Assembly: GCA_903918755.1 (NCBI GenBank)
Contig: CAIXFN010000060.1
Location: 1 to 54,841 of the forward strand
Length of the DNA stretch: 54,841 nt
Source: an uncultured Pedosphaera sp.
GTDB taxonomy: Bacteria > Verrucomicrobiota > Verrucomicrobiia > Limisphaerales > Pedosphaeraceae
Direction: 5' to 3'
The notes below the pieces were generated by a model. It made no database searches, was not told the DNA's origin, and saw only the letters and a list, made by a program, of their open reading frames with translations. The position numbers were made by a program, and so were the translations under genes. Below, in pieces: positions 1-54,841 of the stretch. Position 1 is the first letter of the stretch. Every line of letters starts with the position of its first letter.

Positions 1-92
1 CGCACTAGCTGGGAAGTCGCAACGAAGAGTTCCTGAGGCGGCAAACAATGCGTTTCAAACACATCAACATATTAGCTTACTTATAGTATTAG

Positions 93-115
93 GCGATACA
101 ATTATCGCGCTTTTT
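93..115 (+). terminator. weak rho-independent terminator at the AT-rich left edge
   Basis: The hairpin GCGATA (93-98), loop CAAT, TATCGC (103-108) is a perfect 6-bp stem. It is followed by GC and then five T (111-115) on the plus strand. The surrounding 1-149 is much richer in A+T than the rest of the window. It may end a plus-strand gene lying left of the window. The short stem makes this tentative. Confidence 0.4.
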
Positions 116-149
116 GACGATTATTTCAACAGGCTGCTAGGCCCGGGAA

Positions 150-1304
150 TCAAAGCGCTTGCTCGAGAATCTCCAGCAATTCGGCAGCGGTGAGCACCAC
201 GGGGTTGGCTTTCATGCTGCTGGCCTGGGCGGCTTTGGCAACGACGCCGGCGCAGAGTTCCCCGGTGACGCCATACTGGCGCAACGGCGGGATGGCCAGG
301 CGGGCGACCAATTCGCGAACCCAGGCAACGCCCTCCGCCGCGGAAGCCGCGGGATTGCCGGTGAGCAGTCGGGCGACCAACTCGTAGCGCACAAGGGCGA
401 CACTGGACGGTTGCCGTTCGGCGAGCGCCCGCAAATTCGCGGCCATGACCAGCGGCAGGAGAATGGCGCAAACCGCCCCATGGGGCGCGGGAAACTCGCC
501 GCCCAGCGGCCCGGCGAGACCGTGAACGGCCCCGAGCCCGGCGTTGGCCAGGGCAAGCCCGCTCAATAGGCTGGCGAGCGCCATGTCTGCGCGCGCGTCG
601 GGATGGGTGCCGGGCCGGCAAGCGACGGGCAAGGACCGCGCAGCGCGGGGGATACCGTCGCGGCAGAAGGCATCCGTCAGGGGGTTGGCCCGGGTGCAGA
701 CGAACGGTTCGATCAACTGGGTGAGTGCGTCCAAACCCGTGCTGGCGGTGATTGTCGGGGGCAAATCATGCGCGAGTTCAGGATCGACCAAAGCCACCTT
801 GGGTAGCATCAGCGGACTCCGGAGGCTGACCTTGGCCCGGTGGACGGGCGAGGCCAGCACGGCATTGCGGGTGACTTCCGATCCGGTGCCGGCCGTGGTG
901 GGGATGGCCAAAAAGGGGGCCGGCGGACGGGTCAAGGCCTGGCCGCGCCCGATGATTTCGAGGTAATCGAGCAATGCCCCCGGATTGGTCAACAGCACTG
1001 CGATGGCTTTGCCAGCATCCAGCGCACTGCCGCCACCGCAGCCGATGACCAATTCAGCACCGAACGTCCGGGCAACGGAAACGCCCGTCTCCACGGTGGC
1101 CAAATCTGGTTCCCCGGAAACGGGGAATAACTCCGTGGCAACTCCGGCGGCGCGCAACGAGGCGAGCAATGTTTCGGCGCGATCGGGGTGGCGTCCGGTG
1201 ACGAGCAAAGCGCGGCTGCCAAACTCGCGGGCGAGCGTACCGGCCTGACGGATGGAGCCGGCGCCGAAAATGATCCGGGTGGCCGTGGCAAATTCAAAGT
1301 TCAT
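150..1304 (-). CDS. iron-type (group III) alcohol dehydrogenase with an altered metal site
   Basis: This 384-residue protein has full group III alcohol dehydrogenase length. Family members reduce aldehydes or ketones with NAD(P)H using a bound Fe2+ or Zn2+. The nucleotide-binding segment GGGSALDAGKA lies near residues 90-100 and the PTTAGTGSEVT block near 135-145. The usual metal ligands are Asp-His-His-His. Here Asp192, His261 and His275 are present, but the His that normally sits four residues after the Asp is Gln196 (LDALTQLIEP). The start is the ATG at 1302-1304, 11 bases after the stop of the upstream dehydrogenase gene, so the two are probably co-transcribed. The frame is open further upstream, but that part overlaps the dehydrogenase gene in another frame and is not protein-like. 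The substrate cannot be read from the sequence. The family call is firm; activity is open because of the Gln. Confidence 0.92.
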   Translation of the reverse strand: MNFEFATATRIIFGAGSIRQAGTLAREFGSRALLVTGRHPDRAETLLASLRAAGVATELFPVSGEPDLATVETGVSVARTFGAELVIGCGGGSALDAGKAIAVLLTNPGALLDYLEIIGRGQALTRPPAPFLAIPTTAGTGSEVTRNAVLASPVHRAKVSLRSPLMLPKVALVDPELAHDLPPTITASTGLDALTQLIEPFVCTRANPLTDAFCRDGIPRAARSLPVACRPGTHPDARADMALASLLSGLALANAGLGAVHGLAGPLGGEFPAPHGAVCAILLPLVMAANLRALAERQPSSVALVRYELVARLLTGNPAASAAEGVAWVRELVARLAIPPLRQYGVTGELCAGVVAKAAQASSMKANPVVLTAAELLEILEQAL

Positions 1305-1315
1305 GCAGCCGAGTG

Positions 1316-2143
1316 TCAGGCAATTCCGGGGTCCACTTCTTCGGGCCGCCACAACCACCGGCCTTCCATGCCGCCGGCGACGGTGAGGGTTTGTCCGGTG
1401 ATATGTCCCGCCAACCGGTCGGAGGCCAGGAAGACGGTGGCATTGGCGATGTCCGTGGGCCGGGCAATCTTGGGCAGCGCCATGGTGGCGGTGACTTTGC
1501 GAACCGTGGCGGCATCGCCAAGTTTTCCGGCCGTTCGCGGGACCGCGGTCCAACCCGGGCAAACGCAGTTCACCCGGCCACCGCAGTAATCCGCGGTGTG
1601 GGGCGCGATCCGGGCGATCTCGTTTTTCAGGGTGAGGGTCAGGCCATGGGCCATGGCGGCCTTCGCGGAGGCATAATCCGCGTGCCCCGCTTCGCCAAAA
1701 ATCCCGGCCGTTGAGGCGATCAGCACGGCATTGCCCTGGCCTTGTTTGGCCACGAGCCGGAGAAACTCCCGTAAGCTCAAAAACGCGGAAGTCAGCACGC
1801 TGTCGAAAGTGGCGCGCCATTGCCGCAGGGACATTTCGTGCAAGGGGATATCCCGGGACTCCCAAGCCCCGGCATTGGCGACGAGCACATCCAAGCGACC
1901 AAATCGCTTTACCGCGGCGGCAAACAGGCGTTTGACCTCGGCTTCGCGCGTCAGGTCGGCACGTAAGATCAAGGGCTCGGCGGGCCGCAATTCGGCCGCG
2001 AGGGCGGCGGCCCCGGTGCGATTGGATCGGCAATGGATGACCAGTTGCGCGCCCTCCTCGGCGAAGCCGCGGGCAATGGCCGAACCGATGCCCCCGGCGG
2101 CCCCCGTGACGACCACCACTTTTCCATTGAGATCCGAATTCAT
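1316..2143 (-). CDS. short-chain dehydrogenase/reductase (SDR)
   Basis: This is a 275-residue classical SDR. The cofactor motif TGAAGGIG is at residues 13-20, the NAG motif at 90-92, and the catalytic Ser144, Tyr157 and Lys161 are all in place (YASAK). A CPGW segment after the active site is typical of the family. Such enzymes oxidise or reduce alcohols, ketones or sugars with NAD(P). The gene is followed 11 bases later by an iron-type alcohol dehydrogenase and preceded 49 bases away by an AAA ATPase gene on the same strand. The dehydrogenase pair suggests a small redox operon. The substrate is not predictable from motifs alone. Confidence 0.93.
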   Translation of the reverse strand: MNSDLNGKVVVVTGAAGGIGSAIARGFAEEGAQLVIHCRSNRTGAAALAAELRPAEPLILRADLTREAEVKRLFAAAVKRFGRLDVLVANAGAWESRDIPLHEMSLRQWRATFDSVLTSAFLSLREFLRLVAKQGQGNAVLIASTAGIFGEAGHADYASAKAAMAHGLTLTLKNEIARIAPHTADYCGGRVNCVCPGWTAVPRTAGKLGDAATVRKVTATMALPKIARPTDIANATVFLASDRLAGHITGQTLTVAGGMEGRWLWRPEEVDPGIA

Positions 2144-2192
2144 GCGCGGAATTTAAGGACAAAATCCCGCGCGTGGGTAGGGAAAAGGCGGG

Positions 2193-3890
2193 TCACACCA
2201 TGCCGCCCGTGGAACTGTCCCGCTTGACCGGCCGGACCGGTCCGAGCTTGATCACGTTTTCGGGATCAAAATCGGTGAGTTTCAGCCAGTCTTCCGTGAC
2301 ATCAGTCGGCGGAAAGAGATCATTTTCCCCGTATTCGCGTTGCAGGGCGAGCAGGAGATCGTCGCGCGTGATAAAGGTTTCCCGACTGGTTTCAATGGCG
2401 CGTTTGATGGCCAGACTCTTGGCCCGTTCCACCACGGCGGCAATAATCGCGCCGCTGGCCAGGTCCCCGCGATAAAGGAAATCCTTTTTGCCACTGCGAA
2501 ATACGATTTCCAGGAATTGATTGGCGGGAGTGCGCGCGAAATGGGCCTCAGTGATGACGCGGGCCAGATCGGCCCGGGGTTCGGCCAGGGGCAACGTCTC
2601 CGGCAAATAGATCTCGTAAATGGCCTGGGCGCCGGCCTGATCCGGGCGCTTCACCCGGATCTTGCGATCGATGCGTCCGGGCCGAAGGATGGCGGGATCG
2701 ATAAGATCGGCGCGATTGGAGGCCAGGATCACCACCACGTTTTGCAAGGGTTCGATGCCGTCCATTTCGGTGCAGAACATCGGGACCAGGGTGCTCAGAA
2801 TGCTATTGAACCGGCCGGAGCGGCGGGTGCCAAGAATGGATTCCGCCTCGTCGATGAACAGGAAAGCCAGCGCGCCGTCCCGGGCCCGCTCGCGGCATTG
2901 GTTGAACAAGTCGCGCACCTGCCGTTCGGATTCGCCCACCCACATGTTGAGAATTTCCGGTCCTTTGACGTGCAGGAAAAACTCGGGATGGTCCACCCCC
3001 GTCTGCGTCTTGAGTTGCTGGCGCAAATTGTAGGCGGTGGCCTTGCCGAGCAGGGTCTTGCCGCAACCGGGCGGACCGTGCAGCAGGAAGCCCTTGGGTA
3101 CGGTGTGGTTGAAGCGCTGGAACAATTCGCGGTGCAGGAACGGCAATTCGATCGTATCCCGAATCGCCTGCACCGCCTCGGTCTGCCCGCCGATGGCCGA
3201 CCACGGCAATTCGCTCACGGTTTCGAGCGCCCGCTCCACCCGCCGGCCCATGCCGATGACTTCGAGCGCCACGCGTTGGTTGACATCCAACCGCACCTCC
3301 ATCCCGGATTTGAGTTTTTCCTTCGCCAGCAAGGCGGAGCGCAAGAGTACCAGCGAATTGGCGCCCGCTTCCTGCCCGATCCGGAGCCGGCCGTCGGAAA
3401 GGAGCTCATCGATCCGCACAATTGGGCCGTTGCGGTCAAAACCAAGCCCCTGGACCACGGCAAAAGCCTCGTTGCACAAAACCCGTTGCCCAACCTGCAA
3501 ACTGGCCAGCGGGATTTTGGGATCCACGCGGCAGACGTAATCCGTTCCGCCCAGGCAGACATGGGCTTTGTCATTGTCCACGGGCAACAGAAAAGTGCCG
3601 ATCCGGAAGGCCGGGGATCGGAGCTTTTCCACGATTTCGTCCAGCTTTTCCAACGCCTGACGGGCCTGATCGTTCATCTCCTCGAGGGCCACGATGCGGT
3701 CGCGGAGGTAGATCAGGTCCATCAGGGAGGTATGGCGCGGAGGCAGTTTGCCGGCGATCAGGTCCACGAGTTGGAGCGTGGAAAGCGCCTCCAACTCCTC
3801 GTGCGAGAGCAGATCCCCGGTCAATGAAGGCCCGGAATCCGGGTTTTCATTCGCCGGCGGAGGGCCCGGTTTCTTCTTGGAATCACCCAT
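2193..3890 (-). CDS. proteasome-associated-type AAA ATPase (Mpa/ARC family)
   Basis: This 565-residue protein matches the actinobacterial Mpa/ARC layout. A short N-terminal coiled coil (about residues 55-92) is followed by two OB-like beta segments (about 95-220) and one AAA domain. Visible motifs are Walker A GPPGCGKT (272-279), pore loop KGPEILNMWVGE (309-320), Walker B FLFIDEAE (343-350), sensor-1 Asn392 and the RPGR block (403-406). Known relatives unfold Pup-tagged proteins for the 20S proteasome. The C-terminus here ends in Gly-Gly-Met-Val and lacks the penultimate Tyr (GQYL type) used to dock on the 20S core. No Pup/UBact, ligase or 20S subunit gene is in this window. Three in-frame starts exist (3923, 3908, 3890). 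I chose 3890 because the two upstream ones lie in an inverted repeat. That choice is an inference. Confidence 0.88.
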   Translation of the reverse strand: MGDSKKKPGPPPANENPDSGPSLTGDLLSHEELEALSTLQLVDLIAGKLPPRHTSLMDLIYLRDRIVALEEMNDQARQALEKLDEIVEKLRSPAFRIGTFLLPVDNDKAHVCLGGTDYVCRVDPKIPLASLQVGQRVLCNEAFAVVQGLGFDRNGPIVRIDELLSDGRLRIGQEAGANSLVLLRSALLAKEKLKSGMEVRLDVNQRVALEVIGMGRRVERALETVSELPWSAIGGQTEAVQAIRDTIELPFLHRELFQRFNHTVPKGFLLHGPPGCGKTLLGKATAYNLRQQLKTQTGVDHPEFFLHVKGPEILNMWVGESERQVRDLFNQCRERARDGALAFLFIDEAESILGTRRSGRFNSILSTLVPMFCTEMDGIEPLQNVVVILASNRADLIDPAILRPGRIDRKIRVKRPDQAGAQAIYEIYLPETLPLAEPRADLARVITEAHFARTPANQFLEIVFRSGKKDFLYRGDLASGAIIAAVVERAKSLAIKRAIETSRETFITRDDLLLALQREYGENDLFPPTDVTEDWLKLTDFDPENVIKLGPVRPVKRDSSTGGMV

Positions 3891-3900
3891 GCCCCACACT

Positions 3901-3940
3901 AATTCCATTCCGCCCATTTGCAACTATTGCGGAATGGATT
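3901..3940 (-). promoter_or_regulatory. inverted repeat at the AAA ATPase start / end of the giant gene
   Basis: AATTCCATTCCGC (3901-3913) and GCGGAATGGATT (3929-3940) are complementary over ten consecutive pairs, with a loop of about 15 bases. The structure begins just after the stop of the giant gene (3946) and ends 10 bases before the ATG at 3890. No U-run follows on the minus strand, so it is not a classic intrinsic terminator. It could be an RNA processing or translation-control hairpin, or a palindromic operator. It would hide both alternative upstream start codons of the ATPase gene. Confidence 0.5.
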
Positions 3941-3945
3941 TTCGA

Positions 3946-6900
3946 TTAGCGCGTCACCTGCAGGCGATAAAAGCCGGCGGGCAATCCCGCCGGGGAATTG
4001 TTGGTGAAACCCAGCGGCTGGCCGGTTCCGATTTGGGGGCTGCCCACGGGGATCCAAACTGGCTGAACCAGATTGGTGGTGAACTGCATTTGATAGGTCC
4101 GGGCCGGCAAGGTCGGCCAGGTCAAAACCAGGTTCCCGCCCCGTGGGTTCAGACTCACGGCTGGGCCGGTCACAGCTTGCGGCTGGCTGGTGGCGGAGAA
4201 ATTCAGATTATCAATTCCCAAGCCCTGCGCCTTGCCAGTCGGGTCCAGCATTTCCCAGACTAACCAGAGCGCCCCGCCGGGCGGCCAGAGCAGCACGGGT
4301 TGGTTGACCAGTCCCGGTTTGCTTTGGTTCCCCGGCAGATTGCCATTGACCGCCACGCCTCCCCCAGCGGTCGAAGCGGTGGGGATCGTGACATTCAAGG
4401 CCGGCAGGAGTTGGGTAATGTTGGTGGTCAGGGTGTTCGTCGCGGTCGGGTCGATCCAGTAATGGAACGTCAGCGCCTTGGCCCGGTCCGACTGCCGCCA
4501 AACTTCGCCTTGAAAATCCAGATTGATGTAGCCCAGCCCCACGCCGGTTTCATTGACGAATTTAACCCCGAAAGCGGTGAAGCCGGTCGAAGTCGTCGCC
4601 AGTAGTCCGAGCGCCCGGTTGTTGCTGTTGGGCAGGCCAAAGCTGAGGATGCCGCCGGTGGTCTGATCGCCATCCGTGGCCCCAAACCGAACCCCGACGG
4701 AGGCAGCCGGATCCGCCATCCCATACCAACCAGCGAGGCTGGAAATCCCGGCGCCGCCCTGGGCACCGGCGGCATCCGGTGGGCCGGCAAAGTCAAACGG
4801 ATTGGCGAGCGTGTAGGTTACGCCCCCGATGGTGACCGGGTTGCCGGTGTTCACCGAAACCGGACCGGGATTGGGGAGGCTGTCAAAATCCTGGGAGTAA
4901 ACGGCTCCCTCGGTGGTATAGGCAATAAAGGATCCAGGCGCGCCGGCGGTGCTGTTCGTAGTTCCTGGGGTAGCGGCAAAGAGCAACTCCCGATTGAAAC
5001 TCTGACCATCCGGCACGGACCCATAGGAAAAATTGGTGGGCACATTCGCGTAATCCACAAAATCCAGGGCTCGGGAAATCCCGCCGTCGGCCCGGCTCAA
5101 GGCCAGCGCTCCACGGCCGGGAGGCAGCGTGAAGCTGGCGTGCAGTTCATTGGCGGTGGCGAGGTTGGTCTGGCCGTCCGCGAAAATCACCTTGAATTGA
5201 CCGGGGTTGATTATTGCACCCGGCGGGAAAGGCCATTGGGTGAGGTTGGTGCACGTGCCCGACAGAAAGAGGCCGGTGAGGGACACCGGGTTCGGGGAAG
5301 GATTGTAGATTTCAAGCCAGGGGGTCCGCTGGCCGGCGCCATTGGTGATGCCGGTGCGATTGTCCGGTTGCAATTCGTTGAGCCAGAGCGGGGGGAAAGT
5401 TGGCAGCACGGCGGCCAGCGGGTTCGGCTGGCCAGGAGTTGCCAGGGCGGCACGCCAGTTGGCTGGACGCCAGACATCCTGGCGGGCATCCACGAGTTGC
5501 AGCGAGAAGCCATTGCCATTGACGTTGGTGGGCCACGGCAAAGCCGGGGAATAGTGGACCGGCGACACCATCGCTCCGGAAGCCAACCCGGGGGGCGGTA
5601 GCAGGGCAAGGGTCGTGCCCGCCGGTGGCAGCGGGGCGTTAAAGGTGTCAAAAACCAGGTTGGTGGCGCCATAGGCGGCGGCGAAGGCGGCGCGATTGGC
5701 CGCAAGGACCAGGTAACTGTTGGCTGTGAGCAGGGAACCCGGCGGGAAGGTGTAGGCCAGACCCGCGATTTGCCAACCGGAAAGATCCAGCGCGTTGGTG
5801 CTGGAAGCATTGTAAAATTCCAGGAATTCCGCCTGCGGCACCGCGGGATTGGCCATGATTTCGCTGATGACCAGCGCGCCGGCCACGACGGCGGTCGGAC
5901 CGTTGTAAACCGCGGTCACCGCCCCGGTTGCGCCCGCAACCTGCTGGCCATGCCGGTCCACCCCGACAACGACCAGGTTGTTGGTGCCGGGAGCCAGCGG
6001 AACCTGGGCCGTCCAAGTTGTCACGGAGGTCCAGATAAGCGGCCAGGCAGCCCCGTTGATCAGAATGGTCTGCACCACCACAGGCGCGGAACCGCTGACA
6101 GTGGCCAGGTTGTTGCCGACCGTGGGGGGATTCACCGTGAAGTTGGTGGTATTTTCCACCGCCAATTGCGCCGCAATGCTGGTGCCGGCCTGGGTGATCC
6201 AGGGCAGCATGGCTGATTGCGGATTTTCGACGGCCAGGCCGTTGGCGACGAAGGCATTGTATTTGCCATTCAGCAACGGTGCGCTGGCCCCGGGCGCAAG
6301 CGGACCCTTCACCAACTCCTCCAAGGCGCGCCAATACATCCGACGAAAGGTGGGGTTATTGAACATATACCCCACGACGGGGTCGCTCACTGCGAACAGG
6401 TTCTGGCCGGGGCCCCAGGACTGGGGACCGCCCAAATCAATGTTCAAATCCCACATCATCAAGGAGTAGCGGGTGCCCTGGGTGCCGATATAGCCGTAGA
6501 TATTCTGGGCCACGATGGAGCCGACGGAATCCAGATTGCCAGCCGCGTGGTTGCCCGCAAAAACACGCATCCAGTTTTCCATGTCGGCGATGTTCTCGAG
6601 GTTCGCCACGTAGTTTGGAGTGGCGTAGGAATTGGCCGCATCCACGAGCGAAAAGACATTCGTAAAGTTGCTGGCGGAATCGGCCGTGCGCCGCACCAAA
6701 AAATTATACCGGTAACGCGCCGTCTTCTTCACGCCGCCGGTGGTGGTGTAATTCCCCAGGTAGCAAAAGGACTGCGGCGACACCCCGATCGTGGCCCCGG
6801 AAGGAAAGGGTGCCGCCTCAAACCACGGTTGCATTTTGTACAAGTAACCGGTGGTGTCATTGGGGAAATACTCCTTCACCATGTCGCTCGTCGGCACCTG

Positions 6901-9900
6901 GCTGTCTTCCATCAGCAGGCCGCGCCGGTTGCCATTCACATAAACCGCCACATAGCGCCGCGCCAGCCACGGAACGCCGAGCGCCCGCATGAAAGTGTAA
7001 CTGGTCTGCTCGCGCTGCAGGCTCGCTTCATCCCCCGGACTGTTTCCCGGGTAATGAATTTTGTTGAAATCGGTGGCGCCGAGGAACTTGTCATCGTCCT
7101 GGAAGATCCACTTGTAATGGCACAGATTGCCGTACGGCGTGTCGAATTCCTGGTGGAACGGACTGCCGGCAAACCGGGCCTGCATATTGTAAACCACCCG
7201 CCCGCCGTTGACGAAGGTGCAGTCGTGCGCCTCGTTGCTGAGGTCCGAAAGACTGGTCCAGCGGGTGGCGTTGGTTTGGGTGATCCACAAATGGTAAACC
7301 CCGAAACTGCCGGCCGGATTGCCGTCGCCAAACAGGATCACCCCTTCCCGCACCGGGGCATTGTCGTTGAGCAGGGCGGGAAAGCGGGTGCTGGCAGAGC
7401 GCGTGTCGGTGGCCGCGAGGTAAAACGCGACAATCTGGCCGGCCGCCTGCCCGGGAATGGTCGCGCTGTAAATCCCGTCCCGCGCCACGGCATCACCGCC
7501 GGTGCCGTCGTCTTTCATCGGCACAGTGGTGTAACTCGTGGCGGGGTCGAGACGGTAATTCAGGGTGATTCCAGCCACGCCATCTGGATCATGCACCCGG
7601 GCGGAGACCACCACCGCCTGCGCGGCGGCGGGCACGGTGGGGGAATGCGTGACCTGGTACAGCGCGGGCCCGGCATTCGCCACGACCGCGCTGTTGGGCA
7701 GGCCCGGGGTACCCAAATTGCCAGGAATCGGCAGGGCCGCGGTGGCTTCCAGCCAGTTACCATTCACCCGCAGCAGCGCCTCGTTCCATCCGCGCAGCCA
7801 GCGGGCCTTGAAGCGCAAGGTGGCCGTCTGGCCCGCCGCCAGCGAGTTGGGGCCCAGCGCCACCTGGCAGGAATTGACGGCCGTCCACATGCGGTCACTG
7901 CAACGGATATGCAGTGAGTGACTACTATTATAACCTGAATTCTCCCAACTCGACCGGACCAGGCAACCCTGGAGCGACCAGTTATTGAGGCCGGACTCGA
8001 AATCGGGATTCAGCACATAATTGATGCCATTGACATCATCGACCTCGATGTTGTCCACAAGACATTCCCCGGAATCCAGCAAACCGATCTGGGCGTAATC
8101 GATGGACGGATCGTAGTTGGCGCCGTTATCCAGGACACCCGTGGTTTGCACTGTGACCCAGGCGGATTTCTGCGTCTCATCGCTGTCCGCCCAATTGGCG
8201 GCGAGGCGGTGATTGGCGCGCGGGTCAATCAATTCGAGGCTGCTGCCGCCCCCGGCGGACCAGGCGCCCCAGCGCCCCCCGACGCCGTAGGTGACCTCGT
8301 CCTCCGCCACGTAAATGGTGTTGGTGCCGAAAACCGATTGCGGCATGGCGAGTACCACGCGTTCGCCATTGTGGGACAGTCGCCCGCCCCAGTTGCCCAC
8401 GGAGTTGGTGGCATTGAGTTGCGGGTATTTGGACCAGAGATGAACCACGTCGGAGCCCACCACCAGGTAGCCACCCGGGAGGATCACCGTGTTGCTCGGA
8501 AAGGTGAAGGACACTCCAGAGACCAACTGCCAGCCCCCCAGGTCAACGCGGTTGGTGCCCTGGTTGTAGATTTCCAGGTATTGATCCGCGTCGTCGCCCG
8601 AAATGGGGTCGTACATCAACTCGTTCAACACCACCGCTCCGTTAACGGGGGCGGGATTGTTCGTCCCAGGCGAGGCGGCGCTGAGGAAGTAATAATCGTT
8701 CGCGCCATCCGGCGATCGTCCGAAGGAAACCCCGTTGGGCTGCGCCTCGTATTGCAAAGCGTCGAGGATGCGGCTGCCGTCCGGCTTGATGAAATAGACC
8801 GTCCCGCCGGCGGGATTGAGCGGGAAATTGAGTTGGGGCGGAGCGAGCGCCAGAAAGCCACCGGGCGCGATGGCCGTGCCGGCCGGCAGCACGACTTTGT
8901 TGGTCGCCGGGTCATCGGTCAAAATACAGCCCGAAAGATCCACGGTTCCGAGGCTGTGATTATACAATTCGACAAATGTTGCCACTCCGGCGGTTTCCGC
9001 ATGGGCGAGAATTTCATTCAGCACCACATTGCGCAGCGGGCTCGGACGGAAGGCCTCGGCCTGCCCGGGTGATCCGCCCGCGATATCGCTGATATCCCAG
9101 GCGCGGGGATCCCCTTCGCCGTAAGTCGGATTGCCCAACACGAGCGAATGCCCGGAGCCATCGGTGCCCACCGGCCAGGGCCGGACGTTGGAATAAGGCA
9201 CCACCAGCAATACCGCGCCCTGTTCATCATTCAACTGAATGGTACCGGATTTTTTCAGGCTGCCCGAGTAGGGTCCCATGACGTTGGTGATGCCGTAAAC
9301 ATTTTGCATGCCGGCCGGAGAGGCCGCCACCACCAGGAAAGAACCGCCCGCCATGATCGTGCCCGGGGGAAAGGTGTAACTGATACTTCCCCCGGTCAGT
9401 TGGTAGCCGCTGATATCCTGGAGCCAGGGATTGGAATTGTATAATTCCAGGTATTCCAGGTTGTTGCCATCCAGCCGGGGAGCCGGTTTATACATGATTT
9501 CGGAAATGGCGATTTGCGTGGTGCGCGCACAGGGGCCCAATGGTTCATGCGGATTGATCGCCACGCCGATGACGTTGTTGGTAGTCACCGCCGCGACATC
9601 CAGGAACCGGGCCGTGCTGGTTCCGGCGGAGTTATGGCTGCTGACGGCCAGTCCGACATAAATTGCACTGCCCATGGGCAGGTTCGTGGTCCCGAGCTGC
9701 TGCCAGGTCTGGCCGTCATAGCCCGCAAAACCGGTGAAGGTATTCCCCGTGCGTTTCAGCCGGAGGAAGGTGTTGGGATAATTATCCGGAAAGGTGCCCG
9801 CCGTGGCGCTCGGTCCATTGGTGGTGGGCCGGTACGAAAAAAAGCAGCCATTCATGACCGGCGTGGCCAGCGTGGCGGTGAAGCGCGCGCCCGCGGCCAG

Positions 9901-12426
9901 ACTTTCGCGGGCCATGAGCCCGGCCTTGGCCCAGACGTCGGCAAGGCTGAGGCCGGTGAGTCCCACGCTCAAATCGAAATCGCCGCTCAGCAGTTGGTAG
10001 CCGAACTGAAACTGGTCGGCGGTACCACCAATGTCCGCGCCCCCGCCCGTGACGTTCAGCCCGCCCGGCACCCGCGCCTGACCGCTGCCCGGCGCCGGGG
10101 AACCCACGGCAAACGGAATGAACGCGCTGGCCACGAAGGTTGCCTGGGAGTTGGTCCCAATCAAATTGGCCGCCGCGGTCTGGTCCGCCACCCGGTTCAC
10201 CGTTACCGTGTAGGGCGCGCCATCGATCAGCGAACTGACCGTGATTAACGCATTACTCTGGCTGGCGTCCAGGCTGCCGCGCACCAGCGTGACCGCGCCA
10301 TTCGTACCGGTAAGAGTGTAATTCGCGAGATTGGTGGCGGTGGCGGCGGTGACCCGTTTGGAGAATTGCACCTGAATCTGGTTGAGCCCAAGCGATTGCG
10401 CGCCGAGCAGCAAGGGCGGAGTGTGATCGGCCGTAACCGTCAATGTCACGACGCTGCTCGTGACGCTGTAATGAACATTGCTGGCGAGGTTGGAAGCCAC
10501 GAAACGAAAAGTGGACCCGCTGTAGGCGAGCGGGGTGGCGGGAATGGTGTAAGTCAGGTTCGTCGCCCCGGCCAGCGGGGTGCCATACTGGTACCATTGC
10601 ACCGTGGGAAAGGGGTTTCCCCCCAGGCCGGCGGTGAAAGTGGCCGGAGCCAGTTCGGTGACGGTGAGATTGGCGGGTTGGGTCAGAATGACGGGCGGGG
10701 TCTGCGGTCCCACAAAACCGCTGAGCGCGTAAATGGCCGTGGCGCCCGCCGAGGCCTGGCTGAAAGTGAGGGCGGTGAGGGGCCGGTTGGCGGCTCCCAG
10801 CGTGGCGTTCAGATCAATCGTGGTCTGGTAGAAGCGCGGATTGTCCGGGGCGCCCTGCGTGGCTCCGCCGGCCAGCGGCAGGCGCTCGAATCCGCTCAGG
10901 GCGTACCCGGTATTGCCGAACCAGTCCGGAGCGTAGTAATTCGTCAGGTAAGTGGTGCCGTCGCTGAATTGCAGCATGACGTTCGCCTGGCCGCCCCCGG
11001 AGGCGGAATTCGCCAGGATGGCAATGGTGCTGTAAACACCCGGAGCGTTCAGCGTGAGGGTCCCGGCGTTGGTCCCGGTGTCGCTGCTCAACACCAGGGC
11101 ATTGTTGTTCGTGTAGGGCTGGAGCTGGAACCGGGTGCCGTCCACGGCGCTGATAATCGCGCCCGAAACCGGCAAGCCGTACGAGGTGCCCCGCAGGCCG
11201 GCCTGGTAAAAGGCATTGCCCTCGTTGGGATTCAGTTCGACCGCATAGGCCGTGTACGGCGGACCGACCGCGGTATTCTCCACCACCAGGTCGGCATTGA
11301 AACCGGTGACCGCGATCGGCTTGGCCACCGGGGTGACCGTGAGGGTGGCCACGGCGCTGGTGGCGCGGTAGTTCACATTGCTGGCCACGTTGGCGGCGAT
11401 GAGATAGAAGGCTTCGTTGTTGTTGGTGAACGCCGTGGGAAAGGAATACGACAGATTCGTGGCGGCCGGGATGGGAGCGCCATTGCGGTACCATTGCAGC
11501 GTGGGGAAGGGATTGCCCCCCACCGCCGCGGTGAAGGAGGCGGAGGCAAATTCGGTGGTTTGCACGTTCGCGGGGGATGCGGTAATGACGGCGGGCGACT
11601 GCGGCAAGGCCACCGCCAATTCGCCGCTGACCGCAAAAATTCCCGTGGCACTGGCCACATTCGCCCGGGCGAAGGTAATGCTGGTGAGGACCTTGTTGGT
11701 GCCGGTAATCAGGGCGGCGATGTTAATGGTGGTCTGGTAGAAGCGCGGGTTGCCGGAACCGGGACTGGTGATCGCCCCGCTGGTGACATTGATCCGGTCC
11801 ACCCCTCCCAAAGCGACGTTGGTGGGCGCGTTAAACCAATCCGGCGCGAAGTAATTGGCAGCGAGGGTCGAACCATCGCTGAAATTCAGGGTGAGGTTGG
11901 CCAGCCCGGTGGTATCGCCGTTGGCGGAATTGGCGATCACGGCGATGCGACGGTAAATGGCCGGGGTCACCAGGGTGAGCTTGCCGCTGGTCAAGCCCGT
12001 GGTCGAGCTCAGCACCAGCGCGTTTTTCGCCGTGTAGGGTTGGAATTGAAAGGTGGTGCCATCCCCCACCCCGCTGACAAACGAGTTGGTGGCCGGCAGG
12101 CCATTCCCATAGCCGGTGAGACCGTGCTGGTAATAAACATTGCCCTCGCCGGGGGCGAACTCGACCGCGTAGGCGCTGAAGGGCGGACTGCCGGCACTAC
12201 TTTCCACCACCACATCCAAATTGTACCCAGTCACATTGATGGGCGTCATGTTGGCTCCGCGCAGACTCTCCGCCACGAACAGGAGAAGGACCGCGAACCG
12301 GCGCACGGCGGTGCGGAATCGTAAAGCAACGGGGCGGGAAAATTGCGCCGGGAGAAACCCGTCCGGTGGGTTGGTCGGAGCGGCGCCGCGCCCCGGGGTG
12401 GGGGGAAGAACGGATGGCTGTGTCAT
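3946..12426 (-). CDS. giant exported CotH-kinase / lamin-tail-domain protein
   Basis: This is a 2,826-residue modular protein. The start is the ATG at 12424-12426, with GGGAG five bases upstream. A hydrophobic signal segment lies at about residues 38-58. The order, in approximate residues, is as follows. Two copies of a VTGYN.D(V/L)VVE module, each followed by an Ig-like domain (59-368, 369-665). A fibronectin/Ig-like segment from 665. A concanavalin-like segment around 790-950. Lamin-tail domains starting near 969, 1129 and 1260. A CotH-like kinase domain at about 1720-2040. Two more lamin-tail domains near 2182 and 2345. A final ~70-residue module ending in FYRLQVTR. CotH proteins phosphorylate proteins in spore coats; in environmental bacteria the multi-domain versions are thought to be surface-exposed, but their role is not established. 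The C-terminal module resembles the ends of two other exported proteins in this window. Confidence 0.9.
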   Translation of the reverse strand: MTQPSVLPPTPGRGAAPTNPPDGFLPAQFSRPVALRFRTAVRRFAVLLLFVAESLRGANMTPINVTGYNLDVVVESSAGSPPFSAYAVEFAPGEGNVYYQHGLTGYGNGLPATNSFVSGVGDGTTFQFQPYTAKNALVLSSTTGLTSGKLTLVTPAIYRRIAVIANSANGDTTGLANLTLNFSDGSTLAANYFAPDWFNAPTNVALGGVDRINVTSGAITSPGSGNPRFYQTTINIAALITGTNKVLTSITFARANVASATGIFAVSGELAVALPQSPAVITASPANVQTTEFASASFTAAVGGNPFPTLQWYRNGAPIPAATNLSYSFPTAFTNNNEAFYLIAANVASNVNYRATSAVATLTVTPVAKPIAVTGFNADLVVENTAVGPPYTAYAVELNPNEGNAFYQAGLRGTSYGLPVSGAIISAVDGTRFQLQPYTNNNALVLSSDTGTNAGTLTLNAPGVYSTIAILANSASGGGQANVMLQFSDGTTYLTNYYAPDWFGNTGYALSGFERLPLAGGATQGAPDNPRFYQTTIDLNATLGAANRPLTALTFSQASAGATAIYALSGFVGPQTPPVILTQPANLTVTELAPATFTAGLGGNPFPTVQWYQYGTPLAGATNLTYTIPATPLAYSGSTFRFVASNLASNVHYSVTSSVVTLTVTADHTPPLLLGAQSLGLNQIQVQFSKRVTAATATNLANYTLTGTNGAVTLVRGSLDASQSNALITVSSLIDGAPYTVTVNRVADQTAAANLIGTNSQATFVASAFIPFAVGSPAPGSGQARVPGGLNVTGGGADIGGTADQFQFGYQLLSGDFDLSVGLTGLSLADVWAKAGLMARESLAAGARFTATLATPVMNGCFFSYRPTTNGPSATAGTFPDNYPNTFLRLKRTGNTFTGFAGYDGQTWQQLGTTNLPMGSAIYVGLAVSSHNSAGTSTARFLDVAAVTTNNVIGVAINPHEPLGPCARTTQIAISEIMYKPAPRLDGNNLEYLELYNSNPWLQDISGYQLTGGSISYTFPPGTIMAGGSFLVVAASPAGMQNVYGITNVMGPYSGSLKKSGTIQLNDEQGAVLLVVPYSNVRPWPVGTDGSGHSLVLGNPTYGEGDPRAWDISDIAGGSPGQAEAFRPSPLRNVVLNEILAHAETAGVATFVELYNHSLGTVDLSGCILTDDPATNKVVLPAGTAIAPGGFLALAPPQLNFPLNPAGGTVYFIKPDGSRILDALQYEAQPNGVSFGRSPDGANDYYFLSAASPGTNNPAPVNGAVVLNELMYDPISGDDADQYLEIYNQGTNRVDLGGWQLVSGVSFTFPSNTVILPGGYLVVGSDVVHLWSKYPQLNATNSVGNWGGRLSHNGERVVLAMPQSVFGTNTIYVAEDEVTYGVGGRWGAWSAGGGSSLELIDPRANHRLAANWADSDETQKSAWVTVQTTGVLDNGANYDPSIDYAQIGLLDSGECLVDNIEVDDVNGINYVLNPDFESGLNNWSLQGCLVRSSWENSGYNSSHSLHIRCSDRMWTAVNSCQVALGPNSLAAGQTATLRFKARWLRGWNEALLRVNGNWLEATAALPIPGNLGTPGLPNSAVVANAGPALYQVTHSPTVPAAAQAVVVSARVHDPDGVAGITLNYRLDPATSYTTVPMKDDGTGGDAVARDGIYSATIPGQAAGQIVAFYLAATDTRSASTRFPALLNDNAPVREGVILFGDGNPAGSFGVYHLWITQTNATRWTSLSDLSNEAHDCTFVNGGRVVYNMQARFAGSPFHQEFDTPYGNLCHYKWIFQDDDKFLGATDFNKIHYPGNSPGDEASLQREQTSYTFMRALGVPWLARRYVAVYVNGNRRGLLMEDSQVPTSDMVKEYFPNDTTGYLYKMQPWFEAAPFPSGATIGVSPQSFCYLGNYTTTGGVKKTARYRYNFLVRRTADSASNFTNVFSLVDAANSYATPNYVANLENIADMENWMRVFAGNHAAGNLDSVGSIVAQNIYGYIGTQGTRYSLMMWDLNIDLGGPQSWGPGQNLFAVSDPVVGYMFNNPTFRRMYWRALEELVKGPLAPGASAPLLNGKYNAFVANGLAVENPQSAMLPWITQAGTSIAAQLAVENTTNFTVNPPTVGNNLATVSGSAPVVVQTILINGAAWPLIWTSVTTWTAQVPLAPGTNNLVVVGVDRHGQQVAGATGAVTAVYNGPTAVVAGALVISEIMANPAVPQAEFLEFYNASSTNALDLSGWQIAGLAYTFPPGSLLTANSYLVLAANRAAFAAAYGATNLVFDTFNAPLPPAGTTLALLPPPGLASGAMVSPVHYSPALPWPTNVNGNGFSLQLVDARQDVWRPANWRAALATPGQPNPLAAVLPTFPPLWLNELQPDNRTGITNGAGQRTPWLEIYNPSPNPVSLTGLFLSGTCTNLTQWPFPPGAIINPGQFKVIFADGQTNLATANELHASFTLPPGRGALALSRADGGISRALDFVDYANVPTNFSYGSVPDGQSFNRELLFAATPGTTNSTAGAPGSFIAYTTEGAVYSQDFDSLPNPGPVSVNTGNPVTIGGVTYTLANPFDFAGPPDAAGAQGGAGISSLAGWYGMADPAASVGVRFGATDGDQTTGGILSFGLPNSNNRALGLLATTSTGFTAFGVKFVNETGVGLGYINLDFQGEVWRQSDRAKALTFHYWIDPTATNTLTTNITQLLPALNVTIPTASTAGGGVAVNGNLPGNQSKPGLVNQPVLLWPPGGALWLVWEMLDPTGKAQGLGIDNLNFSATSQPQAVTGPAVSLNPRGGNLVLTWPTLPARTYQMQFTTNLVQPVWIPVGSPQIGTGQPLGFTNNSPAGLPAGFYRLQVTR

Positions 12427-12512
12427 TATCTCCCGCAATTTAGCATCGGCCGACTCCCCTGACCAGACGGCAAAATGGGATTTGGGGGCGCACCGCCGCG
12501 CTCCGCCCGGGC

Positions 12513-12540
12513 TTGCCGCAGCCCGCCAAACCGGTATGCT
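12513..12540 (+). promoter_or_regulatory. candidate sigma70-type promoter for the aminotransferase gene
   Basis: TTGCCG (12513-12518) and TATGCT (12535-12540), each 4/6 to consensus, are separated by 16 bases. They lie 35 bases before the aminotransferase ATG, in the divergent region shared with the giant gene. In a GC-rich genome such matches occur by chance, so this is tentative. Confidence 0.3.
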
Positions 12541-12575
12541 ACGGGCCGTGGCGATCATCGCCGCGTGGCTGGCTT

Positions 12576-13799
12576 ATGAATATTGAACGCTCCCTTTTGA
12601 CCGGCCCGGCGTGCTCGCCGGGGAACTGGCTGCTCGACCCCAAGGTGACCTTCCTCAACCACGGGGCCTTTGGCGCCTGCCCAATCCCGGTGCTGGACTT
12701 CCAACGCGGAATCCGTGACCGCCTGGAGCGGCAGCCCCTGCAATTCCTCGCCCGCGATCTGGAACCCCTGCTGGACCAGGCGCGCGCCGCCCTCGCGGGA
12801 TTCCTGGGGGCGGACGCGGAGGATGTCGTTTTCGTGCCGAACGCCACCGCCGGGGTTAACACGGTGCTCCGTTCCCTCGATTTCGGGCCGGAGGCGGAAA
12901 TCCTGGTAACGAACCAGGAATACAACGCCTGCCGCAATGCCGCCAATTATGCCACCGGCCGCCAAGGCGCCCGGGTGGTGGTCGTGGAGATTCCCTTTCC
13001 CCTGACCCATGACGACCAGGTGGTGAACGCGGTGCTTGCCGGCCTGACACCCCACACCCGGTTGGTCTTGTTGGACCACATCGTGAGCCAAACCGGCCTG
13101 GTCCTGCCCGTCGCGCGCCTGGCCGCGGAACTGGCCGCACGCGGAGTGGACTTGCTGGTGGATGGCGCGCACGCGCCGGGCATGCTCCCGCTCGACTTGC
13201 GGACCCTGGGCGCCACCTATTACACCGGCAACCTGCACAAATGGCTGTGCGCCCCCAAGGGCGCGGCTTTTCTGTATGTCCGCCGGGATCGGCAGCTTCC
13301 GATCCGCCCGCTGGTGATCAGCCACGGGGCCAATTCGGCCCGGACCGACCGATCGCGCTACCTCATCGAATTCGGCTGGCCGGGAACGTGGGATCCTTCC
13401 GCCTGCCTGAGTGTTCCCGAAGCGATTCGCTATATCGGATCCCTCCTGCCCGGTGGCTGGCCCGCCGTCATGGCTCGCAACCGGGCTCTGGCGCTCGCCG
13501 CCCGGGACCTGCTCTGCGCCGCCTTGCATATCCCCGCGCCCTGTCCGGACGCCAATATCGGCTCCCTGGCGGCCGTGCCGCTGCCAGACGCTCCCGCCCA
13601 TGGCTGGCCGACTCCGCCCGTCTTTGAATTTCCCCTGCAGGAGCGTTTGCGGCGGTCGGCGGGCATCGAAGTCCCGCTCATGCCCTGGCCGGCCCCGCCC
13701 AAACGCCTGTTGCGGGTCTCCGCCCAGCTCTACAATTCCCTGCCCCACTACGAATCGCTGGCCCGGGAGTTACTAGTAGCGCTGGCGGCGGGGGATTGA
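12576..13799 (+). CDS. class V aminotransferase, isopenicillin-N epimerase-like
   Basis: This 407-residue PLP enzyme of fold type I has the family's usual length. The PLP-binding lysine is Lys222 in GNLHKWLCAPKG. The cofactor-contacting VDGAHAPG is at 195-202 and the N-terminal LNHGAFG at 28-34, as in CefD-like epimerases and related cysteine desulfurase-like enzymes. The ATG at 12576 places the conserved N-terminus correctly; an upstream in-frame extension is not family-like. The gene is divergent from the giant exported-protein gene, and no same-strand partner is close (222 bases to the next gene). The substrate is unknown. Members of this family are widespread outside beta-lactam producers, so no antibiotic role should be inferred. 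Confidence 0.9.
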   Translation: MNIERSLLTGPACSPGNWLLDPKVTFLNHGAFGACPIPVLDFQRGIRDRLERQPLQFLARDLEPLLDQARAALAGFLGADAEDVVFVPNATAGVNTVLRSLDFGPEAEILVTNQEYNACRNAANYATGRQGARVVVVEIPFPLTHDDQVVNAVLAGLTPHTRLVLLDHIVSQTGLVLPVARLAAELAARGVDLLVDGAHAPGMLPLDLRTLGATYYTGNLHKWLCAPKGAAFLYVRRDRQLPIRPLVISHGANSARTDRSRYLIEFGWPGTWDPSACLSVPEAIRYIGSLLPGGWPAVMARNRALALAARDLLCAALHIPAPCPDANIGSLAAVPLPDAPAHGWPTPPVFEFPLQERLRRSAGIEVPLMPWPAPPKRLLRVSAQLYNSLPHYESLARELLVALAAGD

Positions 13800-13922
13800 C
13801 CTCCGCGCCAGGCAGCTAGCAAGGTTCCCGGGACAAAATCCTCCGCCCGCCCCGGATCGCGGAAAAGCAGCCGGGCAAACTTGCACGGGGGGCAGAAAAT
13901 GGCTACCCGGGCAAGATTCCGA

Positions 13923-13950
13923 TTGACAGTTCGGCGGATGCTGCTTTGAT
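13923..13950 (+). promoter_or_regulatory. candidate sigma70-type promoter for the Gfo/Idh-MFS pair
   Basis: A perfect -35 hexamer TTGACA (13923-13928) and TTTGAT (13945-13950, 4/6) have a 16-base spacer. They lie 71 bases before the ATG at 14022, in a 222-base gap that otherwise shows no gene. This is the best-looking promoter in the window but rests on motif matching only. Confidence 0.45.
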
Positions 13951-14021
13951 TCCAACTCAATCGCCGTAGCCCGGGTTTCCCGAAGGATACCCTGCGTTCC
14001 GGCACACTTGCGGAACGACTA

Positions 14022-15131
14022 ATGAGCGACAAAAAGATCAATGTGGCCATCGTGGGACTGGGCTTTGGGGCGGAGTTCATTCCCATTTACCAGCGGCATC
14101 CCAATGCCAACATGTACGCGATTTGCCAGCGCACGCGCGAAAAACTGGACCAGGTGGGCAACCAGTATGGCATTGAACGCCGTTACACCAGCTTTGAGGA
14201 GTTGCTCGCGGATCCAGCGGTGGACGCCGTCCACATTAATTCCCCCATCCATTTGCACGCCCCGCAGAGCATCGCCGCGCTGAAAGCGGGCAAACACGTG
14301 GCCTGCACGGTGCCCGCCGCCACCACGCCCGAGGAATGCCGGCAAATCGTCAAGGCCGCCAAGAAATCGGGCAAGAACTACATGATGATGGAGACGGTCG
14401 TGTATTCCCGCGAGTTCCTGTATGTGCGGGAATTGCGGGACACGGGCAAGTTGGGCCGGATTCAGTTCATGCGCGGTTCGCATCTGCAAAACATGGACGG
14501 CTGGCCCGGGTATTGGGAAGGCCTTCCCCCCATGCATTATGCGACCCACTGCATCAGCCCCTGTCTGGCGATCGTGAAAGGGGAGGCGGATTACGTCTCC
14601 TGCATCGGTTCCGGACGGATTGCGGAGAATTTGATCGCCAAGTATGGCTCGCCGTTCTCCTTTGAAACCGCGCATTTCAAGATTCGCAACCAGGATGTGG
14701 GTTTTGAAGTCACGCGGTTCCTATTCAACGCGGCCCGCCAGTACACGGAGAGCTTCGATGTTTACGGGGACAAGACCTCGTTCGAATGGCAGTTGGTGGA
14801 GGGCGAGGACCCGACCCTGCATGTGGGGGGTGAAAAGGTGGAAAAGGTCAAGGTGCCGGATTACGCGCGCCTGCTGCCCGAACCCATCCAGCGGTTCACC
14901 ACGAAGGGCGTGTATGACGATGAACACGCGCACCTCTCGTTCATCCAGGGGGGCGGCCATGGCGGCTCGCATCCCCACCTGGCGAACGAATTCCTGATGA
15001 GTATCGTCGAAGGCCGGCCCTCGTTCCCGGATGTGTATCAATCCGTGAACTGGACTTGTGCCGGCATCTGCGCCCATGAATCGGCCATGCGGGGTGGAGA
15101 AGTGGTCAAATTGCCCGACTTCCGCAATTAA
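14022..15131 (+). CDS. cytosolic Gfo/Idh/MocA-family protein lacking the EKP lysine
   Basis: This 369-residue protein has the N-terminal Rossmann fold of the Gfo/Idh/MocA family (VGLGFGAEF, residues 11-19) and a C-terminal alpha/beta domain. There is no signal peptide. In most members the motif CEKP holds the catalytic lysine. Here the same position reads CTVP (95-98), so the lysine is replaced by Val97. Family relatives with CTVP-type motifs are, to my recollection, found in Planctomycetes and Verrucomicrobia. An MFS transporter gene follows after 22 bases and is probably co-transcribed, which suggests action on an imported sugar or polyol. Whether it is a dehydrogenase at all is uncertain because of the missing lysine. 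Confidence 0.88.
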   Translation: MSDKKINVAIVGLGFGAEFIPIYQRHPNANMYAICQRTREKLDQVGNQYGIERRYTSFEELLADPAVDAVHINSPIHLHAPQSIAALKAGKHVACTVPAATTPEECRQIVKAAKKSGKNYMMMETVVYSREFLYVRELRDTGKLGRIQFMRGSHLQNMDGWPGYWEGLPPMHYATHCISPCLAIVKGEADYVSCIGSGRIAENLIAKYGSPFSFETAHFKIRNQDVGFEVTRFLFNAARQYTESFDVYGDKTSFEWQLVEGEDPTLHVGGEKVEKVKVPDYARLLPEPIQRFTTKGVYDDEHAHLSFIQGGGHGGSHPHLANEFLMSIVEGRPSFPDVYQSVNWTCAGICAHESAMRGGEVVKLPDFRN

Positions 15132-15153
15132 ACTCAACCTAATCAACTAACTT

Positions 15154-16788
15154 ATGGCTAACGGCAGTACCATTATCCCTTCCACAACCTCCAACGCCAA
15201 GCGCCTGCTTTTTGCCGGTTTCATGGCGATCTTCGCCGCCGGCGTCGGCCTGTCCATTCGCGGCGGCATCTTCGACGACTGGGTCAAGGCCTTCAATTTC
15301 ACGAACCTGCAAGTGGGTCTCATCGGCGGCGCCGGTTTCACCGGCTTCTGCTTCGGCATCATCATCGGCGGCGTGATCGTGGACAAGATCGGTTATGGCA
15401 AACTTGTGGCCACCGCCTTCCTGCTGCACGTGATCTCCGCCTTGGTGGCGTTCGGCGCGATGGACGGCATGTCCGCCCAAACGGCCTTCCTGTATCTCTG
15501 GACCGGGACGTTCCTGTTCGCCATGGCGAACGGCACGCTGGAAGCGGTCGCCAATCCGCTGGTGGCCACCCTGTTCCCCAACAACCGGGCGCACTATCTC
15601 AACATCCTGCATGCCTCCTGGCCCGCGGGTTTGGTGGTGGGCGCGCTGATTCACAGCAGTCTGAGCACGCAAAGCTGGAAAGTGCAACTGGGTTGTTTCC
15701 TCATTCCTTCCGTGGTTTACGGGTTGTTGTTCCTGGGCCAGAAGTTTCCCAAGTCCGAAGCTTCGGAGAAGGGCCTCAAGCTGGGCGAAATGTTGCAGGA
15801 TGTCGGCGTCCTCGGGGCGACGGTCATCGCTTTCTTTGTTTTCCTCTTTTGCAAGATCAGCCTGGGTGACCTCCTGGGCGGGTTCACCGGTCAGCAAGCT
15901 TTCTTCTCCAGCACCACCTGGGTCGCCATTTCCGCCGTGATCGGCGCGGGTGTGCTCCTGGGCTTTGGCGGTGCCTCCAAATGGAGCCTCGGCGCACCCC
16001 TGCTGCTCGTCCTGTTCCTCACCCACACCCTGGTGGGCGCCGTGGAACTCGGAACCGACGGTTGGATTCAGAACATCGAGGACGCCATCCTGGCTCCGGG
16101 CGACGGCACCAAGCTGTTCATCTTCACCTCCTCCCTCATGTTCCTGCTCCGTTTCTGCGGTCATTTCATCGAACACACCCTGGGTCTCAAGCCCATTTCC
16201 ATCCTGATCGTCTGCTCCATCTTCGCCTGCGTGGGCCTCAACTTGGTCAGCGGGGTGACGAGTTTCAACGGCGCGCTCCTGGCGCTGACGGTTTATGCCA
16301 TCGGCAAGACGTTCTTCTGGCCCACGATGTTGGCCGTCACTTCGGATCGCTTCCCGCGTTGCGGCGCGGTGGCCATCTCGATCATGGGCGGTTTGGGCAT
16401 GATGTCGGCCGGTTTGGTGGGTTCCGCCGGTTTGGGTTATGCCAAGGACCGGTTCTCGGGTGAAGCCCTGCAGAAGGCCAATCCGGCGATCTACGCCACT
16501 TACAAAGCCGCCACCCCCAGCCAATGGCTGGTGTTCGGTGAAGTCAACGGCATCGATGGCAAGAAACTCGCTGATGCCACCGCGGCCGGCGAAAAAGGCA
16601 CCGCGGAGCAAAAGACCGTGGTCGCCGCTTACATTGAAGGCAATCGCCAGACCCTGCGCGTGGATTCGGCCATCCCGGCCACCATGGCGGTCATTTACAT
16701 CCTCCTCTTCCTGTATTTCAAAGCCAGCGGCGGTTACAAAGTCGTGCACATCGAAGGCAGCGGGCACGACACGCCGAAACGGAAATAG
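15154..16788 (+). CDS. MFS transporter, sugar-type
   Basis: This 544-residue integral membrane protein has about 12 hydrophobic segments. The N-terminal half holds the typical MFS loop after TM2 ([14 protein letters not shown], about residues 70-83). It is longer than the usual ~420 residues. The extra length is a hydrophilic stretch of about 70 residues before the last membrane segment (roughly 430-505), rich in Ala, Lys and Glu. It follows the Gfo/Idh/MocA gene by 22 bases and ends 48 bases before a strong terminator, so the two form an operon. Import of a monosaccharide or sugar acid is the likely role, inferred from the partner. The exact substrate cannot be assigned. Confidence 0.9.
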
Positions 16789-16836
16789 GCGGGAAGTTGA
16801 ACCTTTTGCTGGCGGCTGAAAAGCCCCGGCGCGACA

Positions 16837-16871
16837 CGGGCGGCCTTCACGGGCCGCCCGTTTTATTTTTT
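16837..16871 (+). terminator. strong rho-independent terminator after the MFS gene
   Basis: CGGGCGGCC (16837-16845), loop TTCACG, GGCCGCCCG (16852-16860) form a perfect 9-bp GC stem. It is followed at once by TTTTATTTTTT on the plus strand. It also overlaps the end of the convergent HAD gene, whose stop is at 16863. Confidence 0.92.
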
Positions 16872-17354
16872 GTAATACTCGCGCGAATCCGCCCGCAACA
16901 ATTCCGGCCGGGATTGTGCGAGGGCCGCGGTGACCGACAATCCATGGTTCGCACAAATTTGAATCGCCCGGTCGTCGTAGTACCGGATGAGGAAATAATC
17001 CTTCTGGTTCGTCACTTCGAGGCGACCCAAGCCGTGTCGTTCCGACCAATCCTGCAGCAGGGGGATGCTCGCCGGCTCGATCGCCCGGGCGGAGAAAATT
17101 TTCACCGTCACGCCCGCCGCCAACAGACTCTGGACCAATTCCACCATGCCCACCACCGGACCGCCCAGCGGATACGGCGGTTCGAAATGACCGGGGTTGT
17201 CGGTGCGGGCCAGCGTGCCATCAAAATCCACGCCCACCCAGTCCTCGCGCGGCACAAACGTGGGCGCCGCGCCGACATCAAACTCCACCCAAACCCCCGC
17301 CCGTCCGCCCGGTCCCGGTTCAAAAGTAATACGCAATGGTCCCATGCGGAGCAT
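16863..17354 (-). CDS. small HAD-fold phosphatase-like protein
   Basis: This 163-residue protein carries the HAD motif I DFDGT at residues 43-47 (VGVDFDGTLART). A motif II-like FSARA lies near 108. A later DDR segment near 138 could supply the acidic residues. The size and motif resemble stand-alone polynucleotide-kinase-type 3'-phosphatase or hydrolase domains. The ATG at 17354 has AAGGA six bases upstream, one of the better ribosome sites here. The gene stands alone between a plus-strand MFS terminator and the terminator of the oxidoreductase operon. Substrate not predictable. Confidence 0.8.
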   Translation of the reverse strand: MLRMGPLRITFEPGPGGRAGVWVEFDVGAAPTFVPREDWVGVDFDGTLARTDNPGHFEPPYPLGGPVVGMVELVQSLLAAGVTVKIFSARAIEPASIPLLQDWSERHGLGRLEVTNQKDYFLIRYYDDRAIQICANHGLSVTAALAQSRPELLRADSREYYKK

Positions 17355-17504
17355 GGAATATCCTTTTGCGCGGGCGGGGGCAAGGGGAAGCCATGAAGCG
17401 CGCCGGCCCCCGGGGCTGCTGCCGGAGCAGCAACCGGACCTTCGTTTCCATTATTCCAATCCGCAGCTGGGACGGGCGCACGCTCAGTCTGGCGCAGCAC
17501 CGGA

Positions 17505-17534
17505 GAAAAAAACGGCGGCACGACGGGTGCCGCC
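17505..17534 (-). terminator. strong rho-independent terminator after the Tat-exported oxidoreductase
   Basis: On the minus strand, GGCGGCAC pairs with GTGCCGCC (plus-strand 17514-17521 and 17527-17534; 8-bp stem, 5-base loop). It is followed by G and seven T (plus-strand 17506-17512 are A). It lies 25 bases after the stop of the 17559-18992 gene. The remaining part of the 17355-17558 gap shows no gene. Confidence 0.9.
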
Positions 17535-17558
17535 CACCCGCCATGCCGCGCACTCAAA

Positions 17559-18992
17559 TCAGACTTCCCAGCCTTTGCGGTAGGGACGTTGGACCCAGGC
17601 GTTTAACTCGGGAATATTGGTCACCTTCATATTGGGGCCGTCCCAATGGATCGGCTTGCCCGCCCCGACATGCTGCGCCAGATTGCCGAGAATCGCGAAT
17701 TCGGTCAGCCGCGTGCCATATTCGAAACTCACCGCGGTATCGGTACTGCCGGCCAGACAGGCTTGCACGAAGTCCGTGAAGATATCCTTGGGACGGGGCA
17801 AGGTCTTGGCGGGCTTGGGGGTCGAGTTCATCTTCTCGTAGGGCACGATGTGCATCTTGTCGCCATAAGTACCGGTGTAGATGATGCCCTTGTCACCGAC
17901 ATACAGTGTGCCGCTGTCCATGCGATCCAATTCCTCGTCCGGGTACTGCTTCTGCAACTCGGCCAGCAAGGGCGGAAAGCTGCGGTCCTTGCCGGTGGCG
18001 GCGTGTAGATTGCCGACCGGAACGCCCGTGCTGTTCGGGTTCATGCCTTCATACCAGTAGGCCTTCAGGGCCGGCATGTCGCCGCGCGCGGGAATATCCC
18101 AGCGGAGGCGGCTGCCCAGCGGGTATCGTTCGTCGCTGCCGCCACGGATATATTCCACTTCGATGGTGCCCGGGTGCTCGACCTTGAGCGCCCAGAAAAC
18201 CCCGTCCAGCACATGGCAGCCCATGTTGCCGATGGAGCCGTTGCCGAAATCATACCAACCATGCCACTCGTGCGGGTGCAGATCGATGTGGAAGTCGCGG
18301 TAGGGGGCGGGGCCGATCCACAGGTCCCAATTCATGCCGGCGGGCGGGGCGATCACGGGCGGGCGGGGACCTTCGCCACCGTTGGCCCGGTTGGTCCAAC
18401 TGTGCGTTTCGGTGACCTTGCCGATGGTGCCGGACCAGATGTACTCGCACAAACGGCGGTACTCTTCCATGCAATGACCCTGATTGCCCATCTGGGTGGC
18501 GACCTTGGAATATTTCCGGGCCATATCCCGCATCAAGCGCGCCTCGGCGATGTCATGACAGACGGGTTTTTCACAATACACATTGATGCCCCGCTGCATG
18601 GCCATCATGGCGGCGGGCGCGTGGTGATGGTTCGGCGTGGCGATGAAGACCGCATCCACATTTTTGCCGATCTGGTCATACATCTTCCGGTAGTCGGTAA
18701 ACAACTGGAGAGCGCTGGAATCCAGGGATTTGTTTTCCAGCCACTTTTTGATGGCCGGATGCCGCTTCTCATCCGGCTCCACGAGCGCGTAGAGATTCTG
18801 TTTATTCTTGCCGATGACGGCATCCAGGTGGCTCATCCCGCGGCCACCGCAACCGATCTGGACGCAGTTCAGTTTTTCCCCGCCCTTCGTCGCGGCATAC
18901 GTGCGTCGGGGGAGCAGGCCGGTGGTGGAGATAACCCCCGCCGCCAGGGCGGAGCGTTGGAGGAAGGAACGGCGGTTTAGGGGCGCATTCAT
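17559..18992 (-). CDS. Tat-exported Gfo/Idh/MocA oxidoreductase
   Basis: This 477-residue protein starts with a twin-arginine signal, NRRSFLQRS (residues 6-14), then a hydrophobic stretch to about 34, so it should be exported folded with its cofactor. The Rossmann motif IGCGGRGMSH lies at 46-55. The full CEKP motif is at 140-143, so the catalytic lysine is kept here, unlike in the cytosolic relative at 14 kb. ATPNHHH (118-124) is typical of the family. The upstream DUF1080 gene is 21 bases away on the same strand and a strong terminator follows. Known relatives oxidise sugars at C3 in 3-keto-glycoside routes. Pairing with DUF1080 supports that role here but does not prove it. Confidence 0.92.
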   Translation of the reverse strand: MNAPLNRRSFLQRSALAAGVISTTGLLPRRTYAATKGGEKLNCVQIGCGGRGMSHLDAVIGKNKQNLYALVEPDEKRHPAIKKWLENKSLDSSALQLFTDYRKMYDQIGKNVDAVFIATPNHHHAPAAMMAMQRGINVYCEKPVCHDIAEARLMRDMARKYSKVATQMGNQGHCMEEYRRLCEYIWSGTIGKVTETHSWTNRANGGEGPRPPVIAPPAGMNWDLWIGPAPYRDFHIDLHPHEWHGWYDFGNGSIGNMGCHVLDGVFWALKVEHPGTIEVEYIRGGSDERYPLGSRLRWDIPARGDMPALKAYWYEGMNPNSTGVPVGNLHAATGKDRSFPPLLAELQKQYPDEELDRMDSGTLYVGDKGIIYTGTYGDKMHIVPYEKMNSTPKPAKTLPRPKDIFTDFVQACLAGSTDTAVSFEYGTRLTEFAILGNLAQHVGAGKPIHWDGPNMKVTNIPELNAWVQRPYRKGWEV

Positions 18993-19013
18993 GGGGATTT
19001 TTCGGGCTTTCGG

Positions 19014-19733
19014 TTAAAGATTGAGCGGAGTGACTTTGAGATTGCGGAACGCCACGGAACCGTGGTCGCCTTGCAGATAAAGCGGACCGGTGGGATGCTC
19101 CGGCGCATTGCGGCTCACGTTGGTGCCATGGGCAATCGCCACATTATCCTGCACGACCTGGCCGTTGAGGGTCACTTTGACAAAGCGGGCGTTTTCCGTT
19201 TTTTTCCCCGCGGCATCAAACCGGGGCGCGCGGAATTCAATCACCAGGGTCTGCCACTGGCCGGGCGGTTTGTTCGCGTTCACCGCGGGGGGCGTCTCGC
19301 TGTATATCGCGCCGCAATCCAGCTTGCCCGGCGTCTCCTTCCCGTAACTGTCAAAAATCTGAATCTCGTAGATGTTCATCAACTTGATGCCCGAGTTGGA
19401 GTCAATGCCATTGCCCGGAGTGGATTTGGGCACCATGAACTCCATTTCCACCCGGCAATCCCCGAAAGTGGCTTCGCTGGAAAGATTCAAGCCGGCCTGG
19501 GGATTGACGAGCTCCGTCCCCGGCCCCGCAACCTTCAAATGGTTGGGGTGTTCGGCATCGAGTGCCGCCGTGCCGTAGGTCCATTGCGCGGTGCCCTTGG
19601 TCCCCACGGTTTTCCACCCGGAAAGATCCTTCCCGTTGAACAAGGACACCGTCCGGGAATCGTCGGCGGCCATTACGGCGCAAGACAGGAGCGCGCAGCC
19701 AGTCGCGAGGCTGGCGCGGAGGAGTGATTTCAT
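19014..19733 (-). CDS. DUF1080 (3-keto-disaccharide hydrolase-like) exported protein
   Basis: This 239-residue protein has a signal peptide (about 1-22, LLSCAVMA). The DUF1080 signature LFNGKDLSGWK lies at about residues 30-40, and the conserved block around FMVPKSTPGNGIDSNSG at about 120. The fold is a concanavalin-like beta sandwich. Family members have been linked to hydrolysis of 3-keto-disaccharides or glycosides. The start at 19733 is the ATG that precedes the signal peptide; no clear Shine-Dalgarno sequence is visible. The Tat-exported Gfo/Idh/MocA gene follows 21 bases later, making an oxidise-then-cleave pair outside the cytoplasm. A histidine kinase gene ends 71 bases upstream on the same strand. 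Confidence 0.92.
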   Translation of the reverse strand: MKSLLRASLATGCALLSCAVMAADDSRTVSLFNGKDLSGWKTVGTKGTAQWTYGTAALDAEHPNHLKVAGPGTELVNPQAGLNLSSEATFGDCRVEMEFMVPKSTPGNGIDSNSGIKLMNIYEIQIFDSYGKETPGKLDCGAIYSETPPAVNANKPPGQWQTLVIEFRAPRFDAAGKKTENARFVKVTLNGQVVQDNVAIAHGTNVSRNAPEHPTGPLYLQGDHGSVAFRNLKVTPLNL

Positions 19734-19804
19734 GCTGGGAAAATGCCGACTCGCTCCCCGCGCGTCAACTTGGAAAATCGGCCGCACGCGGCCGCGAATC
19801 AGGC

Positions 19805-21100
19805 TCACTCCGCGGCGTTTGCGGCCGCACCCGGCTGGTTGGCCTCGGGGGCCGGACCGGGAGGGGCCGCCCCCAGCAGCAACCGTTGGGGCACCCAGAC
19901 CCGGAAGGTGGTGCCGCGCCCCACACTGCTTTCTATTTCAATCCGTCCCCCGTGCGCGCGCACAATGCGTTGCACAATCATCAAGCCCAGGCCCGTGCCC
20001 TTTTTCTTGGTGGTGAAAAAGGGTTCAAAAATGCGGTTGATCTGCTCCTGGGGAATCCCACCCCCCGTGTCCCCCACGCTCACCCACACGCCTTCGGCCC
20101 CCTCCCCGGTGCGCAGGGTCAGCACCCCGCCCTTGGTCATGGCCTGCATGGCGTTTTTCACGAGGTTGACCAGCACCTGTTGCATTTGCTGCTGATCCAG
20201 CGGCGCCTGCGGTAGGTGTCGGGCCAGCTTTTCCCGCACGGTCAGTCCCCGGTTATCGAGTTCCGGCCGGAGCAGGTTCAGGGTTTTTTCCACCACGTCA
20301 TTGAGGGAGCCGGAACGCAACTGCGGCGGCGCGGGCCGGATGGCCTGCAGGAATTGCGTGATGATGTAATCCAGGCGATTGATCTCCCCCTTGGCCACCA
20401 CCAGGTAACCGGCCAGTTTGTCCGAGATCTCCCGGGTATCCACGGCCTCGGTGACCGGGGCGGTGCGAGCCGCGCGCCGGCCGCCGAGGTTGGCTGGCGA
20501 ACGTTCCGGGGGCGTGGCCTTGAGTTTGCGGATTTCCCGCTCCATCAATTGGAGATGGATGTGCAGGGCGTTGAGCGGGTTGCCGATTTCATGCGCCACA
20601 CTGGCGGCCAGGAGAGTGAGGGCCTGGATGCGCTCACTCTCGATCGCCGCAAAGGTCTGCTGCCGCGCTTCGGTGGCGTCATGGAGGATCAGCGCCAGTC
20701 CCGAATTGCCGCCGGTTTCGTGATCCAGCGGCGCGGCGTAAAGCCGCAAAAAACGGGCGCGCGGATAGGTTATCTCAAACTCCTGCCGGACGATCCGCTC
20801 GCCCGGACCGTTCTCCGGACGGAAGAGCTTTTTCCAATCAAAGCCCGGCAGAAATTCCGTGATCGGATGCCCGTCCGCTTCGCCCGCGGGCACGCCGATC
20901 AATTGCGTCACGGCGCGGTTGGCGTAGAGGATGCGCCCCCGTTGATCAATCACCAGCACGCCGTCCTCAATCGTATTAAAGAGGGTTTCGAGGAAACTCC
21001 GTTCACTGGCCAACCGCTGGACGACCGTCTGCAACCCCTCCGCATCGAGCCGCCCGATGCGCCCGAGGAGTTTGTCAAGAAAGCTGGATTTGGGCGCCAT
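19805..21100 (-). CDS. soluble PAS-domain sensor histidine kinase (NtrB-like)
   Basis: This 431-residue kinase has no membrane segment. A PAS domain covers about residues 35-145 (VLVIDQRGRILYANRA). The phospho-acceptor is His170 in SVAHEIGNPLNAL. An unusual Pro/Arg-rich insert sits near 195-220. The catalytic domain shows NLVKNAMQAM, then GDTGGGIP, FEPFFTTKKKGTGLGL and GRGTTF. The layout is that of NtrB/AtoS-type kinases that feed sigma54-dependent regulators. No response regulator gene is adjacent. The only NtrC-type regulator in the window is at 30850, about 10 kb away, and could be its partner (inference). Two sugar-degradation genes follow downstream in the same direction. Confidence 0.93.
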   Translation of the reverse strand: MAPKSSFLDKLLGRIGRLDAEGLQTVVQRLASERSFLETLFNTIEDGVLVIDQRGRILYANRAVTQLIGVPAGEADGHPITEFLPGFDWKKLFRPENGPGERIVRQEFEITYPRARFLRLYAAPLDHETGGNSGLALILHDATEARQQTFAAIESERIQALTLLAASVAHEIGNPLNALHIHLQLMEREIRKLKATPPERSPANLGGRRAARTAPVTEAVDTREISDKLAGYLVVAKGEINRLDYIITQFLQAIRPAPPQLRSGSLNDVVEKTLNLLRPELDNRGLTVREKLARHLPQAPLDQQQMQQVLVNLVKNAMQAMTKGGVLTLRTGEGAEGVWVSVGDTGGGIPQEQINRIFEPFFTTKKKGTGLGLMIVQRIVRAHGGRIEIESSVGRGTTFRVWVPQRLLLGAAPPGPAPEANQPGAAANAAE

Positions 21101-21276
21101 AATCGGATCTCAAACCCGTTGTTCCGCCGGGGTGGTCACGGTTCCTAAAGAGTACTTCATGATGCCCGGAATTCCAACAGGACCGCCCCGGAAAGACAAA
21201 TCATTTTCCGCCGCCCCCGGGCCAGCCGGTTGCATTCCTATTGCCGCCCGCGCGGGTTGGTATTAAGGTCGGGCGC

Positions 21277-22248
21277 ATGAAAGTCTTTGTCACCGGCGGC
21301 GCGGGTTACATTGGATCGGTTTGCGTGGAGGAGTTGATCAATGCGGGCCACGCGGTCACGGTTTATGACAATTTGACCGAGGGCCACCGGTCCGCCGTGG
21401 ATGAGCGCGCGGTCTTTGTTCAAGGTGATTCCGGGAAGGAGGGCGGCATTGCCCGCGCCGTGGCCGCCGCCGGGCCGGATGCCATCCTGCATTTTGCCGC
21501 CAATGCCCTGGTCGGCGAGTCGATGACCAACCCCGGCAAGTACTTTCGCAATAACGTGGCCTGGGGTTTGGAACTTCTGGAGGCCGCCGTGGCGGCGAAG
21601 GTGCGCAAGTTTGTGTTCAGTTCCACCTGCGCGACCTATGGCCCGCCCGATCGCGTGCCGATGACCGAAGATTTACCCCAACGACCGATCAATCCGTATG
21701 GTGAATCCAAGCTGATGTTCGAGAAGATGCTGAACTGGTATCACCAGATTCACGGTCTGGAATTCGTCGCCTTCCGATATTTCAACGCCGCCGGAGCCAG
21801 TCCGCGTTTTGGCGAACATCACCGCATCGAAAGCCACCTGATTCCCAATGTTCTCAAGGTGCCGCTGGGCCAGGCGCAGCAATGCGAGATTTTCGGCACG
21901 GATTATCCCACGCCCGATGGCACCTGCATCCGCGATTACATCCATATTGTGGACCTCGCGCAGGCGCACATGCTGGCCATGGCGCCGGGCAAACAAGGCT
22001 TTTACAATCTGGGCAATGGCGACGGCTATTCCGTGCGCCAGGTGATCGAAACCTGCGAGCGGATTTCCGGCTGCAAAATTCCCGCGGTGGAAAAACCCCG
22101 CCGACCGGGCGATCCGCCGAAGCTCGTGGCCTCGGCCCAACGGGCAATCACCGATTTGGGTTGGCGGCCGCAATATCCGAAACTGGAAGATATCGTCGCC
22201 ACCGCGTGGGCCTGGCATCAAAAGCACCCCACCGGCTATCCGGATTGA
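21277..22248 (+). CDS. galE: UDP-glucose 4-epimerase
   Basis: This is a 323-residue extended SDR. TGGAGYIGS (residues 6-14) binds NAD. SSTCATYG and YGESK supply the catalytic Ser and Tyr-Lys. The C-terminal substrate-binding segments RYFNAAGA and DGTCIRDYIH are classic for GalE. It interconverts UDP-glucose and UDP-galactose, supplying precursors for surface glycans; four glycosyltransferases are encoded at 46-50 kb. AAGG lies nine bases before the ATG at 21277. An upstream TTG would add 12 non-conserved residues and is not used here. It is divergent from the histidine kinase gene, and an ECF sigma gene follows after 42 bases. Confidence 0.95.
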   Translation: MKVFVTGGAGYIGSVCVEELINAGHAVTVYDNLTEGHRSAVDERAVFVQGDSGKEGGIARAVAAAGPDAILHFAANALVGESMTNPGKYFRNNVAWGLELLEAAVAAKVRKFVFSSTCATYGPPDRVPMTEDLPQRPINPYGESKLMFEKMLNWYHQIHGLEFVAFRYFNAAGASPRFGEHHRIESHLIPNVLKVPLGQAQQCEIFGTDYPTPDGTCIRDYIHIVDLAQAHMLAMAPGKQGFYNLGNGDGYSVRQVIETCERISGCKIPAVEKPRRPGDPPKLVASAQRAITDLGWRPQYPKLEDIVATAWAWHQKHPTGYPD

Positions 22249-22290
22249 GTTGGCGCGTGACGACTCCGCGCCGGGTTGGTCTAACCGGCA

Positions 22291-22941
22291 ATGGACACAA
22301 TTGTGGATGAGACGAGCGCAGTGGCACCGCCGCCGGTGCCCCTGACGACGCCAACCCTGCCCGGGGACGCCGAGTTCGCGGCCCTCTACCAGGAGCACAG
22401 CCGCGCGATCTATTATCTCGCCCTGCGCCTGTTGTCCGATCCCACCAAGGCCGAGGACGTGGTGCATGACGTTTTCCTGAAAGCCTTCCGCAAGCTGGCG
22501 GAATTCCGGGGGGGCGCCTCCTGGCGCACGTGGCTCTACCGGATCACCATCAACCACTGCCTGAACCTGCGGCGGGCGTGGCAAAACCGGAATATTTTCA
22601 GCAACGCGGACGAGGTGGTCTTTGAAAACGCCGTCGCGGAGACGGACTCGCCGTTCCGGGTCCTGGAAACGAAGGAATTGGGCGAGCGCATCCAGGCGTC
22701 CCTCGACGCCCTGCCCGAGGAGGCGCGCCTGCTCCTGCTGCTGGTGGCGGATGAGGAACTGAGCTATGAGGAAATCGGCGCCCTCACGGAACAGAGCGCC
22801 GATGCGGTGCGCGGCAAACTGCACCGGGCGCGCAAGGCGTTTGCGCGCCATTTTCATCGTTCGGGCGATGGCGAGACCCGTTCTGCCTCCATTCCGCGAT
22901 CCCGGACGGTTCCGGCCACCCCGGCGGTTCCCCAACACTGA
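22291..22941 (+). CDS. ECF-type RNA polymerase sigma factor
   Basis: This is a 216-residue sigma-70-family protein of the ECF type. Region 2 includes LSDPTKAEDVVHDVFLKAFRK (from about residue 49), followed by WRTWLYRITINHCLN. Region 4 contains LPEEARLLLLL and a helix-turn-helix LSYEEIGAL...SADAVRGKLHRARKAF (from about 153). A ~30-residue Pro/Thr-rich N-terminus and a short disordered tail flank these. No transmembrane anti-sigma factor follows. Instead a 76-residue protein gene begins 10 bases later and then an AAA ATPase gene with an ATGA overlap. The trio looks translationally linked. Targets are unknown. Confidence 0.93.
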   Translation: MDTIVDETSAVAPPPVPLTTPTLPGDAEFAALYQEHSRAIYYLALRLLSDPTKAEDVVHDVFLKAFRKLAEFRGGASWRTWLYRITINHCLNLRRAWQNRNIFSNADEVVFENAVAETDSPFRVLETKELGERIQASLDALPEEARLLLLLVADEELSYEEIGALTEQSADAVRGKLHRARKAFARHFHRSGDGETRSASIPRSRTVPATPAVPQH

Positions 22942-22951
22942 AAAACTTCGC

Positions 22952-23182
22952 ATGAACTCCCCCTCCCAATTCAATCCCCACGGCCGGCAGGAAACGCAAG
23001 CCCGGCAGCAGTCGCAACGGCCACCGGCCCAGGAATTCATGGCCGTGGAGGATTTGTTGCGCCACGATGCCGCCCAGACGCCCGTGCCGCCCAACGTGGC
23101 CGGCCGCCTGCGGGAATCGCTTGCCCGCGAACCGCGGCCGGCTGCCAGTTGGTGGCGCCGCTTGTTGCCGGGTGGCAAATGA
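22952..23182 (+). CDS. small 76-residue protein between the sigma factor and Ycf46 genes
   Basis: This short hypothetical protein has a Gln/Pro-rich first half (residues 1-28). Its second half is more structured (AVEDLLRHDAAQTPVPPNVAGRL, split here as about 31-53) and ends in a Trp-Trp-Arg-Arg segment and LPGGK. It has no membrane segment and no cysteine. The start is the ATG at 22952, ten bases after the sigma factor stop. The stop codon overlaps the start of the AAA ATPase gene (ATGA at 23179-23182), which supports it being translated. By position it could be a non-membrane anti-sigma or adaptor protein; that is speculation. It is not recognisable as Pup or UBact despite the Gln/Gly content. 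Confidence 0.7.
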   Translation: MNSPSQFNPHGRQETQARQQSQRPPAQEFMAVEDLLRHDAAQTPVPPNVAGRLRESLAREPRPAASWWRRLLPGGK

Positions 23183-24705
23183 ATCTGGAGCTGGAGATCG
23201 AGACGCTGATCCGCGCCCGGTATCCGATTCTCTACCTGGTCACCAGCGAGGAAGCGCGGGTCCGCCAACTGCTCGCCGGGATCGCCCGACGCCGGCAAAA
23301 AAAGGTTTGGGAATGGAGTTGCACCACCGGCCTGGTGCCTGCCGGCACTTCCCTCGCAGCGCGGAAACCGAAGGAGTCCGCCACCCTGGATCCCCTCGCC
23401 GCCTTGGACCAGGTGGGGGCGCTGGTGGAACCGGCCCTGTTCGTATTTCAGGACCTGCACCCGTATCTCACCCGCAACCAGCCGTCGATCATCCGCAAGC
23501 TGAAGGAAATTGCGCGGGAGCTGAAGAACAGCACCAAAACCATCGTGCTCATTTCGCCGGTGCTGGAAATTCCCGTCGAATTGGAAAAGGAAATCACGGT
23601 CCTGAATTTTCCGCTGCCCGATCTGGCGGAATTATCCGCCTTGCTGGACGGGATTCTCGCCGAGGTGGCGGAAACGGGCCGGGTCCGGATCAACCTCGAT
23701 GGCCCGGGCCGGCAGCGGCTGTTGCAGGCGGCCCAGGGTTTGACGCTCGGGGAGGCGGAGAATGTCTTCGCGCGGATCATGGTCCAGGACGGGAGCCTCT
23801 CCGGCGATGATGTCCACGAGGTTTTCGCGGAAAAGCAGCAGATCATCCGCAAAAGCGGCCTGCTGGAATACGTCGCCACCGCGGAGAACTTCGCGCATGT
23901 CGGCGGTTTGGCGGTCTTGAAGGAATGGCTGCAAAAGCGTTCGGTTGCCTTCAGTGCCGAGGCGCGGGATTTCGGCCTCCCAGCCCCGAAAGGCATCCTC
24001 ATGCTGGGCGTGCAGGGTTGCGGCAAGAGCCTGAGCGCCAAGGCGGTGGCCAATCTCTGGCAATTGCCACTGCTGCGTTTCGACATGGGCCGGATGTTTG
24101 GCAGTTTTGTCGGCTCGTCCGAGGAAAACGTCCGCCGGGCCATCGCCGTGGCCGAATCCGTGGCCCCGGTCATCCTGTGGATCGATGAAATCGACAAAGC
24201 CTTTGCCGGCTCCCAAAGTTCCGGCGCCACCGACGGCGGCACCACCGCGCGGGTCTTTGGCACGCTGGTGACGTGGCTCTCCGAAAAGACCGCGCCGGTC
24301 TTTGTGGTGGCCACCGCCAACGACATCTCCCAATTGCCGCCGGAGTTGCTGCGGAAGGGACGCTTTGACGAAATCTTCTTTGTGGACCTGCCGTCCGAGG
24401 CGGAGCGCGCCGAGATTTTCCGCATCCACCTCGCCCGGTCCGGCCGCGCGGACGAAGCCTTTGACGCCCCCGCTCTCGCCGCCGCCAGCGTGGATTTCAG
24501 CGGCGCAGAAATTGCGGAAGCGATCAACAGCGCCCTCTACGATGCCTTCTACGCGCGCGAGGAACTGACCACCGCCCACGTGCTGGCGGCCGTGCGCCAA
24601 ACCACCCCGCTGGCCCGCACCATGAGCGAGCAAATCACCCGCCTGCGCACCTGGGCCACCGGCCGCGCCCGCAACGCCAGCATCCCCCGCGAGCTACCTG
24701 GCTAA
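23179..24705 (+). CDS. Ycf46-like AAA ATPase
   Basis: This 508-residue protein is collinear with the cyanobacterial/plastid Ycf46 family. Its N-terminal domain starts [19 protein letters not shown] and continues through the degenerate domain with [10 protein letters not shown]. The AAA core has Walker A GVQGCGKS (about residues 276-283), Walker [12 protein letters not shown] (about 331-341), sensor-1 TAND and LLRKGRFDE. The ATG at 23179 overlaps the stop of the 76-residue gene, so translation is probably coupled; an earlier in-frame GTG-like start would only add shadow sequence. In cyanobacteria Ycf46 affects photosynthesis and CO2 use, but this organism shows no photosynthetic genes, so the role here is unknown. 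A remodelling function on the sigma factor or the small protein is possible by context. Confidence 0.9.
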
Positions 24706-24727
24706 GCCAGTCCCATTTCGGAGTCCC

Positions 24728-24797
24728 CGTTCGGAGTTCCGCGTTCACGCGGCCCGCGCATTCGACTACACCGCCACTCTCGCCTTGCCCAACGCCT
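24728..24797. repeat. dispersed ~70-base repeat, copy 1 (with hairpin CCGCG-TTCA-CGCGG)
   Basis: The segment from CCGTTCGGAGT to CTTGCCCAACGC matches 26945-27012 along its whole length with only scattered differences. It includes GGCCCGCGCATTCG and CACCGCCACTC, both identical in the two copies. The hairpin arms at 24739-24743 and 24748-24752 are CCGCG/CGCGG here and CCGCC/GGCGG in copy 2, so the arms changed together and pairing is kept. Both copies point the same way and bracket the beta-propeller gene. Confidence 0.85.
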
Positions 24798-24930
24798 ACC
24801 TCCCCCAGCCCAAGAGCCCCACTCAACTAAATCAAAGAACGCTCCTCCAACCGCGGACTTCAACCCCAGCCACTCCAACACACCCCTCCCCCTCGGGTTC
24901 ACTTAGCGCACGAGACACCCAAAACCCAGT
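24755..24930 (+). terminator. candidate Rho-dependent termination (rut-like) region
   Basis: Downstream of the Ycf46 gene the plus strand is strongly C-rich and G-poor; 24781-24900 has 60 C and 14 G by hand count. Such a C-over-G bubble in an otherwise balanced high-GC genome is the hallmark of Rho loading sites. No intrinsic terminator is seen after this operon. Indirect evidence only. Confidence 0.4.
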
Positions 24931-25032
24931 TTAACACTTTGACAAAACGACAGTTTTGGCTTATCGCCATACAAGAACAGAGACCAAAAAAATCCCTTCA
25001 GTCAGGGGGCAAATAGAAACAATTGAGAAATT

Positions 25033-26478
25033 ATGCATTTCCAGAATTCCATTCCTTTTGCAACTCCCCCAGTTCTCCGGCGCCCATTTCTTTCGCGGGT
25101 GTTGGTTTTACTCCTGTTCACCGCCGCATTGTGCAGGCTCGGGCGAGTGCCCCTTCAAGCTCAAACCCCGCCGGGTTTGGTGCTTTGGTCTTTTTCATTG
25201 CCGGGCGACATCACCTCCATGCCGGCGTTCTCACCGGATGGAAGCACGATGTATCTGAGCAGCACCACGGGGTTGTACGCCATCACCAATGGCGGTTCCA
25301 ATATATGGACGTTTCCGATGACGCAATCCTTGGTGAGCTCTCCCGTCGTAGCTTCAGATGGAACGATTTACACCGGCGACGATATGGGGAATATGTATGC
25401 CGTTAATCCTGAGGGCGCGCAAAAGTGGAAGATTTCCTTGCAGGCACAGTCGAGGGGCTATTCAGGCACTCCCGCGTTGGCTGCAAATGGCGACTTGTAT
25501 CTTGCGGCTGGTGGTCGTCTATTCGCGGTAACCTCGACAGGATCGATTCGCTGGGTTTTCGATTATGATGACGGTTATGCTGCGGTTGCATCACCGTGTA
25601 TTGCCCAAGATGGCACCATTTACGTCGGCGCCACTTGGCGTCGCAAATTTTACGCCATCAATCCTGATGGCTCCATGAAATGGGAGATTAACCTCCTGTC
25701 AGATCCTGGAGAATCCTGTGCCATTGGCTCGGATGGCACTCTGTTTTTCGGATTGCCTGAGCTGTCCGCGATTTCCCCGTCTGGGAACATTTTGTGGTCT
25801 AATAATACGTTCTATTATAGTGGGTGGTCACCGATTCTAGCAAACGATGGTTCGGTGCTAAAATCTAATAGCGAATTTAGTCTTGAGAAATGGGCGCCGG
25901 GTGGGATCAAGCTTTGGACCGCTGCTGGAGGAGTGACCGCCTATGGGTTTCCCTATACCTCTGCCGCCGTGGATGCGGCCGGTTCCATTTATTACAGCGC
26001 TTCCAATTGTGTGTTCAGCATTTCAGACGAGGGCAATATCCAATGGGTATTTGTCAGCCCCTACAGCGTGCAACCCACGCCGCCACCCCGGCCGCCGACG
26101 GTCATTTCCCCGGAGGTCGGTCCGGATGGTACGATCTACGCCGTGTTTGGCAGTTACATCTGGGGAACCACCCTGTATGCCCTCCAGGGTTCGGGCAGCG
26201 GCCCAGGCACCTCAGCCTGGCCGATGCTCCACCAGAATCTCCGGCACACGGGCAAAGTGGAAAAGCCGTCCATTGGCGCCCTCAAAAAACGCGCGGATGC
26301 CAGTTTTGAAATCCCCATCTCCGGGGAGATCGGCCATTCGTACACGCTCCAATACACGAGCAATTTTGCGCACTGGACCTCCGTCACGAATTTCATCGCC
26401 CGCACCCTCTCGATGACCGTAACGGATACCTCGGCTCGCAATGCGTCCGCACGCTACTATCGAGTCACTTCGCCGTAA
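25033..26478 (+). CDS. exported PQQ-like beta-propeller protein with verrucomicrobial C-terminal module
   Basis: This 481-residue protein has a hydrophobic signal segment (about residues 20-44, ending LQAQT). Seven or so propeller blades follow with repeats of the type DGTIY.G....YAINPDG...W, as in PQQ-like/BamB-like propellers. After a Pro-rich linker (PTPPPRPP) and the last blade, a ~65-residue C-terminal module reads YTLQYTSNFAHW ... ARYYRVTSP, like the end of the giant protein and of the BspA-like protein. Base use is unusual: a hand count gives 42% GC at 25801-25860 but 68% at 26041-26100, so most of the propeller is AT-richer than its surroundings while the 3' end is native-like. It is flanked by two direct repeat copies. 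Probably acquired or rebuilt by recombination; ligand unknown. Confidence 0.87.
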   Translation: MHFQNSIPFATPPVLRRPFLSRVLVLLLFTAALCRLGRVPLQAQTPPGLVLWSFSLPGDITSMPAFSPDGSTMYLSSTTGLYAITNGGSNIWTFPMTQSLVSSPVVASDGTIYTGDDMGNMYAVNPEGAQKWKISLQAQSRGYSGTPALAANGDLYLAAGGRLFAVTSTGSIRWVFDYDDGYAAVASPCIAQDGTIYVGATWRRKFYAINPDGSMKWEINLLSDPGESCAIGSDGTLFFGLPELSAISPSGNILWSNNTFYYSGWSPILANDGSVLKSNSEFSLEKWAPGGIKLWTAAGGVTAYGFPYTSAAVDAAGSIYYSASNCVFSISDEGNIQWVFVSPYSVQPTPPPRPPTVISPEVGPDGTIYAVFGSYIWGTTLYALQGSGSGPGTSAWPMLHQNLRHTGKVEKPSIGALKKRADASFEIPISGEIGHSYTLQYTSNFAHWTSVTNFIARTLSMTVTDTSARNASARYYRVTSP

Positions 26479-26623
26479 TCAGCGCCGTGAACCGTGGATG
26501 CTGTGAGATCCAACCAAGGAACGATATTCTCAGGACTCCTGACCCCGTGGAAATTGGATGAAAGCATGCTAATGGCGGCGCGCCAAATAATGAACCCGGC
26601 CAATGTTTGACCACCGCCTCGCA

Positions 26624-26650
26624 GCGCCAGAGGCGCGACATGTTTATAGC
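26624..26650 (+). repeat. REP-like palindrome, copy A
   Basis: The hairpin GCGCC-AGA-GGCGC (26624-26636) is followed by GACATGTTTATAGC. It is the reverse complement of the type seen at 26825-26851 (CTATAGACATG plus hairpin), with different but still paired stem bases. Confidence 0.8.
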
Positions 26651-26675
26651 AACCGTGCCCTAAAGAAGACCCCAA

Positions 26676-26694
26676 GCCCCGGAGGGGCGGCATG
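26676..26694 (+). repeat. REP-like palindrome, copy B
   Basis: The hairpin GCCCC-GGA-GGGGC (26676-26688) is followed by GGCATG, the same order as copy A (stem, 3-base loop, stem, then GRCATG) but without the TTTATAG tail. Confidence 0.7.
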
Positions 26695-26779
26695 GGGTTC
26701 CGCGGTAAACCAAACATTCGCAACCCAGGTTGTTCAGCATATTGTTGAATGTTGGTCCCGATACGCAAACGCCCACCGG

Positions 26780-26801
26780 ATTTGTGTCGCTCCTCCGGAG
26801 C
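26780..26801 (-). repeat. REP-like palindrome, degenerate copy
   Basis: The hairpin GCTCC-TCC-GGAGC (26789-26801) is preceded by TTTGTGTC. It has the layout of the copy at 26825-26851, with a diverged head sequence in place of ACATGCC. Membership of the same family is likely but less secure. Confidence 0.5.
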
Positions 26802-26824
26802 TCGCGTTTTTGTGTGGCCACTGG

Positions 26825-26851
26825 CTATAGACATGCCGCCCCGAACGGGGC
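26825..26851 (-). repeat. REP-like palindrome, copy C (inverted relative to A and B)
   Basis: CTATAGACATGCC is followed by the hairpin GCCCC-GAAC-GGGGC (26838-26851). Read on the minus strand it gives stem, loop, stem, GGCATGTCTATAG, matching copy A. Stem bases differ from copy A but remain paired. Confidence 0.8.
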
Positions 26852-26944
26852 TGCGGAATGGTGAGTTTCCCGCCGAACGGCTGGGCAGAAAAGCCCCTCA
26901 TACTCCAGCCGTGGTCCATCCACCCGCCGAATCGTCTGCCGCCC

Positions 26945-27012
26945 CGTTTGGAGTCCCGCCTTCAGGCGGCCCGCGCATTCGCATCCACCGCCACTCCTGC
27001 CTTGCCCAACGC
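26945..27012. repeat. dispersed ~70-base repeat, copy 2 (with hairpin CCGCC-TTCA-GGCGG)
   Basis: Same element and same orientation as 24728-24797. The hairpin arms are at 26956-26960 and 26965-26969 with the identical TTCA loop. The distance between the two copies is about 2.2 kb. Confidence 0.85.
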
Positions 27013-27086
27013 ATCATCAGAAACCGATAGAAGAAAACTCCTTCCCCGGGTGGGATGAAAATGCGCGCCCCCAACCCCTCCCCGCC

Positions 27087-28688
27087 TTACGCCCAATACC
27101 GGTAATCGAGATCCGGAAAAAGATTGTCCAAACTTTCCACCCAGGCCAGCCCGTTGGCATCGATTTGCCCGGCGGTGAGTTGCTCGTAGAGGGCGGTGAA
27201 GCGGAGGATGTGATCGGTGACCCGCTTTCTCGCATAGTCGGGACTGGTGCCCGTGCGCAGGATGAAAGGCCAGTCGCTGGATTGCGCCAGCAGCAGTTCA
27301 CGTCCGGCCTGGCGGAGTGCCCGCAAATTCAATCCCTGCGCCGTGGGGAATCGCCGCGCCAATTCGGTCATCCGCTCTTGTGCGACCTGCAGATGCGGGT
27401 AGATCCACTCGTTGGTCTCGTTGAGCCACACGTTCCAATAGCCTTCCGAACCCCAACTGGAGGCACCGGGTTCGGCCACTTGTTGGGCCGGGACCAGCGA
27501 TAGGTATTCGTGTGGGGTGATCAGCCGGAACACGCTTTGATCGTAGGTAGCCTTGCGCACGAAGAAGTCCAGAAACTCCGGCCCCTCATACCACCAATGA
27601 CCGAATAGCTCCGCATCATAGGGCGAGACAATCAACGGCGGACGGTCCATCACTTCGGTCAGTTTGGAAAACTGATCCATCCGGGCAGCGAGGAAATGGC
27701 CGGCGTGATCGGCGGCCCGCTGCCGTGCCCGCGGGCGGTCATAAGGCAGTTTGCCGGTGCCCGGCCCGGTGATCCGGTGATACTTCACTCCGGTAAACCC
27801 ACGCCGTTCTTCGTCCGGCAGGTAGGGACGGAGATAGTCGAAGTCGAGGTCAAACCCGATGTCCCGGTAGAAATCGCGATAGGCGGGGTCGCCGGGATAA
27901 CCTTCGTCCTTGCTCCAGACCTGTTTGGCGGAATCCAGGTCGCGACCGAAGGCGGCGATGAAATTGGGCGTGAAAACGGGGGCAAAGACACCGTAACGCG
28001 GCCGCGGCCGCGCCTGCAGCAGGCCGTGGGTATCGAGAATGAACCAGCGCAGGTTGGCTTCCTGGAGGACGTGTTCGATGCCCTCCACATAGGCGCATTC
28101 CGGCAGCCAGATGCCGCGCGGATCGCACCCGAAGCAGGACCGGTAATGGTCGCGCGCAATCAGGATTTGGGCGCGCAGCGAAGGGGGATGTCCCGCCAGC
28201 AGCGGCAGGACGGCATGCGTGGCCGCGCAGGTGATGATTTCCACCCGGCCCTGCTCCTGGAATTTGCGGAACGCCGCCACCAGATTGCCGCCATAGGATT
28301 GGTAGGCGGCGCGGAGGTGGAGGAACCGCTCGTGGTACATCCGGGCCAGCGGCTGCAGCGCCGGTTCCCACCGGGTGCGGTGGATTTCCTTCTCGGCCAG
28401 CTCGATCAGCCCGTTGAGGTGGCGCTCATACCGGGACTGGAGCAAAGGATCCAGCAGCATGGCGCACAGCGTGGGGGAAAGGGTGAGCGTCAGCCGGGTG
28501 TCCATGCCATCCTGGAGCCAGCCTTCCATGACCTGCAAGAGCGGCAGGTAGGTTTCCGTGATGGCTTCAAACAGCCAGTTCTCCTCCAGGAAACGCTCGT
28601 GCTCGGGGTGGCGAACGAAGGGCAGATGCGCGTGCAAGACCAGGGCCAGATAGCCCGGCGTCGCAACGTTATGATTGGCTTCAGTCAT
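27087..28688 (-). CDS. GH57 1,4-alpha-glucan branching enzyme
   Basis: This 533-residue enzyme is at the normal GH57 branching enzyme length. The N-terminal LVLHAHLPFVRHPEHERFLEE is diagnostic. The catalytic nucleophile is Glu197 in GIWLPECAY, and the acid/base Asp lies in SPYDAELFGHWWYEGP at about 352-367. The C-terminal helical part includes SSWGSEGYWNVWLN. It adds alpha-1,6 branches to glycogen in the cytoplasm. The true start is the ATG at 28688, which lies inside the end of the small upstream gene (overlap 28681-28688), so translation is probably coupled; one codon earlier is a TTG. DUF4912 is often found beside this enzyme, as here. Confidence 0.95.
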   Translation of the reverse strand: MTEANHNVATPGYLALVLHAHLPFVRHPEHERFLEENWLFEAITETYLPLLQVMEGWLQDGMDTRLTLTLSPTLCAMLLDPLLQSRYERHLNGLIELAEKEIHRTRWEPALQPLARMYHERFLHLRAAYQSYGGNLVAAFRKFQEQGRVEIITCAATHAVLPLLAGHPPSLRAQILIARDHYRSCFGCDPRGIWLPECAYVEGIEHVLQEANLRWFILDTHGLLQARPRPRYGVFAPVFTPNFIAAFGRDLDSAKQVWSKDEGYPGDPAYRDFYRDIGFDLDFDYLRPYLPDEERRGFTGVKYHRITGPGTGKLPYDRPRARQRAADHAGHFLAARMDQFSKLTEVMDRPPLIVSPYDAELFGHWWYEGPEFLDFFVRKATYDQSVFRLITPHEYLSLVPAQQVAEPGASSWGSEGYWNVWLNETNEWIYPHLQVAQERMTELARRFPTAQGLNLRALRQAGRELLLAQSSDWPFILRTGTSPDYARKRVTDHILRFTALYEQLTAGQIDANGLAWVESLDNLFPDLDYRYWA

Positions 28689-28911
28689 CAAAATCCCGGG
28701 ACAATCGCCGCGCCCACGGTCCGCTTTTCAGGACTACCACGAGGCCAAGCACCAGTGGAATCGCCCGCGTCACGCAACGCCACGGAACCAACGGCACCTG
28801 CAGGCGGCGGCCGCTGGCCCAGTAAAACGCCAGATCCAGGGCGCCCACCAGCATCGCACCCGCCCCCACGAGGCGAAGCAACGAGCGGACCTGCCGAAAG
28901 TAAGGATTCAT
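28681..28911 (-). CDS. small two-helix membrane protein in the glycogen-branching operon
   Basis: This 76-residue protein has two hydrophobic segments (about residues 11-31 and 46-62), separated by a short basic loop, and an Arg/Asp-rich tail. It lies 63 bases after the DUF4912 gene, and its stop overlaps the start of the GH57 gene by eight bases, which argues for real expression. I do not recognise the family. The position suggests a membrane tether or accessory for the neighbouring proteins, without direct evidence. Confidence 0.65.
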   Translation of the reverse strand: MNPYFRQVRSLLRLVGAGAMLVGALDLAFYWASGRRLQVPLVPWRCVTRAIPLVLGLVVVLKSGPWARRLSRDFDD

Positions 28912-28974
28912 GCCGTGGTATATCCGTCTGAGTACGGTTCAACGGGCCGGTCGTCAAGTTTTGAATTGGGCGGC

Positions 28975-30648
28975 CTAACCCACGTTTGCCACCAGCGGAG
29001 CTTTCAGCGCGGGGTCCTGCGGATGGGCGTCCACCTGACCGCGGTATTGGGTGCCGCGGCTGAAGTTCAAGTCCGCCGCCCGGCCTTCACTCCCGTCCGC
29101 CGCAATCGCCACCACGGGCAGGTCATAATGACCGTCCGGCAGGGCGAAACGGTAGCTGAACGTGCCGTCGGACCGCAGTTTGATCGGTTTCCCACCGATG
29201 GTGACGGTGGCATCGGGTTCCGTGGCTCCGTAGAGGACCAACTCCGCATTGATATTGAACCAGAAATTGGAGGCTCCCGGCCCGGGGACGGGCTGGCTTT
29301 CCGCGTGGGAAAAACTCGACCAAGGCGCGAGACTGGGCATTGCGCCAGTGCCGGGAGGGACGGGCAAACCGGTCGGTTGCGAGAATTGGGCGGCTGCCTG
29401 GGAGGCGATTTCGCGGGTCAACTGCCGCCGGATCAATTCCGTAATTTCCAACGATCCCATCCAGACGCGGCGCACGCTGTCCATGGTGATGATCGAGGCC
29501 AGGGCGCGTTCCTGCTCCGGGGTCCAGGCGGGAGTAAGCGGGCCGGCCGCCGGAGGGCCCGACTCACCGGGCGTAGCTTTGATGGTCAGAACATTCGCGG
29601 TTGGTTTGGCCGGCCAGCTTTTGGCCGGCGGCTTCAGTTCCTCCGGCCATCCGATCGCGGAAGGGGCCATTTCCAAGGGCAAACCGGAGGCCAAGTCGGG
29701 TGCCGGGGTTGGGGGCGTCGCGGTTTCCTCCACCCCCCAGGCGGGCGGTTCGTCCGCAACCAGCGGGGGAATCGTTTCCAGCGTGAATTGCGGAAATCCA
29801 TGCGCCTGCAATTGTTCCACCACATCCACCAGCGGGACATTTTGCCTGACCACTTCCTGCGCGAGGGGAAGCACTTGCGAGAAAGGCACTTCCACCGGAA
29901 TCGTGGCGAATCGGGCGGTGGCATCATCAGAAATGGTGTCCGGGGGTGTCAGGGTGGCGTCCGAGGTGGCAATCGTTACCCAGGAATCGTCCGGGTGATA
30001 AAAGCCCAGCTGCGCGAGAAATTTTTCACCGCCGCGTCCCACATGCACAAACCAGTGGCGCGATTCGGGATGCACGGCGACTTCCACGAAGGGCGATGGC
30101 CCGATCGCCCCCTGAAATACCCGCAAGGCGAGGTGGCGGTCACGGGCTTGGGCGTTGTATCCCCGTAATTGCTCGCGAGTGAGGTCCCAGTGCGCGTAAA
30201 GCCAGAGCGGGTCGCGCGCCGTGAGCAGCAGCCGTTGCGTGCCATAAGCTTCCGGCAATTCTGGCACCGCCGCTCCCCCAACCGCGGACGCGGGGGGCAC
30301 CGGACTGAGGGCATAGCGCTGGCCCGGACCGCCCAGCGGCGGGGCGGCCGGTTGATCCCCTTCCAACAAAATGGGTGGCACCTCGAAGGGCATCCGCCGG
30401 GCCGGCGTTTTGGCGGGCGCGTCCGTTGGGGCAACCTTTTCCGTCCCCTTCCTTCCCTTTGGGGCGGACGCGATTGGCTGGGGAACGGTCGGTTTGGCCG
30501 GGGATTTTCGGGGGACGGCGATGGGAGCCACCGGGGGTTTGGCAGGAAGAGTCTTGGGGAGTGGAGAAACCGGCCGTTTGCCGGGCAGAGCTGCCGGTAG
30601 GGTCACCTTTTTGCTGGTTTTTTTCGAGGTGGACTTGACTGGTTTCAT
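28975..30648 (-). CDS. DUF4912-domain protein
   Basis: This is a 557-residue protein. Residues 1-115 are low-complexity Lys/Pro/Ala-rich and probably disordered and basic. The DUF4912 domain follows at about 130-245 and contains LPEAYGTQRLLLTARDPLW and YAHWDLT. A variable linker leads to a second beta-rich part at about 465-535 (LVLYGATEPDATVTIGGKPI, GHYDLPVVA). DUF4912 proteins commonly sit next to GH57 branching enzymes. Their function is not established; binding of glycan or of the enzyme is a reasonable guess. The gene is divergent from the NtrC-type regulator gene with 201 bases between them. Confidence 0.9.
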   Translation of the reverse strand: MKPVKSTSKKTSKKVTLPAALPGKRPVSPLPKTLPAKPPVAPIAVPRKSPAKPTVPQPIASAPKGRKGTEKVAPTDAPAKTPARRMPFEVPPILLEGDQPAAPPLGGPGQRYALSPVPPASAVGGAAVPELPEAYGTQRLLLTARDPLWLYAHWDLTREQLRGYNAQARDRHLALRVFQGAIGPSPFVEVAVHPESRHWFVHVGRGGEKFLAQLGFYHPDDSWVTIATSDATLTPPDTISDDATARFATIPVEVPFSQVLPLAQEVVRQNVPLVDVVEQLQAHGFPQFTLETIPPLVADEPPAWGVEETATPPTPAPDLASGLPLEMAPSAIGWPEELKPPAKSWPAKPTANVLTIKATPGESGPPAAGPLTPAWTPEQERALASIITMDSVRRVWMGSLEITELIRRQLTREIASQAAAQFSQPTGLPVPPGTGAMPSLAPWSSFSHAESQPVPGPGASNFWFNINAELVLYGATEPDATVTIGGKPIKLRSDGTFSYRFALPDGHYDLPVVAIAADGSEGRAADLNFSRGTQYRGQVDAHPQDPALKAPLVANVG

Positions 30649-30802
30649 GGTGCCTTTGGGAATCAGGGAAAGGCCAGAGGGTTTTGACCTTTAAGGACTT
30701 TATTCCCCGCCGGGGCGGGTGGCAATCGGAAATTTTCCCGGGACCCGCTGCCCGCTGCCGGAGTTTGGCACCTTTAGGGACCCATTTGCAACTTTATGCT
30801 CA

Positions 30803-30815
30803 CCCCGCGCCGGGG
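30803..30815 (+). promoter_or_regulatory. small palindrome upstream of the NtrC-type gene
   Basis: CCCCG-CGC-CGGGG (30803-30815) is a perfect 5-bp inverted repeat 34 bases before the ATG at 30850, in the divergent region with DUF4912. It could be an operator or leader hairpin; there is nothing else to support it. Confidence 0.25.
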
Positions 30816-30849
30816 TTCATGCTATTCTGCCCCCGCCCGAGAGGCGGAT

Positions 30850-32226
30850 ATGACGGACAAGCCGATGTTATTGATCGTGGACGACGAAAAGCCGACGCGC
30901 GATGGACTGCGCGCCGCGCTGGAAGAGCGCTACGACGTGTACGTGGCGGAGGATGCCCGAACCGCTTTAGGCCTCCTGGAGCGCGAACACTTTGCCGTGC
31001 TGCTCACCGACTTCCGGCTGCCCAACGAGGACGGCATGAACCTCATCGCCCGGGCCAAATCGCTGGCCAAACCGCCCATCTGCATCCTGATGACCGCCTA
31101 CGGCTCGGAAGAGGTCGCGGTGACCGCGATGAAGCGGGGGGCGGATGACTACATTGCGAAGGGTCGATTACAGATCGACGAATTGGAATTGCGCATCGCG
31201 CGGGCGCTCCGCCAGCAGAATTTGGAGGTCGAAAACGTCACCCTCCGCCAGCAACTGGATCGCAAGTTTGGGATGGAGAACATCATCGGGGAATCCCCGG
31301 CGATGGCCGAGGTGTTCGAAACCGTTCGCCAGGTGGCACCGCAACCGGTGGCAGTTTTGCTCCAGGGGGAGAGTGGCAGCGGCAAGGAGTTGGTCGCCCG
31401 GGCCATCCACCAACTGAGCCCCCGCAACCGCCATCCGCTCGTGGCCGTGCATTGTGCGGCGTTGACGCCGACGCTGCTGGAAAGCGAACTTTTCGGCCAT
31501 GAGAAGGGTGCGTTTACCGGGGCCACGGAAAGAAGGATTGGCCGGTTCGAGCAGGCCCAGGGGGGCACGCTATTCCTGGATGAAATTGGCGAAATTGACG
31601 CCACCACCCAGGTCAAACTGCTCCGGTTTTTGGGGGAACGCACGTTTGAACGGGTGGGATCGAACAAAACCCTGACGGCCGACGTCCGGCTCATCGCCGC
31701 GACCAATAAAAACCTGGAGGACATGGTGCGGGCGGGAACTTTTCGCGAAGATTTGTTCTATCGCCTGCGCGGGGTGGAAATTTGGTTACCGCCCCTGCGC
31801 CAGCGGGTGGAGGACATCCCCCTCCTGGCCCAACGTTTCCTGGGGGAATTCGCCGGCACCATGAACAAGGCGGTGCGGGACTTCACGGCGGACGCCCTGG
31901 ACGCCCTGCTCCACCATTCCTGGCCCGGCAACGTGCGCGAATTGCGGGCCGCCATCGAACGGGCGGTGGTCATGTGCCGCGGCGACCGGATTTCCGTCAG
32001 GGATCTGCCGCGTTCCGTGAGTGCCGTGACCGGGGAAAAGGCGGCGGATTCCGCCGCGAGCCTGGCGACCCATGATTTGACCGTGAAGGAAGCGGAAAAG
32101 CAGCTGATTATCCGGGCCTTGAAGGAGCACGACGGCAATCGCTCGCTGGCCGCGGAAAAGCTCGGCATCAGCCGGCGGACGTTGCACCGGAAGTTGCACC
32201 AATTTAAACTCGAGAACTTCAAATAG
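30850..32226 (+). CDS. NtrC-family sigma54-dependent response regulator
   Basis: This 458-residue regulator has all three NtrC parts. The receiver domain has Asp11/Asp12, phospho-acceptor Asp54 (LLTDFRLP), Thr82 and Lys104. The AAA+ domain has Walker A GESGSGKE (173-180), the sigma54-contacting loop GAFTGA (220-225), Walker B LFLDEIGE and the RLRG segment. A C-terminal Fis-type helix-turn-helix lies at about 415-455 (NRSLAAEKLGISRRTLHRKL). GAGG lies just ahead of the ATG at 30850; the open frame starts earlier but without conserved sequence. No kinase is adjacent; the PAS kinase at 19.8-21.1 kb is a candidate partner. A membrane glycosyltransferase gene starts three bases after its stop, so the two are co-transcribed. 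Confidence 0.95.
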   Translation: MTDKPMLLIVDDEKPTRDGLRAALEERYDVYVAEDARTALGLLEREHFAVLLTDFRLPNEDGMNLIARAKSLAKPPICILMTAYGSEEVAVTAMKRGADDYIAKGRLQIDELELRIARALRQQNLEVENVTLRQQLDRKFGMENIIGESPAMAEVFETVRQVAPQPVAVLLQGESGSGKELVARAIHQLSPRNRHPLVAVHCAALTPTLLESELFGHEKGAFTGATERRIGRFEQAQGGTLFLDEIGEIDATTQVKLLRFLGERTFERVGSNKTLTADVRLIAATNKNLEDMVRAGTFREDLFYRLRGVEIWLPPLRQRVEDIPLLAQRFLGEFAGTMNKAVRDFTADALDALLHHSWPGNVRELRAAIERAVVMCRGDRISVRDLPRSVSAVTGEKAADSAASLATHDLTVKEAEKQLIIRALKEHDGNRSLAAEKLGISRRTLHRKLHQFKLENFK

Positions 32227-32229
32227 CGC

Positions 32230-34035
32230 ATGATTCACATTCAGGATTGGGTCCACCGGATTTCCGAAAGTAACGGGCTGCGCTTCCTCAAGCCGCCCCT
32301 GATGCTGCTGGTGCTGGCGGGGCTGATGCTCGTTTATAATTTCCGGGGCTTCAAAAATATGGCGAACGCCGAGGCGATGGATGCCGCCCAGGTGGCCCGC
32401 AACCTGGCCGAGCACAAGGGTTTCAGCACCCTCTTCGTCCGACCCTTCAGCCTGTATTTGGTGCAACGCGCCAATGCCGAGAAATTGGGCCCCGCCCCGG
32501 TGGGTGACGTGAGCGACCGCGCCCAGATTCGCGGTCTCCACCCGGATCTGGCGAATGCGCCGCTGTATCCGGTTCTCCTGGCGGGATTGATGAAAGTGGC
32601 GCCGCACGATTACCGGATCCGGGCGGGCAAATCGATCTGGAACCGGGGCGGCGAATTCTGGGTTTACCCTCCGGATTTCTTTATCAGCCTGCTCAACCAG
32701 TTGATTTTTGCCGCGACGGTATTGTTGCTCTTCCTGCTGGCGCGCAAATTGTTCGATTCCGCAGTGGCCTGGACCAGCACAGTGCTGTTCCTGGGCACGG
32801 ATCTATTCTGGCGCTTCAGCGTGTCGGGGCTCTCCACGATGCTGGTGATGCTCGTGTTCGTGCTCCTGGCCTGGTGCCTGGTGGGGTTCGACCAGGCAAT
32901 CCGCGGTGGCGCTCCTTTCCGGCGCTCGTTGCTATTCGCCGCGCTGTGCGGCCTGGTTCTCGGGGTGGGCGGCCTCACCCGTTACTCGTTCCTCTTCCTG
33001 CTCCTGCCGGTGTTGTTCTTTGTGGCGGTTTTTGCGGGCCCGCGGCGGGCCATTTACTGCCTGGTGGTCCTGGCGGTTTGCGCCACCACGATCGCCCCGT
33101 GGCTGGCGCGCAATTACCAGGTCAGTCACACCCTGTTCGGCACGGCGGGTTACGCGGCCATCGAGACGACGCCCCAGTTTACGGAATTCCGGCTGGAGCG
33201 GTCGTTGAAACCCGTGCTCACGCGCTGGGACGGTTACCAGGTCTGGTTCAAGACCGCGAATAATGCCCGACTGGTGCTGCAGGATGACCTCCCGAAACTG
33301 GGGGGCAACTGGGTCATCGGATTTTTCTTTGCCGGGTTCATGGTCTTGTTCAAGGACCCCGCGCGGAACCGCCTGCGGTGGTTCCTCCTGGCGTGCTTCC
33401 CGGTGCTGGTCGCCGCCCAGGCCATGGGAAAAACCCAGTTATCCGAAGCCTCCCCGGTCATCAATAGTGAAAACCTGCTCATCCTCCTCATGCCGCTGAT
33501 CATCATGTTTGGCGTGGCGATATTTTATGTCCTGCTGGAACAGATGGATCTGCCGCATCCCGGCATCCGGGGCATCCTGGTCGGGGCCTTTTGCCTGGTC
33601 ACCTGCCTGCCGATGGTGCTCACCTTCTTCTCCGCCCGCACCATGGCAGTGGCTTATCCACCCTACTATCCCCCCACCATCCAGGGCATCTCGAACTGGA
33701 TGCATGAGGATGAATTGATGATGAGTGATATCCCCTGGGCGGTGGCCTGGTACGGCAAGCGGCAATGCATCTGGACCACCCTGAATACCCAGGAAGACTT
33801 TTTCGCGGTTTACGATTATCTCAAGCCGGTCCGGGCGCTTTATCTCACCCCGGAAACCATGGACAGCAAATTTCTCTCCCAATGGGTCCGCGCCAGCGAA
33901 CATAGTTGGGGATCGTTCATCCTGGAAACCGTGAACAAGCAACAGATCCCGGCGAATTTTCCCCTCCGCTCCGCCCCCACGGGCTTTCTCCCGGAGCAGT
34001 TCTTCCTGACGGACCGCGAACGCTGGAAAAAGTAA
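32230..34035 (+). CDS. GT39-like integral membrane glycosyltransferase
   Basis: This 601-residue protein has about 11-12 hydrophobic segments. A first loop reads NAEAMDAAQVARNLAEHKGF (about residues 44-63), the acidic-loop arrangement of GT39/ArnT/PMT-type GT-C enzymes that use lipid-linked sugars. The final ~100 residues are hydrophilic and probably periplasmic. It begins three bases after the stop of the NtrC-type regulator gene. It may glycosylate an exported protein or lipid. The unusual coupling to a sigma54-type activator suggests control of surface glycosylation, an inference from context. The donor and acceptor are unknown. Confidence 0.87.
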   Translation: MIHIQDWVHRISESNGLRFLKPPLMLLVLAGLMLVYNFRGFKNMANAEAMDAAQVARNLAEHKGFSTLFVRPFSLYLVQRANAEKLGPAPVGDVSDRAQIRGLHPDLANAPLYPVLLAGLMKVAPHDYRIRAGKSIWNRGGEFWVYPPDFFISLLNQLIFAATVLLLFLLARKLFDSAVAWTSTVLFLGTDLFWRFSVSGLSTMLVMLVFVLLAWCLVGFDQAIRGGAPFRRSLLFAALCGLVLGVGGLTRYSFLFLLLPVLFFVAVFAGPRRAIYCLVVLAVCATTIAPWLARNYQVSHTLFGTAGYAAIETTPQFTEFRLERSLKPVLTRWDGYQVWFKTANNARLVLQDDLPKLGGNWVIGFFFAGFMVLFKDPARNRLRWFLLACFPVLVAAQAMGKTQLSEASPVINSENLLILLMPLIIMFGVAIFYVLLEQMDLPHPGIRGILVGAFCLVTCLPMVLTFFSARTMAVAYPPYYPPTIQGISNWMHEDELMMSDIPWAVAWYGKRQCIWTTLNTQEDFFAVYDYLKPVRALYLTPETMDSKFLSQWVRASEHSWGSFILETVNKQQIPANFPLRSAPTGFLPEQFFLTDRERWKK

Positions 34036-34077
34036 AACCGGCGGGGAGACGAAACCCCGGAATGACGGAATCGTCTT

Positions 34078-35058
34078 TCACTTTTCCGAAGCGGCCGCTT
34101 CCACACCCGCCGCGGTTACCAGCGTCCATTCCGGGTCGGGATCGTAGGCCTTGATGGCCCCGGCCAGCCGGGCGGTCCGGGAACCAAGATTTCGTTCAAA
34201 CAGGCGGCCCTCTTGATTGATCATAAAGGTCATGATCCCCGAGCGATCCCAACGTTCGGGATAGGCGATTAAGGCAAAACCTCCGGTCAATTGGCCGTGG
34301 ACCAGATAATCTCGGGCACCACCGGGGGCAGCCTTGCCCTGGCGCGTCAGAATCTTGAAATAATAACCGTGGAACGGCCGGGGCGCCGGGCGACCAGAGG
34401 GCACATACCCTTCCGCGTGGGCCTCGGCCACCAAGGGGCCGAACGGGCTCGCCGGTTCGTTCGCGGCCACCCCCCAATAGAGTCCGTCGCGCTGGCCCGG
34501 TGAACTCCGGAACTGGCGCGCATAGCGCATGGTGCCGGCCCGCTGCGGATCGGCGATGGCGTACTGCTGCTGCGCCACGACATAAGCCCGGCAAACACCA
34601 ATGGCATGCAACTCATCCTTGCCGATATGCCGGGTGATGATTTCCTCCCGACCGGCCGCGGTATCGAAATACCAATGACCATGCACCTTGACCAGGGGGA
34701 TGGCGAAGGGCCAGCCATTGGTGCCCACGTCCAGGGTCAGGCGATCGTAACCCGCCGGCACCGGCACGCAGCCCTGAGCCAGCGCGGCGGCGAGCTGACG
34801 AGCGTGAAGATCATCCAGCACGCGATCGCCGGTCTGCAGTTCCGCAAATTGTGGTCCGAAAATGGCGCGCAAGGCTTTTTGGTCCGGCACCTCGCTGGCG
34901 GCTTTCAATGCTTGGATGGCCGCTTCCGGCGAAACGAATTGGAGTTGGCTGTCCCCCGGAAGGACCGGGGAGGCCAGTGCGGAAGCCGGCGCGAGGACTG
35001 CCAGCAGCAAGAACATCAGCCGCCGGGTGGAGTGGGTGGTCATAGGAATGAAATTCAT
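34078..35058 (-). CDS. DUF2950 family exported protein
   Basis: This 326-residue protein has a signal peptide (about residues 12-29, LLLAVLAPASALA). It shows the family's conserved blocks: SPEAAIQAL near 43, WPFAIPLVKVHGHWYFDT near 117, CRAYVVAQQQYA near 155, RDGLYWGVAANEPASPFGPL near 188, HGYYFKILT near 230 and GFALIAYPERWDRSGIMTF near 260. The function of DUF2950 is unknown. It is often paired with a DUF3300 gene, which is absent here; a small lipoprotein-like gene sits 39 bases upstream instead. Two starts, 35058 and 35043, are equally possible and neither has a ribosome site. Confidence 0.92.
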   Translation of the reverse strand: MNFIPMTTHSTRRLMFLLLAVLAPASALASPVLPGDSQLQFVSPEAAIQALKAASEVPDQKALRAIFGPQFAELQTGDRVLDDLHARQLAAALAQGCVPVPAGYDRLTLDVGTNGWPFAIPLVKVHGHWYFDTAAGREEIITRHIGKDELHAIGVCRAYVVAQQQYAIADPQRAGTMRYARQFRSSPGQRDGLYWGVAANEPASPFGPLVAEAHAEGYVPSGRPAPRPFHGYYFKILTRQGKAAPGGARDYLVHGQLTGGFALIAYPERWDRSGIMTFMINQEGRLFERNLGSRTARLAGAIKAYDPDPEWTLVTAAGVEAAASEK

Positions 35059-35097
35059 AAGTGGGTGGTCGCGTTGTCAGGGTTCCAGCCGCGGGCA

Positions 35098-35523
35098 TCA
35101 GCGCTTTTCTCCCCGCCCGCGGGGATGCGCCACCTCGCGACTGTGCGCGCCGCGGTCATGATACTCGTGAATTTCCCGTCGGTGTTCATAGCCGCCGCCA
35201 AAAAAATAGAAGTCCGGTCCCGGGACAATGACGGCGCCGCCGCCGTAACCACCATCCACGTAACCGACACAGCCGACCAGGCTGAAAAGCAAAAGGACAC
35301 CCAGCCCCAGTCGTAGCGGGTGAACGCGACGGGCGGGCCGGTCGGTGCGCGGGGAGAGCGAGCGCGGCGGCAGGTTATTCGCCGGACCAACGACCGAACA
35401 CAGGCGCAAACCAGCGGGGGCTTCCAAATCTCCCTGTGGTACGGAAAAGGCGGCGGCCACTGCCTGCGCCGCAGTCTGAAGTGAAGCCATCAGTCCCCGC
35501 CACCGGTTTGGATTTCGGTTCAT
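35098..35523 (-). CDS. small Gly/Tyr/His-rich lipoprotein-like protein
   Basis: This 141-residue hypothetical protein has a hydrophobic segment ending in a lipobox-like FSLVGC (about residues 80-85). A Gly/Tyr-rich stretch and a His/Arg/Glu-rich tail follow. The lipobox would be expected near the N-terminus, but about 75 residues precede it and no in-frame ATG or GTG lies closer, so the start is uncertain or the segment is simply a membrane anchor. The gene is 39 bases upstream of the DUF2950 gene on the same strand. A true gene is likely but not certain. Confidence 0.55.
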   Translation of the reverse strand: MNRNPNRWRGLMASLQTAAQAVAAAFSVPQGDLEAPAGLRLCSVVGPANNLPPRSLSPRTDRPARRVHPLRLGLGVLLLFSLVGCVGYVDGGYGGGAVIVPGPDFYFFGGGYEHRREIHEYHDRGAHSREVAHPRGRGEKR

Positions 35524-35628
35524 GCGGCCAACCTAACCGCGCGGGCCTTTCCCGCCATGGGGGGTTCACCCCGGCTATGAGCGCGGGGGTTGACGGCTAG
35601 CCTGGCCTACCCGCCGGGCGGCTGGAAC

Positions 35629-38394
35629 TCAGGGAACGACGGCGCGGTAGAAGCGCTGGCCGGTCTTGGGGGAGGCGGGATCGACGACAATTATGGTCGC
35701 GTTGGTAGTGGTGGCGACAAAATTGGTGAAATTGTTCCAATCGGACAAGTTGGTGGAATATTGCACATGTCCGTTCAAGCCGGGGGAATAGCGGAGCAGC
35801 AGGCCGGTGCCTGCAGCGGTGAGGGGTTGGGGATAGGCAAGTCCCAGATCAAGTTGGAAGGTGTTGCCCGCGACCACGGTGACCTGATTGGTGGCCGAAA
35901 AATTGCCGGCGACATTGACGGCATAGGCCCGCAAGCTGTTGGTGCCGGCGGCCAGGGGGACGGAGGCGGTCCAATTGGCCCAAAGATTAGCCGTGGCCGC
36001 GGTTTGCCAGGAGCCGTTGTTCAACTGATACAAAACCTCCGAGATGCCATCGTAGTCCGAAGTCTTGCCGGAGAAAGTGACGAGGCCATTGGGAATGGAC
36101 TGGCCGGCGGACGGAGAGGAGATGGTCAGCGTGGGGATACTGGTAAAATAAGCGGCCACCGCGGTGATGCCATTGGCGCTGCCCGTGATGACCTGATTGC
36201 CGGGCGCCACCCAACCCGTGACGGGTTGGAAGCTCAGGACGTGGTTGCCGGCGGACAAATTGGTGATCGTCACCCCGCTGGATTGCCACGCCCCCCCGTC
36301 CAGGTTCCACCGCGGGCCACCCGAAACGATGGCATCAGGTTTCAGCACCACATGCACGGAGTTGGGAAGCGAGGGGAACACGGGCAGGCCGGCCAATGTG
36401 CTGTTCCAACCGGTGGTGCCAGGAACATAAAACACCGTGGCCAAGGAATCACCGGAAAAAGCCGATCCATCCGCCGCGGGGGCATTTCCCTGACAGTACA
36501 CCGCCGCCAGGTCGGGGCAACCAGCAAAAGTTTGCGGGCCAAACGCCAGGACATTCGTGCCGACCGTCACGGTGGCCAGGGCAAGACAATTGGTAAAGGT
36601 ACTGGGGCCCAGATTGGTGACACTGGCCGGGATGTCCAGGTTCGTAAGACTCACGCAATCGGCAAAAACATTGAGACCGAGGTTGGTGACGCTGTGGGAC
36701 AGGGAAACCGATTCCAGGGAGGAGCAATATTCAAAGGCGTGATCGCCAAGACCCCGGAGACTATCCGGAATGGTCAACGAAACCAGACTGGAGCAACCGG
36801 TGAAGGCGTATTGTTCGATGGCCGCCAAGGCGGGGGGAAGGGTCAGGCTGGTAAGCCCGGCGCAATTGGCAAAGGCGTTCCGGCCGATGTTGGTGACGGT
36901 GGCCGGGATGGTGATGCCGGAAAGATCCGCATTGGCGAAAGCAAAATCGCCAATCGCGACGACCGGCAAACCATTGATGGTATTGGGAATCACCAACGCC
37001 CCGCCCAGCCCGGAATAGCCGGTGATGGTAACCGCGCCCGCAAAGGTGGTGTATTGGAACGGCAGTAAGACCCGGGCGGGCACGCCGGCAAAGTTGGTAC
37101 CCCAACCGGAGGCCCCGGCGGGATAGTAAACCACCGCATTGGTGGAGCCTTGGAAAACGGTGGCATCCGCGGACGGGGCGTTGCCCGCAAAGGTCACCGT
37201 CTGCAGTCCGGGACAGTTGGCGAAGGCGGAGGCACCCAATTGGGACAAGGCGGCGCCGAAGCGGACGTCGCGCAGACCCGTGCCAGAAAATGCCCCCGCA
37301 CCGACACTGACAATACTGGCGGGAAGGGAAATCGCCGTGACATTACTGCGGGATTGGAACAAACCTGCGCCGAGCGTAGTCACCGGGAGATTCCCGAAGG
37401 TGGCGGGAACCACCACGGTGCCCCCCGGTCCCGTGTAGCCGGTGAGCGTGATCGCCCCCGCATTGGTGGCAAAAGTAAACAGCGGCAAAAACGTCCCGCT
37501 CGCGGTGGCCAAGGCGGTGTTGGTGACCACGACCTGGACCGGTCCCGGAGGCGCCCAAGCCCCGTTCGTCAGAAAGGTTACCGTGTGCCGGCCGAGCGTG
37601 AGCCCCGTGAGAGTAACCCCGCCGGGCTGGGGAACGCCGGCATCCACCTGCCAGCGAACCCCCGCGGCCACGGCCTCCGCGGGAAGCACGTTAACCTGGA
37701 GCGAACCCGAGGGGTTGGGGGGATTGTTGACGGTGGCGATATTCGTGCCGTTTGTGGTCCAGCCACTGGTGCCGGGCAGGCAATAAAAAACGATATTCGT
37801 CGTATCCAGGAAAGCGTCCGGAGCGAAGTCCGGGCGATTGCCCTGGAAATAAAACCAGGTGAGTTGCGAAGTCTGGAAAGTCCCCGGACCAATGGCCGTC
37901 ACTCCGGCGGGAATCGTGATGTACTCCAAATAAACCGAACCATAAAAGGCACGGTCCGCAATGTTGGTGACCGTGGCGGGAATGGTGTAATGGTTGGCGA
38001 CATAATTCGCCGGGAACTGGATCAACGTGGTCAGGCTTTTGTTGTAAAGCACGCCCGCTGGACTGGCATAGGCTGGGTTGGCGGGATCCACATTGAGGGA
38101 AGAGAGCTGGGGACACTCCGTGAACGCATCCGGGCCTATATTGGTGATGCTCGCGGGGATGGCGACGTTGTTCAGGATGGTGTTGGTAAAGAACAACTCC
38201 CGCCCGAGACCCGTGACCGCCATACCGTTGGTGGTGGCGGGAATGGTCACCGACGTATCGGGGCCGTTGTAATACGTGATGGTGAGGGTGTGGTCGGCGT
38301 TGGTTCGGAAAGCAAACTGGGCCGTGACGGAGCCGGGAATCGCCGCCAGCAGGACGGCGAGCAAAAGGGACCAGAAGCGAGGCGGAATAGTCAT
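35629..38394 (-). CDS. exported BspA-like leucine-rich repeat protein with PEGA-like domains
   Basis: This 921-residue protein has a signal peptide (about 1-25, AAIPGSVTA). Many BspA-type repeats follow, of the form SVTNLG..FADC.SLTNLDIPASV, in blocks at about residues 60-230, 320-430 and 450-690. Two PEGA-like segments share VRWQVDAG / PRWNLDGG and a following GWxxPG or AWAPPG; they lie near 240-310 and 690-765. An Ig-like domain (TISSPSAGQSIPNG) precedes a C-terminal module reading HVQYSTNLSDW ... RFYRAVVP. This ending resembles those of the giant and beta-propeller proteins. BspA-like proteins usually mediate surface binding. The start is the ATG at 38394 just before the signal peptide. 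Confidence 0.88.
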   Translation of the reverse strand: MTIPPRFWSLLLAVLLAAIPGSVTAQFAFRTNADHTLTITYYNGPDTSVTIPATTNGMAVTGLGRELFFTNTILNNVAIPASITNIGPDAFTECPQLSSLNVDPANPAYASPAGVLYNKSLTTLIQFPANYVANHYTIPATVTNIADRAFYGSVYLEYITIPAGVTAIGPGTFQTSQLTWFYFQGNRPDFAPDAFLDTTNIVFYCLPGTSGWTTNGTNIATVNNPPNPSGSLQVNVLPAEAVAAGVRWQVDAGVPQPGGVTLTGLTLGRHTVTFLTNGAWAPPGPVQVVVTNTALATASGTFLPLFTFATNAGAITLTGYTGPGGTVVVPATFGNLPVTTLGAGLFQSRSNVTAISLPASIVSVGAGAFSGTGLRDVRFGAALSQLGASAFANCPGLQTVTFAGNAPSADATVFQGSTNAVVYYPAGASGWGTNFAGVPARVLLPFQYTTFAGAVTITGYSGLGGALVIPNTINGLPVVAIGDFAFANADLSGITIPATVTNIGRNAFANCAGLTSLTLPPALAAIEQYAFTGCSSLVSLTIPDSLRGLGDHAFEYCSSLESVSLSHSVTNLGLNVFADCVSLTNLDIPASVTNLGPSTFTNCLALATVTVGTNVLAFGPQTFAGCPDLAAVYCQGNAPAADGSAFSGDSLATVFYVPGTTGWNSTLAGLPVFPSLPNSVHVVLKPDAIVSGGPRWNLDGGAWQSSGVTITNLSAGNHVLSFQPVTGWVAPGNQVITGSANGITAVAAYFTSIPTLTISSPSAGQSIPNGLVTFSGKTSDYDGISEVLYQLNNGSWQTAATANLWANWTASVPLAAGTNSLRAYAVNVAGNFSATNQVTVVAGNTFQLDLGLAYPQPLTAAGTGLLLRYSPGLNGHVQYSTNLSDWNNFTNFVATTTNATIIVVDPASPKTGQRFYRAVVP

Positions 38395-38574
38395 ATCAGC
38401 TGGGGGAGAAAGGCAAAAAAAGACGGGACGCAGACGGCCGAGCAGTTTCCCGCCGGCCATCCAGAATCGTTTAGCGTCAAGTGAATCACTCCCGATAACT
38501 TTGACCCCTTCCCGGCATGCGGGCAACTGAAATCATGCGCTCCGGCCCGGTCCGGCGCCGGTGGTGGGCCCGGA

Positions 38575-40170
38575 TCACGGATGGAGGAGGAAGCCGGCGT
38601 CCGCCCAATCCCCGAAATCCTCCCGGGAACCGTCCCCGGCATCCATGGCCACGAGGCTGATGCGGCGGGTGTCGGCGGGGAGCGGAACATCGAATCGCCA
38701 GGCGGTACCAAGGGCCCGCATGACGGGACTGGCGGCGGCCTCCCGGCCGTCCAGAAACACTTTAAAGACGAGACTGGGGTATTGCGCCAGATTGGAGCCG
38801 TTGCTGAGGCTGACCACGTGATCATCGACCCCGGCCAGACCGACGAAACGCCGGAATTCCGGTTTGACCTCGTAAACGACCTCATTGGGCGCGTGAACTC
38901 CCAAGCCGTGAGGGAAGGCCTGCCGGGCGATGCGGATTTCGCCGCCCAGGTTGGATTTGTCCGGGCGGGGCGGACCGGTGTCGCCGGAGTAACGGACCAC
39001 TCCGCCATAGGTGTGGCCGAAGCCGACACTGCGAACGGGAGTCAGTTCGGCGAGGTAAACCTCCGGCGCGGGCGGCAAAGGCAGGAGATGGGCGAAATAA
39101 CCTTCCGATTCCCGACAAACCGCCCGACCGTTCCGAAAGCCGCCCACCCGCAGAGCGGTGGTATTGGTTAAAATCAGTGGGGCGGAGTAAAGGAGCGACC
39201 GGGCATCGGGGGCGGTGCCATCCAGGGTGTAGCGCAGTTCGGCCCCCGGTTCTAGCGGGGCCGTGAGGGTGACGATCACGCGGTCGGGGAATAGATGGGG
39301 GCGCATCCGGGTACCCCACGGAGCCAGGCGCACCGGGTCCAGAATCAAATCCGGCGCCCAGCGACCCAGTTTGGCCATTTCGTCCTGAAAATTGAGGGTG
39401 GGAGCGAGGTGCTTCTCGAAATGCTCGATGACCTGTGCGGTGTTCAAATCCGGCGTGAAGTTACGCGCGGGGTCATAGCCCGGATGGGCGTCCGTCAGGT
39501 CGCGGGCGAGGAAACAGCGGAGGCCGGCGGATTTCATGGACTTCAATCCCATGGGTTTGCCGAGGAGGCAGACCTGGGTGTGAAAGCCCGCGTAGATCAA
39601 ATGGGTCAACCCACGTTGCCGGCAAATCGTATAAACTTCCGCCTGGCTGTCCGGCAGCAGGTCTTCCGCCCCAATCCGTAAGGCCGGATGCATACCATCC
39701 CACCCATAATTCACGAGACACCGTTCCGAGCCGCAGGCGCAACCGCCGGCATCGGGTGCGGGCGGACACTCGACGTCCAGCACCTTGGGGACGGGAAGCA
39801 GGGGCATGGCCAGAACCGTTTCCCGCTGGGGGAAGCCGACGTAGTTGTCCACCACATCGCTGGGACAGAGCATGACCGTCATGCCCAGGGCACGGGCACC
39901 CTCGAGGGCCTGGTTGATCCGGGGCACGATGGCATCCACCCGCATGGTGGCGGTTTTGCACCAATGGTAATTCCAAACGTCCACGGCAATGACGCCAACG
40001 TGGCGGGGATCGACGCGCTCGGTGGTGACGGAAACCCGACCGCTGACGGGATCGCGGGTCTGGAGGGTCAATTCAATTTCCGCGGCCATCAGCCGGCCGC
40101 AGGCAACCAACACAAAGACAAGGGCGAGGATGGTAAGGTTGGCGCGTCGGCCATGGCGGAGTGGCAACAT
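38575..40170 (-). CDS. exported isochorismatase-fold protein fused to NPCBM-like domain
   Basis: This 531-residue protein has a signal segment (about residues 12-30). An isochorismatase-like domain spans about 55-235, with candidate catalytic Asp64 (VGVIAVDVWN) and Cys201 (FHTQVCLLG). The usual middle lysine is not obvious: the region where it should fall reads GMHPALRIGAEDLL. A Cys cluster (135, 144, 146, 151) is inserted before it. A chitobiase-C-like segment follows (about 300-360, YTLDGTAPDA), then an NPCBM-like carbohydrate-binding domain (about 385-531, GLGVHAPNEVVYEV). Export plus a glycan-binding end suggests action on a polysaccharide-associated ester or amide, but activity is doubtful without the lysine. 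It is divergent from the TPR gene. Confidence 0.82.
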   Translation of the reverse strand: MLPLRHGRRANLTILALVFVLVACGRLMAAEIELTLQTRDPVSGRVSVTTERVDPRHVGVIAVDVWNYHWCKTATMRVDAIVPRINQALEGARALGMTVMLCPSDVVDNYVGFPQRETVLAMPLLPVPKVLDVECPPAPDAGGCACGSERCLVNYGWDGMHPALRIGAEDLLPDSQAEVYTICRQRGLTHLIYAGFHTQVCLLGKPMGLKSMKSAGLRCFLARDLTDAHPGYDPARNFTPDLNTAQVIEHFEKHLAPTLNFQDEMAKLGRWAPDLILDPVRLAPWGTRMRPHLFPDRVIVTLTAPLEPGAELRYTLDGTAPDARSLLYSAPLILTNTTALRVGGFRNGRAVCRESEGYFAHLLPLPPAPEVYLAELTPVRSVGFGHTYGGVVRYSGDTGPPRPDKSNLGGEIRIARQAFPHGLGVHAPNEVVYEVKPEFRRFVGLAGVDDHVVSLSNGSNLAQYPSLVFKVFLDGREAAASPVMRALGTAWRFDVPLPADTRRISLVAMDAGDGSREDFGDWADAGFLLHP

Positions 40171-40300
40171 GTCAGCAGGTTAGCGCACCCGGCCGGGATC
40201 GGAAAGCAGAAGTAAACGGAGACGCAGTGAACGAGGGAGGGAGGTTTCAATTCGCTTTTGACGGCCGGCCAAGTTAGGGTAGGCGGGTGGGAATTGACCG

Positions 40301-41926
40301 ATGAAATCTATGCGGATCGCAGTGCTTTTGATTTTATTGCTGACGGCGGGTGCGGCACCCGCGGTGACGCCTGAATTGGGCAAGAGCAAGTTGCGGCGCC
40401 TGGTGAAATTGCCGACGATCAGTTTTCCACCGGACTGGTCGTTTGATGCGGAAAATGGCTTTCGTCTCGGGTCGCAAGGCGGAGATGTGGCGGCCCGGTT
40501 GGAGGACTTGCGGCGGGAACTGACCTTGGACCCGGGAGCCGCGGACAGCTACCGCCAGTTGGGCTCGCTGCTCGCCGAACTCAACGAACCCATGCGGGCA
40601 CAAGCCGCCCGGGCGCGGGCTATCCAGCTCTACCGGCGGCGGGTGGAACTGCAGCCGGACAATGCCCCGGTACTGCGGGAATTCGGCACGGCGCTGGCCG
40701 AGGCGGGCCAGAGCGAGGAAGGGGAAAGCATGCTGCGGCGGGCGGTGCAATTGGCGCCGCGGGAATGGCGGGGCTGGCTGGCGCTCGGCCGGTTGCTGGA
40801 CACGGAATCGCGGCGGGACATTTTTGAGCGGGCGCGGGTGGCGCCGGATGCCCGGACCGGAGCCCGTGGCCTGGCCGCCAGCACCGGCACGATGCTGGCC
40901 CCGGACCGGGTGGCCCTGGCGCGCCGACGGCTGGAGGAAGCGGGAACCTGCTATGAGGCCGCGCTTACCAATGGCATGGACCAGGCGGAAATCCATCTGC
41001 GCCGCGGTTTGCACCGCACTTTGCAAAGCTTCCTGCTTAATGAAATCAAGGAGGCGGCGGGGGAGCACGTGCCGGAGACCGAGATTTTAAGCGGGTATTT
41101 TTCCCCCGAGACGGTGGCCGACCTCCGTCGCGCGAGCGAATTGAATCCGCGCGATTACCGGCTCATGGGCAACCTGGCACTTTACGAAGTTTACGGAATG
41201 AACGCACGCAGCGGACGCAAAGGGTTGGGGACGGATGCCACCTGGCAAACCCTGCCCGAGGGCACGCAGCGATCGCTTCGCCGGACGATGAACCGGCTCG
41301 AAGAGCTGGCCGAGGATCCGGATACCCGGTTGGCCGCGGGAGCCCTCGAAATTTTGGGCATCCTGCAAGGCCCGGTCCTGCATGAGCCCTACGCCGCGGT
41401 CAGCAGCCTGGAGCGGTCGCTGGCGCTGGATCCCACCCGGAGTCAGGCCTGGGAACTGGCGGCGGGCACGCTGGCCCGGACGGGTAATTACGAGGAACTG
41501 CTCAGCCTGTGCGAAGACCGGCTCCGGCGCGAGGACACCGTCCGCAGCCACATGCTGCTGGCGAAGGCTTATGAGAAGCTGAAGCGCTGGGAGGAAGCCG
41601 AGGCGGAAATCCTGGCGGTGCTGCGCAAATCGCCGGAAGATTTCACCGGCACGCTTTCCCTGGCCGCCCTCCTGCTGCGCCGCGGCGACAATCCGGAGAC
41701 CCTCGCGGAAGCCGGGGGCTGGCTGCAGCGTTGCGACAAAGTTTACAGCAGTCTCACCAGTGCCCAAAAAAACCGCCAGCAAGTGATCGATTTCACCCTC
41801 ACGCGGGCCATCTACCTGGCGCTCACGGATGACCTGGACAACGCCCGGCAATGGGTAAACAGCATCATCGAAAACGACAAAGGCAACGAACTGGCCCGCG
41901 AAATCCAATCAGCGATGGCCTACTGA
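40301..41926 (+). CDS. exported TPR-repeat protein
   Basis: This 541-residue protein has a signal peptide (about 1-21, [11 protein letters not shown]). Tetratricopeptide-like helix pairs cover most of the rest: about residues 80-170 ([30 protein letters not shown]), 280-300, and 355-480 ([31 protein letters not shown]). No enzymatic motif is visible. Such proteins act as periplasmic scaffolds. It stands alone: divergent from the isochorismatase-fold gene and convergent with the AlkZ-like gene 25 bases downstream. A GGTGGGA lies nine bases before the ATG. Confidence 0.85.
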
Positions 41927-41928
41927 GC

Positions 41929-41944
41929 GGCCGGACTCCCGGCC
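41929..41944. other. stem-loop between convergent TPR and AlkZ-like genes
   Basis: GGCCGG (41929-41934), loop ACTC, CCGGCC (41939-41944) form a perfect 6-bp stem in the 24-base gap between converging genes. No T-run follows on either strand, so a terminator role is uncertain. Confidence 0.4.
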
Positions 41945-41950
41945 GGAAAA

Positions 41951-43033
41951 TCAGGCGAATTCGATGCGGCCCTTTTCCGCATCCGGTTCCACGAAGGCCA
42001 GCAGCCGACGGCCTTCCTCGCTGAGCTCGGATTTATGGGCGGAGGAAAGGCGGGAAAAAGGCGTGATCAGGAGCTTTGCCAGGGCGCGCTGGCGCGTGAT
42101 TTTCCAAATACCAGCAACCAAACCATCCACGAGAAAGGTCGGCAACACCAGCAGGTTTTTCGTGACCACGCGGGACCGGAATTCGTCGGTAATAATGCGC
42201 GAGCGATCCGCATGCCCGAGGATCAGGTTGTCAAAATCGGCAATGAAGCGGACCGGCGCGGGGACTTCACCGGAGGGTCGCGGAGCCTCGGGAAGATCGA
42301 ACAACTCCCGCCGCCGCTCATCGCGGAACACCGCCAATTCCGGACGCATCTCCGCCAGCACCGGCGCCACCCCGGTGAGGCCCGACCAGGTTTGAAAATC
42401 GGCGGCAGTGGCGGGTCCGAACGCCGCCAGGTAGCGGCGCACCAAGGCGTGGGGAGCCACGCTTGGGGTGGGCGGACACCCGAGCCAGGTATCGGCCAGG
42501 GCGAACTCGCCATCCGCGCCAAAGGCCCAGTCGCGTTCCTCCGGACAGACCACCAGCGGGAGATGGGTGCGCACCGCATAGCCCATCGCCCGCTCGTCGC
42601 CGGCCGGAAACTCCTGGAGCAAATGAGCGCGCAAAGCGGTAAAAGTGCGGGGTTGCGCCGCCAGGAAGGCGCGGGCCACCCGCAGCACGGCCGGCAAGTC
42701 CAGGCCGGCGGTGCGTTCCCGGAGGATCGCCTCCATCCCGCGGGTCAATCCCGGTTGCAAGGCGGCGCGATGCCCCAGGTAATCTTCGGCCGTCAGCAAA
42801 TGCAGGGTGCCGCGCATGGCAGTGGCGCGCACCACCTTTCGCTCGTGCAGCAGGCGCGTCAGGGCGTCCCGCTCGAATGGCTCGAGGCGTGACCACAGGC
42901 CAACAAAGGGCGGCCGCGGCTGCTGCGCCTGCAGTCCGCCCAGACGCGCGATGGCCTGAGCCAGGGAAAGCGGGTGCCGGGCCAGCAGCAACTGCCGGGC
43001 GAGCAAGGCACGATTCAAATCCCGGACGGTCAT
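41951..43033 (-). CDS. AlkZ-like (HTH_42 family) DNA glycosylase
   Basis: This 360-residue winged-helix protein is of the HTH_42 family. The N-terminal LNRALLARQLLLAR and MRGTLHLL (about 73-80) blocks are characteristic. The catalytic-type motif Q-A-Q at 35-37 (GLQAQQP) matches the Q-x-Q form described for Streptomyces AlkZ, which unhooks DNA interstrand cross-links; the E. coli relative YcaQ has Q-x-D. I use the ATG at 43033 because the conserved N-terminus begins there. A TTG at 43084 that overlaps the stop of the preceding LOG-family gene would add 17 Ser/Pro-rich residues and is possible. It is the last gene of a seven-gene minus-strand run. Repair of alkylation damage is the likely role, from the motif. 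Confidence 0.85.
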   Translation of the reverse strand: MTVRDLNRALLARQLLLARHPLSLAQAIARLGGLQAQQPRPPFVGLWSRLEPFERDALTRLLHERKVVRATAMRGTLHLLTAEDYLGHRAALQPGLTRGMEAILRERTAGLDLPAVLRVARAFLAAQPRTFTALRAHLLQEFPAGDERAMGYAVRTHLPLVVCPEERDWAFGADGEFALADTWLGCPPTPSVAPHALVRRYLAAFGPATAADFQTWSGLTGVAPVLAEMRPELAVFRDERRRELFDLPEAPRPSGEVPAPVRFIADFDNLILGHADRSRIITDEFRSRVVTKNLLVLPTFLVDGLVAGIWKITRQRALAKLLITPFSRLSSAHKSELSEEGRRLLAFVEPDAEKGRIEFA

Positions 43034-43080
43034 CACCGGATCCGGCGGGACGGCGGAACTTTTTTGGGCGGGCGACTTTT

Positions 43081-44157
43081 TCAAGCAACCGGGGACGGCG
43101 GGGGCGCGGCGTCGGCGGAGCCCCCCGCGGGGGCGTTCAGCACATCGATTAGCTGACGGACACGGCCGTAATCGCGACGATTAAAGCCGAAGGCAATCCG
43201 CGCAGAATCCAGATGGTCGCCATCCGCCCGCTCCTCCGGGGTGGCCTCGATGACCTTGAATCTGGCGCCGGTGACGATGTCCGCAAAATCCCGATTCAAA
43301 ACTTCGATCACTTCGGCCGGGGGAGCGATCCGCAGGCGGATGACGAAGAGGTCCCGGACGAACCGGGTGGATTGGAAATTACGGTAGAAGTCCTGGATGA
43401 TTCGGACCACCTCGTCGGGGTCCTCGGTAATTCGGTAGAGGTTAAGATCCTCCTTGGAAATAAGCCGGTCGCGCAGGAGGTGTTCCCGGATGTGGCGATC
43501 CCAGGTTTTCCAATAGGTGCCGCCGGGGCGGTCCACCAGCACGAGCGGCATCAGCTGGCTCTTGCCGGTTTGCATGAGCGTCAGGGCTTCGTAGCCCTCG
43601 TCCATGGTGCCGAAACCACCGGGAAAAAGGACGATGGCATCCGAGTGCCGGACGAAGATCAGCTTGCGGGTGAAGAAATACCGAAAGGTGACGAGTTTCT
43701 TGTCATTCTCGATGATGGGGTTGGCGCTTTGCTCCCAGGGAAGCCGGATATTGGCGCCAAAACTGTTTTCCGGACCGGCGCCCTCGTGGCCCGCCTGCAT
43801 GATGCCACCCCCGGCGCCGGTGATCACCATGTAGCCCGCGGCGGCGAGCTTCCGACCGAGCTCCACCGCCTGCTGATACTCGATCCGGGTGGGCTGAGTG
43901 CGCGCGGAACCAAAAATGGTGACCTTGCGTCGGCCGGCGTACGGGGCAAACATCTTGAAGGCGTAGCGCAACTCCCGCGTGGCGGTCTGGATCACCCGCA
44001 CATCGCCGGTGTCGGCCACATCGGTCAGTAACTTCAGGGCGTTGAGGATGATGTCCTCTACCACCCCGGGGTTGTGTCCCCCGCCCTTGTAGGCGATCAA
44101 ATCCTGGATCCGCCGCTGGAGTTCCGGGTCCACGGGCGGTCTTTCCGTTCGCAGCAT
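43081..44157 (-). CDS. LOG-family (TIGR00730-type) Rossmann-fold protein
   Basis: This 358-residue protein carries the LOG signature PGGFGTMDE (residues 179-187) and the nucleotide-binding TGAGGGIM (113-120). Short LOG proteins release cytokinin bases from their nucleotides and are pyrimidine/purine 5'-nucleotide N-ribosidases. This one is longer, with N- and C-terminal extensions typical of a bacterial subgroup of unknown substrate. It lies 40 bases after the M48 gene. A short hairpin (AGCCGG/CCGGCT) falls in that gap, next to the M48 stop. The AlkZ-like gene follows with an overlapping or closely spaced start. Confidence 0.9.
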   Translation of the reverse strand: MLRTERPPVDPELQRRIQDLIAYKGGGHNPGVVEDIILNALKLLTDVADTGDVRVIQTATRELRYAFKMFAPYAGRRKVTIFGSARTQPTRIEYQQAVELGRKLAAAGYMVITGAGGGIMQAGHEGAGPENSFGANIRLPWEQSANPIIENDKKLVTFRYFFTRKLIFVRHSDAIVLFPGGFGTMDEGYEALTLMQTGKSQLMPLVLVDRPGGTYWKTWDRHIREHLLRDRLISKEDLNLYRITEDPDEVVRIIQDFYRNFQSTRFVRDLFVIRLRIAPPAEVIEVLNRDFADIVTGARFKVIEATPEERADGDHLDSARIAFGFNRRDYGRVRQLIDVLNAPAGGSADAAPPPSPVA

Positions 44158-44197
44158 TAGAATAGGATAATGATGAGCAGCCGGAATGCAACCCGGC

Positions 44198-46390
44198 TCA
44201 GGCCCGCAACCCGGCCTCCACGGTTTCCGCCACCATCACCAAACGTCCGAGCAGGAGGCCGGTGAGGGAGCGCAGCTTGGCCGCATGACTTTGCCCCTCG
44301 CGCAACACCTGTTCGTCCGGGTCGGGATGATAGTCCCGATTCCGCAAGTAATCGTTCACGCGGGTGGCCTCGCCGCCTCCGGGAAAGGGGTGACGGATCA
44401 GCCCGGTGATCTCGCTGATGCGGCTGAGGGCGGATTGCACCCGGCGGCCGGCCAGTTCCAGTTCGGCCCGGAGATTGCCGGCGGGTTGGTGGCCATCCCG
44501 ATACTGCAACAGTGCCGCCAGGGTCGCGCAGGCGAAATCGAGGTCCGGCAGGAAAGCGAGCGCCGGTTCGAGATGGGTGAGCACCCAGGTCAGTTCCTTG
44601 GCCTCCTCCTGCAATTTCGGCGCGCCGGGGATCCGCGGCGAGCATTGCGGCAGGCGCAGCAGCTGGAGGGAGTCCTGCAGGCGCGTGAGGACCGCCGCTT
44701 CAAAGGGGGCCAAATCCGCCGCCGCCGCCGCCAGTGCGGCTGCGCTGGCGGCGACGACCTGGGCGGGATCCAAATCCGCCACCGCGAAATCCGCGGGATC
44801 GAAGGCAAATCCGGCCTGGAGCAAGCCGGCAGCCTGGCCGGCCAGCAACCAACGCTGGTGGTGGTCCGTAAACCGGGCCAGGGCCTCCCGGGCCGCGGGC
44901 AGCAGGTCCGTCATGCGGACCTGCGCGGCGGCCATTTCCGGCAGGAGGGTTTCCGGTCCCCGAAAAACCAAGCCTTTGCCCTCCGCCACCACCCGGGGAC
45001 GCAAGGGGGTGGCGACCCCCAGAAAATAGCGTTGCACGGGCCCCCAGGAATCCGGGGAATCGCCGGCTGCCGGGGCAACCGCCGGCTCGACGGGCAAGAG
45101 CCATGCCGGGGAAAAACCGGGACCGCAAATCCGCCGGTAGTGCGCGATGGTGATCCGGCGCGACAACTCCGGAAAATCAACAAACAGGGAGGTGGCTGGG
45201 TCCGGGGGATGGAAGATGCCCGGTTCCCGCGCGGCGGCGGCCCGTTGCAGGCGCTCGGCATCGGCCGGGTGGGCGTCCCACCAACCGGTCTTGCGCCCAA
45301 ACACATTGGCGTAAAACTGGTCCTGGGTTTCCGCCGGGATCTCATCCGCCCGGCTGACGATGAAGGCGGGAATTTGATCAAAGAGTTTGCGTTCGCTCTT
45401 CCATTTGGCCTGGAGTTGCTGCCGGGCGATGACCGCCCCCAGACCGAGTTGCCGCACCCGCCGGGTGGTGGTGATGAAAGTCTGGCTGCCGGACATCCGC
45501 ATGGCATAAGAATCGGCATTGAACTCCATCTGTCGGGACATAAACGAACTCAACAATCCGCCCGCCAGGAGGAAAAGCCAAAGCACTCCGCGTCCGGCGG
45601 TGAGGCCCAGTCGGATGCCAAAAAACAACATCCCCTCCAGGAGTCCGGTGGCCTCATCCGCCGCCTCCTCCAGCGCATCATCCCAGGCATCGCGTTGATA
45701 CACCAGCCGGTGAAACCAATCATGGATGAGCCAGATCAAATAACTGGCGCGCATCGCCACCCCCTGCGAGAAATGGCCGTATTCATGAGCCAGCACCGCG
45801 GCGAACTGGCTCAAGTCCAACCCCGCCACCAGCGGCAGTCCGATGGTCAGGGCCACATCATTGCCAAAAAGACTGCGCCAGCCGCCCCGAAACGAAACGG
45901 CGGCGTTCACCCCGCAAGTCATGTCAATCCGGCTGGGAATGGGCGCCTCCAGCGAGCGGCAGATCCAGCCGAGCAGGACGAACAATTGCGGCGCATCGGC
46001 ATGATTCAACGGCATCGGCGTCTCTTCCGCGCGGGCCGGGGCGAAGAGCGGCTTGATGAGAAACAGCACGAGGACCGAACCCGCGAGCAGGGGGCCGGTA
46101 TAAAAACACAACCGCAGGAGGATGCCGAAAATTCCCGGCAGCGGCCATTCGAGGACGACCAGGCCGTGGCGGGCGTAATAGACGACGCCGCTGCCCACGC
46201 CGATGACCAGGAGCCCATACAGGCAGGGCAGCAAGACCATGGCCCCCGCCACCAGGACCACACTGAGACGGTACAAGGGCGAGACTTTGGGACGCTGCAG
46301 TTCCCCCTCCACAAACCGGAGGACGGTGGGCTCCGGGGCCACCGCCGGACGGGTCTGGTCCGCCAGCCATTGGTCAACCTGGTCGTCCAT
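44198..46390 (-). CDS. membrane-bound M48-type zinc metallopeptidase
   Basis: This is a 730-residue protein. Two membrane segments lie at about residues 42-70 and 88-112. A cytosolic peptidase domain follows with the zinc motif HEYGH at about 200-204 and the third ligand Glu in MEFNADSYAMR at about 288. Another hydrophobic hairpin lies at about 252-285. The C-terminal ~400 residues are Ala/Leu-rich helical with no assigned domain, roughly doubling the length of HtpX-like enzymes. The gene starts six bases after a glycosyltransferase stop and is part of the same run. A role in membrane protein quality control or in processing surface proteins is plausible. Family call firm, role inferred. Confidence 0.92.
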   Translation of the reverse strand: MDDQVDQWLADQTRPAVAPEPTVLRFVEGELQRPKVSPLYRLSVVLVAGAMVLLPCLYGLLVIGVGSGVVYYARHGLVVLEWPLPGIFGILLRLCFYTGPLLAGSVLVLFLIKPLFAPARAEETPMPLNHADAPQLFVLLGWICRSLEAPIPSRIDMTCGVNAAVSFRGGWRSLFGNDVALTIGLPLVAGLDLSQFAAVLAHEYGHFSQGVAMRASYLIWLIHDWFHRLVYQRDAWDDALEEAADEATGLLEGMLFFGIRLGLTAGRGVLWLFLLAGGLLSSFMSRQMEFNADSYAMRMSGSQTFITTTRRVRQLGLGAVIARQQLQAKWKSERKLFDQIPAFIVSRADEIPAETQDQFYANVFGRKTGWWDAHPADAERLQRAAAAREPGIFHPPDPATSLFVDFPELSRRITIAHYRRICGPGFSPAWLLPVEPAVAPAAGDSPDSWGPVQRYFLGVATPLRPRVVAEGKGLVFRGPETLLPEMAAAQVRMTDLLPAAREALARFTDHHQRWLLAGQAAGLLQAGFAFDPADFAVADLDPAQVVAASAAALAAAAADLAPFEAAVLTRLQDSLQLLRLPQCSPRIPGAPKLQEEAKELTWVLTHLEPALAFLPDLDFACATLAALLQYRDGHQPAGNLRAELELAGRRVQSALSRISEITGLIRHPFPGGGEATRVNDYLRNRDYHPDPDEQVLREGQSHAAKLRSLTGLLLGRLVMVAETVEAGLRA

Positions 46391-46396
46391 GGCCCG

Positions 46397-47605
46397 CTAT
46401 CCCCCGCCACCTCCGGGGAGAAGTCCTTTCAAGAACGACGCCAGCGCAGCCGACTGGCTGGACCAGTCATAGCGGGCCAGGAGCCCCGCCTGGATGGCGA
46501 CGCCGCGGCGCCGCAGTTCCGTGCGCGGCAGGGCGGACACCAGCCGAACCTGGGCCGCGAAATCCCCCGCCAAGTCCGCGGGATCAAAATAAAACGCCTC
46601 CGGTCCGAGGACACTTTCCACGCCGGAGAGGCGGGAGGCCAGGATCGCCCGCCCCGTCAACCCGTATTCAAACAGCTTGGAGGGAAAGGTGTTTTCATTC
46701 CCGTGACTGGGGGGCCGGGGGTTGACCATCACATCGCAGTTGGTGACCGCCCAATCCAGACAATCCTCCGGCGTGGGCAGGAGCCCGTGGAAATGCAACC
46801 GCGGATTAGCCCGGGCCAGTTCGGCAATGGTTTCGGTCAGTTTGCCGTGGCCGCAGACATGAATGGGATTGGGCAAGGGCAGGGCCAGGAACTTTTGCAG
46901 CATCTCCACCACGCCGGTGTAGGGCGCCAGGGAACCGAAATAGCCAAAGCGGATGGGGCCCGTGACTTCCGCCCGACCGGGCTCCCGGCGGGCCCGGTGC
47001 GGGGAAACCGCGCCCGGCATCAGGAAAAACGGCACCTTCCGCGGCACGAAATATTTGGCCACCAAAGGCGAGGCGCCGACACAGGCATCGTAATACCGCA
47101 ACATGTCCTCATCGAGGATGGTGAGGGGCTTGAAACGGTACCGGAATCGGCGCCACGCGGACATGTTTTCCCCCAAATGCGGGCCGTCCCCCAGGAAGAG
47201 CACCAGCCGGGGGCGGGGGTTCTGCCGGCTCAACCAGCGGATGAAATTATTGTAAATGGGGGAAAAACAATAAGTAAACACCACCTCCGGCATCCATCCC
47301 TCCGCCACCCAGCGCCGATAGTGGGCCTTCAATTGCGCGAGGGAGCGGTAGCGGTGGAGCAACTCCGGTTTCTTCTCGAGCAGGATGGCCTCATGCGGCA
47401 CCCCGGAGGCGGGATCCACGGGTCCGGTAACGGGCGGCGGCAAGAGCGGCAGAATGCCGGCGGAGCGGACGGCGAAATGCTGCCGTAACGCGTTCACCAT
47501 CCGGGTTTCAAAACCGTTGCCCGCCGCATTCAGCGCCGGAAAAAGGGCCTGCATCCCCGGGGGAAAGGCGAAGCTGAGATAGAGCAGGCGGACCGGGCGG
47601 CTCAT
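46397..47605 (-). CDS. family 4/1-type glycosyltransferase (GT-B fold)
   Basis: This 402-residue protein has an N-terminal LLYLSFAFPPGMQALFPAL and a C-terminal donor-binding half with IRFGYFGSLAPYTGV (about 225-239). NENTFPSKLFEYGLTGRAIL (about 307-326) carries the usual Glu-x7-Glu-like donor site region. It begins with an ATG that overlaps the stop of the preceding glycosyltransferase gene (ATGA at 47602-47605). Likely cytoplasmic face, adding a sugar to a lipid-linked glycan. Donor and acceptor unknown. Confidence 0.9.
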   Translation of the reverse strand: MSRPVRLLYLSFAFPPGMQALFPALNAAGNGFETRMVNALRQHFAVRSAGILPLLPPPVTGPVDPASGVPHEAILLEKKPELLHRYRSLAQLKAHYRRWVAEGWMPEVVFTYCFSPIYNNFIRWLSRQNPRPRLVLFLGDGPHLGENMSAWRRFRYRFKPLTILDEDMLRYYDACVGASPLVAKYFVPRKVPFFLMPGAVSPHRARREPGRAEVTGPIRFGYFGSLAPYTGVVEMLQKFLALPLPNPIHVCGHGKLTETIAELARANPRLHFHGLLPTPEDCLDWAVTNCDVMVNPRPPSHGNENTFPSKLFEYGLTGRAILASRLSGVESVLGPEAFYFDPADLAGDFAAQVRLVSALPRTELRRRGVAIQAGLLARYDWSSQSAALASFLKGLLPGGGGG

Positions 47606-48789
47606 GATTTGCCTCGGGGAGGAAAGGCGCCGGCCAGCAATTCACGATAAAACGCAATCATCCGGGCGCCGAAAGCCAGAATCGAATGTTCCCGGTCGAT
47701 CCGTTCGTGCAAGGCAGTGCGTTCGGGACTGGACGCCCGGGGGCGGGCCGCCCAGACCTGCAAAGCCGCGGCCAGTTCGTCCACGGATTCCGGCTTGATC
47801 AACTGCCCGTAATTACCGGTGGCAAAAGCTTCCGGAATGCCGTCCAGGGCGGAGGCAATGACCGGTTTGCCGCAGGCAAAAGCCTCCAACACGACGCCCG
47901 GAAAAGCCTCGGTGCCGACCTGCGGATGCACGAGGCAGTCAATGGCGTTCATGGCCGCCGGCATGTCATGACAGTAGGGCGTCAGCCAGGCGCGTCCGAT
48001 CAATCCCAGCCGCCCGATGTCGGCGCGCAGCATGTCGCCCATGTTCCCGCGCCCCACGATGAGGAAACGGGCATCGGGCACCTGGGGGGCGACGCGCGCG
48101 GCGGCTTGCAGGAACTCGCGCTGGCCCTTGCCCCGGGGCAGGTCGTAACCACCGATAACGGCGAAGGCGATATTTTCGGGGGCCAGGCCCCATTCCGCCC
48201 GCCGGGCGGTGGCGTCAAAGGGCTGGAATCGCCGGGTATCGATGCCGCCATAAAGGACCCGGATTTTGCGATAATCCCCCAGAATCGGGCGCCGGATCCG
48301 GCGTTCTTCCTCCGGCGAGTCCGGTTCGTAAACCCCCTCCCGCAGGACGCGGGCGACAAAGCCGGAAACCGCCAGCAGGGCATCACATTGGCCCAACAGG
48401 AAATGCCGGCTGGGCCAGGAACTCGGACTTTTGGCCATGTGCCGGGTAAGCACCACCCGGGGACGGGTGCCGGCGAGACGGGCCGCCAGGATGGTTGGCC
48501 AAAGATCGCGTCCATGGTGACCGTGGACAATCTGGACGCGCTGTTGGCGGATCGTGCGCGCGGCCCGGAGCACAAAGCGCCATTTCGCCAAACCCTCCGG
48601 CGGGGTGACGTAAAACGGGATGGCCAATTCGCGGACGATTTTGGAAAAGTCTCGGTGGTCCGGCCCCGCAATGCCGGCATCCTGGCCAAGTTGCCCCAGT
48701 GCGTAGGCCAGTTTTACGCATTGGTCATCGGTGCCGCCACCGGCCAGCAGCGAGTTGAGGTGCAGAATGCGCAGGGAAACTTCGTTCAT
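47602..48789 (-). CDS. GT4-family glycosyltransferase
   Basis: This 395-residue GT-B enzyme has an N-terminal LHLNSLLAGGGTDDQCVKLA, an HGHHGRDLWPT block near 88, a central IRVLYGGIDTRRF near 195, and a donor-site GTEAFPGVVLEAFACGKPVIAS near 303-324 with two Glu seven residues apart. The ATG at 48789 overlaps the stop of the upstream GT2 gene (ATGA, 48786-48789), and its own stop overlaps the next start, so all are translationally linked. Typical of lipopolysaccharide or exopolysaccharide assembly. Confidence 0.92.
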   Translation of the reverse strand: MNEVSLRILHLNSLLAGGGTDDQCVKLAYALGQLGQDAGIAGPDHRDFSKIVRELAIPFYVTPPEGLAKWRFVLRAARTIRQQRVQIVHGHHGRDLWPTILAARLAGTRPRVVLTRHMAKSPSSWPSRHFLLGQCDALLAVSGFVARVLREGVYEPDSPEEERRIRRPILGDYRKIRVLYGGIDTRRFQPFDATARRAEWGLAPENIAFAVIGGYDLPRGKGQREFLQAAARVAPQVPDARFLIVGRGNMGDMLRADIGRLGLIGRAWLTPYCHDMPAAMNAIDCLVHPQVGTEAFPGVVLEAFACGKPVIASALDGIPEAFATGNYGQLIKPESVDELAAALQVWAARPRASSPERTALHERIDREHSILAFGARMIAFYRELLAGAFPPRGKS

Positions 48790-49721
48790 CGGGGTAATCC
48801 CATCGATTCGGGCCGGCCGGCGAGATGCCAGCGCCAAAGGGCGGTTTGCACCTGCCAGCGGGCGCGCGCCCGCGGCGAGCGGCTCAACGCCGAGGTGAAG
48901 GCCCCCGCCACCCAGTCCACCGCCAGCCGGAAAAGCAGCCCGGACGCCAAAACGAGCCGCACCAGCGGGCCGTAATGTTTACGAAAGTAGCAGTAGCGCG
49001 AACGCCAATACTCGATGCGGGCGGCCGCGGGCATGATCCGGGCGCTCTGCCCCTGCTCATGCCACACGCGGACTTGCGGCAGATGCATGACGGTCCAGTG
49101 GCGGCGGTGGATTTCGCGGCAGAGATCGGTCTCCTCGAAAAAGAAAAAATAGCCTTCATCGAAGCCCCCCACCGCCTGCCAGGCCGCGCGCCGGATGAGC
49201 ATGAACGCCCCCACCACCGTTTCGACGGCGACGGGTCCGGCATAATCCTGCTCCTTGCCCGGAAACCGCCGGGGAAACAGCCGGCGCAGGAGTGATTTGT
49301 TCAACAATTCCGTGGCCAGGGTGGGAAAGTTCGCGATGGAATTCTGGCGGCTGCCATCGGGATTCAAGAGTTGGGCACCGGCGAGACCGCATTCCGGGTG
49401 GGCGCGCAGATAGTCCACGGCCAGTTGCAAGGCGCCCGGTTGCAACCGGGCATCGGAATTGAGCAGAAGGATGAACTCGCCCTCCGCGGTGCGGGCCCCG
49501 GCATTGTTGGCGCGACCAAAACCCAAATTTTGTTCGAATCGCAGATAATGAACGGCGGGGAACTCGCGCGGCAAAACCGTGGGCGTCTCATCCGTGGACC
49601 CATTATCCACCACGTAAATGTCCGTGGTCAAACGGTCGCCGCCCGTCAGTACGGAACGGACGGCGGCACAGGTGAACGCGCACGTGTTGCGCGTCACGAT
49701 GATGACGGAGACATCAATCAT
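48786..49721 (-). CDS. GT2-family glycosyltransferase (rhamnosyltransferase-like)
   Basis: This 311-residue GT-A enzyme shows VSVIIVTRNT (4-13), YVVDNGSTDET (36-46), the QNLGFGRANNAG segment (64-75), and LLLNSDARL (85-93) with the metal-binding Asp. GGFDEGYFFFFEETDLCREI lies near 185-204. These features are typical of WbbL-type rhamnosyltransferases. It overlaps the upstream GT2 gene by eight bases and the downstream GT4 gene by four. Activity on a membrane-bound glycan intermediate is likely; the sugar is not certain. Confidence 0.92.
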   Translation of the reverse strand: MIDVSVIIVTRNTCAFTCAAVRSVLTGGDRLTTDIYVVDNGSTDETPTVLPREFPAVHYLRFEQNLGFGRANNAGARTAEGEFILLLNSDARLQPGALQLAVDYLRAHPECGLAGAQLLNPDGSRQNSIANFPTLATELLNKSLLRRLFPRRFPGKEQDYAGPVAVETVVGAFMLIRRAAWQAVGGFDEGYFFFFEETDLCREIHRRHWTVMHLPQVRVWHEQGQSARIMPAAARIEYWRSRYCYFRKHYGPLVRLVLASGLLFRLAVDWVAGAFTSALSRSPRARARWQVQTALWRWHLAGRPESMGLPR

Positions 49722-50499
49722 GCGAGGCCGGAGTGGCGGCCGGCCAGACTTCGCGCACCTTGGCGTAACGATTCACCGTGTAAAAGGCGGTCATCCAGGC
49801 AATGTGATAACCCTGCCAGCCGTCCAGAAACCCGGCGCGCAGGAAATAGCAACGGAAGAAACGCCAGGCCGGGCGAAAGGCCAGATCCCACCAGGAAGTG
49901 GGACGGCGACGCGCCAGTGCCGCTTTCACGAAATCGTCGCTGAACGCGGTGATTTTGGCCACCTGGCGGTTGATGGATTCCGCATTGTAGTGCAACAGGT
50001 CGCCCCGGAGCCGGCCAACGGAACCGCGCACCAGCAATTTATCGTGCGGATCCACCCCACCCCATTCCGCCTGGCCGCGACGCCATAAACGTTTGCTGCG
50101 ATCCGGGTACCAGTCACCATGCCGGATCCAGCGTCCGCAATAGGTGGTGAGGCGCGGAAAATCAAAAGCGGCCTCCGTGGGCGGGACCGGCCCGGCAAGT
50201 CGGGCCAGAATTTCGTCCCGCAAAGCGGGCGAGACCGCCTCATCGGCATCGAGGCCGAGCAACCATTCGCCAGTAGCCTTGGCCGCGGCGGAGTTTTTTT
50301 GGGCGATGTGCCCCTTCCAGGGCTCGCGAAAAACCCGGGCGCCATGGCGCAACGCAATGGCCTCGGTGTCATCGGCCACATCGTGATTGAGCACCACAAT
50401 AATCTCGGAAGTCCAGTCGGCGACGCTCGCCAAAGCGCGGCCGATCCGCGACGCTTCCGCGCCCGAGATAATGCAGACCGAGATGGGTAGTCTATTCAA
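49714..50499 (-). CDS. GT2-family glycosyltransferase (KdtX/WaaE-like), TTG start
   Basis: This 261-residue enzyme resembles lipopolysaccharide core glucosyltransferases of the KdtX/WaaE group. It has [20 protein letters not shown] (6-25), [14 protein letters not shown], and [19 protein letters not shown] followed by [11 protein letters not shown] near 80-90. [17 protein letters not shown] lies near 150. The reading frame has a TGA directly before a TTG codon at 50499 and no ATG before the conserved start, so TTG is probably the initiation codon. It is first in the seven-gene run. No promoter could be picked out in the 119 bases upstream. Confidence 0.9.
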
Positions 50500-50618
50500 T
50501 CAATTGGTTCGCTGCGACCGGTTGGGAGGGATTAGAGCAAAAGCAGCGCCGGAACAAAACCCAAAATCGCTTCGCCCTCGACGCGGCGGAAGGGGTCTGC
50601 TTAAATGCTGCGCAGATT

Positions 50619-51728
50619 ATGAGCGATCCACGTTATCCCAAGCTGGCCAAACTCCTGGTTGAATATTCCTGCCAACTCAAGGCGGGCGAGGCGGTGTTGC
50701 TCGACCTGATTGACACCCCCGATGAATTTGCCGTGGCGCTGATGCGGGCGACGCGCGCGGTGGGGGCGATTCCGCTCGTGGAGGTCCGGCATTCCCGGAT
50801 CATCCGCGAAGTGCAATTGGACACCAGCGAAGCCCATGCGGAACTGGTGCGGGACGTGGAATTGAGCCGCATGAAATCGGTGCAGGCGTATATCGCGGTG
50901 CGGGGCAGCGCGAACGCCAGCGAGAATGCCGATGTGCCCAGCGCCAATGCCTCGCTTTATGCGCGCATCCTCCGGCCCTTGCTGGATTACCGCGTCAACC
51001 AGACCCGGTGGGTGGTGCTGCGCTGGCCCACGCCCAGCATGGCGCAGGCGGCCAACATGAGCACCGAGGCGTTCGAGAATTTGTATTTTGACGTTTGCAC
51101 GATGGATTACGCCCGAATGGCCCAGGCCATGGTCCCGCTCGAGCAGCGCATGATCAAGGCCGATCGCGTCCACCTGAAAAGCCCGGGCACCGACCTCACC
51201 TTCAGCATCAAGGGAATCGGGGCGAAGCTCTGCCAGGGGGATCGCAATATCCCCGATGGCGAGGTTTTTTCGTGCCCAATCCGGGATTCCGTCAATGGAG
51301 AGATCACCTTCAACACGCCCACGATTTATTCGGGGACCAAATTTGAAAACGTCCACCTGGAGTTCAAAGATGGCAAGATTGTCCACGCCACCGCTAACAA
51401 TACCAAACGCCTGAACGAGATTCTCGACACGGATGAGGGCGCGCGTTACATCGGGGAGTTTTCGCTGGGTTTCAATCCCTACATCAAGCACCCGATGTGC
51501 GACATCCTGTTTGATGAAAAAATCGCCGGGTCACTGCATTTCACGCCGGGCCAGGCTTATGAAGTGTGCGACAACGGCAACCGCTCCGCGGTGCATTGGG
51601 ACATGGTCTTGATCCAGCGCGCGGAATGTGGCGGTGGCGAGATCTGGTTCGATGGCGAACTCATCCGGAAAGACGGAATTTTCCTGCCGGCCGATTTGCA
51701 ACCGTTGAATCCCGAGAATTTGAAGTAA
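50619..51728 (+). CDS. M29-family metalloaminopeptidase (AmpS/AmpT-like)
   Basis: This 369-residue enzyme has all the expected M29 metal and catalytic residues with the right spacing: Glu215 (DGEVFSCP), Glu280 ([10 protein letters not shown]), His307 (SLHFTPG), Tyr314, His326 and Asp328 (HWDMV). It removes N-terminal amino acids from peptides in the cytoplasm using two Zn or Co ions. The gene is monocistronic: divergent from the glycosyltransferase run and convergent with the pseudouridine synthase gene, with a stem-loop between them. No ribosome site is apparent at the ATG. Confidence 0.94.
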
Positions 51729-51737
51729 ACCGACCCC

Positions 51738-51763
51738 GCCCCCGGCCGGAAAAAGCCGGGGGC
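51738..51763. other. GC-rich stem-loop between convergent genes
   Basis: GCCCCCGGC (51738-51746), loop CGGAAAAA, GCCGGGGGC (51755-51763) form a perfect 9-bp stem between the converging M29 and pseudouridine synthase genes. It is followed by AAAAACA on the plus strand and not by T, so it is not a textbook intrinsic terminator. It may act as an mRNA 3' end barrier. Confidence 0.5.
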
Positions 51764-51771
51764 AAAAACAC

Positions 51772-52647
51772 TCAGGACGGGTCGCCCGCGATTTCGACTT
51801 CCTCGCCGTTGTCGCCCTGCGCGTCTTCGACCGCGGAAACCGCTCCCGGGAGACCGGCATAGCGGCGGAGATACTTCACGGCCACGGAAAAATCCTTGGC
51901 CCAGGGCGCCTCGATCACGACCTCCGCCCCCGTGGTCGGATGGGGGATGGTCAACTTGGCGGCATGGAGGGCAACGCGGCCGATCAGGGGCAATTCGGTG
52001 CGTTTCGGTTTCAGCCGGTAACCGCTTTTCAAGCGCGAAAGCAGCAGGGGCGTGCCCCCGTAAAGTTCATCGCCAACGATCGGCAAACCAGCGTGGCGCA
52101 AATGAACCCGGATCTGGTGGGTGCGGCCCGTCAAAGGTTGGCAGTTCAGCAGGGAATGATTGCTGTAGCGTTCCAGCAGTTGAAAATGGGTGCAGGACTT
52201 CTTGCCAGTCTTTTCGTCCACGCGAACCAACCCGACCTTGAGCGGATGCGGAGCGAGTTTGGCGTTTACTTCAAAAACCGGTCGCACCGGCGCTCCGTGC
52301 ACGAGAGCCACATACTCCTTGACCGGCTTTTCGGCCCCGAAAAGATTGGCGAGCGCGACCAGCGTCGGACGGTTCTTGGCCAGGAGAATCACGCCACTGG
52401 TCTCGAAATCGAGCCGGTGCGCGTTCATGAGATAATCCAACCCGCGGGACTTGGCCCAAAACGTGCCGCGCTCGATGCCCGCATGCAGGAGCTTCATCAA
52501 GTTTGGCCGGTTGGCATCGTAGCGATCCGGGGACGTGAGCAATCCGGCCGGCTTGCCCAGGGCGAGCAACTGGTCGTCCTCGTAAAGGACGGGGATTTCC
52601 CAAAACTCCTTGGTGGCGGGGGACGAGAGTTTAATGGGTTCACTCAT
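51772..52647 (-). CDS. RluA-family pseudouridine synthase
   Basis: This 291-residue protein has the RluA catalytic motif HRLDFETSG with Asp80, plus VLYEDDQLLALGKPAGLLT (20-38). The C-terminal LTGRTHQIRVHLRHAGLPIVGDELYGG block is typical of the family. It isomerises uridine in rRNA or tRNA. The N-terminal S4 domain of RluC/RluD is missing, as in RluA or TruC types. The start at 52647 is the ATG immediately before family-like sequence; the open frame continues upstream into the next gene in a different frame and is not real. It lies 91 bases after the PpiD-like gene. Confidence 0.93.
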   Translation of the reverse strand: MSEPIKLSSPATKEFWEIPVLYEDDQLLALGKPAGLLTSPDRYDANRPNLMKLLHAGIERGTFWAKSRGLDYLMNAHRLDFETSGVILLAKNRPTLVALANLFGAEKPVKEYVALVHGAPVRPVFEVNAKLAPHPLKVGLVRVDEKTGKKSCTHFQLLERYSNHSLLNCQPLTGRTHQIRVHLRHAGLPIVGDELYGGTPLLLSRLKSGYRLKPKRTELPLIGRVALHAAKLTIPHPTTGAEVVIEAPWAKDFSVAVKYLRRYAGLPGAVSAVEDAQGDNGEEVEIAGDPS

Positions 52648-52738
52648 ACGGACGCGGGCACCGCGAACCCCGGGTTTAACCGCAGCCATGCCCCCGGAGA
52701 GGCATGGCAGTTGCAACGAGCAGAGGAGGGCTGGTGAC

Positions 52739-54415
52739 TCAAGACTTGTTTGCCTTGCCGGGCCGGGCACCCGGTTGCATGCCACTGATGGCCGATTGGA
52801 GCGTCTGCATGAAAGCGGGATCGGCTTCGATCTGCTTCTGGAACCATTGATTGACAGCGTCGTTTTGCCGCAACTGGCGCATGGAGGCCATGAAAGCGGG
52901 CAATTCCTTCTGGAGCTTATCCGCGGAAACCGGAAGTTTGGCGGCCGTATACAGGACGAAGCCACCTTCGGCCGTGGGGATGAAGGGACTGGCCTGACCG
53001 GGTTCCACCATAAAGCCCACCTGGCGCAAAACGGAGGAACTGGCATGGCGCTCAAATTCGAGGGGCAACTCCCCGCGGGTGCTGAGCGAGAAAGGCGGCA
53101 GCGTTTCCGCCTTCACGCCGGCGGCGGCCACCAATTCCGCGAATTTTTTGCCGGCCACCAATCCGTTCGTCACCGTGGTGGCAAAGGCCGAGCCGATCTG
53201 GCGGGCGGTCTGGGCGGCCTGGAATTGCTTGTAATCAGCCGTCACGCGCGCTTCAACCTCTTTGAGGGGAGGAATGCTGGAATCAATCTGCGCTTTAAAA
53301 CCGAGAACATAAAAACCATCCCCGCCTTCGACGGCGCCGCTGAACGGTTCCTCGGCGGTCCGGGAAAATGCCGCCTGCAAAAACTTCGGTGTGGCGTCGA
53401 TCCCGCGGGGTCCGCTGTCCTGATCAAAAGGTTCGGTGGTGCCGACCATCAGGCTCTTGGATTTGGCCAGTTCCGCGAGACTCGCCAAAGCCTTGGGTTT
53501 GTTGTCCAGTTCGGTGGCAAACGCGGCGGCGGCCATTTTGGCCAGATACATCGCCTGACCGTGCACCGCATCCTCGCGCACCCGGGCCTTGGCCTCCTCG
53601 GCGGTCTTGGAATCCTTATAAAAATTGGTCCCCTGCTTGTAATTGCTTTCGACCACCGCGTCGAGATTGGTGGTCATCTGCGACTTGGCCTCGGCCAGAT
53701 AATTCGAGGCGGGCCACAGGACGAACTCCATCACGCGCCGGACCGGGATCGAATAATTGGCCTGGGCATTGGAGTAATAACGCGCGATCGCATCGGGCGA
53801 GGCCGTCACCCCGGCGAAATAATTCGAGGCGGAAAAGAAAACCACGCTGGCCGAAACCTCCTCATATTCCTTGCGGAAGTATTGCTCGGCCTCCTGGGGG
53901 GTCACCAGACGGCCGGTCAGACCCGCAATCGCGGTCAATTGTTGGAGGGCGATTTGATGGCGGACGAACCTTTCGAAATCCTCAATCGTGAGGCCCTTGG
54001 GCTTGAGGATTTTTTCCACGAGCGTCTCATAGGTCAACGGCCCAAGGATTTCGCGGGCATATTTGGCCGCCGTTTCCGGGGAAACTTCGATGCCGTATTC
54101 ACGGGCCTTTTGGTCCTCCAGCAGGGCATTGTACGTCTCCCGGACCGCGTTGAAATCGGATTGCTTCTTGTCCTCGGGCCAGACACCCCGCATCAAGAAA
54201 TAGCCGAGATTCACCTCGCGCATGGCGTCGGTGTACTCCTTGCGGTCAATGGGCTTGCCCGCCAGCATGCCCAGCCCGGTGCTCTGGCGGCGCAGGCCGA
54301 ACAAGTCGCCCATGCGCGAACTGGTGTTCGGACCCCAGCCCAAAAAACTCACGACGATCACCACTGCGATGACCACCCAGAGCCAGCCCTGATGCTTTCG
54401 AATTGTCCCAGTCAT
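52739..54415 (-). CDS. PpiD/SurA-like membrane-anchored folding factor
   Basis: This 558-residue protein has one N-terminal membrane anchor (about residues 10-28) with a short cytoplasmic tail, as in PpiD. A SurA_N-like helical region covers about 50-200 (AREYGIEVSPETAAKYAREI, KPKGLTIEDFERFVRHQIA). The stretch near 340-370 (FSRTAEEPFSGAVEGGDGFYVL) looks like the last part of a parvulin domain, but no complete parvulin fold is evident, so isomerase activity is uncertain. Likely a periplasmic chaperone for exported proteins, useful in a genome with very large exported proteins. The pseudouridine synthase gene follows on the same strand. Confidence 0.85.
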   Translation of the reverse strand: MTGTIRKHQGWLWVVIAVVIVVSFLGWGPNTSSRMGDLFGLRRQSTGLGMLAGKPIDRKEYTDAMREVNLGYFLMRGVWPEDKKQSDFNAVRETYNALLEDQKAREYGIEVSPETAAKYAREILGPLTYETLVEKILKPKGLTIEDFERFVRHQIALQQLTAIAGLTGRLVTPQEAEQYFRKEYEEVSASVVFFSASNYFAGVTASPDAIARYYSNAQANYSIPVRRVMEFVLWPASNYLAEAKSQMTTNLDAVVESNYKQGTNFYKDSKTAEEAKARVREDAVHGQAMYLAKMAAAAFATELDNKPKALASLAELAKSKSLMVGTTEPFDQDSGPRGIDATPKFLQAAFSRTAEEPFSGAVEGGDGFYVLGFKAQIDSSIPPLKEVEARVTADYKQFQAAQTARQIGSAFATTVTNGLVAGKKFAELVAAAGVKAETLPPFSLSTRGELPLEFERHASSSVLRQVGFMVEPGQASPFIPTAEGGFVLYTAAKLPVSADKLQKELPAFMASMRQLRQNDAVNQWFQKQIEADPAFMQTLQSAISGMQPGARPGKANKS

Positions 54416-54805
54416 AGATAGCTTTCCAAATTAAGAGTGGTCAACCTAATCAGGTTCCGGGAAGCGGGTCAAACTTAAAAACTCGGAAATTGCGCCGCCC
54501 GTCACCCGTGCGCTGGCCATGGTTAGGGGGCCGAAAAATCGGGGGAAAACAAAAATGGACCCGGGCAGCAGACGCCAAGGAGGTGGGGGTGGGGAACCCC
54601 GCTGAAGAAACGTTCTGCTCGCCCGAATCCGTGTTCAGCGTGCCGGAGAAGGTGCCAAATGTCCAGCAAAATATCTTCCCCTTTTTTGTGCGCTGGGACC
54701 GCGAATTGTGCCAAAAGTATTGTTACCGGGAAGGGGGGGTAAAGTGGCTGGAAACCATACGTTGTGCCAGAAGTGGGTGTTACCGTGGCCGGAATGGATA
54801 AAACG
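54416..54805. other. gene-free right-end region, probably the end of an insertion sequence
   Basis: The first ~200 bases are featureless. The rest holds three GTGCCA boxes at 54652, 54708 and 54764, and T- and G-runs. An open frame at 54490-54801 gives an unlikely protein and is discounted. A weak start (54806) follows. Confidence 0.5.
54652..54774 (+). repeat. three GTGCCARAWGT-like boxes at exactly 56-base spacing
   Basis: GTGCCAAATGT (54652), GTGCCAAAAGT (54708) and GTGCCAGAAGT (54764) start exactly 56 bases apart. The second and third are each followed after two or three bases by TGTTACCG. The array sits directly before a possible transposase start. This fits multiple transposase-binding sites at an insertion-sequence end; a regulatory array is the alternative. 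Confidence 0.65.
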
Positions 54806-54841
54806 ATGAGCCAGACGACCCGGAAAGAGGTTTTGCAAAAG
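54806..54841 (+). CDS. possible 5' end of a transposase gene (runs off the window)
   Basis: Only twelve codons are visible (MSQTTRKEVLQK). This start resembles, from memory, the N-terminus of integrase-core transposases that begin MS.. TRKE.L.K. The upstream box array supports an insertion sequence. The evidence is thin; the sequence to the right of the window would settle it. Confidence 0.35.
   Translation, partial: MSQTTRKEVLQK

Follow-up and report, generated by a model that had tools for sequence, protein, structure and literature searches.

The window analysed here, a stretch of 54,841 nucleotides, holds a locus at which a gene for a PQQ/BamB-like beta-propeller protein lies between a gene for an AAA-family ATPase and a convergent gene for a GH57 1,4-alpha-glucan branching enzyme (Table 1). 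The ATPase gene is located downstream of a sigma-70-like gene, as it is in four relatives. The propeller gene is bracketed by two copies of a short repeat with a hairpin, and copy 2 ends 75 nt outside the 3' end of the GH57 gene. A repeat search of the window recovered the copies as one direct pair of 71 nt, 87% identical at a spacing of 2217, and a whole-genome search matched copy 1 to copy 2 at E 1.1e-18, so the pair is not a chance resemblance. The first-pass annotation of this DNA had reported two ~70-base copies in the same orientation around one gene, with a stem that changes in both arms together (CCGCG/CGCGG versus CCGCC/GGCGG) while the TTCA loop stays unchanged, and the two copies bear out both statements; at the innermost position of the stem, copy 1 has a G-C pair where copy 2 has C-G.

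Table 1. Features of the propeller locus (window coordinates) and of the candidate transposase gene found on another contig.
Feature	Position	Strand	Description
AAA-family ATPase gene	23149..24705	+	upstream of propeller gene
Repeat copy 1	24725..24795	+	starts 20 nt past ATPase stop codon; covariance model 54.4 bits, E 4.6e-11
Parts of copy 1	GGAG 24733-24736; stem arms 24739-24743 and 24748-24752		loop TTCA; C-rich tail in common with copy 2
PQQ/BamB-like beta-propeller gene	25033..26478	+	481 aa; PQQ_2 PF13360, 55.5 bits (cut-off 27.6)
Repeat copy 2	26942..27012	+	460 nt past propeller stop; covariance model 50.7 bits, E 4.7e-10
Parts of copy 2	GGAG 26950-26953; stem arms 26956-26960 and 26965-26969		loop TTCA; tail as in copy 1
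GH57 1,4-alpha-glucan branching enzyme gene	27087..28691	-	convergent with propeller gene
Candidate RAYT gene (locus L472)	DLMG01000214.1 (Verrucomicrobia subdivision 3 UBA7542), 244-864		206 aa; NCBIfam NF047646 REP_Tyr_transpos, E 1.4e-19, 70.4 bits, below the NCBIfam cut-off of 80

Neither of the signs expected of a composite or cargo transposon was seen: no transposase was found between 24705 and 27087, and the repeats in this interval amount to the two copies and short chance pairs, with no target duplication. The predicted fold of the 71-nt unit as a whole is no better than that of shuffled sequences. A separate observation concerns the 271 nt at 26600-26870, between the propeller gene and copy 2, which have a far more stable predicted fold than shuffled sequences (-115 kcal/mol, z -4.77) and carry inverted ends around GGCGNCATGTNTATAG, at 26632 and 26842. 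The GGCGNCATGTNTATAG pattern recurs in this genome on contig C28 near an IS200-like gene (L231 2199-2214; the same place as in L181). This stretch looks like a separate inverted-repeat element.

Copies of the bracketing repeat are abundant elsewhere in the genome. A BLAST search with a 77-nt copy found them widely (41 matches at E<=10; leaving copy 1 aside, 13 of them lie below 0.001). The first-pass annotation had considered a REP-like element, which this dispersal favours, and, as its other suggestion, a cargo gene that entered or was swapped through recombination between repeats. A covariance model based on 37 copies gave 70 matches at E<=0.01 and 83 at E<=1 in the 7.19 Mb genome, scattered over many contigs; with 150 of 6400 candidates scored, the figure of 70 is possibly low and is best read as at least 70. 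The pattern CGGAGTTCCGCNTTNANGCGG with two mismatches matches this genome 50 times, against once for a reversed-pattern control. Sixty-six of the 70 copies in the E<=0.01 set fall outside genes predicted with a crude gene caller. As a side observation, each of two similar genes (C41:3633-4853 and C31:13316-14560), whose proteins both begin MDVKRRGKIARLP, contains a repeat copy close to the 3' end of its open reading frame, where the repeat seems to extend into the coding region.

The copies are strongly clustered. Twenty-one pairs of neighbouring copies lie within 2300 nt of each other (15 in the same direction, 6 opposed), whereas 2000 random placements averaged 1.5 such pairs and never exceeded 7. 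Other single predicted genes bracketed by same-direction copies are C110:41763-42836, C75:49078-52236 and C104:66411-71561, the C110 and C104 brackets also enclosing small further ORFs, and several genes lie between copies on C8 and C97. The clustering of copies thus accounts for the brackets around genes. In the genome as a whole, copies 1 and 2 match each other better than they match any further copy, tail included. In a comparison of 15 tails in all pairs, with uncorrected p values, the window pair and three copies on C104 share their tail (p from 0 of 400 to 0.005), and a C113 tail resembles that of copy 1 alone (p 0.007). Resemblance is greatest among local copies, an indication of local copying or conversion.

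Members of the family share a layout of GGAG and two bases, as GGAG-TT, then a 5-bp stem and a TTYA loop (TTTA or TTCA), and one subfamily in this genome has a tail of ~38 nt in common. Among the 37 copies, which are all those with up to two mismatches in the loci taken in, G15, A17 and G18 of the tag are invariant and G16 is conserved in at least 90%. The innermost stem position pairs in all 37 (AU 16, CG 12, GC 7, GU 1, UG 1), and this is a fair test because the search pattern leaves that pair free, whereas it constrains the outer pairs. A second alignment of 33 copies combines 28 from three relatives with 5 from this genome, omitting the relative loci L310 and L322 (2 of 30) and 32 of the 37 own copies. 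In it G15, G16 and A17 are invariant and G18 is conserved in at least 90%; three of the five stem pairs vary in both arms while pairing is kept in 165 of 165 cells, although the model used to find these rows had the stem built in. The tetranucleotide GTAG or GTGG, a canonical REP feature 5' of the hairpin, is replaced by GGAG, and we therefore call the family a REP-like variant rather than a canonical REP. Its members are most likely REP elements that carry the tag GGAG instead of GTAG/GTGG.

The ends of the repeat read GTTYGGAG...CCCAAC, and GTT...AAC is present in both window copies. One gene between two same-direction sites of ~70 nt able to form hairpins recalls an integron, with attC-like sites and the propeller as a gene cassette. 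The order of attC sites, however, is RYYYAAC...GTTRRRY, the reverse of that seen here, and the copies are dispersed over many contigs instead of standing in cassette arrays, so that we give this possibility next to no weight.

A second alternative takes the repeat to be mainly an RNA or DNA element at gene 3' ends, acting in mRNA stability, termination or supercoiling and kept by selection, with brackets arising because copies follow genes in the same direction. Copy 1 does lie close behind the ATPase stop, and where a gene ends within 100 nt on the GGAG side of a copy in this genome, it runs in the same direction as the repeat in 20 of 23 cases. This bias is not repeated in the relatives G002, G005 and G031, though, where same and opposite directions number 3:3, 1:0 and 1:1 (5 against 4, in the 30 of 52 matches read), and we treat it as an observation on this genome only, not as a rule. 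The 5-bp stem is not followed by a T-run, a terminator scan finds no site at either copy and Rfam has no match in 24600-27200. As the main explanation a 3'-end role is rather unlikely, and such a role would itself be compatible with a REP origin.

We next consider the propeller gene, the composition of which had suggested a foreign insert. Its GC3 of 0.61 is the lowest among the 30 window genes listed (next 0.713), and GC3 is 0.56 in the first 70% of the gene and 0.73 in the last 30%. Overall GC is 52.6% and 60.5% in the same two parts, against 62.4% for the window, and the hand counts in the first-pass annotation, which had called the first part of the gene AT-richer, are right (41.7% at 25801-25860 and 68.3% at 26041-26100). 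Propeller relatives with 37-44% identity over most of the length are encoded on C76 and C62 of this genome, in a tandem of three in G015 and once in G007. All six are AT-rich too (GC3 0.55-0.67, with 0.67 for C76 and 0.57 for C62), and all three propellers of this genome have a higher GC3 in the last 30%. None of the six is bracketed in the stretches read around them, which contain no hairpin with up to three mismatches; the covariance model places one degenerate repeat copy at C62:1791-1839 (E 7.8e-4), where it follows another gene by 32 nt and stands ~1.3 kb away from the C62 relative. Judged by these relatives, the low GC of the propeller would be largely a trait of its family, to which some foreign contribution may be added, its GC3 being at the low end even against the relatives in this genome.

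Flanking sequence was read for GH57 in 12 of the matching genomes and for the ATPase in 4, and tblastn at E 1e-10 did not find the propeller there; in those relatives the ATPase and GH57 genes are not neighbours either. The position of the propeller between these two genes is, going by such neighbourhoods, lineage-specific. Since the ATPase-GH57 junction is not shared with the relatives read, there is no empty site to compare there. The neighbour at the GH57 3' end differs in most same-family genomes read, and the junction at 24705-27087 looks like a rearrangement point. The first-pass annotation had held that its cargo reading would fail if the gene stood at the same place in all relatives with the same base composition and the repeat were found nowhere else; in the relatives read the propeller is absent from that place, but so is the ATPase-GH57 adjacency, and the repeat is common elsewhere in the genome.

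Insertion or exchange of the propeller between the repeat copies, by homologous recombination or a REP-mediated event, would fit its GC3 and its absence beside GH57 and the ATPase in relatives. It would also fit the mutual best match of the two copies and a scan of genome contigs that confirmed no close propeller relatives. The six relatives are similarly AT-rich without bracketing, however, and the separation of ATPase and GH57 in the relatives read implies that the whole junction was rearranged and not the propeller alone. Furthermore, 13% of sites differ between the copies, which gives no sign of recent exchange, and direct bracketing recurs at three unrelated genes within a general clustering of copies. 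Insertion is thus improbable in our assessment, and we found nothing to show that the repeats carried the propeller in, as a repeat "able to carry a gene" would have done. We instead favour, with a probability of roughly 0.8, the reading in which the two window copies belong, as solo hairpins, to a dispersed REP-like family and the propeller lies between them by coincidence, not brought by the repeats. The pair would derive from a single subfamily, with local copying or gene conversion as the probable route, and the ATPase 3' end and the propeller's downstream spacer would each happen to hold a copy, leaving the propeller bracketed. This explains the bracket and removes a candidate gene-carrying element from the window. 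It also carries a warning, as single genes between same-direction REP copies are to be expected wherever REPs cluster near gene ends. The feature in the window is ordinary; the family behind it is of moderate interest.

Across the order, a search that allows one mismatch gives matches in 120 of 293 genomes, and the highest counts are 137 (G086), 130 (G043), 127 (G180) and 112 (G022), with reversed-pattern controls of 0-1 in those genomes. An exact scan of genome contigs with GTTYGGAGTTCCGCNTTYANGCGG returned at least 119 loci, where our own arithmetic puts the chance expectation at ~0.1-0.2 matches. The titles among the matches listed name Limisphaerales, Verrucomicrobia subdivision 3, Opitutaceae, Planctomycetota, Phycisphaerae, Lentisphaerae, Acidobacteria, Hydrogenedentota and Desulfobacteraceae, a taxon spread that rests on record titles, which can mislead. 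An exact GTTYGGAGTTCCGCNTTYANGCGG match is also present in the complete chromosome of Desulfonema magnum.

Many of these loci contain a two-ended, mirror-image form of the repeat. In the 119 scan loci, 154 of 251 ends make up 77 such elements with a median length of 71 nt, 20 of them being 71 or 72 nt, and their inverted termini are perfect (GTTYGGAGTTCCGC... to ...GCGGAACTCCRAAC). This form has the layout of a REPIN. Among 53 copies scanned in this genome there is one two-ended element; the window copies are single-ended, and no second-end remnants were found in their tails (p 0.68 and 0.64). Perfect inverted termini would likewise be expected of a MITE derived from a classical DDE transposon with terminal inverted repeats, but 71 two-ended elements show no target duplication, the longest flank identity being 0 in 49, 1 in 11, 2 in 8, 3 in 2 and 4 in 1. 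This flank sample (71 of 95) includes 18 loci chosen partly because pairs had already been seen there, whereas the count of 77 elements comes from the 119 scan loci alone. Each of the two ends forms a hairpin of its own, and the gene enclosed by such ends matches a REP-associated tyrosine transposase (RAYT), which leaves a MITE very unlikely.

That gene, on the L472 contig (Table 1), encodes a protein with the motifs NHYH and YVHHNP; its closest solved chain is 4er8 TnpArep (E 0.0051), and it has no Pfam match at E<=1. Ends of the repeat family lie upstream of the gene at 82 and 202 (+) and at 153 and 177 (-) and downstream at 921 and 950 (-), several per side, reaching to 41 nt before the gene start and to within 100 nt past the stop. 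One of the 119 loci, on a single contig, has a repeat-flanked candidate RAYT of this sort, and the stretches around the 70 copies of this genome contain no L472-type protein. A RAYT of the L472 kind would cut and rejoin the hairpin as single-stranded DNA and so spread it between genes. The REP-like character proposed in the first-pass annotation is supported by a dispersed, intergenic repeat with a compensated stem, by the REPIN form elsewhere and by one set of copies that flanks a candidate REP-associated transposase.

PF01797 proteins were also considered as the mobilising enzyme and were rejected. The repeat is beside none of the five PF01797 loci of this genome. Elsewhere, 30 loci, a further 12 in G002, G005 and G031, 30 in high-copy genomes and 30 with relatives of the G022 protein were scanned, and clear copies were seen in G022:C124 alone. 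Isolated matches with 2-3 mismatches in L337, L343, L352 and L373 were taken as chance, the reversed control giving 1 in 91 kb; those proteins have other hairpins beside them. Because the L472 RAYT is unmatched by Pfam, these PF01797 scans could not find its kind.

Comparison with described systems, as far as given in the searched text of the papers cited, places the family close to known REPs. REPs are described as palindromes of 20-50 nt that follow a tetranucleotide, most often GTAG, and the short REPMb repeats of Marinomonas (group 3, subclass 2.5) consist of GTAG, two bases, a 10-nt palindrome and a 4-nt TTTA loop in which T and A are perhaps paired (PMC8266576). The present family likewise has a tetranucleotide, two unpaired bases, a 10-nt palindrome and a 4-nt loop, here TTTA or TTCA. 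It differs in having GGAG where REPMb has GTAG, and the L472 protein is not close to REPMb-group proteins in the searches made here. GTAG palindromic families, abundant in Opitutus terrae (Verrucomicrobia), form HH pairs with the tags outside and 20-100 bp apart, tandem clusters that include flanking DNA, and alternative complementary stem bases (PMC3733652). Short stem-loops, high copy number, mirror pairs, clusters and compensated stem bases are common to those families and ours, but their tags are GTAG, degenerate GYAG/GYRG/GTRG/GTMG and GTGG, and the searched text of that paper makes no mention of GGAG (PMC3733652).

REPINs and RAYTs (PMC3116915, PMC8049555) offer a further parallel, since two mirror hairpins make one unit and the RAYT gene in L472 is flanked by them; exact 24-letter matches in records of several phyla, and the mostly solo hairpins of this genome, set the family apart. 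TnpA_Y1 subclass 2.8, in the searched text, has the motifs NHYH and YIHYNP and is flanked by long REPs with GT[AG]G, and the L472 protein, compared by motif alone, resembles it in the HYH of its HuH motif and in Y..xNP, whereas the hairpin here is short and tagged GGAG (PMC6006769). Literature searches returned no title on bacterial repeats among the matches listed for GGAGTTCCGC and no match for TTCCGCCTTCAGGCGG.

We tentatively suggest, as a possibility somewhat short of even odds, that these repeats belong to a REPtron/REPIN family whose tag, GGAG, is new and whose HYH-type RAYT is missed by general profiles, that this family has moved between phyla, and that in lineages with almost only solo hairpins, such as this one, it is a relic that has lost the second end and perhaps its transposase. 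The same 24-letter end occurs in records of Verrucomicrobia, Planctomycetota, Lentisphaerae and Acidobacteria and in the complete Desulfonema magnum chromosome. Vertical inheritance is regarded as the main mode of transmission for REPIN-RAYT pairs, and this family could show whether REP systems spread horizontally. With its other tetranucleotide, its own candidate RAYT and its cross-phylum matches, it could also serve to test for joint change of tag, hairpin and transposase.

Several side observations concern IS200-like genes and repeat arrays. In 18 of the 30 loci L326-L355, IS200-like Y1 proteins with the motif Y---Q--HH have perfect hairpins on either side at a distance of up to ~130 nt, compared with 0.3% of shuffled flanks, and the hairpin sequence varies by group (CCTGGGGC, CCCAGSCC and CAACCC types). 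Y---Q--HH is the signature of subclass 1.2, which the searched text of one survey says lacks typical terminal structures in general (PMC6006769). The three Y---Q--HH proteins of this genome differ in this respect, with hairpins on both sides at C110 (L233 2473-2949), on one side at C41 and on neither at C28. At L258 (G022:C124), an IS200-like gene has about six mirror-image TTCCGCG hairpin pairs before and after it, from a related family with AGAG for GGAG, and the contig end falls inside this AGAG repeat-rich stretch. Finally, at L396 (G086:C4:51950-52680) four two-ended elements, each 112 nt long, follow one another in tandem with a period of 138 nt.
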